From positions 1-49,917 of the forward strand of contig JAGOZU010000014.1 of the NCBI GenBank assembly GCA_018058545.1: DNA of 49,917 nucleotides. Direction: 5' to 3'. Every line of letters begins with the position of its first letter. The first letter of the stretch is position 1. The position numbers were made by a program, and so were the translations under genes. The notes beneath the pieces were generated by a model that saw nothing but the letters and a program-made list of their open reading frames with translations, was not told the origin of the DNA and did no database searches. This document shows, piece by piece, positions 1-49,917 of the stretch. The stretch is from Promineifilum sp. GTDB lineage: Bacteria; Chloroflexota; Anaerolineae; Promineifilales; Promineifilaceae.

Positions 1-2131
1 GCAAGGTCGAGATGCGCGCCTCCAGCCGGTGCGCGCGGGCGATCTCCAGACCCGCCTGAAGGGTTTGCTCGGCCGCCTCCAGGTCTCCTTTCGACATCAG
101 CACGATACCCAGCAGATTGAGGATGCCGCTGGAAAGGCTATGCAGGTCATGGGTCGCCGCCACCTCCTGCGCGCGCCGCAGGTAGCTTTCGGTGATATCG
201 AAATCGTCACGCACATAGGCCAGGCGGCCGAAATTGCCCAGCATCCGCGCCACTTCTTCCCAATCGCCGGCGGCCTGCGCCAAAGCGGCCGACTCGTCCA
301 GATAGGCCGCAGCCGTGGCAAAATCCCGCCGCTGGCTCGCCAACTGGCTCATGCTGTTGAGCAATCGCCCCACCATCACCCGATCATCTGCCAGGCGTGC
401 CGCGATCAGGCCGGCCTCCCAATGCGCCTGCGCCTTGTCTGCGTTCTCGCGGAGCAATTCCAGCCGGCCCAGATAGTGCTTGACCGCCGGATTGATACCG
501 GTGACCCTGACCTCGACCTGTTCCAGCATCGTCATTGCCAGGTCGTAGTAGCCCCGGTCGCTGAAGAAGGGCATCAGCGACTCCAGCAATCCCCACAGCG
601 CTTCTTGCCGGCCTCCCGCGGCGGCGAGTTGCAGGGCGGCCTGAATGTTGTCCAGCTCTCGCTCCAGCACCTGGCGATTCTCTCGATTGAGATCGATACA
701 GGATTGGTAGTAGGTGATCAGCGATTCCTCCCGCGCCGGATCGTGTGGCTCCAGCCCGGCGTAGTCGTGGATCGATTGGTGCAGGGCGTAGCGATCTCGC
801 TCAACGGTCTCCAGCAGACCGTGGTCGACCAGCAGATCAAGCGTCTCTGTCGTTGCGCCGGTCACGCTGAGAGCGGCTGCCTCGCTGAAGCTGTTTGGTT
901 TGGGCGGGAACAGGGCCAGCCCGCGTAATGCGGCTCGCGCTTCACTCCCCAAACGGTTGTCGGTGACCTCGATGATGGCGTAAAGCGAGATTGCCGTGCC
1001 GGGTTCCAGGTCTGGATGAAGCTCTCCGGCCACCAGCGAATCAACTTGCTCGATGCGCAGGCGTTCATCCGCCCATTTGAGCATGTCGAGCGTGCCCCGG
1101 ATGCGCCGCTCCGAGCCGCTTAGGTCGTTGAGGCGCAAGGCATTGCCGATGAGCACCAGTGCCAGCGGCAGACCGCCGCTGAGCGCGACCAGATGGCGGG
1201 CGTCGGCCTCATTGCGGGCTATCACGCGCGGGGCCAGCCAACGCAGCAACTCCAGGCCTTGCGCCTCGGACAGTTCGCGCACAGTCATGGCATGCGGGCC
1301 GGCGAACGCGGCGGCGATTGGCGGTTGGCGACTGGTGAGGATGTGGGCGCTTTGCGCGCCGCCCAGCTTAAACGGCAGCGCGTGGCGGGTTTCCCAAACG
1401 TCGTCGATGACGATCAACATCTGTCGGTTGCGAATGGTCTGATGGATGGCGTCGATTCGCAAGCGTTGCGCGCCCAACTTCGCCACCTCCTCTTCGGGAA
1501 TGCCCACCGCTTTGGCCCAGCGACCCAACAGGGCGAAGATGTCGGGATTGGTGCCCAGCCCTACCCAGAGAACGCCATCGGGGAATCGTTGTCGGACATC
1601 GGGATCATGGGCGGCCAGCAGCGCCAATGCCGTCTTGCCGACGCCCGGCAGCCCGTTAATGGACGAAAGCGCCAGCGAACGGTTGTCGAACAACCATTCC
1701 TTGAGCTTGCCCAGGGCCTCTACCCGGCCGATGATGGGGTGTTGCGGCATCAGCGGTGGCAGAAACGGGCGGCCGGCGGCCGGTTCCCCGGCGGGTGGCG
1801 CCGACCATTCCGGATCAATTCCGGCTGCTTCGGCGGCGCTCAGTGCCCGGTAGTTGCCGGCGGCAAGCCATCGCTCGGCTTCCCGGCGCGTGGCCAGACC
1901 ACCCGCCTGATGCAGAATTTTGACCAGGCCGACGAGCACCGGCCGGGCGTCTTTGTGAATGTGACCCTTGCCCCGTTCCCAATCGCTGATGGCTGCCCGT
2001 GAATAGACCATGCCGGTTTCCTCGGACAGCAGATCGGCCAGGCGATTTTGCGAGAGTTGCCCACCATAGAGCGCGTCGCGCGAATTTCGCCGCAGGGTTC
2101 GCAAGATGTCGCCAAAACTCTCTTCAACCAC
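1..2131 (-). CDS. STAND-class regulator: XRE HTH + NB-ARC ATPase + TPR (3'-truncated by window edge)
   Basis: At least 710 codons on the minus strand with no ATG start; the frame stays open to base 1, so the C-terminus lies outside the window. I chose GTG at 2131 because GGAGG (2143-2139) sits seven bases upstream. The N-terminus (about residues 1-60) reads as a Cro/C1-type helix-turn-helix (SQNRLADLLSEETG, then AAISDWERGK). An NB-ARC-type NTPase follows: Walker A GLPGVGKTAL, Walker B MLIVIDDVW and a downstream SGGLPLAL motif. The remainder is helical and TPR-like. Family knowledge: such STAND proteins are signal-dependent switches, often transcriptional regulators, in which nucleotide exchange drives oligomerisation. 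It diverges from the secreted delta-60 protein and might control it, but that is inference. Domain calls are firm; ligand and targets are unknown. Confidence 0.85.
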   Translation of the reverse strand, partial: MVEESFGDILRTLRRNSRDALYGGQLSQNRLADLLSEETGMVYSRAAISDWERGKGHIHKDARPVLVGLVKILHQAGGLATRREAERWLAAGNYRALSAAEAAGIDPEWSAPPAGEPAAGRPFLPPLMPQHPIIGRVEALGKLKEWLFDNRSLALSSINGLPGVGKTALALLAAHDPDVRQRFPDGVLWVGLGTNPDIFALLGRWAKAVGIPEEEVAKLGAQRLRIDAIHQTIRNRQMLIVIDDVWETRHALPFKLGGAQSAHILTSRQPPIAAAFAGPHAMTVRELSEAQGLELLRWLAPRVIARNEADARHLVALSGGLPLALVLIGNALRLNDLSGSERRIRGTLDMLKWADERLRIEQVDSLVAGELHPDLEPGTAISLYAIIEVTDNRLGSEARAALRGLALFPPKPNSFSEAAALSVTGATTETLDLLVDHGLLETVERDRYALHQSIHDYAGLEPHDPAREESLITYYQSCIDLNRENRQVLERELDNIQAALQLAAAGGRQEALWGLLESLMPFFSDRGYYDLAMTMLEQVEVRVTGINPAVKHYLGRLELLRENADKAQAHWEAGLIAARLADDRVMVGRLLNSMSQLASQRRDFATAAAYLDESAALAQAAGDWEEVARMLGNFGRLAYVRDDFDITESYLRRAQEVAATHDLHSLSSGILNLLGIVLMSKGDLEAAEQTLQAGLEIARAHRLEARISTL

Positions 2132-2506
2132 TTGGCGCCCTCCATGTGGCGTTGATGCGGAAAGTTTCCGCGGCGATGCGGCCGATTCGCTCTCTTCCGC
2201 GTGGTCGCCCAATTCTAACATGATAGCAGAAATTGTTGTTGACATGAACGGCCTGCTTACATTCAAAATACACCGCACACCATGCGCCAGTTTGAGGGCA
2301 GCCAGTCGCAGAGGAGCGCGACAATCACTCACCCGGAGTGATTGTCGCGCTCCCGACTGTACATCCACACAATGGAGATTCACATGAAATAGATAATTCG
2401 AAATACCTCTCTAAACATGAATGGGGAAAGGGCTGTATCGAGATCTACAGCTGCTTTCCATCGGCGTAACTCAATAGAGATCGGTAGGTATTTAAGGAGA
2501 TTAAAA
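2132..2506. other. Divergent intergenic region with a palindrome
   Basis: A 375-base gap between the STAND regulator (leftward) and the delta-60 protein (rightward). It is more AT-rich than the flanking genes. A perfect 18-bp inverted repeat lies at 2313-2353. A TTGACA hexamer occurs at 2239-2244 but lacks a convincing -10 box at 16-18 bp. The Shine-Dalgarno AAGGAG of the rightward gene is just before 2507. I see no credible small gene here. Confidence 0.6.
2313..2353. repeat. Perfect 18-bp inverted repeat (possible operator)
   Basis: The left arm GGAGCGCGACAATCACTC (2313-2330) is the exact reverse complement of 2336-2353, separated by ACCCG. No T-run follows on either side and the flanking genes diverge, so a terminator role is unlikely. 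It could be an operator for a dimeric DNA-binding protein such as the neighbouring STAND regulator, or a hairpin in the 5' leader of the delta-60 mRNA. Its symmetry is seen; its function is inferred. Confidence 0.8.
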
Positions 2507-5317
2507 ATGAAAAAGGCAGTCGCATTGTTGTCCGTTGTAGTTTTGGGGGCATTTGCTCTGGCTCTTGCCCATGCGCAGGCCACCCCCGGCGCGCTCGACC
2601 CGACGTGGGGGGACGGAGGAGTGGCGAGCATCCTGTTCAGCGAGAACGGCGATCTCATGACCGCCGGTTATCTGGCGGCCGACGGCCGGGTGGTGGCCGC
2701 CGGCTGGGTCGACGGCTATCCGGGCGCGTTCGGCGTGACCCGTTTGCGGCCCGACGGCTCGCTCGACTCGACCTTCGGCGAGGGCGGGAAGGTGATGACC
2801 CGCTTCGGCGATGACCCGGAGCTGCCCAACGCACCGTGGAGCATCGGCCCGCGGCAGGGCGGCGGCTATCTGGTGGCGGGCGAGATCTGCGACGTCGATT
2901 ATGTGGTCTGCGACTGGTTGTCGGCCGCCTATACCGCCGACGGCGCGCTCGACCCCACATTCGGCGGCGGCGACGGCTGGATCACCGCGTCGGTCGCGGG
3001 GGCCGACGGCGTCTACGCCTGGCCGCCGGTCAATCTGCTGCAAACGGACGGCAAGACCATCGTCGGCGGTATCGTGGTGCAGCCGGGAGGCGACATCGAC
3101 AGCGCCCTGCGCCGCCACAACATCGACGGCTCGCTCGACGACACCTTCGGCGACGGCGGTGTGGCCGTTCTCGACATCGACCCGGACGGGGACTATCTGG
3201 AGAACCTCGCCCTGCTGCCGGACGGCAAGATTCTCCTCCTCGTCGGCACCGGCGAGGTGATCGATCCGTTCACCTACATCCCCAACCAGGGCTTTCTGGT
3301 TCGTCTGAACGGCGACGGTTCGATCGACGACACGTTCGGCGTCGACGGAAAGGCCACGTGGGGCGAAGTCGACAGCGGCACAGGCCCCGAAGGCCTGACC
3401 GTCTCGGCCGACGGCACAAAAATTTATGTCGCGGGGGTGGCCCCCGGAGCGCCGGAAGGGGCGGGCGATTGCGTGGTGTCGCGCTTCGACGGCGACGGCA
3501 ACATGGACATGACGTTCGGCGCCGGCGGCCGGCTGATGATCGACACCGGGCTGGATGAAGCCTGCATCAGCATCGACGAGTTGCCGGACGGCCGCCTGGC
3601 GCTTTCCGGCGTGCTCCTCCCGCTTGCGGAAACGCGGGCGGCGAGCGGCCGGCCGCAAAGTCGCGGGGCAAGCAACCGGTCAACCCAGGCGGGCGAGACG
3701 GTCGACTCGCTGGTGGCCCGCACCAATGCCGACGGCACGCTGGACGAGACGTTCGGCGATGGCGGTTGGCTGGCCCACGACATCAATGAGGCCAATAACG
3801 CCGGGTTCCTCGTCTTTGCCCAGCCAAACGGCCGGATTCTGGTGATGGGCGACATGGTCGATAGCGAAACGACGACGGGCGCGATGGCGATCAGCCGCTT
3901 CCTGGGCAAGGGCCTGCCGCAAGGGGCCACCCCCGGCGCGCTCGACCCGACGTGGGGCCAGGAGGGCGCCGTCCTTACCGATTTTGATGGGCTGGACGAC
4001 ACAGCCACTACACAGGTCCTCATGCCCGATGGGAAACTGGTTGCGGGCGGATGGGTGAATTCCTATCCGGGCGATTTCGGCGTGGCTCGCTATCTGCGGG
4101 ACGGCCGTCTCGATCACTCCTTCGGCGACGGTGGGCGTGTCGTGACCGCTTTTAGCGACGACCCTGAACTTGTCGACGCCGCTTGGGGGATTAATGCCCG
4201 GCCGGATGGCGGGCTGCATCTCTTCGGCGAAACCTGCGATGCCGACTATGTGGTGTGCCAATTCGCCATGGCGGCCTATCTGGCCGACGGTTCGCTGGAT
4301 GAATCGTTCGGTGAGGGCGGGCTGGTGACAACGCCAGTCCCGGACGCGGAAACCGCCATTTCCTGGCCGTCGCGGAACATCCTGCAAGCGGACGGCAAGG
4401 TGGTGGCCGGCGGAATTGCCCTCTATGAAAACAATCAGGCCGATATGGTGCTCGTCCGCTACAATTCCGACGGTTCGCTCGACGAAACTTTCGGCGATGG
4501 GGGGATCTCCGTCATTGATTTTGAAGGAAAAGCGCAGTTCCCCCAGGACATTGTGGCCTTACCCGGCGACAAGATCCTGATTGTCGGTGGGGTTGCGGAT
4601 GAATTCGAGTTTAGGCCTTTCTTTAAAGAAGCGTTTATGGCGCGAATCAACAGCGACGGCCTGGTGGATTCGAGCTTCGGTGGCGGTGATGGTTACATCA
4701 CCTGGAAACTCGGTGATGGCCCCCTGGGGTTTGATCGCGCGCTGGTCACTTCGGCAAGTGAAATGTTCATCGTCGGAGGAGATGAGACAGATTGCACCCT
4801 TCAGCGTTTCAATCTTGACGGCGCGCTGGATATGACCTTTGGGGATGACGGATGGGTCATCATTGATAGCGGCCTGCTTGATCTCTGTCCGGATGCCACC
4901 ATGACCGCAGACGGCCAGATCGCTCTCGTCGGGCGTGCCTCGTCCGCGGAAAGTACATCACGCGCGGCTGCCCCTGGCCGATCCCACAACCGGTCGGCCG
5001 CGCGAGGCACGAGGCCGGCCGAAAGTTCTCCGGCTGCTCATCAAGAGACGTTTTTCGACCATATCGTCGGCCTCTACAATGCAGACGGCACACCGGATGC
5101 GGACTTCGGCGACGACGGGTTAGCGCGGTTTACGGTCAATGATGGCGAGGGCGTGTACTCTAACATCTCTGCCCAACAAGACGGGAGACTGCTTGTCGTG
5201 GGCGATGTCTATGTGGATGAGCAATTGGATTTTAGTGTCGTCCGCTTCCTCGGCGATGGCCCGGCGGCGCAGGTGTTTATGCCGGCGGTGCAAGGCGGGG
5301 CCTCAACCGGCGACTAA
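2507..5317 (+). CDS. Secreted delta-60 repeat protein with internal duplication
   Basis: 936 residues. The start at 2507 is preferred over the in-frame ATG at 2417 because AAGGAG stands seven bases before it and it opens directly into a signal peptide (MKKAVALLSVVVLGAFALALAHA). The rest is built of delta-60 repeats, with signature DGxLDxTFGxGG. I count 14 copies as two blocks of seven, each beginning TPGALDPTWG and each ending with an Arg/Ser/Gly-rich insert and a closing repeat. The blocks are offset by 449 codons, and a 33-bp stretch (2578-2610 and 3925-3957) is still identical. The C-terminus VFMPAVQGG resembles short tails of exported Chloroflexota proteins. Delta-60 repeats are predicted to form beta-propeller-like structures, but no activity is known. 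It is probably extracellular. Confidence 0.85.
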   Translation: MKKAVALLSVVVLGAFALALAHAQATPGALDPTWGDGGVASILFSENGDLMTAGYLAADGRVVAAGWVDGYPGAFGVTRLRPDGSLDSTFGEGGKVMTRFGDDPELPNAPWSIGPRQGGGYLVAGEICDVDYVVCDWLSAAYTADGALDPTFGGGDGWITASVAGADGVYAWPPVNLLQTDGKTIVGGIVVQPGGDIDSALRRHNIDGSLDDTFGDGGVAVLDIDPDGDYLENLALLPDGKILLLVGTGEVIDPFTYIPNQGFLVRLNGDGSIDDTFGVDGKATWGEVDSGTGPEGLTVSADGTKIYVAGVAPGAPEGAGDCVVSRFDGDGNMDMTFGAGGRLMIDTGLDEACISIDELPDGRLALSGVLLPLAETRAASGRPQSRGASNRSTQAGETVDSLVARTNADGTLDETFGDGGWLAHDINEANNAGFLVFAQPNGRILVMGDMVDSETTTGAMAISRFLGKGLPQGATPGALDPTWGQEGAVLTDFDGLDDTATTQVLMPDGKLVAGGWVNSYPGDFGVARYLRDGRLDHSFGDGGRVVTAFSDDPELVDAAWGINARPDGGLHLFGETCDADYVVCQFAMAAYLADGSLDESFGEGGLVTTPVPDAETAISWPSRNILQADGKVVAGGIALYENNQADMVLVRYNSDGSLDETFGDGGISVIDFEGKAQFPQDIVALPGDKILIVGGVADEFEFRPFFKEAFMARINSDGLVDSSFGGGDGYITWKLGDGPLGFDRALVTSASEMFIVGGDETDCTLQRFNLDGALDMTFGDDGWVIIDSGLLDLCPDATMTADGQIALVGRASSAESTSRAAAPGRSHNRSAARGTRPAESSPAAHQETFFDHIVGLYNADGTPDADFGDDGLARFTVNDGEGVYSNISAQQDGRLLVVGDVYVDEQLDFSVVRFLGDGPAAQVFMPAVQGGASTGD

Positions 5318-5356
5318 GCTGAGCCGCTATTCGAGCAATCCGCCGTTTTTGAGTTG

Positions 5357-5392
5357 AAGGTGGGCGGGCGTCTGAGATGCCCACCCACCTTC
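5357..5392 (+). terminator. Probable hairpin terminator after the delta-60 gene
   Basis: A stem of 12 pairs with one mismatch (AAGGTGGGCGGGC against GCCCACCCACCTT) and an eight-base loop begins 40 bases after the stop codon. It is followed by a pyrimidine-rich but imperfect T-tract (CTTACGTCTTGTC). The position between two same-strand genes, the second with its own promoter, supports termination. Confidence 0.6.
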
Positions 5393-5437
5393 TTACGTCT
5401 TGTCATCCACCGACAATTCTTCCTTCCATGCAGCGGG

Positions 5438-5453
5438 TGATATAATCCCCCCA
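5438..5453 (+). promoter_or_regulatory. Extended -10 promoter of yifB (leaderless layout)
   Basis: TGATATAAT (TGN plus a perfect -10 at 5441-5446) is followed by six bases and then the ATG at 5453. Transcription normally starts about seven bases past the -10 box, which puts the first base of the mRNA on the start codon. No Shine-Dalgarno and no good -35 are seen, consistent with an extended -10 promoter and a leaderless mRNA. Confidence 0.6.
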
Positions 5454-6985
5454 TGCTCGCCAAAGTGCTCAGCGCGGCCATCGTCGGCCTTGATGCCGAA
5501 CCCGTCGAAGTGGAAGTCGATATCGTCAATGGACAGCCCTATTTCGCTCTGGTGGGGCTGCCGGACGCGGCCGTGCGCGAGAGCCGCGACCGGGTCTACG
5601 CCGCCATCAAGAACAGCGGCTTCAACTTTCCGCTGCACCGCATCACCGTGAACCTGGCCCCGGCCGACCTGCGCAAGGAAGGCCCGGCTTATGACCTGCC
5701 CATCGCCGTGGGCGTGCTGGCGGCCACCTCGCAAGTATGGGCCAACCTGCTGGAGGGCGCGCTCTTCCTCGGCGAGCTGTCGCTGGAGGGGGCGCTGCGC
5801 CATACCAAGGGGGTGTTGCCGCTGGCGGCCATGGCCCGCGAGAGGGGGCTGCGCCGGCTGTTCGTTCCCGCCGATGACGCCGCCGAGGCGGCGCTGATGC
5901 CCGACCTGGATGTATTTGCCGTGCGCAATCTGGCCGAACTGGTCGACCATCTGACCGGCATGCGGCCGATAGAGCCGGTGACGATCGATCTCTCCAAGGC
6001 GTTCGACAGCGAGCCGGTCTACGCGACCGACTTTGCCGACATCATGGGTCAGGAGCATGTCAAGCGGGCGATGGAAGTGGCCGCTGCCGGAGGGCATAAT
6101 GCGCTGATGACCGGGCCGCCGGGCAGCGGCAAGACGCTCATCGCCAAATCGCTGCCGGGCATTTTGCCGCGCATGGGCATTGATGAGGCCCTGGAAGTGA
6201 CGAAGATCTACAGCGTGGCCGGGATGCTGCCGGCCGAGACGCCGCTGATTCGAGCGCGGCCGTTTCGCTCGCCCCATCACACGATCAGCTATGCCGGGCT
6301 GGTGGGTGGCGGGCAGTGGCCACGGCCGGGGGAGATCTCGCTGGCCCATCGGGGCGTCCTGTTCCTCGATGAATTGCCGGAGTTCGGCGAGCGGCTGATC
6401 GAGGTACTGCGCCAGCCGCTGGAGGGGATGCCGCGCGAGGTATCCATCAGCCGGGCCACGGGTAGCGTCACCTATCCGGCCAACTTCATGCTCATCGCCG
6501 CGCAAAATCCGTGCCCCTGCGGCTACTACGGCGACCCGACCCATGCCTGCTCCTGCTCGGCGGCGATGATCACCCGCTATCAGAAGCGGGTCAGCGGGCC
6601 GCTGATGGACCGCATCGACCTGCATATCGAGGTTCCGCGCGTGCAGTATGAGAAGCTGGCGGCCACGACGCGCAACGAATCCTCGGCCGATGTGCGGGCG
6701 CGGGTGGAGGCGGCGCGAGCGCGGCAGGCGGAGCGGTTCAAGGGGACGGGCCTGTATGCCAACGCCGAGATGGGGCCGGGAGAGGTCAAGCACTATTGCG
6801 AGCTGGACGAGACCGGCCGTCGCCTGATGAAAAGCGCCATGAGTCAGATGAACCTCAGCGCGCGGGGGTTTCACCGGGTGCTCAAGGTCGGCCGTACCAT
6901 CGCCGACCTGGCCGGCGAGGAGATGATCGGCCCGGCGCATCTGGCGGAGGCGTTGCAATATCGGGCGCGATCGATGACCCTGTGA
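5453..6985 (+). CDS. yifB: YifB/ComM-family Mg-chelatase-like AAA+ ATPase
   Basis: 510 residues, full length for the family. An N-terminal ChlI-type domain (about 1-180; VGLPDAAVRESRDRV, then VNLAPADLRKEGPAYDLPIA) is followed by the AAA+ core with Walker A GPPGSGKT at 221-228, Walker B VLFLDELPEF near 300, the Cys-rich CPCGYYGDP/CSCS segment, and a C-terminal Mg_chelatase_C domain (LSARGFHRVLKVGRTIADL). In Haemophilus and Vibrio, ComM is a branch-migration helicase that aids integration of DNA taken up by transformation; this protein is inferred to handle recombination intermediates similarly. It stands alone here, followed by lspA, without dprA beside it. The family call is secure. Confidence 0.95.
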   Translation: MLAKVLSAAIVGLDAEPVEVEVDIVNGQPYFALVGLPDAAVRESRDRVYAAIKNSGFNFPLHRITVNLAPADLRKEGPAYDLPIAVGVLAATSQVWANLLEGALFLGELSLEGALRHTKGVLPLAAMARERGLRRLFVPADDAAEAALMPDLDVFAVRNLAELVDHLTGMRPIEPVTIDLSKAFDSEPVYATDFADIMGQEHVKRAMEVAAAGGHNALMTGPPGSGKTLIAKSLPGILPRMGIDEALEVTKIYSVAGMLPAETPLIRARPFRSPHHTISYAGLVGGGQWPRPGEISLAHRGVLFLDELPEFGERLIEVLRQPLEGMPREVSISRATGSVTYPANFMLIAAQNPCPCGYYGDPTHACSCSAAMITRYQKRVSGPLMDRIDLHIEVPRVQYEKLAATTRNESSADVRARVEAARARQAERFKGTGLYANAEMGPGEVKHYCELDETGRRLMKSAMSQMNLSARGFHRVLKVGRTIADLAGEEMIGPAHLAEALQYRARSMTL

Positions 6986-7046
6986 CCAGGCCGTCGCGCG
7001 GCGCCTGTGTATTCGATAATCCGGTGTGGCCATGGGCGGCCGGGGT

Positions 7047-7062
7047 TGGTACAATGCGCGAA
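7047..7062 (+). promoter_or_regulatory. Extended -10 promoter of lspA (leaderless layout)
   Basis: TGGTACAAT gives a TGN extension and the -10 box TACAAT at 7050-7055. Exactly six bases separate it from the ATG at 7062, the same geometry as upstream of yifB. There is no Shine-Dalgarno, and no convincing -35 at 16-18 bp. Confidence 0.55.
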
Positions 7063-7727
7063 TGATTGAGCCGGAAAACCTGGATGCCCGATCGGTGACG
7101 GCCGCCGTTCCACCCCCGGCGGGCATTGGTGAGAAACTGTTACCCTTTTTGATAACGGCCGTGGTGCTGGTGCTGGATCAGTGGAGCAAGAATCTGGTCG
7201 AGACGCGCATCCCTCTCTATAGCTACTGGGCGCCCATCCCCGCGCTGGAGAATATCTTCCGAATTACCCACACTGCCAACACCGGCGCAGTATTCGGCCT
7301 GTTCCAGGGCACGGGGATGTTTTTCGCGGGGCTGGCCGTCGTCGTCGCCGGGGCCATCGTCTACATCAACCTGACGTTGCCCGGCCGGCAATGGTTGTTG
7401 CGGTTGGCGCTGGGACTGCAACTCGGCGGCGCGTTGGGCAATCTGATTGACCGGCTGCGGCAGGGCCATGTCACCGACTTCATCGATGTCGGGCCGTGGT
7501 ATATCTTCAACCTGGCCGACATGGCCATCGTCGGCGGCGTGATCCTGTTCGCCATCCTCCTGCTGCGCGAGGCGCGCGAACAGCCAGATGGGACGGCAGC
7601 CACACCATCGGCCCATGAGGCTGGGGATAGCCAGGATATCGGCGACGAGTTGAAGCAGGTGGCGCGGGTCGAAGTGCCGGACGGTATGTCCCCAATTTCG
7701 CAGACGCCGGAACAGGCCGGTCGATAG
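7062..7727 (+). CDS. lspA: Lipoprotein signal peptidase (signal peptidase II)
   Basis: 221 residues. LspA is the membrane aspartyl protease that removes signal peptides from diacylglyceryl-modified prolipoproteins. Four membrane segments are visible, along with the family motifs: DQWSKNLV near the N-terminus, NTGAVFGLF, GGALGNLIDR (first catalytic Asp) and FNLADMAIVGG (second catalytic Asp). The 50-residue hydrophilic tail after the last helix is longer than usual and of unknown role. Translation from the GTG at 7026 would add 12 poorly supported residues; ATG at 7062 fits both the family and the -10 box. Substrates such as the esterase lipoprotein at 38.4-39.5 kb occur in this window. Confidence 0.95.
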   Translation: MIEPENLDARSVTAAVPPPAGIGEKLLPFLITAVVLVLDQWSKNLVETRIPLYSYWAPIPALENIFRITHTANTGAVFGLFQGTGMFFAGLAVVVAGAIVYINLTLPGRQWLLRLALGLQLGGALGNLIDRLRQGHVTDFIDVGPWYIFNLADMAIVGGVILFAILLLREAREQPDGTAATPSAHEAGDSQDIGDELKQVARVEVPDGMSPISQTPEQAGR

Positions 7728-7752
7728 GCCGTTCATCGGGCGATATAGCCAC

Positions 7753-8709
7753 ATGCGTATTCTGATCACCGGCTCCAGTGGCCAAATCGGCACCAATCTG
7801 GCGCTCTATCTGTTGGAGCGCGGGCATGAGGTCTTCGGCGTGGACGTGCGGCCGAACTCCTGGACCGACGCCTTCCCCACGCTGCTGCAGGACCTCGCCG
7901 CCCCGTTCGCCAACTTTAGCGGCGGCCTGGGCCACGTGCCCTATCCGACCGACCTCGACGTCGTCGTCCACTTTGCCGCCCATGCCAAGGTCCATGAACT
8001 GGTAGAGCAGCCGGCACGCGCGCTGGAAAATATCGTCATGACCTTCAACGTGCTGGAGTATTGCCGTCACAATGGGCTGCCGATCGTCTTCAGCAGCTCG
8101 CGCGAGGTTTACGGCGACATCCGGCGCTATATCACCGAGGAGTCCTACGCCGACTTCGCCTTCACCGAAAGTCCCTATTCGGCCAGCAAGATCTCCGGCG
8201 AGGCGCTCATCTACTCCTACGCCCAATGCTACGGGATGCGCTACCTCGTCTTTCGCTTCAGCAACGTCTACGGCCGCTATGACGTGGACATCGAACGGAT
8301 GGAGCGCGTCATTCCCCTGTTCATCCGCAAAATCGCTCGCGGCGAGCCGATCGTCGTGTATGGCGACCGGAAGGTGCTCGACTTCACCTATGTCGACGAC
8401 TGTGTGGCGGGGGTCTACCAGGGCATCGAACTGCTGGCGAGCGGCCGCGAGGCCAACCAGACGATCAACCTGGCCTATGGGCAGGGCAACAGCCTGGTAT
8501 CGCTGGCCGAGTATATCGGCGAGGAATTGGGCATCGCGCCGGATATGACTGTGGAACCCTCCCGCGTCGGTGAGGTGACCCACTACGTCGCCAACATCGG
8601 CAAGGCACGGGCGCTGCTGGGCTACACGCCACAAACGCCGCTACGCGACGGCATCGGCCGCGCCGTCGCCTGGGCTACCGATTACTGGGCCAATCATCGC
8701 ACGGAGTAG
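7753..8709 (+). CDS. NAD-dependent epimerase/dehydratase (extended SDR)
   Basis: 318 residues. An N-terminal Rossmann fold has the dinucleotide motif GSSGQIG near residues 7-13 and an acidic end of beta-2 (VDVRP) favouring NAD. The catalytic SSREVYG and YSASKISGE (YxxxK) follow, then a sugar-nucleotide-binding C-terminal part with DFTYVDD. This pattern fits UDP-glucose 4-epimerase and related nucleotide-sugar enzymes; the exact substrate cannot be read from sequence. It begins 25 bases after lspA and ends two bases before the MazG-like gene. It opens the polysaccharide region, so a role in supplying an activated sugar is likely. Confidence 0.85.
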   Translation: MRILITGSSGQIGTNLALYLLERGHEVFGVDVRPNSWTDAFPTLLQDLAAPFANFSGGLGHVPYPTDLDVVVHFAAHAKVHELVEQPARALENIVMTFNVLEYCRHNGLPIVFSSSREVYGDIRRYITEESYADFAFTESPYSASKISGEALIYSYAQCYGMRYLVFRFSNVYGRYDVDIERMERVIPLFIRKIARGEPIVVYGDRKVLDFTYVDDCVAGVYQGIELLASGREANQTINLAYGQGNSLVSLAEYIGEELGIAPDMTVEPSRVGEVTHYVANIGKARALLGYTPQTPLRDGIGRAVAWATDYWANHRTE

Positions 8710-8711
8710 CT

Positions 8712-9059
8712 ATGCAGTCCGAGGAATACACCCCCGACGCCATCCAGCGGCAAGCGCTCAACACCTGGTTCCACGACGGCGCCTCGCTCCGGGAGCAGCG
8801 CATCCACGCTCTCCTTGGTTTGGCGGGCGAGACGGGCGAACTGGTGGATGTGTTCAAGAAACATTTCTACAAACCCGGCTACGAGGCCACGCAGGACAAG
8901 GTCAAGGATGAACTGTCGGACGTGTTGTATTACGTCGCCGTTCTGTCCCATCTGTGGGGGTTTTCATTCGAAGATATGACCGCACATCTGGCGATCAAGC
9001 TGGCTGGTGGCCACGGCTGGGCCGCGGGCGAAGCCGGGACTGGCGAGCCAAACAAATAA
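8712..9059 (+). CDS. MazG-like nucleotide pyrophosphohydrolase
   Basis: 115 residues, all-alpha NTP-PPase type. The metal-binding signature is present: GLAGETGELVDVFKKHFY supplies the ExxE pair and KDELSDVLYYVA supplies the distal E/D pair. Such enzymes hydrolyse (d)NTPs to monophosphate and pyrophosphate, often to remove damaged nucleotides; the substrate here is unknown. A GGAG motif precedes the ATG, which lies two bases past the epimerase stop, so the two genes are probably co-transcribed. A single domain of this size matches the short MazG-like group rather than full MazG. Confidence 0.85.
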   Translation: MQSEEYTPDAIQRQALNTWFHDGASLREQRIHALLGLAGETGELVDVFKKHFYKPGYEATQDKVKDELSDVLYYVAVLSHLWGFSFEDMTAHLAIKLAGGHGWAAGEAGTGEPNK

Positions 9060-9088
9060 TGCCGGCCTATAGATCGTTACAAATGTAG

Positions 9089-10180
<1,092 letters not shown>

Positions 10181-10193
10181 TCAAGGAGACCCA

Positions 10194-11618
10194 ATGACCC
10201 ATAAAATCATATTCGGCACCGACGGCTGGCGCGGCCGTATTGCCGAGGATTACACCTTCGACAACGTTCGCCGCTGCGCCCAGGGGTTCGCCACCTTTCT
10301 GCACCAGCAGGGGCTGGCCGAGCGGGGCGCGGTGATCGGCTATGATCAGCGCTTCCAGGCCGAACACTTCGCCGCTGCCTCGGCCGAAGTGCTGGCCGCC
10401 AACGGGATTAAGGTCTGGCTGACCCAAAGCAACACACCCACCCCGGCCATTTCCTACTCTGTGCCCCACAAGGGCGCAGCCGGGGCCATCAACATTACGG
10501 CCAGCCATAATCCGCCCACCGATTGTGGCTTTAAGGTTCGCGACGCCACCGGCGGGGCTGTCGCGCCCGATGAGCTGAAGCGCATCGAGGCCGCCATCCC
10601 CGACATCGCCGGCGTCCGGCGAATGAAGCTCGATGACGCCCTGAGCGACGGCATCGTGGTCAAATTCGATCCCGCCCCAGCTTACATCGCTCTGTTGAAT
10701 CGTCTGGTCGACATCGAGCCGCTCAAGGCCGCCGGTTTCAATGTACTGGTCGATTGCATGTGGGGCAATGGCGCGGGCTGGTTTCCCCGGCTGCTGGCCG
10801 GCGGCGCGACCCAGGTGCACGAGGTTCACAACGAGCGTAACCCGATCTTCCCCAGGATGTCCCGGCCTGAGCCGATCCCGCCCAATGTTGACGACGGCCT
10901 CAGCTACGTCCCCTTAATCCATGCCGATGTGGCCATCATCACCGATGGCGATGCCGACCGCGTGGGTCTGGGCGACGAGAACGGCCGCTTCATCGACCAG
11001 TTGCGCGTCTTCGGCCTGCTGGGCTACTACTTTTTGGAGATACGCGGCGAGCGCGGCCCCATCGTCAAGACCATCTCCACCACCAAGATGCTTAACAAGC
11101 TGGGCAAGATCTACAACGTGCCTGTCTATGAGACCGGGGTCGGCTTTAAATATATCGCCCCCAAGATGACCGAAGTCGGGGCGATGATCGGCGGCGAGGA
11201 GAGCGGCGGTTACGCCTTCCGTGGCCATGCCCCCGACCGCGACGGCATCCTGGGCGGCCTCTACCTGCTCGATATGATGTTCAGGACGGGCAAGAAGCCG
11301 TCGCAGCTGCTCGACCTGCTCTTCGAGAAGGTCGGCCCGCACTATTACGACCGCATCGACACCGCCTTCGACACCGAGCGTCGCGCTGAGGTGAAGGCTC
11401 GCGTCCTGGCCGCACGCCCGGAAACCATCGGTGGCCTGAAGGTGACCGAAATATCGACCCTCGACGGCTTCCAGTTCCATATGGAGGATGGTGGCTGGCT
11501 GCTCATCCGCTTTAGCGGCACTGAGCCGATTATCCGCGTCTATACCGAGACGACCCACGGCGACAAGGTGCAGGACATCCTGCAGGACGGCCTGCGTATC
11601 GCCGGGCTGGCCAAGTGA
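10194..11618 (+). CDS. Phosphoglucomutase/phosphomannomutase
   Basis: 474 residues. This alpha-D-phosphohexomutase interconverts hexose 6- and 1-phosphates. All four family signatures are visible: FGTDGWRG at 7-14, the active-site phosphoserine loop TASHNPP (Ser104), the Mg-binding TDGDADRVG, the sugar-binding [10 protein letters not shown] and the phosphate-binding [12 protein letters not shown] near the C-terminus. A good Shine-Dalgarno (AAGGAG) precedes the ATG. With gmd directly upstream, mannose-6-phosphate to mannose-1-phosphate is a sensible reaction, but glucose phosphate is equally possible from sequence alone. Confidence 0.93.
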
Positions 11619-11640
11619 ATCATGTTGTCGATCCCAAATA

Positions 11641-11654
11641 ACTGACCACTGACC
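11641..11654. repeat. Short ACTGACC direct repeat
   Basis: ACTGACCACTGACC, a 7-bp unit repeated twice, lies in the 46-base gap between the phosphohexomutase and the thioesterase. Simple arrays of this type are scattered in gaps of some cyanobacterial and Chloroflexota genomes (from general knowledge). No function is evident. Confidence 0.4.
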
Positions 11655-11664
11655 GATTAACATC

Positions 11665-12159
11665 ATGGAAAAAGCATTTCAGGACTATTACCCTGACGAA
11701 GTCAGCTACTGCTACGGCTGCGGCCGCCTCAACGACCACGGCCTGCAAATCAAGAGTTATTGGGATGGCGAGGAATCCGTCTGCCTCTACCAGCCCCGAC
11801 CGTACCACACGGCCGTGCCCGGCTATGTCTATGGCGGGCTGATCGCCTCGCTCATCGACTGCCACGCCACCGGCACGGCCGCCGCCGCCAAATATCGCGA
11901 GGCCGGGCGCGCTATGGATACGGAGCCGGCCTTTCGCTTCCTGACCGCCTCGCTCCATGTCGACTACCTCAAGCCCACACCAATCGACCGACCGCTGGAG
12001 CTGCGCGGCCGCGTGCGGGAGGTTAAGGGGCGCAAGGTGACTGTGGCCGTCGACCTGCTGGCCCACGGCGAGGTTTGCGCCCGGGGCGAGGTCGTCACCG
12101 TGCAGGTGCCCGAGGACTTCATGACCCGCATCATGGCAGATGCGGCGAGCAAAGAGTGA
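11665..12159 (+). CDS. PaaI-type hotdog thioesterase
   Basis: 164 residues. A hotdog-fold domain is recognisable from VYGGLIASLIDCHATGTAAAA (the catalytic helix region) and TASLHVDYLKPTPIDRPLELRGRVREV. The N-terminus carries CYGCGRLNDHGL, a Cys pair seen in a subset of PaaI-like proteins. Such enzymes hydrolyse acyl-CoA thioesters; the acyl group here is unknown. No Shine-Dalgarno is apparent. Its stop codon overlaps the GTG start of tatD by four bases (GTGA), so the two are translationally coupled. Confidence 0.8.
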   Translation: MEKAFQDYYPDEVSYCYGCGRLNDHGLQIKSYWDGEESVCLYQPRPYHTAVPGYVYGGLIASLIDCHATGTAAAAKYREAGRAMDTEPAFRFLTASLHVDYLKPTPIDRPLELRGRVREVKGRKVTVAVDLLAHGEVCARGEVVTVQVPEDFMTRIMADAASKE

Positions 12160-12995
12160 CGCCCGACGAATCTGCCACCGCCAATAACGCGGCCGTCTCC
12201 CTCGTCGATACCCACTGCCATCTCGATTTTGATGATCTGGCGGAGGATATCGACGGTGTCCTCGACCGAGCAGCGGCCGCCGGAGTTGGCCGGATCGTCG
12301 TGCCCGCGCTTGACCTGACGAACATCCCCGCTGTCCTGGCCATGGCCGAGCGATACGAGGCCGTGTTCGCCGCGATCGGTATTCACCCCAACTCGGCCGT
12401 GGGCTGGCAGGATGCCTGGCTCGATGAACTGCGCGCGGCCGCCCGGCACGAGAAGGTCGTCGCCATCGGCGAGATCGGCCTCGACTACTACTGGGACAAA
12501 GCCCCCGCCGAGACCCAACAGCGAGCGCTAACGCTCCAACTGGAACTGGCGGCCGAGCTTGGCCTGCCGGTCATTATCCATAACCGCGACGCCTCCCCCG
12601 ACGTCCTGCGATTGCTGGCCGCGTCGCCTCTGGCCGGCCGGGCGCGACCGGGCGTGCTCCATTCCTTCGCGGCCGACTGGGCGACGGCCGAGAAAGCTTT
12701 GTCGCTGGGGTTTTATCTGGGTTTCACCGGGCCGCTGACCTATAAAAAGGCCGATGAGTTGCGCGCAATCGCCGCTCGCGCGCCGCTCGACCGCATCCTG
12801 ATAGAAACCGACGCCCCCTTTCTGGCGCCTCACCCGTATCGCGGCCGCCGCAACGAACCCGCCTGGGTCCGCTACGTGGCTGAAAAGCTGGCCGAAGTGC
12901 GCGGTCTGCCTCTGGAAGCCATCGCCCATGCCACCACCGCCAACGCCATGCGCCTCTTTGGCCTGCCGGACGGGATGGCGCCCGCCGACGATTGA
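12156..12995 (+). CDS. tatD: TatD-family metal-dependent DNase
   Basis: 279 residues from GTG at 12156, chosen because GTGA overlaps the upstream stop and the family motif begins about 15 residues later. The TIM-barrel hydrolase signatures are complete: DTHCHLDFDD (HxH), GEIGLDYYWDKAP, HNRDA, VLHSFAA and ETDAPFLAPHPYRGRRNEP. TatD proteins are metal-dependent 3'-5' exonucleases linked to DNA repair and turnover. Its place between a thioesterase and glycosyltransferases looks like operon packing rather than a functional link. Confidence 0.93.
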   Translation: MTPDESATANNAAVSLVDTHCHLDFDDLAEDIDGVLDRAAAAGVGRIVVPALDLTNIPAVLAMAERYEAVFAAIGIHPNSAVGWQDAWLDELRAAARHEKVVAIGEIGLDYYWDKAPAETQQRALTLQLELAAELGLPVIIHNRDASPDVLRLLAASPLAGRARPGVLHSFAADWATAEKALSLGFYLGFTGPLTYKKADELRAIAARAPLDRILIETDAPFLAPHPYRGRRNEPAWVRYVAEKLAEVRGLPLEAIAHATTANAMRLFGLPDGMAPADD

Positions 12996-13007
12996 TTATC
13001 GATCCCT

Positions 13008-13940
13008 ATGGCCATTGACATCACCATCATCATCGTCAACTGGAACGTCCGCGATCTGCTGCGCGACTGCCTGCGTTCCATTGACGCCGGGCGGGGTGAT
13101 CTGTCTCTGGAGGTCATCGTCGTCGATAGCGCCTCGTCTGACGGCAGCGTCGGGATGGTGCGGGCTGAGTTCCCTTGGGTTCGGCTCATCCCGTGTGACG
13201 AGAATGTTGGGTTTCCGCGCGGGAATAATATCGGGCTGGCCGAGGCGCGCGGTCGCGCGCTCCTGCTGCTCAATCCCGACACCGTCGTGCTGGCCGACGC
13301 CCTGACCGTCATGTTGGCCCGCCTTGATGCCCAACCCGATATCGGCGTGCTTGGCCCGCAGTTGCTCAACCCGGATGGCAGCGTCCAATCGTCGCGCCGC
13401 CGATTCCCGACTTTGACGACTGCTTTCTTCGAGAGCACCTGGCTGGATGCGCTCGCGCCGGGCGTTTTGCGCCGCTATTACGCGCTCGACCTGCCCGACG
13501 ACCGCCCGGCCGATGTCGATTGGCTGACCGGCGCGTGCCTCCTGGTTCCGCGGGCGGTGTATGAGCAGGTCGGCGACATGGACGAGGCCTACTACATGTA
13601 TTCCGAGGAGCTGGACTGGTGTCGCCGCATCAAGGAAGCCGACTTTCGCGTAGTCTACTGCCCTGAGGCCCGGGTCATCCACCACGTCGGCAAGAGCAGC
13701 GAGCAAGCCGTCACTGCCCGTCACATCAACTTCAATCGGGCCAAATTGCGCTACTTTCGCCGGTACCACGGTCGTTTTCCGGCGGCCGTCTTGCGCCTTT
13801 TCCTGCTGGCCGTCTATGTCTGGCAGATGAAACTGGAAGGCCTGAAATGGCTGGCGGGCAGCCAACGCGAGTTGCGCCGCCAACGGATTCGGGCTTATTA
13901 CGATGTACTGCGTTCCGGCTTGCGGCCGGCGGGATATTAA
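13008..13940 (+). CDS. Family 2 glycosyltransferase (rhamnosyltransferase-like)
   Basis: 310 residues. The N-terminal GT-A fold shows TIIIVNWNVRDLL, VDSASSDGS, NVGFPRGNNIGL, LLLNPDTVV (DxD-type motif) and the acceptor-side EELDWCRRIKEADF. The pattern NxGFxxGNN with ELDWCxR is typical of WbbL-like rhamnosyltransferases. A hydrophobic C-terminal stretch (AVLRLFLLAVYVWQMKL) may associate with the membrane. It would transfer an NDP-sugar to a growing surface glycan on the cytoplasmic face. The next gene begins four bases after the stop. Donor and linkage are unknown. Confidence 0.88.
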   Translation: MAIDITIIIVNWNVRDLLRDCLRSIDAGRGDLSLEVIVVDSASSDGSVGMVRAEFPWVRLIPCDENVGFPRGNNIGLAEARGRALLLLNPDTVVLADALTVMLARLDAQPDIGVLGPQLLNPDGSVQSSRRRFPTLTTAFFESTWLDALAPGVLRRYYALDLPDDRPADVDWLTGACLLVPRAVYEQVGDMDEAYYMYSEELDWCRRIKEADFRVVYCPEARVIHHVGKSSEQAVTARHINFNRAKLRYFRRYHGRFPAAVLRLFLLAVYVWQMKLEGLKWLAGSQRELRRQRIRAYYDVLRSGLRPAGY

Positions 13941-13944
13941 GTCG

Positions 13945-15141
13945 ATGCGCATTGGACTAGTCACGGGCGAATTTCCGCCGATGGAGGGCGGGGTGGGGGC
14001 GTTCACCGACCAGCTGGCGCGAGCGCTGGCGGCGTTGGGGCACGATCTCCACATCATCACCTCGACCAAAGCCCGCCCGGCCGACCTGCCCAAAACCGTG
14101 GCCAGCCTGCGCGAGCCGCTCGATCTCGGCTACGCGCGGGTGCATCCACGTATCGGCCGCTGGCGGTGGCCGTCGCTCTCGGCCGTGGCCGACCTTGTCA
14201 TTCGCTATGAGTTGGAACTCGTCAACCTGCAGTATCAGGCGGCCGCTTTCAATATGAACAGCGCGGCCGTCTCCTGGTTACCGTGGCGGCTAAGGGGCGT
14301 TACCCCGACCGTCGTCACCTTTCACGATCTCCGCGTGCCCTATCTGTTCCCCAAGGCGGGTGGCCTGCGCGAAGGGGCGGTGCGCGGTCTGGCCCGGCGG
14401 GCGGGCGGTTGCATCGCCACCAACGAGGCCGACCTGCGTCGCCTGCAGGCGTGGACCAAGTCGCCCGTGCGGCAGATCCCCATCGGCAGCAATATCGATA
14501 CCTACAAGCCGAACCATATCGAGATCGAGGAGGCCCGCCTTCATTCCGGGGTGGGGGCGAACGATTACCTGTTGGGCTATTTCGGCTTTCTCAATGAGAC
14601 CAAGGGGGCGGATGATCTGATTGATGCTCTGAGCCGGCTGGATGAGCGCTACCATCTCGTCTTCATCGGCGGGCAAACCGGCGCCAGCGACCCCGACAAC
14701 AATCAAGCCTTTCTGGGTGGGCTACGGCAGCAAATCGAGCGACTGGGTCTGACCGGGCGTGTCCATTGGACCGGTTTTCTGCCGCCGGAGCGTGTCTCAA
14801 CCTGTCTGATGGCCGCTGATATGATGGTCATGCCCTATCGCGACGGGGTCTCGCTGCGGCGCGGGACGCTTATGGCCGCCCTGGCCCACGGCCGCCCGCT
14901 GGTCACGACCGCCCCGCCCGAGCCGTCATCCGAATTTCGTCATGGCGAGAATATGTGGCTCGTCCCTTCCAATGATCCCGCCGCGCTGGTCGAGGCAATC
15001 GCTACTCTGGCGGCCGATTCGACTTTGCGCGAATCGTTGGGCATTGGGGCGGGGGAACTGGCGCGGGCTTATGGCTGGGAGGCAATCGCCGAACAGACGG
15101 CCGACTTCTACGCCGGGATACTGGCTGATCACCGCCGATGA
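13945..15141 (+). CDS. Family 4 glycosyltransferase
   Basis: 398 residues from ATG 13945; the upstream in-frame ATG at 13903 would overlap the GT2 gene and precede the Rossmann fold. The GT-B layout is clear: MRIGLVTGEFPPMEGGVGAF is the donor-loop start, NLQYQAAAFNM and VVTFHDLRVPYLF lie in the N-terminal half, and LLGYFGFLNETKGADDL, VHWTGFLPPERV and MPYRDGVSLRRGTLMAALAHG lie in the C-terminal half, the last in the place of the usual EX7E motif. It is inferred to act on the same glycan as the GT2 next to it. Donor sugar unknown. Confidence 0.88.
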   Translation: MRIGLVTGEFPPMEGGVGAFTDQLARALAALGHDLHIITSTKARPADLPKTVASLREPLDLGYARVHPRIGRWRWPSLSAVADLVIRYELELVNLQYQAAAFNMNSAAVSWLPWRLRGVTPTVVTFHDLRVPYLFPKAGGLREGAVRGLARRAGGCIATNEADLRRLQAWTKSPVRQIPIGSNIDTYKPNHIEIEEARLHSGVGANDYLLGYFGFLNETKGADDLIDALSRLDERYHLVFIGGQTGASDPDNNQAFLGGLRQQIERLGLTGRVHWTGFLPPERVSTCLMAADMMVMPYRDGVSLRRGTLMAALAHGRPLVTTAPPEPSSEFRHGENMWLVPSNDPAALVEAIATLAADSTLRESLGIGAGELARAYGWEAIAEQTADFYAGILADHRR

Positions 15142-15187
15142 AACGTCGCCTGATGGTTTGTTTCAGCCAACCAATCGTAGGCTTATC

Positions 15188-17605
15188 ATGGCCGAGGCAA
15201 CAATGACGGATCGGCCGCCCGTTGCTAAAATCCCTCTGATGCATTGGCACGTCCTTACTGAGCGCCGGTTACTGGCGCTGATCCTCACCCTGTTCGTCCT
15301 CCTCGGCTTCACCTACGCCCTCGTCACTCCGCCGTTCGAGGCTTCGGATGAGTTGTGGCATTACCCGATGATTCAGCATTTGGCGGACGGCAACCCGCTG
15401 CCGGTGCAGGTCTTCGATCCGGCGCTGGCCGGGCCGTGGAATCAGGAAGCCAGCCAGCCACCGCTCTACTACTACCTCGGCGCGGCGCTGACGTTCTGGA
15501 TCGACCAGTCGGATATGCCCGCCGTTCGCCTTCTCAACCCCCATGTCGATAATGGGGTCATCACCCCCGACGGCAACAACAATCTGGCCATTCATGACCC
15601 CGCGGCCGACCTCTGGGCAGGCGCGCTGCTGGCTCTGCGCATTATCCGCCTCTTTTCGGTTTTGCTGGGCGCGGTCACGGTCTGGCTGACCTACCGCATC
15701 GCCGGGGAGACGGCCCCCGGCCGGCCGGAGATCGCCCTCGGCGCGGCGGCCATCTGCGCTTTCCTGCCGATGTTCCTGTTCATCAGCGGCGCGGTCAACA
15801 ACGACAATCTGGCCGTTCTTCTGGCTTCGCTGGCCTTGCTGCTGCTGATTCGCATCGTCACGCGGCGCCGCGAGGCCTACTTTCCCGTGCGCTGGTGGGA
15901 ATGGGCCATGGCCGGGGTGGTTATCGGACTGGCGGCCCTGACCAAGGAGGGGACGCTCGGCTTGCTCCCCATGGCTTTCGGCACGGCCGTCGTGGCGGCG
16001 TGGCAAATACTGACGGCAGGGGAGCAGGGGGGCGGAGGAGCAGGGGAGCAATCCATCGCCTCTGCTCCTGTGCGCCCTCGCTCCTCTGCTTCTTCCGCCA
16101 TTCGCGGTTTGCTGTCGGCCATCGCGTTCATAACCATCCCCGTGCTGCTCATCGCCGGGTGGTGGTACTACCGCAATATCGTCCTCTATGGCGACTGGCT
16201 GGGTTGGAGCGCCTTCATAGCTGTCCTGGGTCAGCGCGGCCATCCCGCGTCCCTCATCCAGCTCTGGGGCGAGCGGCGCGGCTTTCTGATGTCGTTCTGG
16301 GGTCTGTTCGGCGGCGTCAACGTGTCCATGTCGCCGTGGGTCTATGCCGTGCTCAACACCGTGCTGGTCGCGAGCGTGCTTGGTTTCATGGTTTATCTCG
16401 GCCGAATACTGCGCCTTGAACTCGGTCACTGGCGTGGCCGAACCGATGACGGCTGGTTCGCCCGGCTGCTTCGGATCGTCGAGCGCCACTTCGGCCTCAT
16501 CGTTAACCTGATCTTCGCGGCGGCCGTCGTCTATGGCCTCATCCAGTGGGCTACCACGACGTGGTCCTCGCAAGGACGCCTCGTGTTCACTGCCATCGCC
16601 TCGCTGGCGACCCTGATGGCTCTGGGGTTGGCCGGCTGGCTGCCGCGCAAGCCCGCGTCGGCCGTCCTGGGGACATTCGGCGTCTTCATGTTCCTCATCG
16701 CCGCTGCCGCCCCCTGGGTATGGATTCGCCCGACTTACCAGCCGCCTGCCGCGTCCGCGCCCCTGTCCGAACGTCTCGGCGTTACCTTCGGCGACCGGAT
16801 GCGCCTGGCCGGGTATGAGGTCGAAACCGGCGATTTGCGGCCGGGCGATCCCGTGCGCGTGCGGCTGGAGTGGGAAATTCTGCAGCCGATGGATCGCGAC
16901 TGGAGTGTCTTCGTTCACCTCAACGACCCTGTTCTCGGCCGGCCAATCGCTCAGAGAGACATGTATCCCGGCGCGGGCTTGCTGGCTACTCATTTGCTGG
17001 AGCCGGGCCGGACGATTATCGACGAGTATGTACTGACCATTCCGCCGACGGCCGTTGCCCCGGCTGAGCTGGAACTGGTCGTCGGCCTGTATGACTTCGC
17101 CACGGGGGAGCGGCTGCTGCTGCCCGAAGGCGGCGACGCCCTGACTTTGCAGACCATCCCGCTGGCCGCCGGGGAGGGGCCGTACCCCAACCCAATCTCG
17201 CTCTTCTTCGAGCATGGGCTGGAACTGGTAGGGTTCTCCGTCGAGCCGCGTCGTGTTAGACCCGGCGAGACAGTGGAATTGGCGACCTTCTGGCGGCCAT
17301 CCAAACCTCTGCCTGCCGCCTTCACCTTCTTCGCCCAGATCGTCGACTCCGACACCACCCGTTACGCGGCCGCCGATGTGGATCCACCGCAACCCACCAG
17401 CGGCTGGCAGACGGGCGAGGTCGTCGAACTTCGCTTCTCGCTGCCCGTCGATCCGGCCACGCCGCCCGACGCCTATCCGCTCATCGTCGGCCTCTATACG
17501 CGCACGGCCGACGGCGGTTTCGACCGCCTGCAACAGGTGACCGCCGACGGCCGCCTCACCGATGACTTTCTGATCCTGACCCTGGTGAGGGTGGACGCGC
17601 CATGA
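15188..17605 (+). CDS. GT-C membrane glycosyltransferase-like protein with two C-terminal beta domains
   Basis: 805 residues. The first luminal loop has TPPFEASDELWHY and NQEASQPPLYYYLGAAL, as in PMT/ArnT and DUF2142-like GT-C proteins, where acidic residues near the first helix bind the lipid-linked sugar. About ten membrane helices span residues 15-515. The last 270 residues hold two copies of a beta domain, each opening with LxGYE/LVGFSVE, a RPGD/RPGE turn and closing with VGLYDxxTG/VGLYTRTADG. A Gly/Glu-rich hydrophilic insert encoded by a polypurine inverted repeat (about 16018-16118) interrupts a loop. Start is uncertain: ATG 15188 or ATG 15203, which has GAGG upstream. Its stop overlaps the next ATG (ATGA). 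Probably extends or decorates the surface glycan outside the membrane. Confidence 0.75.
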   Translation: MAEATMTDRPPVAKIPLMHWHVLTERRLLALILTLFVLLGFTYALVTPPFEASDELWHYPMIQHLADGNPLPVQVFDPALAGPWNQEASQPPLYYYLGAALTFWIDQSDMPAVRLLNPHVDNGVITPDGNNNLAIHDPAADLWAGALLALRIIRLFSVLLGAVTVWLTYRIAGETAPGRPEIALGAAAICAFLPMFLFISGAVNNDNLAVLLASLALLLLIRIVTRRREAYFPVRWWEWAMAGVVIGLAALTKEGTLGLLPMAFGTAVVAAWQILTAGEQGGGGAGEQSIASAPVRPRSSASSAIRGLLSAIAFITIPVLLIAGWWYYRNIVLYGDWLGWSAFIAVLGQRGHPASLIQLWGERRGFLMSFWGLFGGVNVSMSPWVYAVLNTVLVASVLGFMVYLGRILRLELGHWRGRTDDGWFARLLRIVERHFGLIVNLIFAAAVVYGLIQWATTTWSSQGRLVFTAIASLATLMALGLAGWLPRKPASAVLGTFGVFMFLIAAAAPWVWIRPTYQPPAASAPLSERLGVTFGDRMRLAGYEVETGDLRPGDPVRVRLEWEILQPMDRDWSVFVHLNDPVLGRPIAQRDMYPGAGLLATHLLEPGRTIIDEYVLTIPPTAVAPAELELVVGLYDFATGERLLLPEGGDALTLQTIPLAAGEGPYPNPISLFFEHGLELVGFSVEPRRVRPGETVELATFWRPSKPLPAAFTFFAQIVDSDTTRYAAADVDPPQPTSGWQTGEVVELRFSLPVDPATPPDAYPLIVGLYTRTADGGFDRLQQVTADGRLTDDFLILTLVRVDAP
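16018..16118. repeat. Imperfect polypurine/polypyrimidine inverted repeat inside the GT-C gene
   Basis: A G/A-rich arm made of repeated GGGGAGCA and GGAGGAGCAGGGGAGCA units (about 16018-16050) faces a C/T-rich arm of CTCTGCTCCT and CTCCTCTGCTTC units (about 16060-16102). The arms are roughly complementary and the reading frame passes through, coding a Gly/Glu-rich then Ser/Arg-rich linker. It looks like a small repeat element inserted in frame. Confidence 0.55.
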
Positions 17606-19029
17606 TGAAGGACGAGCGCACGCTTAATCCCGCCGACTCCGCCCTCAGTCTGGGCCTGCTCGCAGGTGCGACGGCCGTATTGGCGGGCATCGTCCTGGCT
17701 TTTGGCGGTCCTGTGGCCGGAGCGGGCGTGGTGTTCGGCGGTCTGGCCACGATCCTCGTCCTGCGCAATATCGAGCTGGGCTTCTTCGGCGTCATCGCCG
17801 TCGCCACCTTGCTGCCCTTCGCCACCCTGCCCATCGACATCGGCCTGACGCCGACCTTCCTTGATATGGCTCTGGGGGCGGCCGTGGCGGTCTGGCTCCT
17901 CGGCATCGTCACCGGCAAGCAACGACGACTCATCACCGCCCCGGTCGCCCTACCGCTGGTGCTGTTTCTCATCGTGGCCGTCTTTGCCTTCATCTTCGGT
18001 CTGGCCAACGGCCCCCTGACGCCTACCTTGCTGCGCAAATTCGCCGAACTGCTCATCAGCCTGGGGTTCGTCATCATCGTCATAGACTATTGTCGCACGT
18101 GGCTGCGGCTGGAGCGGCTGGTCAAATTCCTGTTGCTCATGGGTGCGGTAGCGTCGATCATCGCCATCGGCCTGTACGCCTTGCCCGACGATACCGCCAA
18201 TAGCGCCCTCAACGCGCTGACCCGCCTCGGCTATCCCGGCGGCTGGGTCATCCGCTATATCGAGGAAAACCCCGAGCTATCGGAGCGGGCGATCGGCACG
18301 TCCGTCGATCCCAACTCGCTGGGCGGGCTGCTGCTGATGCTGGGCGCGCTGGTCGGGCCGCAACTGGTCACGACACAACCTCTTTTCCGCCGCCGCATCC
18401 TGTGGCCCATCGCCCTCCTGATCCTCGTGGCCCTCGTCCTGACCTTCTCGCGCGGGGCGATGCTGGGGCTTGCGGCCGGGCTGGGGTTGGTCACGGTCGC
18501 TCGCTATCGCCGTCTTCTGCCCTACATGGCTTTGGCCGCGTTGCTGCTGTTGTTCCTGCCCATCACCCAGGGATATATCGCTCGCTTCACGGCCGGATTC
18601 CAGGGTTCCGACCTGGCCACACAGATGCGCTTCGGTGAATATCGCGACGCGCTGCGCCTCATCGCCCGCTATCCCGTCTTTGGCGTCGGCTTCGCCGGGT
18701 CGCCCGATATCGATCTCTATACGGCCGTCGCCAGCGTCTACTTCACCATCGCCGGGCGCATGGGGCTGTTCGGCCTGACCGCCTTCTTCGGCGTCATCGG
18801 GACGGTGTTTGGCTACGCCTTCCGGCATCGCAAGGCGGCGCGAGCCGATGAACGGCGGGATGCCGTGTGGCTGGGCCTTCATGCCGCCCTGTTTGGTGCG
18901 CTCGTGGCCGGGGTATTCGACCATTATCTGTTCAATATGGACTTCCACCACGCCGTCACCCTCTTCTGGATGATGCTGGGGTTGGCCGTGGCGGCGACGC
19001 GGCTGGTGAGCGAGCAGCCGGTTTCCTAA
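17602..19029 (+). CDS. O-antigen ligase/polymerase-family membrane protein
   Basis: 475 residues with about 12 hydrophobic segments. The Wzy_C/O-antigen ligase region is recognisable: a large periplasmic-type loop (residues about 190-235; GTSVDPNSLGGLLLMLGAL), then LVLTFSRGAMLGLAAGLGLV, and the later loop with RFGEYRDALRLIARYPVFGVGFAGSP. This motif order (SRGAxLGL followed by W/YPxFGVG) is typical of ligases and polymerases that act on undecaprenyl-linked glycans. It overlaps the preceding GT-C gene by four bases, so it is the last gene of a coupled set. Ligase versus polymerase cannot be told from sequence. Confidence 0.85.
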   Translation: MMKDERTLNPADSALSLGLLAGATAVLAGIVLAFGGPVAGAGVVFGGLATILVLRNIELGFFGVIAVATLLPFATLPIDIGLTPTFLDMALGAAVAVWLLGIVTGKQRRLITAPVALPLVLFLIVAVFAFIFGLANGPLTPTLLRKFAELLISLGFVIIVIDYCRTWLRLERLVKFLLLMGAVASIIAIGLYALPDDTANSALNALTRLGYPGGWVIRYIEENPELSERAIGTSVDPNSLGGLLLMLGALVGPQLVTTQPLFRRRILWPIALLILVALVLTFSRGAMLGLAAGLGLVTVARYRRLLPYMALAALLLLFLPITQGYIARFTAGFQGSDLATQMRFGEYRDALRLIARYPVFGVGFAGSPDIDLYTAVASVYFTIAGRMGLFGLTAFFGVIGTVFGYAFRHRKAARADERRDAVWLGLHAALFGALVAGVFDHYLFNMDFHHAVTLFWMMLGLAVAATRLVSEQPVS

Positions 19030-19097
19030 TCGGCGCTTTGATATGTTCGCTGCAAATGGATTCGATTGGCCTGGCAATTACCTGGAAGAAGATCGAA

Positions 19098-19159
19098 CAC
19101 GGGTGACGCGGATCAAGCGGATTAAACCAGATTAACCCGCTCGAACTTCGCCACCCGTG
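19098..19159. repeat. Nested inverted repeats containing 10-bp-phased GATTA repeats
   Basis: CACGGGTG (19098-19105) pairs with CACCCGTG (19152-19159). Inside, GCGGATTAA (19117-19125) faces TTAACCCGC (19132-19140) with one mismatch. The stretch 19106-19136 also reads as degenerate units of 10 bp (CGGATCAAG, CGGATTAAAC, CAGATTAACC). It lies between convergent genes and may act as a terminator, though no T-run follows. Confidence 0.5.
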
Positions 19160-19169
19160 CTGTAGTTCT

Positions 19170-21212
19170 CTAATTCGTCGAGGGCGTGACGCCCATCGCC
19201 TCAACCACCAGTTCAGCTACATCGATGACCTTCATGCCGTCGCCTTCCTCGCGGTTGGCGTCTCTCATCATCGTGTGGCAGAAGGGGCAACCCACGGCCA
19301 GCACGTTCGCGCCGGTGGCCTTGGCCTCGCGGTAGCGGGTCATGTTGACCGTCTCGCCCGTCACGCCGTGTTCCTCTTCCTTCCAGTATTGGGCGCCGCC
19401 CGCGCCGCAGCAGAAGGAGTCCCGGCCGTGGCGGGGCATCTCGGTGAGGGTGATCCCGGTCGCGGCCAGCGTCGTGCGCGGCGCCTCGACGACGCCGTTG
19501 TGGCGGCCGAGGTAGCAGGGGTCATGGAAGGTCACATCCTCCATGATCTTGTTGTTCAACTGGAGCAGGCCGCGGCCGACGAGGTCGGAGATGAGCTGGG
19601 TATGGTGGAAGACGGTGTAGTGACCGCCGAACTCGCCGTATTCCTTGCCCACGGTGGTGAAGCAGTGGGGACAACTGGTGACGATGCGACGTTCGTTGAC
19701 CTTGGCCGCGTTGAGCGTCTCGATATTGGTCTCGGCCATGGCCTGAAAGAGCGGTTCATTGCCGGCGCGACGGGCCGGGTCGCCGTTACAGACCTCGTCA
19801 TCGCCCAGGACGGCGAAACTGACGCCCGCCTCATGCATGATGGTGGCCAGGGCGCGGACGGTCTTTTGGGCGTCGGGGTTGAAGGCTCCGGCGCAACCGA
19901 CCCACAGCAGATACTCGAAGTCGGGATTCTCGGCCACGGTGGGCACTTCGAACGGTAAGGGCACGGTCCACTCCATGCGGCTGCCTTGCGCTTGCCAGGG
20001 GTTGCCCATGCGTTCCATGCCTACAAACGCGCCCTTCAATTGCTCGGGAAACTCGCTTTGCATCATCACCTGGTCGCGGCGCATCTCCATGATGTCGAGC
20101 ATGGGGACGTTGCCCACGGGGCAGACCTCGATGCAATGGCCGCAGGCGGTGCAGGCCCAGAGGGCGCTCTCGCTGATGGCGAAATCGAGCAGAGGCGTGC
20201 TTTCCTCTTTCCCGGCCGCCAGGGCGGACATGTTTTCGCGGATGTAGTAGCGTTTGTTGATCTCCAGCGCGGACGGCGACAGTTCCTTGCCGGTGTTGTA
20301 GGCGGGGCATACTTCCTGGCAACGATTGCACATGATGCAGGCGAAGGCATCGAGGATGTGCTTCTTGGGCAGATCGAAGAGGGTGTTGGCCCCGAACTGT
20401 TCCACTGTCTCGTCGTCGAGGTCGAGCTTGAACATCTGCCCCAGATAGTTGCGTTCCGGACTGACGGTGAAGTTGAGCGGCCCCATGAACAGATGGGCGT
20501 GTTTGGTGTATGGGAAGTAGGGGAAGAAGATCAGGATCAGGCCGATGGCCAGCCACCAGAACAGATGCCAGCCGAAGGTCAGCGCATCGGGCGATAGCCC
20601 GCCCAGGAAAGTGCCGGCGATGAAGCCGGCCACGGGTTGCCAAGGGTCGGGGCCGTGTTGGGCGATGGCAAACGACGCCCCAAGCAGGCGCGAGCCGACA
20701 TGGGTCAGGATGAACAGGCCGACAATGAGGGAGTCGACGGCGACGCCGCCATTTCGCACGCTGTCCATCAGCTTGACGTTATCGCGGATCGACAGCGCGG
20801 GGTCCTTGGCCGCGAAACGTCGCACCAGGAAATAGGCCACGCCGATGAGCACCGCTGCGCCAAACAGATCGGCCGCCAGGCGGAACAGATCGCCCAGGAT
20901 GCTGCCCGGCAGGAAGCGGAAGCCAGGGATTAATCCTTCCATGACGTCGACCAGGTTGACAAGGCCGTAGAAGATGAAGCCGAAGGCCACGCCATAATGG
21001 AACAGGGAGGTCAGCTTGCGATGGCGGATGATGCGGCCCTGAGTGATGAGCGCGGTGATGCCGGCCATGACCCGGCGCGGCAGCTCGTCCAGATAGAGCG
21101 AGCGGGTGCCGCGGCCAATGACACGAGCCATGAGATTGAAGGTGTTGACCACAGCCGTCATACAGATGGCCACCAATAGCAGGAACATGATTCGTTCGAA
21201 TGGTGATAGCAT
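19170..21212 (-). CDS. Membrane heterodisulfide-reductase-like Fe-S oxidoreductase
   Basis: 680 residues. The N-terminal third has five to six membrane helices with several His residues in a NarI/cytochrome-b-like pattern (for example His72, His171, His216, His238), candidates for haem b ligands. Two [4Fe-4S] clusters follow: Cys292, 295, 298, 302 (CIMCNRCQEVCP) and Cys354, 357, 360, 364 (CTACGHCIEVCP). Two CCG domains (VGCAGAF/SCPHCF and DPCYLGR/CCGAGGA) complete an HdrD/GlcF-type architecture. Family members pass electrons between a cytosolic donor, often electron-transferring flavoprotein, and the quinone pool; the donor is not encoded next to this gene. GAGGGG upstream of ATG 21212 supports the start. 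Convergent with the ligase gene. Confidence 0.88.
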   Translation of the reverse strand: MLSPFERIMFLLLVAICMTAVVNTFNLMARVIGRGTRSLYLDELPRRVMAGITALITQGRIIRHRKLTSLFHYGVAFGFIFYGLVNLVDVMEGLIPGFRFLPGSILGDLFRLAADLFGAAVLIGVAYFLVRRFAAKDPALSIRDNVKLMDSVRNGGVAVDSLIVGLFILTHVGSRLLGASFAIAQHGPDPWQPVAGFIAGTFLGGLSPDALTFGWHLFWWLAIGLILIFFPYFPYTKHAHLFMGPLNFTVSPERNYLGQMFKLDLDDETVEQFGANTLFDLPKKHILDAFACIMCNRCQEVCPAYNTGKELSPSALEINKRYYIRENMSALAAGKEESTPLLDFAISESALWACTACGHCIEVCPVGNVPMLDIMEMRRDQVMMQSEFPEQLKGAFVGMERMGNPWQAQGSRMEWTVPLPFEVPTVAENPDFEYLLWVGCAGAFNPDAQKTVRALATIMHEAGVSFAVLGDDEVCNGDPARRAGNEPLFQAMAETNIETLNAAKVNERRIVTSCPHCFTTVGKEYGEFGGHYTVFHHTQLISDLVGRGLLQLNNKIMEDVTFHDPCYLGRHNGVVEAPRTTLAATGITLTEMPRHGRDSFCCGAGGAQYWKEEEHGVTGETVNMTRYREAKATGANVLAVGCPFCHTMMRDANREEGDGMKVIDVAELVVEAMGVTPSTN

Positions 21213-21544
21213 GTGCTTTCCCCTCGTATGTGCCGCCGATGTGGGTGGGCGCGCGGCGATTTTTTTGGGATTACCGGCTGAACGGTTTCAGGAAGTCTAG
21301 CGCATGGGAGGATTGAGGCAAATTGAGCGCGGCCGTCGTTCTGTCCGGCTATGTTACACCGGTATTATATCGGATATTTGACGCACTGCATCATATTGGT
21401 TGAGAAAACAGGCTTTTTCCCGTATTAGCTGAACCCCTGGTTTTGATTACTCTTGCCAGGCGCAGGTTTGGTATCCGGTGACCTAATATTGTGAATTGCT
21501 GATGAACCTTGAGCCAAGGCAGGGCAATCGCATGAAGAATATTG

Positions 21545-21690
21545 GAACGCGAATTAACGTGGATTAACGCGAATGAGCACGGATATGACGGGTGGCTGCG
21601 ATGTGGGATGCCCGGTCTCAGCCCGCCTTGTCGGATCGCAAGGGTTATTCCTGCCCATGTAAATCAGTGAAATCCGTGTCATCCGCGTTC
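21545..21690. repeat. Facing pair of decamer-phased GATTA repeats
   Basis: From 21551 the plus strand reads GAATTAACGT, GGATTAACGC, GAATGAGCAC, GGATATGACG: four degenerate 10-bp units. At 21661-21690 the minus strand reads GAACGC, GGATGACAC, GGATTTCACT, GATTT, a related set in the opposite direction. The two clusters are about 70 bases apart and could pair partly. Related units occur at 19106-19136 and 33813-33842. Confidence 0.6.
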
Positions 21691-21744
21691 TATTCGCCCA
21701 TTTATCTTTTCATGTGATTGCCCTGTGAGCCAGGGATGGACAGG

Positions 21745-21772
21745 TTGCAGGCGATGGGGGGTTGGATATAAT
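21745..21772 (+). promoter_or_regulatory. Promoter of tRNA-Ser
   Basis: TTGCAG (21745-21750), a 16-base spacer and a perfect TATAAT (21767-21772) lie 15 bases before the first base of the mature tRNA, placing transcription start near 21779. Confidence 0.6.
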
Positions 21773-21787
21773 AATGAACTGACGAAC

Positions 21788-21877
21788 GGAGAGGTCGCAT
21801 AGTCCGGTCTAGTGCGCACGATTGGAAATCGTGTACCTCGCAAGGGGTCGCGGGTTCGAATCCCGCCCTCTCCGCCA
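21788..21877 (+). tRNA. tRNA-Ser (anticodon GGA)
   Basis: A full cloverleaf with the 3' CCA encoded. The acceptor stem GGAGAGG (21788-21794) pairs with CCTCTCC (21867-21873), followed by discriminator G and CCA. The anticodon stem CACGA/TCGTG encloses the loop TTGGAAA, anticodon GGA at 21824-21826, reading UCC and UCU. The T-arm GGGTTCGAATCCC is canonical. A long variable arm (about 21834-21850) is as expected for serine tRNA. No integrase or attachment-site duplicate is seen beside it. Confidence 0.97.
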
Positions 21878-21950
21878 ATGGATTCATGGCCGATAGTAAG
21901 TGGCCGGCCATGAAGAGGCCTTCCCGAATCGGTGGAAGGCCGCGGGCCCC

Positions 21951-23036
21951 CTATTCCTCTCCCACATCCAGAAACTGCCGCAGCAAATCCCATGCCCCGG
22001 CCACCGCGTCCGGCCGGATGGCATATCGCTTGCCTTCCGTATCCAGCGTCACGATCACCAGCCGCGCCAGCCGCAAGGCATCCAAATGGTGGATGACCGT
22101 GGGCGGCCGCAAGCGCAGCTTACGCGCCAGCTCAGCCGGGGTCTGCGGCTCCTCGCTCAAATAGCGCAGGATGCGCAACCGTGTCGCATCGGCCAGCGCC
22201 TTCAACGCCTGATAAAGCGCGTCGGGAACCAGGTCGCCGGGGATTAGCGACTCGTTTTCCGGCCGCGCCCCAAACATGAACATCAGGTTGTCAGGCTCGA
22301 ATTCAGCCATGATCGCCAGCGGCGTTCCCCAATAGGAAGGAGCCAGGATCAGCCTCTTGCGTTCCCAATCCTTGCCCACTCGCACGCCCTGGGAGATCTC
22401 CTCTAGCAAGGTTTCCCATCGCTCATGCTGTTTGGCGAGCTTTTGGGCGCGCGCCAACCCGGCTTCCAGCGCCGGCAGGATGCGGGCCTCCTCCTCGATG
22501 AAAAACACCTCGTAATAACATTCGTAGGCCGACAATATCGTCTCGGCCGTGAGTTCAGGCTCGCGCCACAGATCGAGGTAGATGGTCGCCTCTTTGCGGA
22601 TGACCGGAACGGGCTGTTTCTTGCGGAACCCTCGCGCCATCGCGTTCACCAGCGTTTCATGGTCATCTTCGGTCCACGAACCTCGCCGGCTTACGGTTCG
22701 CCACAGCGATTCGACCGGATCGGTGACGCCCGGCATGAGGGCCAGCAACCTTGTCTCGACGGGCAAGGCTCGCAGAGCCTTGAGCGCCACCGGCACGTCC
22801 TTCGGCGTGGGCAAGGTATGGACCCAGGGCAGCGGCCGCACCAGCGGCGTGGCCCGCTGGAGGATTTCGCGCTCCGGCCCCGGCAAGCGCGAACGCACAC
22901 CAGCGGCCCATGCGCCACGCAACCCCAGATGGTCGGGGTCGTGCAAGGCCCACAGACTGATGAAAAAGTCGTAAGCGGTGCCGATGTCCCACTCAATGCG
23001 CCAGCCGGTGGGGATCATGGCATTTTGTTCACTCAT
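21951..23036 (-). CDS. ArsR-type winged-helix regulator with large N-terminal domain
   Basis: 361 residues from ATG 23036, whose ATGA overlaps the stop of the VOC gene; the longer frame from 23081 lies inside that gene. The last 90 residues form a winged helix of ArsR type: LKALADATRLRILRYLSEEPQTPAELARKLRLRPPTVIHHLDALRLARLV. The first 260 residues resemble the long N-terminal region found in some ArsR-like regulators, with no metal-binding Cys cluster. It probably represses or activates transcription in response to an unknown ligand. It is the second gene of a two-gene operon with the VOC protein and is convergent with tRNA-Ser. Confidence 0.8.
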   Translation of the reverse strand: MSEQNAMIPTGWRIEWDIGTAYDFFISLWALHDPDHLGLRGAWAAGVRSRLPGPEREILQRATPLVRPLPWVHTLPTPKDVPVALKALRALPVETRLLALMPGVTDPVESLWRTVSRRGSWTEDDHETLVNAMARGFRKKQPVPVIRKEATIYLDLWREPELTAETILSAYECYYEVFFIEEEARILPALEAGLARAQKLAKQHERWETLLEEISQGVRVGKDWERKRLILAPSYWGTPLAIMAEFEPDNLMFMFGARPENESLIPGDLVPDALYQALKALADATRLRILRYLSEEPQTPAELARKLRLRPPTVIHHLDALRLARLVIVTLDTEGKRYAIRPDAVAGAWDLLRQFLDVGEE

Positions 23037-23395
23037 AAGGGTTGGATAAACTCCAGACGATTGCCGAAGGGATCGCGGCACTCGAATCGATCGTATCCGG
23101 GAATGGGCACGCTATCCAGCGGCATCACGCCCGCGGCCGCCAGCCGCTCGCGCCAGAGCGCCAGATCGTCCACCTGAAAGGCCACATGGGCTTTTGTACG
23201 TTTTCGCTCCACGCCTTCTTCGATCCCGATGTGCAACTGATGGTCGCCCGCCAGCACCCAAAACCCCCCGCGCCCTTGCAGCGAATTGGGCTTTTCGACC
23301 TCCGGCAAACCGAGCACGACGCAATAAAAATTGCGCGCGGCCGCCACGTCCTCCGGGGCGACTGTAATTTGAACGTGATGAATGCCGATGATCAT
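23033..23395 (-). CDS. VOC-superfamily (glyoxalase-like) protein
   Basis: 120 residues, one vicinal-oxygen-chelate unit of two beta-alpha-beta-beta-beta modules. GIHHVQITV at the start gives the first metal-site His, LHIGIEE the second module start, HVAFQVDDL the later His, and FECRDPFGNRLEFIQP the closing Glu. This pattern suits a dimeric glyoxalase/dioxygenase or fosfomycin-resistance-like protein; the substrate cannot be predicted. ATGA overlap with the downstream ArsR-type regulator shows translational coupling. A TATCAT box lies ten bases upstream of the ATG, with no Shine-Dalgarno. Confidence 0.85.
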   Translation of the reverse strand: MIIGIHHVQITVAPEDVAAARNFYCVVLGLPEVEKPNSLQGRGGFWVLAGDHQLHIGIEEGVERKRTKAHVAFQVDDLALWRERLAAAGVMPLDSVPIPGYDRFECRDPFGNRLEFIQPL

Positions 23396-23444
23396 TATTA
23401 AGTAGATGATACCCGAAAAACCGGCTTAGGCATCAAAAACCCGT

Positions 23445-23473
23445 TTGCCCCACATCCCATTCCCCATTACAAT
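23445..23473 (+). promoter_or_regulatory. Promoter of the APH-like gene
   Basis: TTGCCC (23445-23450), a 17-base spacer and TACAAT (23468-23473) precede ATG 23483 by nine bases. The predicted transcript would carry about three untranslated bases and no Shine-Dalgarno. Confidence 0.55.
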
Positions 23474-23482
23474 TCCGCCGCA

Positions 23483-24787
23483 ATGGAACCGCTGCCCGTC
23501 GATATTTTCCAGCTCCGGCGCCGCGACCCCGCGGCATGGACGGCGCTGCTCAACGGCTCGCCCGAGACCGATGACGTCATCGTCACCGCCGTCACGGCCG
23601 AACCGTTGAGCAGTCTCAGCGTCATTCCGCCCGGCAGGGTGGCCTCCGAACCCGCCCACAACATCCGTCGTTACATTCTTACGCTGGCTGACACCACCGA
23701 CCCGATTAGTTTCATCGCCAAACAAACCAACGCCGCTGAGGCGACGCTCTACGAACTCTACGGCCGCCCGCCGGCCACGGCCATGCCCGCCTGCCATTAT
23801 GTCCATCATGACGGCGACGAGAGCGTCGTCATTCTCGACGACGTGCCCGACCATTTCCCGCCCGCCACCTGGACGCCGCGGCAGTTGGACAAGGTCGTCG
23901 CCACCCTGGCCCGTTTCCATGCCGCCCATTGGGATCTCCATGAGGGCCATGCCGACCGACGATCCGGCGACTGGCCCGCGGCCGAGCCGACCATCCCCCA
24001 TTTTCACCGTCTCCCCGACGGCGAGCAACAGCCCGGTGCTTCCGGAGCCGCCATCGTCCCCGACTTCTCGCCCGGCGGTGACTTTTTGTCCGGACATTCT
24101 CTGCGGGCCGCCGGTAGACTGGCCCCGCTTTTCGTCCGGGCCGCGGCCGGCCTGGCTGTGATGCGCGATCTCCATGGCTGGCCCGGCGTGCTGGGCGAAA
24201 GTCAGATGGCCGCTGCCGCCGATCTGCTTGACGACCCCGTGCCCATGATCCGGCCCTTGCTCGATTTGCCGGCCACCTTGCTCCATGGCTCGCCTCACCC
24301 TTGCCATTGGCGGCTGACCCTGTTCGACGAGGAATACTTGATCGATTGGGGGGGAGTCCAGGAAGGTCCCGGTATCCTCGACCTGATGGCCTTCATCGAG
24401 GGCTACCCCCTGGTTCAGGAACGACCGGCCGATGGTCGCGGTATCCTGGGCGACCCGGTCTTGCGCCTGCGTCCCATGACCCCGCTGGTGGAGGAGACCA
24501 TCGTCGATACCTATCTGCTGACGCTGGCGGCCGAATTGGGCGGCCGAACCGAGTCGCGAGCCTTCCGCGAAGCGTTGCCGGCCGCTCGCTGCCTGCACGT
24601 CATACTCACGTGGCTTCCCTTCTTTGCAACCTGGGCCACCGACATGCCCGATCCTTACTTCTGGCAACATGTCAACCGGCTCAACGACACCGAACTCGGC
24701 CGTTACCGTGACGCTCCCACGGCCGGGATGCGTCATTATCTGGCCGGCGTCTTCGATCGTTTTCTGCGCGCCTATCGCAGCCTCTAG
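23483..24787 (+). CDS. APH/choline-kinase-like protein lacking the catalytic Asp
   Basis: 434 residues. The fold is suggested by FIAKQTNAAEATLYELYG (beta-3 Lys and helix C), ESVVILDDVPDH (hinge), the catalytic-loop position LLHGSPHPCHWRLT, and the metal-loop LIDWGGVQEGPGILDLMAF. In active aminoglycoside phosphotransferase-like kinases the loop reads HGDxHxxN; here the Asp is Ser and the Asn is Trp, while the metal-binding Asp of IDW remains. It may therefore be a pseudokinase or use a different mechanism. Upstream lies a TTGCCC-N17-TACAAT promoter. Any antibiotic-resistance role is unsupported. Confidence 0.7.
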   Translation: MEPLPVDIFQLRRRDPAAWTALLNGSPETDDVIVTAVTAEPLSSLSVIPPGRVASEPAHNIRRYILTLADTTDPISFIAKQTNAAEATLYELYGRPPATAMPACHYVHHDGDESVVILDDVPDHFPPATWTPRQLDKVVATLARFHAAHWDLHEGHADRRSGDWPAAEPTIPHFHRLPDGEQQPGASGAAIVPDFSPGGDFLSGHSLRAAGRLAPLFVRAAAGLAVMRDLHGWPGVLGESQMAAAADLLDDPVPMIRPLLDLPATLLHGSPHPCHWRLTLFDEEYLIDWGGVQEGPGILDLMAFIEGYPLVQERPADGRGILGDPVLRLRPMTPLVEETIVDTYLLTLAAELGGRTESRAFREALPAARCLHVILTWLPFFATWATDMPDPYFWQHVNRLNDTELGRYRDAPTAGMRHYLAGVFDRFLRAYRSL

Positions 24788-24832
24788 CAAGGTCGCAACC
24801 CATGATTCACCCAATCGTATAGAGTCACAGAT

Positions 24833-25333
24833 ATGGAAAACATCGTTTATTCGCTCGGTGGTGTGGTCGTCATTCTCGCCTTCATCGTCGGCCTCATCGG
24901 CGCGCTGTTGCCCATCATCCCCGGCGTCATCATTATCTGGTTCGCGTCGCTATTCTATGCCGCCGTGTTGGTGGGATTCGGCACCTTTTCCCCTTGGGTC
25001 TTCGTCCTTATTACGCTTATCGCCATGGTTGCGGGCACTTCCGACATCTGGCTGGCGGCTTTGGGAGCCAAGACCACCGGCGCGTCGTGGCGAACGCTCC
25101 TCGTCGGCCTTCTGGGGGCCATCGCCGGCACTTTCTTCGTTCCCATCCCGATCTTCGGCACCATCATCGGTTATGCGGCGGGGATCATCCTGGCCGAATA
25201 TATGCGCTTCAAAGAGTGGCGGCCGGCGATTCGGACTGCGTTGGGCGGCGTCGTCGGCTGGGGAATCAGTTCAGTCGTTGAACTGGCCGGTGGCCTGGCG
25301 ATCATCCTGCTAACCGCTACTCAGGCCCCATAG
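24833..25333 (+). CDS. DUF456 membrane protein
   Basis: 166 residues, strongly hydrophobic, with about four to five helices. The Gly/Pro-rich segment GLIGALLPIIPGVIIIWFASLFYA and the central ALGAKTTGASWRTLLVGLLGAIAGTFFVPIP, followed by GYAAGIILAEYMR, match the DUF456 family of bacterial membrane proteins of unknown function. A TATAGA box lies about nine bases before ATG, without Shine-Dalgarno. The following small membrane-protein gene starts eight bases later, so the two are probably co-transcribed. Confidence 0.8.
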   Translation: MENIVYSLGGVVVILAFIVGLIGALLPIIPGVIIIWFASLFYAAVLVGFGTFSPWVFVLITLIAMVAGTSDIWLAALGAKTTGASWRTLLVGLLGAIAGTFFVPIPIFGTIIGYAAGIILAEYMRFKEWRPAIRTALGGVVGWGISSVVELAGGLAIILLTATQAP

Positions 25334-25340
25334 AGCTTAT

Positions 25341-25730
25341 ATGGAAGAATTCCTGCAGAACTTTGTCCTTGTGTTGCTCGGGGTCATGTCCGTAGCGCTG
25401 ATCATCGCGCTCGTCTTGCTGGCGATCATCGTCATCCAGGTGCGGCGCATCCATGTGCCGCCCGACGCCGGTTTCACCGAGACGCTGTTCTATACCCCTT
25501 TGCTGGTCGTCCTTTTTCTGGACGTGCTGGACCTGGCCCTCGACTTCCTTTCCGCCCCAATCGCCTGGATCGTCCTCGACCGCCTGGGGCTGAAAGGGCT
25601 GCGCGGCATCGCCACCGTTGAATCGCTCATCCCCTTTACCCAACCCATACCCACAATGACCATGGCCTGGATTGGCGTGCGCCTCATGGGCAAGGATCGG
25701 GTTGTCGACCGGCACACTTACGACGGGTAG
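25341..25730 (+). CDS. Small membrane protein, unknown function
   Basis: 129 residues. The first 35 residues form one long hydrophobic helix, a second lies near 48-75 (LFYTPLLVVLFLDVLDLALDFLSA), and the C-terminal third is mixed. I do not recognise the family. Its 3' end overlaps the 3' end of the convergent histidine kinase gene by 13 bases. It follows the DUF456 gene in a likely two-gene operon. Confidence 0.65.
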   Translation: MEEFLQNFVLVLLGVMSVALIIALVLLAIIVIQVRRIHVPPDAGFTETLFYTPLLVVLFLDVLDLALDFLSAPIAWIVLDRLGLKGLRGIATVESLIPFTQPIPTMTMAWIGVRLMGKDRVVDRHTYDG

Positions 25731-28700
25731 GTTTTGTGCGGGATGGCCAGATAGAACGCGCTGCCTTCGCCCGGCACGCTCTCGAACCACACGCGGCCGT
25801 CGTGGAGATCGGCCACTGACTTAACGATCGCCAGACCCAGCCCCGACCCTTTGGCCCGGTCGGCCGTGGACATCCGGCCGCGATAGAATTTCTCGAAGAG
25901 GTGTGACTGGTCGCCGGCGACGATGCCCGGCCCATGGTCGTGGACGCTCAAAACGATCTCCTTACCCTTGGCCTCGGCCTGTAAAACCAACGATCCGCTG
26001 TCGGGCGAATACTTTATCGCGTTGACCACCAGATTGGTGATCGCTCGCCGCAAGAGATCCGGATCGGCCACAGTCGCCGGCGTGCCGGATGCCTCCACCA
26101 CGATGGACAGCCCGCTCTCTCTGGCGATGGAGGCGTACTCCTGGGCCACCTCGGCCAGCAGCTCATCCGGATTGACCCGATCGAATTGCAGATTCATCCC
26201 CGCTTCGATTTGGGCCAGATCGAGCAGATCGTTCACCAGTCGCTTCATTCGCTCGATGCCGGCCAGGATCTTCTCGGCATATTCTTGCTCCAGCGCGGGG
26301 TCATCAACTACCGGCAGCAGCGATGCGTAGTTATGCATGATGGTCAACGGGCTGCGCAGGTCGTGAGAAATCCCGGCCACGAAGTCCGACTTCAACCGGT
26401 CGAGATCCTTCAGGTCCGTCACATCCTGCAGCACTGCCACGCGTCCCATGGTCTGGCTGCTGCTGTTGTAAACGGTTGAGATGCCGGCCAGATACGTTCG
26501 GCCGTTCACCTCTACCTCCAGCTTGCCGTCGGCCGCCTCGCCCGTCGCCGACGACATCCCCAGGCTCATGCGTCGCGCCAATGCACCGCCCTTGTCCAGT
26601 TCCGCCAGCATGTCGACCACCGGCCGCCCGGTTACATCCTTGGAGCGCAGCCCGAAGGCCCGTTCCATCGCCGGATTGAACAGCAACACACGGTCGGTCT
26701 GGTCGGTCACGATGACGCCGTTGGTTGTGCTGGCCAGGATGGCCGCCAGCCGTCGCCGGCCGCCCTCGGCCGCCGCGAACAGGTGCGCGTTTTGTACCAG
26801 CACCGTCGCCTGTCCGGTCAGGGTTCGCAACAGGTTGCGTTCGTCGCTATCGAAATAGTGGGGTTGCCGGTAGACCAGATAGAGCACCCCCTGGAATTCC
26901 CCCGCCGGTCGCAAGGGCAGGGCGAACAAGGCCATTCCCGGCGGGTTGGCCACACCCAATCCGGCCTCGATCTCGGCCGCCGAACCGTAGGCCAGCTCAT
27001 CGACCGAACGCAAAGCCAGCAGCACGGACCGATCGAGTACAGTCATGCTTTCGGCCGCCGGTCCCTCGGCGAAGGACAGCGGCGCGGGCGCGTTGGGGTT
27101 GCGCACGATGGCGCGTGCCCCGGCGGCTCCCGTTCCTCGCAACACGCCTTGTAGCACGGCCGCCATGCCTTCATCGATATGGATCGTCGCCGCCACATCG
27201 ATGCTGACACTGAGCAACAGGGACAACTCGTCGAGGCGTTGCCGCAAGGCGCGCTGCATTTGCGAAAAGGCCAGACTCAACTGCCCGATCTCGTCCGCCC
27301 TGTCGGAGCGAACCGTCCGTTCCAGTCCGCCGCCGTCGGCGATGGCCCGCGACGCACGGCTCATCTCGGCAATGGGGCGGGTGACGTTCCGCCCCAGCGA
27401 CGCCACTAGCAGATAGAATAACCCGCTGATGACCAACAGCAGCCCGGCCAGTGGCCCGATGATGCTCAGAGTGCGGCGCAGGACGGCGGCGTAAGGTGTG
27501 ATGGTCACGACCTTCCAGCCGCTCTCGGACACGGCCGACTGATAGACCATCTGTCGCGCGCCGGTGGCCGGGTCGATGCTCGAATACAGGTTGCGACCGG
27601 TCAGCGCGCTCAACGAGGATGCCAGTTGCCCGGCCTCTGGAGCCACCCAATCGCCCGATAACTTCGCGCCGGTGACCAACACCGCGCGCGAGCTTTCATC
27701 CACGATCAGACCGCTGCCCAGGTTACCTGTGGCGGGTAGCCCGGCGATAGCCTCGGCCAGCACATCCGGTTCGATGCGCGCCAGCAGCACGGAACGCGCG
27801 CCGCTTTCATCCACGCGCGGCACGGCCAGACTGACGGCTGTTACACCATCATGGCTCTCGGCCGCCCAACGGGCCTCGGCCCGATTAAGGACTTGGCCCG
27901 CGATCATCATCTCGGCCGCGCTTAGTTCGCTTGGGACAGCTTCGCCGGCCTCGCCTCTTGGCGCGGAGATGACCGTTCCCGTGCCGTCCATCAGCCGGAC
28001 AGCGCTGAATTGGGGTGTCGTCTGCATGCGGCCCAGCATGGCCGATTTGGCGGATTCGTCACCGGCTGCCAGACGGGGATCCTGACCGAATTGGGTCAAG
28101 GTGCCCGCCAGCTCGCCCTGTAGCGCGCCCAATCGTTGGGCCGCGGCGTCGGCGCTATCGACCATCTGCTCGGCCAGTGCCTGTTCAGTCGACCGTGCCG
28201 AGAAGTAAAACGCTGTCAGCGCGCTGAGCAGGACGACGGACGCGGCGAAGGTCAGGAAGGCTGTCCCCATCTGCCGTTGCAGGCTTCGATCCAGTGGCGA
28301 GGGTACAACCCCACGATCCGGCCGCCATTGAGGGGCGATCCATAGCACGGCCGAGGCGAGTGCCCCGCCTATGGCTCCCTCGGCCAACAGCGGCAGCGCG
28401 CTCCACAGGGCGACAAATAGCGCCAGATCAAGCGCGCCGAAAAAGCCGGCCCGGGGCAAAGTCTGGGTCAGCACAATCAGTGTCGTTCCGACGACCATCA
28501 CTAACCTGCCCAACGCTCCGGCCAGGACTGGCTGCCGCAAGGCGGCAAACATGCGTCCGGCATAGTTTTGTTGCAGCAGAATCGCCGAGGCGGCCGCCGC
28601 CAGCGCCGACATGAAGATATCCGCTGGGGCGCCAGTCTGACCCAGCGCGCGCCCGACCCCGGCCAGCAGTCCGACGAGGATGGCCGCCGGCGCATTGAGC

Positions 28701-29014
28701 ACGACGCTGGCCAGCAAATAGGGGACGGCCGAGAATAACACCGTGGCGGCCGTTGCCGGGTGGCTTCTTAACAGAGGATCTCCCCAGGGGAGTGCCAGCG
28801 GAAGCAGCTGGCTCAGCGGGATCGAGGCGAGGCAAAGTCCGCCGAAAATAGCCCATTGGCCGCGACTCATGGCCCGTAGCGGTCGCCAGCCCCCCGCGCG
28901 CCACCAGACCCAGGCGATCAGGATGGCAGTCAGTGTCAATAATGCCACGGTCGCCGGTCCGCCCGACCAGGTGAAACCCCACCTCTCGCCGGCTCCCCAC
29001 AAATCATACAGCAT
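25718..29014 (-). CDS. Large membrane sensor histidine kinase
   Basis: 1098 residues. In order: about seven membrane helices (1-250), another helix and an extracellular Cache-like sensor (about 265-515), a helix, HAMP (about 537-590; TRPIAEMSRASRAIADGGG), GAF (about 610-755), PAS (about 763-870; GVIVTDQTDRVLLFNPAMERAFG), HisKA with phospho-acceptor His884 (ISHDLRSPLTIMHNY) and HATPase (NLVVNAIKYSPDSG, HDHGPGI near 1026, GSGLGLAIVKS). The layout suggests integration of an external ligand with internal signals. No response regulator gene is adjacent, so it is an orphan within this window. The start at 29014 has only a distant GAGGG upstream. It shares an overlapping divergent promoter with the Thr/Pro-rich gene. 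Confidence 0.93.
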   Translation of the reverse strand: MLYDLWGAGERWGFTWSGGPATVALLTLTAILIAWVWWRAGGWRPLRAMSRGQWAIFGGLCLASIPLSQLLPLALPWGDPLLRSHPATAATVLFSAVPYLLASVVLNAPAAILVGLLAGVGRALGQTGAPADIFMSALAAAASAILLQQNYAGRMFAALRQPVLAGALGRLVMVVGTTLIVLTQTLPRAGFFGALDLALFVALWSALPLLAEGAIGGALASAVLWIAPQWRPDRGVVPSPLDRSLQRQMGTAFLTFAASVVLLSALTAFYFSARSTEQALAEQMVDSADAAAQRLGALQGELAGTLTQFGQDPRLAAGDESAKSAMLGRMQTTPQFSAVRLMDGTGTVISAPRGEAGEAVPSELSAAEMMIAGQVLNRAEARWAAESHDGVTAVSLAVPRVDESGARSVLLARIEPDVLAEAIAGLPATGNLGSGLIVDESSRAVLVTGAKLSGDWVAPEAGQLASSLSALTGRNLYSSIDPATGARQMVYQSAVSESGWKVVTITPYAAVLRRTLSIIGPLAGLLLVISGLFYLLVASLGRNVTRPIAEMSRASRAIADGGGLERTVRSDRADEIGQLSLAFSQMQRALRQRLDELSLLLSVSIDVAATIHIDEGMAAVLQGVLRGTGAAGARAIVRNPNAPAPLSFAEGPAAESMTVLDRSVLLALRSVDELAYGSAAEIEAGLGVANPPGMALFALPLRPAGEFQGVLYLVYRQPHYFDSDERNLLRTLTGQATVLVQNAHLFAAAEGGRRRLAAILASTTNGVIVTDQTDRVLLFNPAMERAFGLRSKDVTGRPVVDMLAELDKGGALARRMSLGMSSATGEAADGKLEVEVNGRTYLAGISTVYNSSSQTMGRVAVLQDVTDLKDLDRLKSDFVAGISHDLRSPLTIMHNYASLLPVVDDPALEQEYAEKILAGIERMKRLVNDLLDLAQIEAGMNLQFDRVNPDELLAEVAQEYASIARESGLSIVVEASGTPATVADPDLLRRAITNLVVNAIKYSPDSGSLVLQAEAKGKEIVLSVHDHGPGIVAGDQSHLFEKFYRGRMSTADRAKGSGLGLAIVKSVADLHDGRVWFESVPGEGSAFYLAIPHKTYPS

Positions 29015-29085
29015 TGACGTCCGTTTTCCCTCTCTGCCGCCTGTGAATAGTCTTTGCTACTCGTCATTATGTCAGGTCATTATTC

Positions 29086-29114
29086 AGTATAACAGCCCAT
29101 AACTAATTTGTCAT
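29086..29114 (-). promoter_or_regulatory. Promoter of the histidine kinase gene
   Basis: On the minus strand ATGACA (29114-29109), a 17-base spacer and TATACT (29091-29086) form a good sigma-70-like promoter. Transcription would start near 29079, giving a leader of about 65 bases. Its -35 box overlaps the -35 of the divergent promoter. Confidence 0.6.
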
Positions 29115-29136
29115 TTCATAGGTAGTTCATTATGAT
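29108..29136 (+). promoter_or_regulatory. Promoter of the Thr/Pro-rich gene
   Basis: TTGTCA (29108-29113), a 17-base spacer and TATGAT (29131-29136) precede ATG 29145 by eight bases. The predicted mRNA would begin within two or three bases of the start codon. The -35 shares bases with that of the histidine kinase promoter on the other strand. Confidence 0.6.
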
Positions 29137-29144
29137 TGCGATCT

Positions 29145-29627
29145 ATGGATACACGCCGCCGGACCTATGCCATTCTGGTTGGCATCATCCTCCTGACTGT
29201 CCCGTGCTACTTGTCCGGCATCGCCTTGCTGTCTCGCGCTCCCGGGCGGCTCGAGGCTACACCGACGCCAACAGCCACCGGAGAGCCGACGGCTACGCCG
29301 ACCGACGAGGCCACCCGGCCACCGCCGGCGATTATCTCGGTGACGCCGCCCACGACTCCCACGCCCCAGATCACCGTCACGCCCTCCAGCACGCCTACGT
29401 TTACGCCGACGCCCAACCCAACAGCGACGGCTACCGATACGCCGACGCCGACCCCGACATCGACGGAAACCCCGACGGCCACGGCGACCCCGACGGCCAC
29501 GCCGACGGAGACTCCGACGCCGACGGAGACTCCCACGGAAACGCCGACAGCGACCGAGACCCCGACTCCGGAGGGAACCGCGACGGCCACCGAAACCGCC
29601 ACACCGGAGGCGACGGCCACGCCCTGA
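29145..29627 (+). CDS. Membrane-anchored Thr/Pro-rich stalk protein
   Basis: 160 residues. An N-terminal membrane segment ([22 protein letters not shown]) is followed by about 125 residues consisting almost wholly of Thr, Pro, Ala, Glu and Ser in TPT/TAT/TET units. Cys after VP lacks a proper lipobox, so a plain membrane anchor is more likely than a lipoprotein. Such low-complexity segments are common as extracellular stalks in Chloroflexota and may be O-glycosylated; no catalytic domain follows. DNA in this stretch is a degenerate ACG-rich trinucleotide repeat. It precedes the first M42 peptidase by 31 bases. Confidence 0.65.
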
Positions 29628-29658
29628 TCCCGGGTGTCGATGAATAAGGATCTTCGCA

Positions 29659-30774
29659 ATGGAAACATTTGACCTTCTGAAGAAGCTATCTGAAGCCCCC
29701 GGGCCTACCGGGGACGAACGCGGCATCGCCGCCGTTGTTGAGGAAGTCTGGCGGCCGTTCGTCGATCAGGTCATCGCCGATCGTGTCGGCAGCCTGGTGG
29801 GCGTCAAGCGCGGCATCGGCCCCGACGACCGTCCCCGTCCGTCCGTCCTGCTGGCTGCCCATCAGGATGAACTGGGGCTAATGGTCACCCGAATTGTCGA
29901 GTATCAGGGCAGCGGCTTTCTGCGGGTGATCAATCTGGGTGGCGTGGATCGACGGCAACTCATGGGCCAGACGGCCGTTGTGCATGGCGTTCGGCCGCTG
30001 ACAGGCGTGCTGGGAACACTGCCCGACGCCTATCTGCCCCCGAAGAAACGGGGCCAGTCCATCACCTGGGACGAACTGATCCTCGATGTCGGTTTGCCGG
30101 CCGATCAACTGCGCGAACTGGTGTCAGTGGGGGACTTTGTCACCTTTCGCCAGTCGTTGCGCCGCTTGCAGAACGGCCGCGTTACCGGTAAGGCACTCGA
30201 TAATCGCGCTTCCCTCGCCGCCGTCACCATCTGTCTGGAACAACTGCAGGAACGTCGCCATTCATGGGACGTGATTGCGGTGGCTACGGCGCAGGAGGAG
30301 GAGACGTTTTTGGGAGCCTATACCAGCGCCTATAGCCGGAGGCCGGACGCAGCCATCGTCATTGACGTGAGTCACGCCAAAGGCCCCGGGGCCAACGACA
30401 GCGATCTGGCGGAGTTGGGCGGCGGACCGATCCTCGACATCGGCGTCAACGTTCATCCCGGCCTCTATAAAGCCTTGTGCGAGGCGGCCGGATCGATCGA
30501 GATGAGTATTCAGACCGGCGTGCACGGCCGCGCCAGTGGAACCGACGCATACGCTATCCAGATCACGGGCGGGGGAATCCCCACCGGGCTGGTGTCCATA
30601 CCGCTGCGCTATATGCACACGATGGTCGAAACGGCCGATTTGAACGACATCGAGCGAGTCGGCCGCCTGTTGGCCGAGACGATCGCCCGGATGGATGACG
30701 ACTTCTTGCCGGGCATCAGGGATGAGCTGATGCGGCCGCGCAATGGCGAGGAGTCGAATCAGGCGAAGGAATGA
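29659..30774 (+). CDS. M42-family aminopeptidase (copy 1, divergent)
   Basis: 371 residues. M42 peptidases are dinuclear-metal aminopeptidases forming large tetrahedral dodecamers. Metal and catalytic residues are in place: AAHQDELGL (His and Asp; usually AHMDE), GKALDNRASLAAV (bridging Asp), AQEEETFLGAY (catalytic and metal Glu; usually QEEVGxRGA), DVSHAKGPG (Asp) and RYMHTMVETADL (last His). The departures at the QEEVG loop set it apart from the next two copies. AAGGAT precedes ATG 29659. Its stop TGA overlaps the ATG cluster of the next gene. Substrate specificity (acidic, basic or hydrophobic residues) is not readable. Confidence 0.88.
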   Translation: METFDLLKKLSEAPGPTGDERGIAAVVEEVWRPFVDQVIADRVGSLVGVKRGIGPDDRPRPSVLLAAHQDELGLMVTRIVEYQGSGFLRVINLGGVDRRQLMGQTAVVHGVRPLTGVLGTLPDAYLPPKKRGQSITWDELILDVGLPADQLRELVSVGDFVTFRQSLRRLQNGRVTGKALDNRASLAAVTICLEQLQERRHSWDVIAVATAQEEETFLGAYTSAYSRRPDAAIVIDVSHAKGPGANDSDLAELGGGPILDIGVNVHPGLYKALCEAAGSIEMSIQTGVHGRASGTDAYAIQITGGGIPTGLVSIPLRYMHTMVETADLNDIERVGRLLAETIARMDDDFLPGIRDELMRPRNGEESNQAKE

Positions 30775-30779
30775 TGGGT

Positions 30780-31823
30780 ATGAACGACCTGTTGAAGCAA
30801 CTAACCGAAGTGGCCGGCGTCTCCGGTGACGAAAACGACGTCCGGCGGATGATCCGTGACCTCATCGCCGACCATGTCGATGAGTGGTCGGTCGATACGA
30901 TGGGCAACCTGCTGGCCACCCGGCGCGGCACGGGGCAATACGACCTGCGCGTCCTCGTCGATGCTCATATGGATGAGGTCGGCCTGATCGTCACTGATAT
31001 CGACTCCAGCGGCATGCTTGGCTTCGTCTCTATCGGCGGCTTTGACGACCGGGCCTTGTTGGGCAAGATCGTCAGGGTAGGCCCCAACGGGGTGGTCGGC
31101 GTCATCGGGGCGCGGGCCGTCCATCTCCTCAAGGCGGGCGAGATGTCCAAGGTGGTCCGGCAGGACGCCATGCGCATCGACATCGGCGCCCGGAGCAAGG
31201 AGTCCGCCGGGGGCAAGGTGAAAGTCGGCGACCGCGCCGCATTCGTAACCGAGTATGAGGAACTGGAGGGGGGCCGCGCGGCCATCGGGAAGGCGTTCGA
31301 CAATCGCGCCGGGTGTGCGGCGCTCATCGAACTGTTGCGTGGCGAGCGGTACCCGTTCGATATTATCGCGGCCTTCAGCGTACAGGAGGAGGTCGGCCTG
31401 CGCGGGGCGAGAGTTGCCTCTGCCGGCGTCCGGCCCGATGTGGCTCTGGTGCTGGAATGCACCCCCGCCTATGACCAACCCAAGGAAGGGGACGTCAGTT
31501 CCAACGTCGTCATGGGCAAGGGCGTCTCGGTCTATGTGATGGACGCGGGCACGATTCAGGACCCCCGGCTGGTGGCTCACGTGATGGCCACAGCCGACGC
31601 CCACGGCATCCCTTACCAAGTGCGGCAACCCGGCGGCGGCGGCACCAACACCGGGGCTATCCAGCGCGCCGGAGCCGGTATCCCCGCGGCCACGCTGGCT
31701 GTTCCCGGCCGCTATGCCCATACACCGTCGCTGATGATCAGCCTGGACGATTACGAGAATATGATCCGCCTGGCCGACGCCGTTCTGCGCGGCCTGACGC
31801 CCGACACCTTGCGCCGCGAATGA
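30780..31823 (+). CDS. M42-family aminopeptidase (copy 2)
   Basis: 347 residues from ATG 30780, chosen over the ATGs at 30771 and 30774 because GAAGGA (30765-30770) is nine bases upstream and the N-terminus then matches copy 3 (MNDLLKQLTEVAGVSGDENDVR). The metal site is canonical: DAHMDEVGLIV, GKAFDNRAGCAAL, VQEEVGLRGARVA, a Glu in VLECTPAYD and RYAHTPSLMISLDD. It likely cuts N-terminal residues from peptides in the cytoplasm as a dodecamer, perhaps co-assembled with its neighbours, but co-assembly is inference. Confidence 0.92.
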   Translation: MNDLLKQLTEVAGVSGDENDVRRMIRDLIADHVDEWSVDTMGNLLATRRGTGQYDLRVLVDAHMDEVGLIVTDIDSSGMLGFVSIGGFDDRALLGKIVRVGPNGVVGVIGARAVHLLKAGEMSKVVRQDAMRIDIGARSKESAGGKVKVGDRAAFVTEYEELEGGRAAIGKAFDNRAGCAALIELLRGERYPFDIIAAFSVQEEVGLRGARVASAGVRPDVALVLECTPAYDQPKEGDVSSNVVMGKGVSVYVMDAGTIQDPRLVAHVMATADAHGIPYQVRQPGGGGTNTGAIQRAGAGIPAATLAVPGRYAHTPSLMISLDDYENMIRLADAVLRGLTPDTLRRE

Positions 31824-31853
31824 GCGGCCGATATCCGGAGAGACAGAAATAAC

Positions 31854-32858
31854 ATGAACGATCTCATTCGCACATTGACTGAAGCCTACGGCCCATCCGG
31901 CTTTGAAGACGAGGTACGCGACCTGATCCGCCCCATTGTGGAGCCACTGGCCGACGAGATCACCGTTGACGCCATGGGCAATCTTATCGCGTTCAAGCGC
32001 GCCAAAGGCGGAAAACTGAACCCGCTCAAGGTCATGGTCGCCGCCCACATGGACGAGATAGGCATCATGGCGAGCCACATCACCGAGAAGGGCTTTTTGC
32101 GCTTCACCAATATCGGCGGCGTCTTCCCCAACACGTTGCTTGCCGGCCGGGTGCGATTTGCCAACGGCACGATTGGCGTCATCGGCAGTGATCAGCTGGA
32201 TGATATGAGTTCAATCCACCCGCTTAACAAGCATTTCATCGATGTCGGCGCGACCAGCCGCGAGGATTGCCCGGTTCGTGTCGGCGATGCCGCCCACTTC
32301 TATCGGCCGTTCGAGGCCCGCGGCCGCCATCTGACGGCCAAGAGCATGGACGATCGCATCGGCTGCGCCATCGCCATTGAGGCGATGCGCCGGCTGCCCG
32401 ATGCGGTCGAGCATGATCTCTATTTCGTTTTCAGCGTGCAGGAGGAAGTCGGCACGCGAGGCGCGGAGGTGGCGGCCAATGGTATTTTGCCCGACGTCAG
32501 CATCGCCCTCGATGTGACTCGCACGGGCGATATACCGGAAGCGCGGCCGATGGATGTGCGTCTGGGCGACGGCCCGGCGATCAAGGTCAAGGATAGTGGC
32601 ATGATCGCCCATCCCGGCCTCGTCCGTCTCATGCGCCAACGCGCCACGGAGGCGGGGATTAGTTACCAAATGGAAGTGCTGGAGCATGGCTCAACGGATG
32701 CCCGCTCGATGCAGGTGGCCGGGCCGGGCAGCGTCGCCGGTTGCATCTCCGTTCCTTGTCGCTATCTCCACACGACCAGCGAAACGCTGGATGCGGAGGA
32801 TGTGGAAGGATGCGTCGCGCTGCTGGTGGCTGTGTTGTCGGGAGAGATTGATTTATAG
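31854..32858 (+). CDS. M42-family aminopeptidase (copy 3)
   Basis: 334 residues. Canonical M42 motifs: AAHMDEIGIMA, KSMDDRIGCAIAIEA, VQEEVGTRGAEVAA, IALDVTRTGD and RYLHTTSETLDAED. GGAGAG lies about 16 bases upstream of the ATG. It is the last of three tandem paralogues on one strand and is convergent with the RluD-type gene 16 bases away. The Asp (ALDVT) in place of copy 2's Glu (VLECT) in the metal-site loop could mean different specificity between copies. Confidence 0.92.
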   Translation: MNDLIRTLTEAYGPSGFEDEVRDLIRPIVEPLADEITVDAMGNLIAFKRAKGGKLNPLKVMVAAHMDEIGIMASHITEKGFLRFTNIGGVFPNTLLAGRVRFANGTIGVIGSDQLDDMSSIHPLNKHFIDVGATSREDCPVRVGDAAHFYRPFEARGRHLTAKSMDDRIGCAIAIEAMRRLPDAVEHDLYFVFSVQEEVGTRGAEVAANGILPDVSIALDVTRTGDIPEARPMDVRLGDGPAIKVKDSGMIAHPGLVRLMRQRATEAGISYQMEVLEHGSTDARSMQVAGPGSVAGCISVPCRYLHTTSETLDAEDVEGCVALLVAVLSGEIDL

Positions 32859-32874
32859 GGGGCGATGACCGTCC

Positions 32875-33831
32875 CTAAACCAGATTGGCTGAGAGGGAGT
32901 CCAGCATCGTGGACAGGTCATCCGGTAATTCAGCGGTGATGTGCAGCTCAACGTCATCCGACGGCCGCCGGAAAGTCAACTCGGCCGCATGAAGGAAGTG
33001 GCGCTTTAGCCCTGATTTGTCCTTGCGTCGCCCGTAGATGTTGTCCCCGGCGATGGGGAAACCGATGTAGGCCATGTGGACGCGAATCTGGTGCTTGCGC
33101 CCCGTGTGCGGACGGCACTCCACCAGGGTGTAGTCGTGGAAGTAGGTGAGCGCCCGGAAGGCGGTTTGGGCGGGGCGTGAATCCCCTGCCTCCGAGGGAA
33201 CGACAGCCATCTTTTGCCGGTGGCGCGGGTCGCGGCCGATGGGGGCGTCGATGATGGCTTCCGGCGGTTGCAGCGAGCCGTGCACCAGCGCCAGATAGGC
33301 CTTGCTCACCGTCCTTTGTTTGAACTGATTCTGCAATTGCCACAACGCCCGATCGTGTTTGGCGGCGACGATCAGCCCGGATGTATCCTTGTCCAGCCGG
33401 TGGACGATACCCGGTCGTCGCTCGCCGCCCACGCCCTCCAGATCGGGACAGTGAGCCAGCAGCGCGTTCACCAGCGTGCCTCCGGCGTGGCCCAGCGACG
33501 GATGAACCACCATCCCCGCCGGCTTGTTGACGACAATGAGATCGCTGTCCTCGTAGCGAATGTCCAGAGGGATGCTCTCCGCGGCGATCTCCGGCTCGAC
33601 GACGGCGGGGATCGAGGCTATCAGGATTTCGCCGCCGGCGATGCGATAGCTGGGCCGGGCGCGCACGCCGTCCACCGTCACCAGGCCCTCGCGAATGAGC
33701 TTCTGCCATTGCATCCGCGACAGTGCGGGCAGGGTCTCACTCAGCGCGCGGTCCAGTCGCTCGCCCACGGCCTCGAGGGTGATCTCTATCGTCTGATTAT
33801 AGGGAGAGGGGGATGAATCCACAGATTTCAC
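32875..33831 (-). CDS. rluD: RluD/RluA-family 23S rRNA pseudouridine synthase
   Basis: 318 residues if begun at GTG 33831. An N-terminal S4 RNA-binding domain (ERLDRALSETLPALSRMQWQKLIREGLVTVDG) is followed by the synthase domain with catalytic Asp147 in HRLDKDTSG, then RRLF-type RPHTGRKHQIRVH. It converts uridines in 23S rRNA helix 69 if a true RluD. The start is doubtful: GTG 33831 has no Shine-Dalgarno and lies in a decamer repeat, while a TATAAT box (33801-33796) in the same frame sits six bases before an ATA codon at 33789, where the family's usual N-terminus begins. Starting there gives 304 residues. Confidence 0.9.
   Translation of the reverse strand: MKSVDSSPSPYNQTIEITLEAVGERLDRALSETLPALSRMQWQKLIREGLVTVDGVRARPSYRIAGGEILIASIPAVVEPEIAAESIPLDIRYEDSDLIVVNKPAGMVVHPSLGHAGGTLVNALLAHCPDLEGVGGERRPGIVHRLDKDTSGLIVAAKHDRALWQLQNQFKQRTVSKAYLALVHGSLQPPEAIIDAPIGRDPRHRQKMAVVPSEAGDSRPAQTAFRALTYFHDYTLVECRPHTGRKHQIRVHMAYIGFPIAGDNIYGRRKDKSGLKRHFLHAAELTFRRPSDDVELHITAELPDDLSTMLDSLSANLV
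33787..33801 (-). promoter_or_regulatory. -10 box within the annotated 5' end of rluD
   Basis: On the minus strand TATAAT (33801-33796), six bases and then ATA (33789-33787) repeat the layout seen at yifB, lspA and clpS, except for the start codon. No -35 is evident at 16-18 bp. If real, the ORF begins at 33789 rather than 33831. Confidence 0.4.
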
Positions 33832-33969
33832 AGATGATGCAGGTTGAGAAGAAGATATTCTGAACCCGGGAAAGCGGAATAAGGTTAAAGTTGATTGGAA
33901 TAGCGTCTCAAACTCCAGGGGCTATTTTGGCCGTCGGTCGGATGGAGTCGCTGCCGATTATAAAGCAGT

Positions 33970-34707
33970 TCAATTTTTTTCAAAAAACACCCGCCAGGCA
34001 AATCGCGGCAGGGCCAACATCCGTCGCCAGCGCCATGGCTCCTTGTACAGCCGGTGGAGCCATTCCAGCCCCATGTCCTGCGCCCATTGCGGGGCGCGAA
34101 CCGAGCGGCCGGTGATGAAGTCGAGCGACCCGCCCACGCCGAGGGCCACGCGCACGGCGGGCAGATTGTCCCGATTGCGATCGATCCACTTGTCCTGCTT
34201 CGGCGCGCCATAGGCCACGAAAAGAAGCGCGGCCCCACTGTCGTTGATGCGGCGCACGATTGCATCGTTTTCCTCGGCCGCAGGCGAGCCGGCATACGTT
34301 CCGGCGATAGTCAGGCCCGGATAGCGTTCGCCCAGTGCGTGTGCCGCTTCCTCGGCCACGCCGGGAGCCGCTCCCAGCAGAAAGAGAGGCCAGCCCTTCG
34401 CCGCCGCCAGCTCGGCCAGGCGGTAGACCAGTTCCGAGCCGGGCACGCGCTCCGGCAACGGACGTCCCTGCCGTCGCGCCGCGTAGAGCAGGCCCACCCC
34501 GTCGGGCAGGCACAGATCGGCCGACTGCAGGATATGGCGAAAGCCGGCGTCGTTTTGCGCTGTCATGACGAACTCCGGGTTGACGGTGGCGATCTGGTGC
34601 AGGCGCGGCTCGGCCATGTATTGCTCAACGAGGGCCAGGGTCTGCGCCATCGTCACGGCGTGGACGGGGATGTTGAGGATGGAAATGGCTTCAGGTGGTG
34701 CGATCAC
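33970..34707 (-). CDS. WecG/TagA/CpsF-family glycosyltransferase
   Basis: 245 residues from GTG 34707, which overlaps the upstream stop (GTGA) and has GGAGG seven bases before. Family motifs: [43 protein letters not shown] and [17 protein letters not shown], with the hallmark Asp of PDG and the closing [22 protein letters not shown]. Enzymes of this family transfer N-acetylmannosamine or a related uronate to GlcNAc-PP-undecaprenol. The WecA/TagO-like gene at 37339 could supply that acceptor. It is the last gene of the ruvB operon. Donor sugar not determined. Confidence 0.9.
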
Positions 34708-35273
34708 CTCGGCACCTCCGCGCCTCTTCTCCCCCGCTCCTCTACCTCCCGCCACTCGCCCGGCAGCAGCCCTTCAAGCGTCCACTCGCCGATGGCCCAG
34801 CGGATGAGGCGTAGCGTGGGATGGCCGACGGCGGCCGTCATGCGTCTGACCTGTCGGTTGCGTCCCTCGGTCAGGGTCAGCTCCAGCCACGACGTGGGGA
34901 TGTTACGGCGGTAGCGAATGGGTGGCGTGCGCGGCCACACGTCCGGCTCGGCCATGAGGCGTGCGCGGGCGGGGGCGGTGAGGCCGTCGCCAAGCTTGAC
35001 GCCGCCGCGCAGCCGGGAGATGGCGCGCTGGTCGGGCGTACCTTCCACCTGCGCCCAGTAGACTTTGGGGTATTTCTGGCGGGGATCGGCGATGGCGTGT
35101 TGCAGGCGGCCGTCGCCGGTCAGCAATAACAGACCCTCGCTGTCGAAATCCAGCCGCCCGGCGGCGTAGACCTCCGGCACGGGGATATAGTCGGCCAGTG
35201 TCGGCCGTCCTTCGCGATCGGTGAACTGGCACATCACGCGAAAGGGTTTGTTGAATAAAATCAGGCGGCTCAA
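34704..35273 (-). CDS. RsuA/RluE-family pseudouridine synthase
   Basis: 189 residues without an S4 domain, as in E. coli RluE. The catalytic motif [19 protein letters not shown] carries the Asp, and [22 protein letters not shown] is the closing RNA-binding motif. RluE-type enzymes modify a single uridine in 23S rRNA; which site is targeted here is inferred only. It sits between DUF2905 and the WecG-like gene, overlapping the latter by four bases. The last ten residues are Arg/Glu/Gly-rich and are coded by polypurine sequence similar to the repeat inside the GT-C gene. Confidence 0.9.
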
Positions 35274-35280
35274 GGGTCGA

Positions 35281-35508
35281 TCAGCGGCGAAAGATGCGCA
35301 GGACGATGTTCAGCAGGATGGTGCCGAGTATGCTGACCAGGATCATCGTCGCCAGCGGGAAGTAGACCTTGTAATTTTCGCCTTCGAAGCGCATGTCGCC
35401 GGGCAGGTTGCCCAGCCACGGCAGATAGCGGTTGGCGACAAGGATGACCAGGCCGCAAAAGGCGATGGCCAGGCCGATGATGAGCAGGAGACGGCCGAAT
35501 TCAACCAT
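35281..35508 (-). CDS. DUF2905 small membrane protein
   Basis: 75 residues with two membrane helices ([19 protein letters not shown] and [21 protein letters not shown]) joined by the conserved [26 protein letters not shown] loop that defines DUF2905. The family has no known function and is often found beside ruvB, as here, where it begins three bases after the ruvB stop. Confidence 0.9.
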
Positions 35509-35511
35509 GAG

Positions 35512-36579
35512 CTATTCTCCGGGCGGGGCATCGAACAAGGAGCGCTGCGGCCCGCGTGGGCCGTTTTCAGGGGCCGGCAGGTTGAGATGGCTGTAGGCGT
35601 TGACCGAGGCGATACGCCCCCGCGAGGTCCGCTCCAGAAAACCGAGCTGCAGCAAGTAGGGTTCGACGACATCCATGATCGTGTCCGACTCCTCGCTGAT
35701 GGATGCGGCGATCGTTTCCAGTCCAACCGGACCGCCGCCGAACTTCTCGATGATGGCTCGCAGCACGCGCCGGTCAAGATCGTCGAGGCCCAGGCCGTCG
35801 ATCTCCATCAGGTCGAGCGCGGCCACGGCCGTCTCGTGGGTGATCTCCCCGTCGCCGCGTACCTGAGCGTAGTCGCGAACGCGCCGCAGCAGGCGCAGGG
35901 CTACGCGCGGCGTGCCGCGGGCGCGACGGGCGATCTCGACCGTCCCCATCGGCTCGATGGGCACTTCCAGAATGCGCGCGCCCCGGTTGACGATCTCCTC
36001 CATCGCCGCCTGGTCATAGAAATCCATGCGATAGACCGCGCCGAAGCGGGCGCGCAGCGGGGCGGTCATCAGCGCCAGCCGGGTGGTCGCGCCCACAACC
36101 GTGAAGCGCGGCAGCTTGAGCCGGACGTTCTTGGCCCCCGGCCCCTTGCCGACGATCAGGTCAAGCACGAAATCTTCCATCGCTGGGTAGAGAATTTCCT
36201 CCACCGGGCGGCTGAGGCGGTGGACTTCGTCGATGAACAGGATGTCGCCGCTGCGCATGTTGGACAGAATGGCGGCCAGATCGCCGGAGTGTTCGATGGC
36301 CGGGCCGGCCGTATGGCGGATGTTGGCCCCCATCTCGTTGGCGACGACCTGGGCCAGCGTGGTCTTGCCCAGCCCCGGCGGGCCATGGAACAGCACGTGG
36401 TCAAGCGGTTCGCTCCGGCCCCGTGCGGCGTCGATCAGGATGCGCAGGTTATCCTTCAGCCGTTCCTGGCCGGTGAACTGGGAGAGGTGCTGCGGCCGCA
36501 GCATCGTGTCGAGGCCGATGTCGCCGGCTTTCTGCTGCGGGGCGAGCGGCCGGTCGGCCGGGGTTCCGGGTGTCGTCAT
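35512..36579 (-). CDS. ruvB: Holliday junction branch migration ATPase RuvB
   Basis: 355 residues from ATG 36579. RuvB hexamers drive branch migration of Holliday junctions with RuvA. Walker A GPPGLGKT at 66-73, Walker [11 protein letters not shown] near 111-120, sensor GATTR and the C-terminal winged helix ([23 protein letters not shown]) are intact. A TATAAT box (36607-36602) and an AAGGA Shine-Dalgarno precede the start, so this gene has a conventional short leader. It heads the operon ruvB, DUF2905, rluE-like, wecG-like. ruvA and ruvC are not in the window. Confidence 0.97.
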
Positions 36580-36601
36580 ACGATCCTTGTCCAACAGGGC
36601 G

Positions 36602-36607
36602 ATTATA
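36602..36607 (-). promoter_or_regulatory. -10 box of ruvB
   Basis: TATAAT on the minus strand would start a transcript near 36595, about 16 bases before the ruvB ATG, enough room for the AAGGA Shine-Dalgarno. No convincing -35 is seen. Confidence 0.5.
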
Positions 36608-36674
36608 CGCCAAGTGGGACAGGATGGGTATTTGTGGCTGACCTGCGCTTTCTCGCATTGCCGCTCATGTTGGT

Positions 36675-36680
36675 TACAAT
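36675..36680 (+). promoter_or_regulatory. -10 box of upp
   Basis: TACAAT at 36675-36680 would give a start near 36687 and a leader of about 22 bases carrying AAGGGAG before the upp ATG. No convincing -35 is seen. Confidence 0.45.
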
Positions 36681-36708
36681 GATGAAACCTAGACAAGGGA
36701 GTAACAGG

Positions 36709-37329
36709 ATGGTTTTTGAATCACAACACCCGCTGGTCAAGCATAAATTGACCCAGATGCGCGATAAAAATACGAAACCCGAGAAGTTCCGCCAACTCAT
36801 TCGCGAGATATCCATGTTGCTTTGCTATGAGGCGACGGCCGACCTGAACACGACGCCGGTCACCGTCGAGTCGCCGATGGGCACGGCCGAGGGGCTGGAC
36901 GTGGTCGATACGGTGGGCCTGATTCCGGTTTTGCGCGCCGGTCTGGGTATGGTCGAGGGTATCTGGGAGATGATGCCCGGCGCGGAAGTGTGGCATATCG
37001 GTCTCTATCGCGACGAGCGCACGCTCAAGCCGGTGTCGTACTATAACAAGCTGCCGACCAATCCGACGGTACAGGTTTGCCTGGTGCTCGACCCGATGCT
37101 GGCCACCGGCGGCTCGGCCGTGGCTACCGTCGACCTGCTCAAGAAGTGGGGGGCGCGACGCATCAAGTTCGTCGGTATCCTGGCCGCGCCGGAGGGTGTC
37201 GCCCGTCTGAGTGGCGCTCATCCTGACGTACCCATCCATATCGCCCATGTCGATTCCCATTTGAACGAGATCGGCTACATCGTTCCCGGCCTCGGCGATG
37301 CCGGGGACCGGCAGTTCGGGACGGGTTAA
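36709..37329 (+). CDS. upp: Uracil phosphoribosyltransferase
   Basis: 206 residues from ATG 36709, with AAGGGAG upstream; much longer frames to the left are antisense to ruvB. Upp salvages uracil with PRPP to give UMP. The N-terminus [20 protein letters not shown] is typical, as are the PRPP-binding [13 protein letters not shown] and the uracil-site [13 protein letters not shown] near the C-terminus. GTP-activated tetrameric enzymes have this length. The glycan-phosphotransferase gene starts nine bases after the stop. Confidence 0.97.
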
Positions 37330-37338
37330 TCGCCCCTA

Positions 37339-38394
37339 ATGGTTTACCTGATCGTCGCCCTTGTCTCGGCCGTCTCGGCGCTGGCGCTATCGCCGGTCAT
37401 TCGCCGGCTCTCATTCCGCTGGGGCATCGTGGCCGAGCCGGGCGGCCGCCGCCAGCACAAGGGCAGCATTCCCAAGCTGGGCGGGTTAGCCGTCTTTATC
37501 GCCTGGCTGGCGGGGATCGCCGTGACCTGGTGGCTGCTGCCGCCGGCCAGCCCCGACGACGCGCTCCGGCTGCGGGGGGTCGTACTGGGCAGTTTCGTGA
37601 TGGTCGCCGGCGGTCTGCTGGACGATCGCTATGACCTTTCGCCCGGTATTCAGTTCCTTATCCAGCTCCTGGGAGCGCTCGTCGCCATTTTGCACATCAT
37701 CTTCATCGAGGTCTTCACCAATCCATTGCCCAATGTCGGGTTGTGGGAGGCCCTGCCTTTGTTTCGCGTGGAAGGCGAGCTGGTGTGGCTGTGGCGGCCG
37801 CTGGCGTTGCTGTTCACCACTTTCTGGGTGGTGGGGATGATCAACGCCGTCAATTTCCTCGATGGCCTCGACGGGCTGGCCGCAGGAGTCTGCCTGATCG
37901 CCGCGGTCTTCTTCGCGTTCCACAGCTATCGACTGGAGCAGGTGACCGTGCCGCTTTTCGCCGTGGCGCTGGCCGCGGCATTGCTGGGGTTCCTGCCCTT
38001 CAACTTCTCTCCGGCGCGGCTCTTTCTTGGCTCGGCCGGGGCCTGGTTCCTGGGCTATCAGATGGCGACCCTGTCCATCCTCTCTCCGGCCAAGTTGTCC
38101 ACGGCGCTGCTGGTGATGGCCGTGCCCATCATCGACGTCGCCTGGCAGATCGTCTCGCGCATCCGCCACGGCCGCCATCCCATGCGCGGCGATCGTGGCC
38201 ATCTGCATTTCCGCCTCTCTGACCGGGGCCTGCCGACGGCGCGAATCGTTATCGGCTATTACGTGGTGGCTATCCTGTTTGGGTTGGTCGCCGTGCTGGT
38301 GGCCTCTCCCTTGCTCAAGGTGGCCACGCTGCTGGGGCTGGCGGCGGGGGTATTCGCCCTGATGCTGCGGCTGGATCGCCGAAAACCGTCCTAG
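37339..38394 (+). CDS. WecA/TagO-like undecaprenyl-phosphate sugar-1-phosphate transferase
   Basis: 351 residues, about ten membrane helices. MraY/WecA-family motifs are complete: RRQHKGSIPKLGGLAVF (N-terminal), GLLDDRYDLSPG (Asp pair), NAVNFLDGLDGLAAG, and the cytoplasmic loop RIRHGRHPMRGDRGHLHFRL with the HLH-type motif of polyprenol-P GlcNAc-1-P transferases. It initiates a lipid-linked glycan by moving a sugar-1-phosphate, probably GlcNAc-1-P, to undecaprenyl phosphate. It probably shares a transcript with upp. It could prime the substrate for the WecG/TagA-like enzyme at 33970. Confidence 0.92.
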   Translation: MVYLIVALVSAVSALALSPVIRRLSFRWGIVAEPGGRRQHKGSIPKLGGLAVFIAWLAGIAVTWWLLPPASPDDALRLRGVVLGSFVMVAGGLLDDRYDLSPGIQFLIQLLGALVAILHIIFIEVFTNPLPNVGLWEALPLFRVEGELVWLWRPLALLFTTFWVVGMINAVNFLDGLDGLAAGVCLIAAVFFAFHSYRLEQVTVPLFAVALAAALLGFLPFNFSPARLFLGSAGAWFLGYQMATLSILSPAKLSTALLVMAVPIIDVAWQIVSRIRHGRHPMRGDRGHLHFRLSDRGLPTARIVIGYYVVAILFGLVAVLVASPLLKVATLLGLAAGVFALMLRLDRRKPS

Positions 38395-38407
38395 TCCGAT
38401 GCGGCTC

Positions 38408-39460
38408 TCATTGTGCGGCAGAGCAGGCGGGTAATTCAGCCCGTTCCATCCGCCATCCGTCACTGTACCAGAGCAGATAATCGTCCAAATGCTCGTGCCA
38501 ATAGGCTTCGTCGTGCGTCCCCTCGTTGACGCGCCACTCATGCGCCACGCCGGCGGCTGCCAATGCCTCATGTAACGGCCGCGCCTCGATCAGATACGGA
38601 TCACGTTCGCCGATATCGATCCAGATGCGCAGGTCGCCCAGAGGGTTGTTCACGCCGGTGATGACCGGGTCCTCGGCCGGGCCGGCGTGACTGTCGATTA
38701 GCGCCGGACTGTGCGCGCCCACGCTGCGGAACAGGTCGGGTCGCCGAAAGGCCATCATCAGCGACCAGTAGCCGCCGCGCGAAAGCCCGCCCACCGCGCG
38801 GCCGTTCGCGTCGGGCCGGGCGAGATACGTGGCTTCGATATGGGGGATCAATTCATTGAGCACGAACCCCTCATAGGAGTTCGGCCCGCTGGTTGTGGTA
38901 TTCGCCAGCCAGCCGTTGTCCGGCATCACGATGAGCAGCGGCGGGATGTCGCCCCGCGCGATGGCTGCCTCGGCCGCCTCATCCAGCCCAAGCGTGTCCC
39001 AGATGGCGTCGTCGTGCACGTTGCCGCCGAACATGTAGAGGGTGGGATAGACGCGGTCGTCCTGCCCGTAGCACGGCGGCAGATAGATGCGGTAGCGCAT
39101 GGCTTCTCCGGCCACGGCGCTGTCAACCGAGCCGAATTCGATGCGACCCGGTTCGGAGCAGGGCGTCGGCGTCGGCAATGGCGGGGCGGTGGGCGCGATG
39201 GTTGGGGCGGGCGGCGGGTCGGTGAGGATAATTGCCGCGACGGCCGCCTCTGTCGGAAGGGTGACGGGAGCGGCCTCGGCTGATGAGGGGGCGGGCCAAT
39301 TCGCCGGCTCGGTTGGCGATGCTGTGGCTTGTGCCGGATCGATGGCGATGGGTATCGGCCCAGCGGTTGCGACGAGGGTCGGAATGGGAGCACCGGCGGT
39401 ACATCCCGCCATGCCAAGAACGACCAACAGCAGAGGGAAGATGAAACGAAGCCGGGCCAT
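38408..39460 (-). CDS. Lipoprotein esterase (esterase D/Fes-like alpha/beta hydrolase)
   Basis: 350 residues from ATG 39460 (GGAG seven bases upstream). A lipoprotein signal peptide ends in LGMAGC, Cys20 the lipidation site, followed by a Thr/Pro/Ala-rich linker of about 70 residues. The catalytic domain shows YRIYLPPCYG, YPTLYMFGGN, the nucleophile motif GGLSRGGYWSLMMAF, an acid in WIDIGERDPYL and the base His in VNEGTHDEAYWHEHL. This fits the putative-esterase family of surface hydrolases acting on esters or acylated sugars; substrate unknown. Anchored outside the membrane after LspA processing. Confidence 0.88.
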   Translation of the reverse strand: MARLRFIFPLLLVVLGMAGCTAGAPIPTLVATAGPIPIAIDPAQATASPTEPANWPAPSSAEAAPVTLPTEAAVAAIILTDPPPAPTIAPTAPPLPTPTPCSEPGRIEFGSVDSAVAGEAMRYRIYLPPCYGQDDRVYPTLYMFGGNVHDDAIWDTLGLDEAAEAAIARGDIPPLLIVMPDNGWLANTTTSGPNSYEGFVLNELIPHIEATYLARPDANGRAVGGLSRGGYWSLMMAFRRPDLFRSVGAHSPALIDSHAGPAEDPVITGVNNPLGDLRIWIDIGERDPYLIEARPLHEALAAAGVAHEWRVNEGTHDEAYWHEHLDDYLLWYSDGWRMERAELPACSAAQ

Positions 39461-39482
39461 GGAGCGGCTCCGCAAACAGCCC

Positions 39483-39917
39483 CTAGCGGGTGACGGCCGC
39501 CGGTGGCTCGGCCATCAACTTGCGCCAGGCGCCGCTCCAGTCCGATGGCTTGCGGGTCATCGTCTTGATGTGGATGTCGTCGAAGTGCGGCGACAGGTCG
39601 GCCAGCAGCTCCGGCAGCAGATCCCAGGCGCTATGGCGAATGACATCCTCGATATTGTCGGCCAGCTCAGGGATCCACTCCCAGTCGCGAACAAAACGCT
39701 CGACCTTCATCCAGTAGCCGCGCTTCTCCCAGGCCGCGGCCGATTCATCGACCGTCTCTTTGATGTCGCGCAACAGATAGACGAGCATCGCTGCCATGTC
39801 ACGAGCTTCCTCGTCAATTTGTCCCTTGCGGCCCAGCAGGCGCAGTATCTCAGCGATCGAGCGTCGCGACTGGTTACGCCGCTTGCCCGGGCTGTCCACA
39901 TGAATCACTCGACTCAT
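39483..39917 (-). CDS. Small hypothetical protein
   Basis: 144 residues, no signal peptide or membrane segment. The N-terminus is basic (SPGKRRNQSRRSIAEILRLLGRKG), the middle contains a long helix (DEEARDMAAMLVYLLRDIKETVDESAAAWEKRGYW) and the C-terminus is acidic/aromatic. I do not recognise the family. AGGAG six bases before ATG 39917 supports expression. It is separated from the esterase gene by 22 bases on the same strand and may be its operon leader. Confidence 0.7.
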   Translation of the reverse strand: MSRVIHVDSPGKRRNQSRRSIAEILRLLGRKGQIDEEARDMAAMLVYLLRDIKETVDESAAAWEKRGYWMKVERFVRDWEWIPELADNIEDVIRHSAWDLLPELLADLSPHFDDIHIKTMTRKPSDWSGAWRKLMAEPPAAVTR

Positions 39918-40051
39918 GAAATCTCCTCTTGCAAAGCTGTCAAATCGTCGCCCGCGGCATGGTTCGCTGCGAGCGCCGCAGAATCATAACATGGCCCCAT
40001 GAAGCAGGCCAATTGCCCTGTCACTTGTGTGCCAATTCCACAGGTTGGTTG

Positions 40052-40057
40052 TATAGT
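40052..40057 (+). promoter_or_regulatory. Possible -10 box of glgC
   Basis: TATAGT at 40052-40057 lies in the 200-base gap before glgC and would give a leader near 50 bases ending in GGAGG. A matching -35 is weak, so this is tentative. Confidence 0.35.
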
Positions 40058-40114
40058 AATCTTGCGGCTACGCATGATTACCAATACCATCAGCGACTCA
40101 CAGACGGAGGGCAT

Positions 40115-41374
40115 ATGCCATACATGAAGAGTGTCCTGGGCCTTATTCTGGGTGGTGGGCAAGGCGCACGCCTGTATCCTCTCACCAAGGAGCGCTCGAA
40201 GCCGGCCGTTCCCCTGGCGGGGAAGTACCGGCTGATCGATATCCCCATGAGCAATTGTTTCCATGCCGATATCGAGAAGATCGCCATCCTCACCCAATTC
40301 AACTCCGCCTCTCTCCATCGCCATATCTGGAGCACCTACACCCGCGATCAGTTCTCGCCTGGCTGGATACAGATATTGGCTGCCGAGCAGACACCGCGCA
40401 GTCGCGACTGGTATCAGGGAACGGCCGACGCCGTGCGCAAGCAATGGGTCGAGATCAAGGAGGCCGGCACGCGCTACGTCCTCATTCTGGCCGGCGATCA
40501 CCTCTATCGCATGAACTACCGCGATTTCATCGACCGCCATGTCGAGCTTGGGGCCGATATCAGCGTGGCCGTGCAGCCGGTCGACCGGGAGAGCGTCTCC
40601 GGGCTGGGCATCCTGAAGATGAACAGCGACAATCGCATCACCGCCTTCACGGAAAAACCCAAGGACGCCAAGACTCTCAAACAGTTCGAGAGCGGAGCCA
40701 ATCCCTACAAACCCTTCATGGCCTCCATGGGCATCTATGTCTTTAACATGGAGACGCTGCAAGAAGTGTTGGCGGAGAATTACGTCGATTTCGGTCGGGA
40801 CATCCTGCCTCAATCCATCGAGAAACGGCAGGTGTTTGGCTACACGTTCGACGGTTTTTGGGAGGACATCGGCACCATTCGCCGCTTCTATGAGGTCAAT
40901 CTGCGCATGGCCCGGACCGATCCCCCATTTGATTTCTACGACGCTCAAGCGCCGATCTATACCCATGCCCGCTTTCTGCCCGGCTCGGAGGTTCAAAACT
41001 CGCGGCTGGATGAGGTGCTGTTGGCCGACGGTTGCCGTATCTTTGACGCCACCGTGCGCGAGACGGTCGTCGGCTTGCGCAGTGTCATAAAGGCCGAGGC
41101 CAATGTCCAGTCGTCAGTGGTGATGGGCGCAGATTACTATGAGACCGACGCAGAGAAAAGGGAGAATTTCTCTCTTGGCCGCCCTGACATAGGGATTGGC
41201 GAAAACGCGGTGATCAAGGGCGCGATTATCGACAAGAACGCCCGCATCGGCCGTAACGTCACCATCCGCTACATCCCTGACCGGCCGGATGAGGAGACAG
41301 AAAACTGGGTTTCTCGAGACGGCATCATCATCGTGCCCAAGGGGGCTATCCTGCGAGATAGCGAAGTGATCTAA
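40115..41374 (+). CDS. glgC: Glucose-1-phosphate adenylyltransferase (ADP-glucose pyrophosphorylase)
   Basis: 419 residues from ATG 40115, where GGAGG stands five bases upstream; the longer frame from 39929 lacks homology. GlgC makes ADP-glucose, the rate-limiting step of bacterial glycogen synthesis. Present are LGLILGGGQGARLYPLTKERSKPAVPLAGKYR (nucleotide loop), PMSNCFHADI, GTADAVRKQW, LAGDHLYRMNY (catalytic Asp), FTEKPKDAK, SMGIYVFN and the C-terminal left-handed beta helix (ENAVIKGAIIDKNARIGRNV). No glgA or glgB neighbours it. A strong terminator follows. Confidence 0.95.
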   Translation: MPYMKSVLGLILGGGQGARLYPLTKERSKPAVPLAGKYRLIDIPMSNCFHADIEKIAILTQFNSASLHRHIWSTYTRDQFSPGWIQILAAEQTPRSRDWYQGTADAVRKQWVEIKEAGTRYVLILAGDHLYRMNYRDFIDRHVELGADISVAVQPVDRESVSGLGILKMNSDNRITAFTEKPKDAKTLKQFESGANPYKPFMASMGIYVFNMETLQEVLAENYVDFGRDILPQSIEKRQVFGYTFDGFWEDIGTIRRFYEVNLRMARTDPPFDFYDAQAPIYTHARFLPGSEVQNSRLDEVLLADGCRIFDATVRETVVGLRSVIKAEANVQSSVVMGADYYETDAEKRENFSLGRPDIGIGENAVIKGAIIDKNARIGRNVTIRYIPDRPDEETENWVSRDGIIIVPKGAILRDSEVI

Positions 41375-41393
41375 CCCGCACTACGAATAAAAG

Positions 41394-41423
41394 AAAAGAC
41401 CGGCACAAACGCCGGTCTTTTTG
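41394..41423. terminator. Strong Rho-independent terminator, probably bidirectional
   Basis: A perfect stem AAAAGACCGGC/GCCGGTCTTTT (41394-41404 with 41411-41421) and a six-base ACAAAC loop follow glgC by 20 bases. On the plus strand the T-run is TTTTTG; on the minus strand TTTTCTTTTATT follows the hairpin, so it can end both glgC and the convergent unknown gene. Confidence 0.9.
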
Positions 41424-41425
41424 TA

Positions 41426-41707
41426 TCAGGAAGCTGCTCTATCGAGATGTTTGGAAGCCGCCTCGGGGCTGGTGAATGGCTCCTTCACGTGCCCATGGAT
41501 GATGACGTGGCCCTCCTCTGCATTCACGACGGCCGGATACCAGCCGTGGCCGGCTTCGGGCGGGTGGATGGCGCCGCTATAGCCGCCGTGGCGTACCCTG
41601 GGGAATTGCCAGATCACCCAGGCGAATAACCGATCCATGGGAACGGATGTTGGGCCAGCCGGGTCTATGGTGATGCTGTCCAGGACTACCTTCTTTCGAG
41701 CAGCCAT
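41426..41707 (-). CDS. Small hypothetical protein
   Basis: 93 residues. It begins MAARKKVVLDSITID and contains aromatic and His/Gly-rich segments (WVIWQFPRVRHGGYSG, VNAEEGHVIIHGHVKEPF). No membrane segment or familiar domain is seen. GGAGG seven bases before ATG 41707 supports it. It follows the DapA-like gene by 30 bases on the same strand and is closed by the bidirectional terminator. Confidence 0.7.
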   Translation of the reverse strand: MAARKKVVLDSITIDPAGPTSVPMDRLFAWVIWQFPRVRHGGYSGAIHPPEAGHGWYPAVVNAEEGHVIIHGHVKEPFTSPEAASKHLDRAAS

Positions 41708-41737
41708 GTCGATTTCCTCCGAATGACAACAGGGAAT

Positions 41738-42652
41738 TTACCCCGGGATGCCCAGTACCTCGGCCGCGCGCGCCCACAGCGGCTCGTCGACCGCGTCCAG
41801 TGTAGGGGTGGGCGGGCCGACCTCGATGCCGCGCTGATTGAGGATGGCTTTGATGCCGCCGATGCGCGCCCCGGACAGCACTTCCAACAAGCGATTGATG
41901 ACACGTTGCCACTCGCGCGCGCCGTCGATATCGCCCGCGCCGAATGTCCGGGTCAGCTCCACAAACGGCTCCGGAATGGCGGTGCTCAAACCGCTGATCA
42001 GTCCGTCCGCGCCCAGGGCCAACAGGCCCAGCGCCGCGCTTTCGTTCCCCGCCAACAGGATCCGGTCGGACGGCAAGGCGTCGATGAGACGACGGACGAT
42101 CTGGACATCGCCCCGACTGCATTTCAGTCCAGCCAGCGACGGAATCTCGCGGGCCAGGGTTGCCAGCAGTGACGGGCTGATGCCGTTCACCGCGAACTGC
42201 GGGATGTCGTAAAGGAAGAGCGGCGTGTCGGGCGCGGCCTCGGCGATGGCCGTGAAGTGGCGAGTCAGCGCGGCGTCGCTCATGCCGAAGAACGTCGGCG
42301 TCATGGCCACGATGGCATCGGGTTGCAGCCCGACCGCGTGTTTGGCCAAGGCGACGGCCGTTTCGGTCCGCTGGGCCGCGACGTGGAGCAGGATGGCCAC
42401 ACGGCCGCCAGCCGCGGTCATCGCTGCCTCGTGCAAGGCGCGGCGTTGATCGTCATCGAGCAGGATGCCTTCGCCGGTTGTGCCGCCCACGAACAGCCCT
42501 TTCACGCCCTTGCCAGCCAGAAAATCGACCAGCGCCGGCACGGCCGCTGTGTTGACGGTGTGGGTTCCGGGGATGAGCGGCGTCGCCATAGCCGGCGATA
42601 CACCATTGCGCAAGGTCGCTTTTAATGTCGCAATCCGATCGGCAATCGTCAT
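41738..42652 (-). CDS. Dihydrodipicolinate synthase/N-acetylneuraminate lyase family protein
   Basis: 304 residues, TIM-barrel class I aldolase. FVGGTTGEGILLDDDQR at 54-70 carries the pyruvate-binding GGTTGE, Tyr148 (FLYDIP) the proton relay and Lys177 (LAGLKCSRGD) the Schiff base. The family joins or splits pyruvate and an aldehyde; true DapA has a conserved Arg near residue 140, which I do not see in PDTPLF, so a sugar-acid or amino-acid lyase is possible. Its ATG is one base past the stop of the aminotransferase gene, showing a tight operon. Confidence 0.88.
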   Translation of the reverse strand: MTIADRIATLKATLRNGVSPAMATPLIPGTHTVNTAAVPALVDFLAGKGVKGLFVGGTTGEGILLDDDQRRALHEAAMTAAGGRVAILLHVAAQRTETAVALAKHAVGLQPDAIVAMTPTFFGMSDAALTRHFTAIAEAAPDTPLFLYDIPQFAVNGISPSLLATLAREIPSLAGLKCSRGDVQIVRRLIDALPSDRILLAGNESAALGLLALGADGLISGLSTAIPEPFVELTRTFGAGDIDGAREWQRVINRLLEVLSGARIGGIKAILNQRGIEVGPPTPTLDAVDEPLWARAAEVLGIPG

Positions 42653-42653
42653 A

Positions 42654-43994
42654 TTATGCTCCGTTCCTCAGGTAGTGCGCCTCGGCTTCGGTCAGCGCCT
42701 TTTCAAAAATCGACAATCCTTCTTCGACCAGCGGCCGCTCGATATTGAGCGGCGGGGTCATGCGGATGGAGTTGGTGCCGCAGGGGATGAGCAGCAAACC
42801 CATCTCGAACGCGCGCTGGATGATGTGGTTGCGCAGATCGACGGCCCGCTCTTTCGTCTCGCGATCCTTCACGAACTCGATGCCTATCATCAGGCCGCGG
42901 CCGCGCACCTGGCCGATGCTCGGATGGCGCGCTTCCATCTCCGCCAGGGCGTCCATGATGTATTCCCCGGTGTCGGTCGCCCGCGCCAGAAGGCCCTCGC
43001 GCTCGATGACTTCCAGTGTGGCCAGGGCCGATGCGGCGGCCACCGGGTTACCCCCGAATGTGCTGCCGTGCGAGCCGCGCCCCCAGGTCATCAGGTTGTC
43101 ACGGGCGATGATGCCGCCGATAGGCATGCCGCTGGTGACGCCTTTGGCAAAGCAGACGATGTCCGGCTCGACATTCTCGTGCTCGGTAGCCCACCATTGG
43201 CCCGTGCGACCCGCCCCGCTTTGAATCTCGTCCACCATCAGGAGGATGCCGTATTTATCGCAAAGCTCGCGCAGGCGCGGGAAGAAACCGACCGCCGGGA
43301 CGACGTAGCCACCCTCGCCCTGAATCGGCTCCACCAAAATGCCCGCCACGTCAGTCGGCGCCAGCATGTGATAGAAGATTTGCTCCTCCAGATAATCGAT
43401 CACTGTGTCGCCATAATTGGCGCCCGGTTTGCCGGACAGGACAGGGCGGTATTCGTTGGGATAGGGAATGTGATGGACCTTGACTCCCGGCAGATAGTTG
43501 GCCCGCTGGACGGCCTTGCTGGCGGTGAAAGACAGAGAGCCGAGCGTGCGGCCGTGGAACGCGCCCAAAAAGCCGATGAAGCGCGTACGGCCGGTGTTGT
43601 ACATGGCCAGCTTGATGGCCGATTCGACGGCTTCGGTGCCCGAATTGCTTAGATAAACCTTGGTCTTCTCCGTCATGGGGGCGATGGCTTGCAGTTTTTC
43701 GGCCAGGGTGATCGCCTTGGGATAGTAGAAGTCAGACAGGCAGATATGCCAGAACTTGCCGATCTGTTCCTCGACAGCCGCCTGCACATAGGGATGGCGA
43801 TGGCCGACGTTCAGGACGGCGACACCGGCCATGAAATCGATATAATGACGTCCGTCGACGTCCCACACTTCCGAACCTTGGGCGTGATCGACCACCAAGG
43901 CATATTCACGGCTATAGGAGGGGGACAGGCTGGCTGTGTCGCGCTCGATCCAGCTTTGGCCGACAGCGCCGGCCCCGCTAAGGCTGAGACTCAT
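42654..43994 (-). CDS. Class III PLP aminotransferase (4-aminobutyrate/ornithine type)
   Basis: 446 residues from ATG 43994 with AGGAG upstream. Motifs: SNSGTEAVESAIKLA (PLP phosphate), GAFHGRTLGSLSFT, EPIQGEGGYVVP, DEIQSGAGRTGQWWA with the PLP-binding Asp, and the Schiff-base Lys in VCFAKGVTSGMPIGG. It resembles GabT, acetylornithine/ornithine and related omega-aminotransferases; the exact substrate is not determined. It lies between clpS and the DapA-like gene. Confidence 0.9.
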   Translation of the reverse strand: MSLSLSGAGAVGQSWIERDTASLSPSYSREYALVVDHAQGSEVWDVDGRHYIDFMAGVAVLNVGHRHPYVQAAVEEQIGKFWHICLSDFYYPKAITLAEKLQAIAPMTEKTKVYLSNSGTEAVESAIKLAMYNTGRTRFIGFLGAFHGRTLGSLSFTASKAVQRANYLPGVKVHHIPYPNEYRPVLSGKPGANYGDTVIDYLEEQIFYHMLAPTDVAGILVEPIQGEGGYVVPAVGFFPRLRELCDKYGILLMVDEIQSGAGRTGQWWATEHENVEPDIVCFAKGVTSGMPIGGIIARDNLMTWGRGSHGSTFGGNPVAAASALATLEVIEREGLLARATDTGEYIMDALAEMEARHPSIGQVRGRGLMIGIEFVKDRETKERAVDLRNHIIQRAFEMGLLLIPCGTNSIRMTPPLNIERPLVEEGLSIFEKALTEAEAHYLRNGA

Positions 43995-44006
43995 AAAAAA
44001 CTCCTT

Positions 44007-44040
44007 CTGAGGCGTGGCCCACGCTGAGGCGTGGCTCACG
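44007..44040. repeat. Tandem 17-bp repeat between clpS and the aminotransferase
   Basis: CTGAGGCGTGGCCCACG (44007-44023) is followed directly by CTGAGGCGTGGCTCACG (44024-44040), one mismatch. The clpS stop lies inside the second copy. On the minus strand CCACGC-CTCA-GCGTGG can form a stem that may act between the two genes. Confidence 0.65.
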
Positions 44041-44347
44041 CCGATTCAATGGTAAACGTCAGGGGGTAACCCTCCAGACTGGCGGCAAAATGCGCCTGCC
44101 CCACCTTTTTTTCTGCTTCGCTCCTGGGCAGCGTCGTCACATAGGCGATGCCTGACATATGAGCGGTATAGGTAACCTGCTCGGCGTCCAGAGGGTTTAG
44201 GCCGAAAAAACGTTGCAGGACGATGATCACAAACTCATACGGCGTCACATCGTCGTTATGTATGAAGACCCTCGCAGGCGGTTCGATGGCTTCGGATTGT
44301 TCGGTATCCTCGCCAATCTCTGGCTGTATGACGGGGTCCAGGATCAT
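44036..44347 (-). CDS. clpS: ATP-dependent Clp protease adaptor ClpS
   Basis: 103 residues from ATG 44347; a longer frame to 44410 would run through the promoter. ClpS delivers N-degron proteins (Leu, Phe, Trp, Tyr N-termini) to ClpAP. The family's core is intact: RVFIHNDDVTPYEFVIIVLQRFFGL, with the acidic pair contacting the N-degron, then MSGIAYVTTLPRSEAEKKVGQAHF where Met/Ile line the binding pocket. clpA or clpC is not in the window. Promoter TTGCCA-N17-TATAAT ends six bases before ATG. Confidence 0.93.
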   Translation of the reverse strand: MILDPVIQPEIGEDTEQSEAIEPPARVFIHNDDVTPYEFVIIVLQRFFGLNPLDAEQVTYTAHMSGIAYVTTLPRSEAEKKVGQAHFAASLEGYPLTFTIESA

Positions 44348-44382
44348 AGACGGATTATAGAATGACCCTACGGTTGTGGCAA
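44347..44382 (-). promoter_or_regulatory. Promoter of clpS (leaderless layout)
   Basis: On the minus strand TTGCCA (44382-44377, five of six consensus bases), a 17-base spacer and TATAAT (44359-44354) end exactly six bases before the clpS ATG at 44347. This is the strongest of the leaderless-type promoters here. Confidence 0.7.
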
Positions 44383-44425
44383 TCGAGCCTTCGGGTTTTT
44401 GGCTGGTCAACCTTGCGGGAGACGC

Positions 44426-44441
44426 TACAATTTATCGGCCA
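44426..44441 (+). promoter_or_regulatory. -10 box of the deoxynucleoside kinase gene
   Basis: TACAAT (44426-44431) lies nine bases before ATG 44441, with no Shine-Dalgarno between. No good -35 is visible. Confidence 0.45.
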
Positions 44442-45079
44442 TGACAAAACGCTTTATCCTGGTAGCCGGCAATATCGGCGTTGGCAAGACATCCCTGGCC
44501 GAACGGGTGGCCGCCCGTCTGGGCTGGACGAGCGGCTTTGAATCGGTGGCCGACAATCCCTATCTGGCCGAGTTCTACGACGATATGCGCCAATGGTCGT
44601 TCCATTTGCAGGTCTTTTTTCTGGGTCACCGCGCTCAGCAGCATCTGGCCCTGGCCAATGCGTCTCAATCGGCCATCTCCGATCGCAGTATTTATGAGGA
44701 CGCCTATATCTTCGCTCGCGTACTCCATCATCTGGGCAATCTGAACGAGCGGGATTACCAATCCTATCGCCGCGTCTTTGACCTGGTCGTGGCCGGCTTG
44801 CCGCGACCCGATCTTCTGCTCTATCTGACGGCTCCGGTGCCCGTGCTGATGGAGCGCATCCGCCGGCGCGCTCGCCCGATCGAGGCGGGCATCACTGAAG
44901 ATTACCTCCAATTGCTGGATTCATTCTATGGGGAATGGCTCAGCGGTTTCGATCTGTGCCCCGTTCTGACCCTTCGCACCCAGCATCTCGACTTCGTCCA
45001 CCATGATCACCACCTCAACACGGTGATCGACCGCATCGAAGCCAAGCTGTCCGGCCGCGAAGAACTCATTTTCGATTGA
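44441..45079 (+). CDS. Deoxynucleoside kinase
   Basis: 212 residues from ATG 44441. It phosphorylates deoxyadenosine/deoxyguanosine or deoxycytidine in nucleotide salvage. P-loop VAGNIGVGKTSLAERVA at 8-24, helix with ADNPYLAEFYDD (substrate Glu/Tyr), HLQVFFLGHRAQQHL, the family signature SDRSIYEDAYIFA (DRS) and the lid region RIRRRARPIEAGI. Which base is preferred is not readable. It diverges from clpS. Confidence 0.92.
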   Translation: MTKRFILVAGNIGVGKTSLAERVAARLGWTSGFESVADNPYLAEFYDDMRQWSFHLQVFFLGHRAQQHLALANASQSAISDRSIYEDAYIFARVLHHLGNLNERDYQSYRRVFDLVVAGLPRPDLLLYLTAPVPVLMERIRRRARPIEAGITEDYLQLLDSFYGEWLSGFDLCPVLTLRTQHLDFVHHDHHLNTVIDRIEAKLSGREELIFD

Positions 45080-45117
45080 CATCTCGTCGCCATGACGCAT
45101 TGTGTTAGACTTCACCC

Positions 45118-45750
45118 GTGAGTTCGGAAGAGACCCAAACGCCGATTGACGACGATGATGTGAATGGCGAGAAGGGCTTGTCGTCATACGTCTATTATAT
45201 TGCGGCGCTGGCCTTGATGGCCCTTGCGCTGGGAGGATGGGCGTGGCTTAACAGCAAGACTCCTCGGCCGGCGGTCGTCGGAGTGGCCAGCGCCACGCCG
45301 CGGCCCCTGCCTGCCGGCGACGAGGACGCTCCGGGGGATGCTTTTGGACTGGTGCCGGGCCTGGCTACCCCTTGGGCGGTGGCCGGCGGGCCGGGAGAGA
45401 CGCCGACGGTCGTGCCGGAGGTGACACCGGTACACATTCCCTTGTTGGGGCCGCCGGCGGGCAGCATCTTCCGGATGGAGGATACGATTTCGTTCTACTG
45501 GAGCGCCGCGGGGGAGCCGTCACCCAATCAGCGGTACGGCGTCTATTTGCTGGACGGCGGCGAGCGCGTGCTGCTTGGTTCAGCCGTTGGGCCGAATTTG
45601 GGGCAGGGGTATCAGATACGGGCGACGATCGGCGAGTTCGTCGATGAACCGGGCGAATATCGTTGGCTGGTCGTGCTGGAAGATGTCGATTCCGGCGCCA
45701 TCATTGGGCAAAGCGAGATCCGGCCAATCACCTTGATGATGAGTAATTAA
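45118..45750 (+). CDS. Membrane-anchored protein with an extracellular beta domain
   Basis: 210 residues from GTG 45118. An acidic N-terminal tail (DDDDVNGEKG) precedes one membrane helix at about 24-44, then a Pro/Gly-rich linker and a domain at about 108-205. That domain resembles residues 368-470 of the next gene's product: both have a GP, a MxDTIxFxW turn, a VxLLDG strand and a closing W-(L/Q)-V/I-x-LE-x-VD motif followed by an IP/RPI end. No catalytic motif is visible. A TGTTAGACT box six bases before GTG suggests a leaderless transcript. Confidence 0.75.
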   Translation: MSSEETQTPIDDDDVNGEKGLSSYVYYIAALALMALALGGWAWLNSKTPRPAVVGVASATPRPLPAGDEDAPGDAFGLVPGLATPWAVAGGPGETPTVVPEVTPVHIPLLGPPAGSIFRMEDTISFYWSAAGEPSPNQRYGVYLLDGGERVLLGSAVGPNLGQGYQIRATIGEFVDEPGEYRWLVVLEDVDSGAIIGQSEIRPITLMMSN

Positions 45751-45803
45751 CGGTAAAGTCACGCCGGATAGAGAAGCGAGAGTTGGAAATTTGAACGTTC
45801 GTG

Positions 45804-45809
45804 TATAAT
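45804..45809 (+). promoter_or_regulatory. -10 box upstream of the kinase-like gene
   Basis: TATAAT at 45804-45809, with TTGGAA 15 bases upstream, would give a leader of about 80 bases before ATG 45900. The -35 is weak. Confidence 0.4.
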
Positions 45810-45899
45810 AGTACAAAAGGCCCACCGATTCATATCATCAGATCGGGGTGTTTGCTCTTGGCCGTCAGATCGGGATAAGCACGCGAGTACAAGTTTGTT

Positions 45900-47777
45900 A
45901 TGGTGGCGAGGGATAAGGAAGACCTGTCCGGGCAGCAGATAGGCAACTACGAAATCGAATCCCATATCGCGGCACGCAAGGCCAGCGATCTTTTTCTGGC
46001 GCGTGATGTCAAGCTGGAGCGTTTGGTGTTCCTGGAGGCCCTGCGCGTGACAGGGGATGAGGATGAAGACCTCGTCGAGCGCTTCTACACCCGGATGGAG
46101 ACGGTCTCTCAACTCAAGGATCCTGCCATCGCCGTTGTCAGCGATATCGATGTAACCGAAGACGGCTACCCGTATGCCGTCATCGATTATTTCCCCTATC
46201 GGACATTGGCCGACAAAATTGCCGACAGGCGGGGCGATATGGGGTCTTTGCCGGTCATTGAATCGCTGGGGCTGGTTAAGCGAATCGCTCAGGGCCTGGG
46301 TGTGGCCCATGAGGCAGGCCTGATCCACCACGACTTGCGGCCGGAAAATATCATGTTGCGCGAGGATGGGTCGCCGGTCCTGATCGATCTGGGTGTGCCT
46401 CTGGTCACCGGCTATCCGGCTCCGGCGACAGCCGGGACCGACGACGCGATGCTGGGCTATGCCGCGCCGGAAGAGGCGGAAGGCAAGCCGCTGACCGAGC
46501 GCAGCAATATCTATTCATTGGGCATCATTCTCTATGAACTGCTGGCCGGACACCGGCCGAACCTGCCCAATCTGCCCTTCGACATCTTCCCCCATGCCAA
46601 CATGCCCAAAGAGGAGCCTCTTGAAGAGGCGCGTCCGGGGCTGGCTGGCGAAACATACCGACTGGTGCGCAACTGCCTTTGGCGACAGGAGTGGAGCCGT
46701 TTCGAGACTACGGATGAGATGATCACGGCCATCGAGACGGCCGTCTTTGCCGAGCAGGAATTGCCCAAGGCGGCCGCCTGGTCCGCGCAGCGCAGCCGTT
46801 CGATGGCCGTCTATATCGTGCCTGTCGCCCTGATCCTGGTCGGCATTCTGGGCTTCTTCTTGCTGCGGGGCCTGTTCGGCTCCAATAGCGACGGTCAGGC
46901 GACGCCGGCGGGGACAAACGTCGCCGTCGTGGAGACGACCGATCCGGGCGCCACGCCCACCGGCACGGCGACGCCTGAACTGCCCACGGAATCGGCGGGT
47001 GACTTCTCTATTTCGGTGCTTTTCCCCGGGCCGTTCCGTGAGTTCGGCATGAAGGATACGATCAACTTCGACTGGATGTGGCCGACGGTGCTGGAACCCG
47101 GTCGTCACTTCGCCGTCTTTCTGCTCGATGGCGAGCAGGAGTACCAGCTCGGCACGCTGACCGAACCCAACAACGGTGCGGTCTACCGCTTGCAGGTTCC
47201 TGCGGCGGAGTTGCCTGTCACGGGCACAGGACTCGCCTGGCAGATTCGTCTGGAGAGCGTTGACGGCAACGAGGTGTTCGTTGCCAGCGATCTGATCCCT
47301 ATTTCGATTCGGCCGCTTGAGGCGGAAGCGACGGCCACGCAAGGCGGGACCGAAGCGCCGCCTAGCGAGACGCCGTCCGCGACGCCGACCGTGGTTTGCG
47401 TGGTGGATCCTCCGGCGGCGTGGGTGGCCTATACCATTCGCAACGGCGATTCCTTGTCCAAGCTTGCCGAGCGAGCCGATATTCCCGTTGAGACTTTGCT
47501 GGAAGTCAACTGCCTGCCCAATGATAGTCTAAGCATCGGCCAGCAGGTCTGGGTGCCGCAAGCGGCACTCCCGCCCACCAGCGCGCCGCCGCCGTCCACC
47601 AACACCCCCGCGCCGCCGCCCACGTCTGCGCCCATCACGACAGCGCCGCCGCCGGCTACCTCTGCACCACCGGCCACATCTGTGCCGACGACTGCGCCGA
47701 CAGCTCCGCCCGCGACGGATGTACCACCCACGGATATTCCGCCGACGGAAGTACCGCCCACTCCGCCGCCGGGATAG
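45900..47777 (+). CDS. Ser/Thr protein kinase-like membrane protein with LysM
   Basis: 625 residues. A PknB-like kinase domain (about 17-285), one membrane helix (303-324), a beta domain (368-470) shared with the neighbour at 45118, a LysM peptidoglycan-binding domain (510-553; YTIRNGDSLSKLAERADIPVETLLEVN) and a Pro/Thr-rich tail. The catalytic loop HHDLRPEN (Asp145, Asn150), DLG163-165 and APE189-191 remain. However, the Gly-rich loop is AARKA, the beta-3 Lys is Glu46 and the helix-C Glu is Arg65, so it is probably a pseudokinase or ATP-site variant. It may sense cell-wall state through LysM. No clear Shine-Dalgarno precedes ATG 45900. Confidence 0.85.
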   Translation: MVARDKEDLSGQQIGNYEIESHIAARKASDLFLARDVKLERLVFLEALRVTGDEDEDLVERFYTRMETVSQLKDPAIAVVSDIDVTEDGYPYAVIDYFPYRTLADKIADRRGDMGSLPVIESLGLVKRIAQGLGVAHEAGLIHHDLRPENIMLREDGSPVLIDLGVPLVTGYPAPATAGTDDAMLGYAAPEEAEGKPLTERSNIYSLGIILYELLAGHRPNLPNLPFDIFPHANMPKEEPLEEARPGLAGETYRLVRNCLWRQEWSRFETTDEMITAIETAVFAEQELPKAAAWSAQRSRSMAVYIVPVALILVGILGFFLLRGLFGSNSDGQATPAGTNVAVVETTDPGATPTGTATPELPTESAGDFSISVLFPGPFREFGMKDTINFDWMWPTVLEPGRHFAVFLLDGEQEYQLGTLTEPNNGAVYRLQVPAAELPVTGTGLAWQIRLESVDGNEVFVASDLIPISIRPLEAEATATQGGTEAPPSETPSATPTVVCVVDPPAAWVAYTIRNGDSLSKLAERADIPVETLLEVNCLPNDSLSIGQQVWVPQAALPPTSAPPPSTNTPAPPPTSAPITTAPPPATSAPPATSVPTTAPTAPPATDVPPTDIPPTEVPPTPPPG

Positions 47778-48109
47778 AGCCGAATACGGGCGATATTCGC
47801 ACAAATTTCAAATTTGACTGGCACAATTTTATAGAACAGATTAGTATTTCAGTACGATGACTAGTACTGAAGTACTATTGTGCTTGGAGATTGCCGGTTG
47901 TTCTTTTCGCACGTCTTGCCGGCTGAAGGCGGCTCCGGGCGCCTCTCGTATTTCACTGATTTTTAACCATGACTCATGATGATCGACGGTAACATAAAAT
48001 TGGGCGTTGCCGGTTGGCCGCCGTTCATAACTGTCTGGTGGCATGGAGGACTGCCCGGGCAATCGATTCCGGCCGGGTGCTACGGCAAAGTTGAGAGTGA
48101 GGGAAGGTG
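47778..48109. other. Intergenic region with an imperfect palindrome
   Basis: A 332-base AT-richer gap between the kinase-like gene and the secreted repeat protein. It contains an inverted repeat at 47842-47877. A minus-strand frame across 47841-48062 shows no recognisable protein or start signal and I do not count it. GGGAAGG at the right edge is the Shine-Dalgarno of the next gene. Confidence 0.6.
47842..47877. repeat. 14-bp inverted repeat in the gap after the kinase-like gene
   Basis: AGTATTTCAGTAC (47843-47855) pairs with GTACTGAAGTACT (47864-47876) through one G-T pair, extended by T47842 with A47877, over an eight-base loop. No T-run follows, so it may be an operator or a weak terminator. 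Confidence 0.5.
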
Positions 48110-49917
48110 ATGAACAGAAAAGCGATGCCGGTCAGTTTGCTGGCGCTGGCGATTGTATTGGTTTGGGCGATCTCTGCGCCGGCGGATGCCCGTTCTCTTG
48201 TTCCGGGCACGGCTCCCGCGCAGCGCTCTACGTCTGTGAAACCCAAACAGGATGATCCGCTCAACACCGCGCCGACGGCCGAAAATCAGAATGTCAGCGT
48301 GGTGGAGGATACGCCGAAGTTGATCACGCTCACCGGCAGTGACCCTGACCTGGGTGACACCCTGACCTTTTCGATTGTGGCCTCGCCGGCGCATGGTTCG
48401 CTCAGCGGGACCGGGGCCGGCCAAACATATACACCGAACTCCAACTATAACGGCCCGGACAGCTTCACTTTCCAGATCTTCGACGGCACGGACTACAGTA
48501 ATGTGGCCACCATATCGATCACAGTAACCCCGGTCAACGACGCGCCGACGGCCAATCCTCAGAGCGTCAACGTGGTGGAGGATACGCCGACGATTATCAC
48601 ACTCACCGGTAGTGACCCGGACGGCAATGCGCTTACCTTTTCTATTGTGACCCCCCCGGTAAACGGAACGCTAAGCGGGACAGGGGCTGACCGGACTTAT
48701 ACGCCAAATCCCAACTACACCGGCCCGGACAGCTTCACTTTCAAGGTCAACGACGTCACGACCGACAGTAATGTGGCCACTGTATCGATCACGGTCATCC
48801 CGGTCAACGATGCGCCGACGGCCAATCCTCAGAGCGTCAACGTGGTGGAGGATACGCCGACGATTATCACACTCACCGGTAGTGACCCGGACGCTGGCGA
48901 TACGTTGACCTTTACGATTGTGACCCCGCCGGTGAACGGAACGCTCAGCCCGGCCGTAGGAAACGAGGCCGTTCGGACATATACACCCAATCCCAACTTC
49001 AACGGTTCGGACAGCTTCACTTTCAAGATCAACGACGGCACGACTGACAGTAATGTGGCTACCGTATCGATCACGGTCACCCCGGTCAACGACGCGCCGG
49101 CGCTCGACCTGGACAGCGGCAGCGCAGGCACGGGGTTTTCGACCACCCACTCCGCCGGTAAGACCGCGGTTGCTATTGCCGGAGCCAGTCTGACGATAAC
49201 CGACCCTGATAACTCCGGGCTTATGGGTGCCACGATTAAAATCACAAATCTGAAGCACTCCGGCGGGGAGGTTCTTGACGCCACTGTGACCGGAGGTATT
49301 ACCAAGAACTACGACAGCCTGACTGGCGTGCTGACGCTCACCGGGGCGGCTTCCATCGCCGATTATCAGACAGTGCTGAAGTCCGTCACCTATCGCATCA
49401 AATCTGATGTGTCCACCCCGAATACTGCGGAACGAAGCATCGAGGTGGTGGTTCATGACGGTGAGGCATCCAGCAATACGGCCGTATCTACGGTCAAGAT
49501 CATCGCTCCGCGCATCAATATCACGGCCACCACAACGGCATCCACGACCGCCATTCCCGTGGGCGGAAGCGCCACATTCTCGATAACCATCACGAACCAC
49601 ACCGGCAGCAATGTGAATTTGAAGGATATCGTGGTCACTTCTCCATCTCAGCCGACCCAACCGGATAATACTTGCTCCAAAGTCCTGTCCGGCGAATTAG
49701 CTCCCGGAGCCTCTCATTCATTTGACTGTCTGGCGTATGGAATGCAGGAGGGGTACTTTCATTCGTTTACAGTGACGGCCAAGGATGTGGAACTCCTCGG
49801 CGAGGTATCGGCCGGCACGCAGGCCCTGGTCAAGGTCGCCCTGCCTATCGTTGTTCAGGTCGACCCCAAGGACAATGTGACCACCCTGATGAAGGGGGGT
49901 AATGCGCAGTTCCATAT
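48110..49917 (+). CDS. Secreted tandem-95/cadherin-like repeat protein (3'-truncated)
   Basis: At least 602 residues; the frame is open to the window edge. A Shine-Dalgarno GGGAAGG precedes ATG 48110, which begins a signal peptide (MPVSLLALAIVLVWAISAPADA). Three repeats of about 90 residues follow, each with VVEDTPxxITLTGSDPD, TPxxNGTLSGTG, YTPNxNYxGPDSFTFKxNDG and SITVxPVNDAPT, typical of tandem-95 or cadherin-like adhesins. Residues from about 330 resemble another Ig-like repeat with SASITDPDNSGL and a Cys-containing (NTCSKV, FDCLAYG) domain. The repeats are probably calcium-binding beta sandwiches on the cell surface. C-terminal anchoring lies beyond the window. Confidence 0.85.
   Translation, partial: MNRKAMPVSLLALAIVLVWAISAPADARSLVPGTAPAQRSTSVKPKQDDPLNTAPTAENQNVSVVEDTPKLITLTGSDPDLGDTLTFSIVASPAHGSLSGTGAGQTYTPNSNYNGPDSFTFQIFDGTDYSNVATISITVTPVNDAPTANPQSVNVVEDTPTIITLTGSDPDGNALTFSIVTPPVNGTLSGTGADRTYTPNPNYTGPDSFTFKVNDVTTDSNVATVSITVIPVNDAPTANPQSVNVVEDTPTIITLTGSDPDAGDTLTFTIVTPPVNGTLSPAVGNEAVRTYTPNPNFNGSDSFTFKINDGTTDSNVATVSITVTPVNDAPALDLDSGSAGTGFSTTHSAGKTAVAIAGASLTITDPDNSGLMGATIKITNLKHSGGEVLDATVTGGITKNYDSLTGVLTLTGAASIADYQTVLKSVTYRIKSDVSTPNTAERSIEVVVHDGEASSNTAVSTVKIIAPRINITATTTASTTAIPVGGSATFSITITNHTGSNVNLKDIVVTSPSQPTQPDNTCSKVLSGELAPGASHSFDCLAYGMQEGYFHSFTVTAKDVELLGEVSAGTQALVKVALPIVVQVDPKDNVTTLMKGGNAQFH
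48542..48893 (+). repeat. 270-bp intragenic direct repeats with an identical 82-bp segment
   Basis: The segment 48542-48623 recurs without change at 48812-48893, offset by 270 bases (90 codons). The surrounding units of the repeat protein are near-identical but diverge elsewhere, so recent unit duplication or gene conversion is likely. Confidence 0.85.

Follow-up and report, generated by a model that had tools for sequence, protein, structure and literature searches.

An apparent lineage-specific family of membrane pseudokinases with a charge-reversed β3/helix-C ion pair in filamentous Chloroflexota

The pair formed by the β3 Lys and the helix-C Glu is, to our knowledge, the most conserved ion pair of protein kinases and the feature that best identifies their fold, and bacterial pseudokinases are, as far as we know, almost unstudied. 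A 2025 review of these proteins distinguishes seven families, ActPs1-3, GLW, CP1, DYD and DLHK, and leaves Chloroflexota unmentioned (PMC12599244). Among them, the pseudokinase domain of MviN (ActPs3) is linked to peptidoglycan and has its pocket filled by a bulky residue (PMC12599244). VRK3 displays an acidic filled pocket and a degenerate glycine loop and is closed without ATP (PMC2639636), and in ROR2 the DFG Asp is salt-bridged to an Arg of helix C (PMC4718504). Scheeff et al. regard each of two features, degradation of the glycine loop and a residue other than a small one at the VAIK Ala site, as predictive of lost ATP binding (PMC2639636). Here we describe pseudokinase A, the founding example of a charge-reversed family in filamentous Chloroflexota. 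A family with exchanged charges constitutes a natural experiment on the pair as a structural strut versus an ATP contact.

Pseudokinase A is encoded at positions 45900..47777 of the window, the whole stretch of 49,917 nucleotides that was analysed (G000:C42:1-49917, part of a 3.6 Mb Chloroflexota draft genome); all genes and protein features of the window given below are on the + strand. The genome belongs to Promineifilum, a genus of filamentous Chloroflexota known from activated sludge. The open reading frame, with an ATG at 45900 and a stop codon at 47775-47777, was judged real and encodes 625 amino acids arranged as a kinase fold, a transmembrane (TM) helix, an Ig-like domain, a LysM domain and a Pro-rich tail. 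The kinase-fold domain spans residues 17-285 (45948..46754) according to phmmer matches to PknB, an AlphaFold2 (AF2) model and structural alignment. A single TM helix was located by hydropathy at residues about 304-322 (46809..46865), and is followed by an Ig-like β-sandwich ectodomain at about residues 364-471 (46989..47311), recognized in the AF2 model, by Foldseek matches to Ig/FnIII/CBM folds and by homology to the upstream gene. The LysM domain covers residues 511-553 (47430..47558; Pfam 7.3e-11), and the C-terminal tail after it is rich in Pro/Thr. Pfam scores were 67.6 bits for Pkinase and 42.3 bits for LysM; with the LysM match and one TM helix, the kinase-like protein of the initial annotation is membrane-anchored and carries LysM in its ectodomain. 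Between this gene and the cadherin-like gene downstream there is an AT-rich palindrome of 14 pairs (TAGTATTTCAGTAC...GTACTGAAGTACTA, window 47842-47877), which is not claimed as a terminator because it is without a T run.

Residues 17-275 of pseudokinase A were aligned to PknB by phmmer with 94 bits and without gaps from β1 through helix C, placing Glu46 (codon GAG, 46035..46037) at the β3 Lys K40 and Arg65 (codon CGG, 46092..46094) at the helix-C Glu E59, with a spacing of 19 residues in both proteins. MAFFT put both residues in identical columns, and the Pfam Pkinase alignment, where residue 47 falls at profile position 31, which we take to be the column next after the VAIK Lys, is consistent with Glu46 at the Lys column. 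Any alignment that would bring a Lys into the ATP site instead was discarded, since phmmer and MAFFT concur gap-free and Pfam is consistent with them. Lys38 aligns with an Arg/Lys common at the β2-β3 turn of active kinases, and Arg26 and Lys27 fall in the lost glycine loop, away from the WNK position. The AF2 model of the kinase domain (pLDDT 83, pTM 0.83) has β3 as strand 41-48 and helix C as helix 56-70, with block-mean pLDDT above 90 in both, and its top structural match is PknB 2fum (VIA-align Z 29.1 over 255 residues). The predicted structure and the motifs together describe a bilobal kinase fold deprived of at least one canonical catalytic residue. Leu33 and Asp76 of PknB, residues of its back-to-back dimer, correspond to Leu39 and Asp82 of pseudokinase A, which 8/8 A orthologues of the genus share and pseudokinase B (described below) does not, so that dimerization through this face is possible from the sequence for pseudokinase A and is not generalized to B.

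The ungapped PknB-type match with an exchanged pair had been proposed in the initial annotation together with a degenerate glycine loop and persisting HxD, N, DxG and APE motifs, and all of these were recovered. The loop, AARKA in that annotation, reads IAARKAS in the alignment (residues 23-29, 45966..45986), with AARKAS in place of GxGxxG and Arg26 at the second Gly site. The catalytic-loop remnant HHDLRPEN (residues 143-150, 46326..46349) keeps the His, the Asp (HHD, 143-145) and the Asn (N150), the HRD Arg and the HRDxK Lys being gone and Arg147 standing at the Lys site. DLG occupies the DFG site (residues 163-165, 46386..46394), APE is found at residues 189-191 (46464..46472), and Phe44 takes the VAIK Ala (adenine-pocket/C-spine) site (46029..46031), where Phe is present in 8/8 genus orthologues.

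Pseudokinase A resembles the PknB-type (Hanks) Ser/Thr kinases in fold and sequence, in its juxtamembrane TM helix and in a possibly wall-binding ectodomain, but it has no glycine loop, the pair is inverted, Phe replaces the VAIK Ala, the HRDxK Lys is gone and the ectodomain is LysM/Ig-like instead of PASTA. Assignment to the PASTA kinases (NF033483) was rejected, as the match gave 157.8 bits over residues 16-292 only, against an NCBIfam cut-off of 450 bits, and the protein carries LysM and no PASTA repeats. MviN is likewise a bacterial pseudokinase tied to peptidoglycan with a bulky residue filling the pocket, but there all three motifs are degraded and the activation loop has a deletion, whereas pseudokinase A keeps HxD, N and DxG and has its own LysM. 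VRK3 shares the acidic, filled nucleotide pocket and the degenerate glycine loop, yet its Lys-Glu pair is in normal polarity and the protein is eukaryotic and soluble. ROR2 also has an Arg in helix C, but nearly all catalytic residues are present in its primary sequence and no acid occupies the β3 Lys site. In DYD, DLHK and POMK the nucleotide pocket likewise has re-wired salt bridges or contains basic residues (PMC12599244), but they belong to other phyla and architectures and none is described with a β3 acid plus a helix-C base.

By their descriptions, the seven reviewed families all exclude pseudokinase A. In ActPs1 all three catalytic residues are substituted, and Asp145 and Asp163 are kept here; ActPs2 combines an Arg at the β3 Lys site, an Asn for the HRD Asp, a DFG deletion and a large activation-loop insert, against Glu46, Asp145, Asp163 and a short loop; and HHD...N and DLG, kept here, separate the protein from ActPs3. 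DYD proteins (β3 Arg, the DYD motif and no helix-C Glu) are set apart by Glu46 and DLG, GLW proteins (GLW for HRD, Leu/Trp at the β3 Lys site) by HHD and Glu46, and DLHK and CP1 (no TM; DEAD/DNA2 or COG3899 partners) by the single TM helix and LysM. No described pseudokinase with a β3 Glu and a helix-C Arg/Lys was found in the open-access literature, which is not proof of absence.

The two sites were surveyed in 136 distinct kinase domains from the genome itself, from its GTDB family and from further hits in the wider class and in public sequences, the surveyed and tree domains being gathered by similarity to the query. Ninety-one domains are Lys/Glu, 44 are otherwise and one is cut at the site. 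The 44 comprise E/R (21), D/R (6), E/K (4) and neutral/R (13) types at sites 46/65, the helix-C site holding Arg (40) or Lys (4) and site 46 holding E (25), D (6), T (6), V (3), F (2), L (1) or G (1); neither a Lys/Arg nor a Glu/Glu combination occurs in any of the surveyed domains. In a tree built without columns 46 and 65, all 44 form one clade nested within active kinases (SH-aLRT 99), and a second tree, minus all active-site columns and one long-branch member, supports the clade at 99/94 with a single origin in 99% of bootstrap trees. Two deep subclades, A (E/R plus T, V, F and L derivatives) and B (E/K, D/R, E/R and G/R), are supported at 100/99 each, and an acid with a base occurs in both, so the tree is most simply read as making this state ancestral. 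As judged from the sequences, the β3 Lys/helix-C Glu pair was exchanged for an acid and a base once, before the deepest split of the family, and then kept.

The clade is confined, among the best outside hits examined, to one GTDB family around Promineifilum, of which at least 27 of 52 genomes carry a member. No member was present among the best hits outside that family (L102-L117 and L167, all Lys/Glu), and none was found in the viral contigs searched for pseudokinase relatives. Kinase domains are 78-86% identical within the genus (Promineifilum, Ardenticatenia and Anaerolineae MAGs being the nearest named relatives). Operon-type pseudokinases scored 280-440 bits with the HMM and domains outside the GTDB family about 230 or less; since close active relatives inside the family reach up to about 300 bits, scores alone cannot separate the clade, and it is the motifs and the tree that do. 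The clade is apparently an undescribed lineage-specific family of dead kinases located beside cell-surface genes.

Nine Pkinase matches are present in the genome itself. Seven of them are Lys/Glu, six of these having the HxD Asp, and the other two are charge-reversed. The second charge-reversed protein, pseudokinase B, is of D/R type with an SH3_3 ectodomain and lies on contig C161; A and B are both present in all 8 genomes of the genus. Pseudokinase A is preceded by a conserved neighbour, a small TM protein (45118..45750) with an Ig-like domain 31% identical to the pseudokinase A ectodomain, and followed by another, a cadherin/Big_9-repeat surface protein (48107..49917) truncated by the contig end. 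A deoxynucleoside kinase (44399..45079), an upstream neighbour within the genus only, is probably functionally unrelated. Where the cluster is contiguous in relatives, the small Ig protein is followed by pseudokinase A, the cadherin/Big_9 surface protein, a DUF7507/CARDB surface protein, pseudokinase B and a further surface protein, and in other genera a shortened order of small Ig protein, A (V/R or F/R), surface protein and B (E/K) is found, the cluster of small Ig protein, A, surface protein(s) and B being kept in at least five genera. The window contig stops within the cadherin/Big_9-repeat gene and C161 (G000:C161:1-9000, L068) starts within a very similar repeat-bearing gene (KVLSGELAPGASHSFDCLAYGMQEGY); the two contigs are probably neighbours, and near-identical repeats within the cluster probably broke the assembly here.

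Beyond the exchanged pair, the ATP site of the clade is altered at several positions. The VAIK Ala lines the adenine pocket, and this site holds A, V or C in 91/91 Lys/Glu kinases and F, Y or W in 23 of 44 clade members versus 0/91. The HRDxK Lys, kept in 91/91 Lys/Glu kinases, is lost in 44/44 clade members, all of which also lack the HRD Arg (two cells unreadable), and the second glycine-loop Gly is lost in 43/44, a basic residue replacing it in 29. Phe44 and the losses of the second Gly and of the HRDxK Lys argue against ATP use, and the suggestion of the initial annotation that the kinase fold may bind something other than ATP is probably right in that ATP is not used. The HxD Asp, the Asn and the DFG Asp (D145, N150, D163) are nevertheless kept in 8/8 genus A and 8/8 genus B orthologues, as would be expected if some role in metal or nucleotide binding had survived, which weighs against a nucleotide-free reading.

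On balance, we consider it probable that pseudokinase A belongs to a lineage-specific family derived from active PknB-type kinases and is a nucleotide-independent membrane pseudokinase that has a LysM/Ig-like ectodomain and acts through scaffolding or allostery. Arg65 would reach the former phosphate site and pair with Glu46 and probably with Asp163 of DLG, as suggested by structural equivalence and by the helix-C Arg/DFG Asp bridge of ROR2. The pocket would thereby satisfy its own charges, giving a closed, helix-C-in-like kinase fold without nucleotide, comparable to that of VRK3. Freed from catalysis, the domain could then scaffold or allosterically regulate other proteins on the inner side of the membrane. 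Candidate partners would be pseudokinase B, an active kinase encoded outside the cluster, or both, and the LysM/Ig-like ectodomain would anchor to peptidoglycan and couple to the cadherin-like surface proteins of the cluster. The scaffold and cell-wall sensing roles we infer from architecture and gene neighbourhood; the cluster itself contains no active kinase or phosphatase, which weighs against this explanation. More tentatively, an ancestral double reversal of the Lys72-Glu91 pair, still bridged in reversed polarity, may lock a nucleotide-free helix-C-in pseudokinase, the paired LysM and SH3b pseudokinases acting as envelope sensors or surface-protein organizers, a proposal that we regard as plausible and somewhat short of probable.

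The same conserved D145, N150 and D163 (16/16 genus A and B orthologues) would suit an atypical active kinase or a nucleotide-binding switch in which HxD/N/DxG hold Mg and Arg26/Lys26 takes the phosphate contact, as in ROP5B, whose glycine-loop Arg contacts ATP (PMC4718504), and POMK, which binds ATP without the canonical Lys/Glu (PMC12599244). Site 26 is basic in 26/31 members with an acid at site 46, versus 3/13 without, but this covariation comprises only 3 independent contrasts and is not significant, and other columns show an association too. Against such a function stand Phe44 in place of the Ala of the adenine pocket, an acid at the β3 site that faces the phosphate, the universal loss of the HRDxK Lys in the clade, and sister lineages in which D145 or D163 is lost and the fold and Arg65 are retained, so that we consider it unlikely.

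Selection on pseudokinase A and its relatives can be followed at sites 46 and 65. Glu46/Arg65 is found in 8/8 genus orthologues of pseudokinase A, codons 46, 65, 145, 150 and 163 change synonymously only in the A operon orthologues, and in genus group B D46 (6) and E46 (2) alternate, as do R and K at site 65. The synonymous-only codons, the E/D and R/K exchanges and the presence in both subclades indicate that the swap is kept by purifying selection, which upholds the idea of a reciprocal change that was maintained; strict co-variation, for which the initial annotation proposed a survey of homologues, is not supported, as 13 members keep Arg65 with T, V, F, L or G at site 46. Arg/Lys65 is never lost in the clade, its charge being constant throughout, and Glu46 is lost several times. 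The pair is thus not obligate, and Arg65 must have an additional role or partner.

Arg65 could even be the real constraint, pairing with an acid of the activation segment (Asp163, or the Glu of GLE in a fused subgroup) in an inactive ROR2-like state, with Glu46 secondary. A base at site 65 in 44/44 members versus an acid at site 46 in 31/44, the Glu at the DFG-Gly site of the T/R subgroup and the ROR2 precedent agree with this. The acid at site 46 is constrained too, however, since the two deep subclades both have it and E and D replace each other within group B, and site 163 lacks an Asp in 11 of the R65 members; we regard the idea as rather improbable. That the gene is a decaying kinase under relaxed selection and the swap a chance substitution pair, as the many motif positions differing between subfamilies might suggest, is largely refuted and hardly credible given the synonymous-only changes of codons 46 and 65, the presence of A and B throughout the genus, the gene order kept across genera and the single strongly supported clade.

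The best evidence for such domains acting on kinases comes from six fusions (L023, L024, L028, L126, L138 and L139), in which an active-type Lys/Glu kinase is followed in one chain by a charge-altered pseudokinase (T/R or E/R) with GLE for DFG. This kinase-then-pseudokinase order is the reverse of the JH2-JH1 order of JAK. The family offers a tractable bacterial pseudokinase system: it can be recognized by its sequence, has active kinases as close relatives, includes fusions of a kinase with a pseudokinase and has a conserved gene cluster. Other sequences were noted in passing. In one relative, the same-genus genome G033, a CRISPR-like array with at least 29 repeat copies ending GAGGGATTGAAAC at a spacing of 70-76 nt (L060 2758-4884) lies directly upstream of the deoxynucleoside kinase/pseudokinase cluster; none was seen at the corresponding place in the window. 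A domain of the genome itself (G000:C162:104901-105527, L009) keeps Lys/Glu with HLN for HRD and DTG for DFG and is possibly an independent pseudokinase. A related genome encodes a protein with a tandem pair of Lys/Glu kinase domains (L155 1650-4226).
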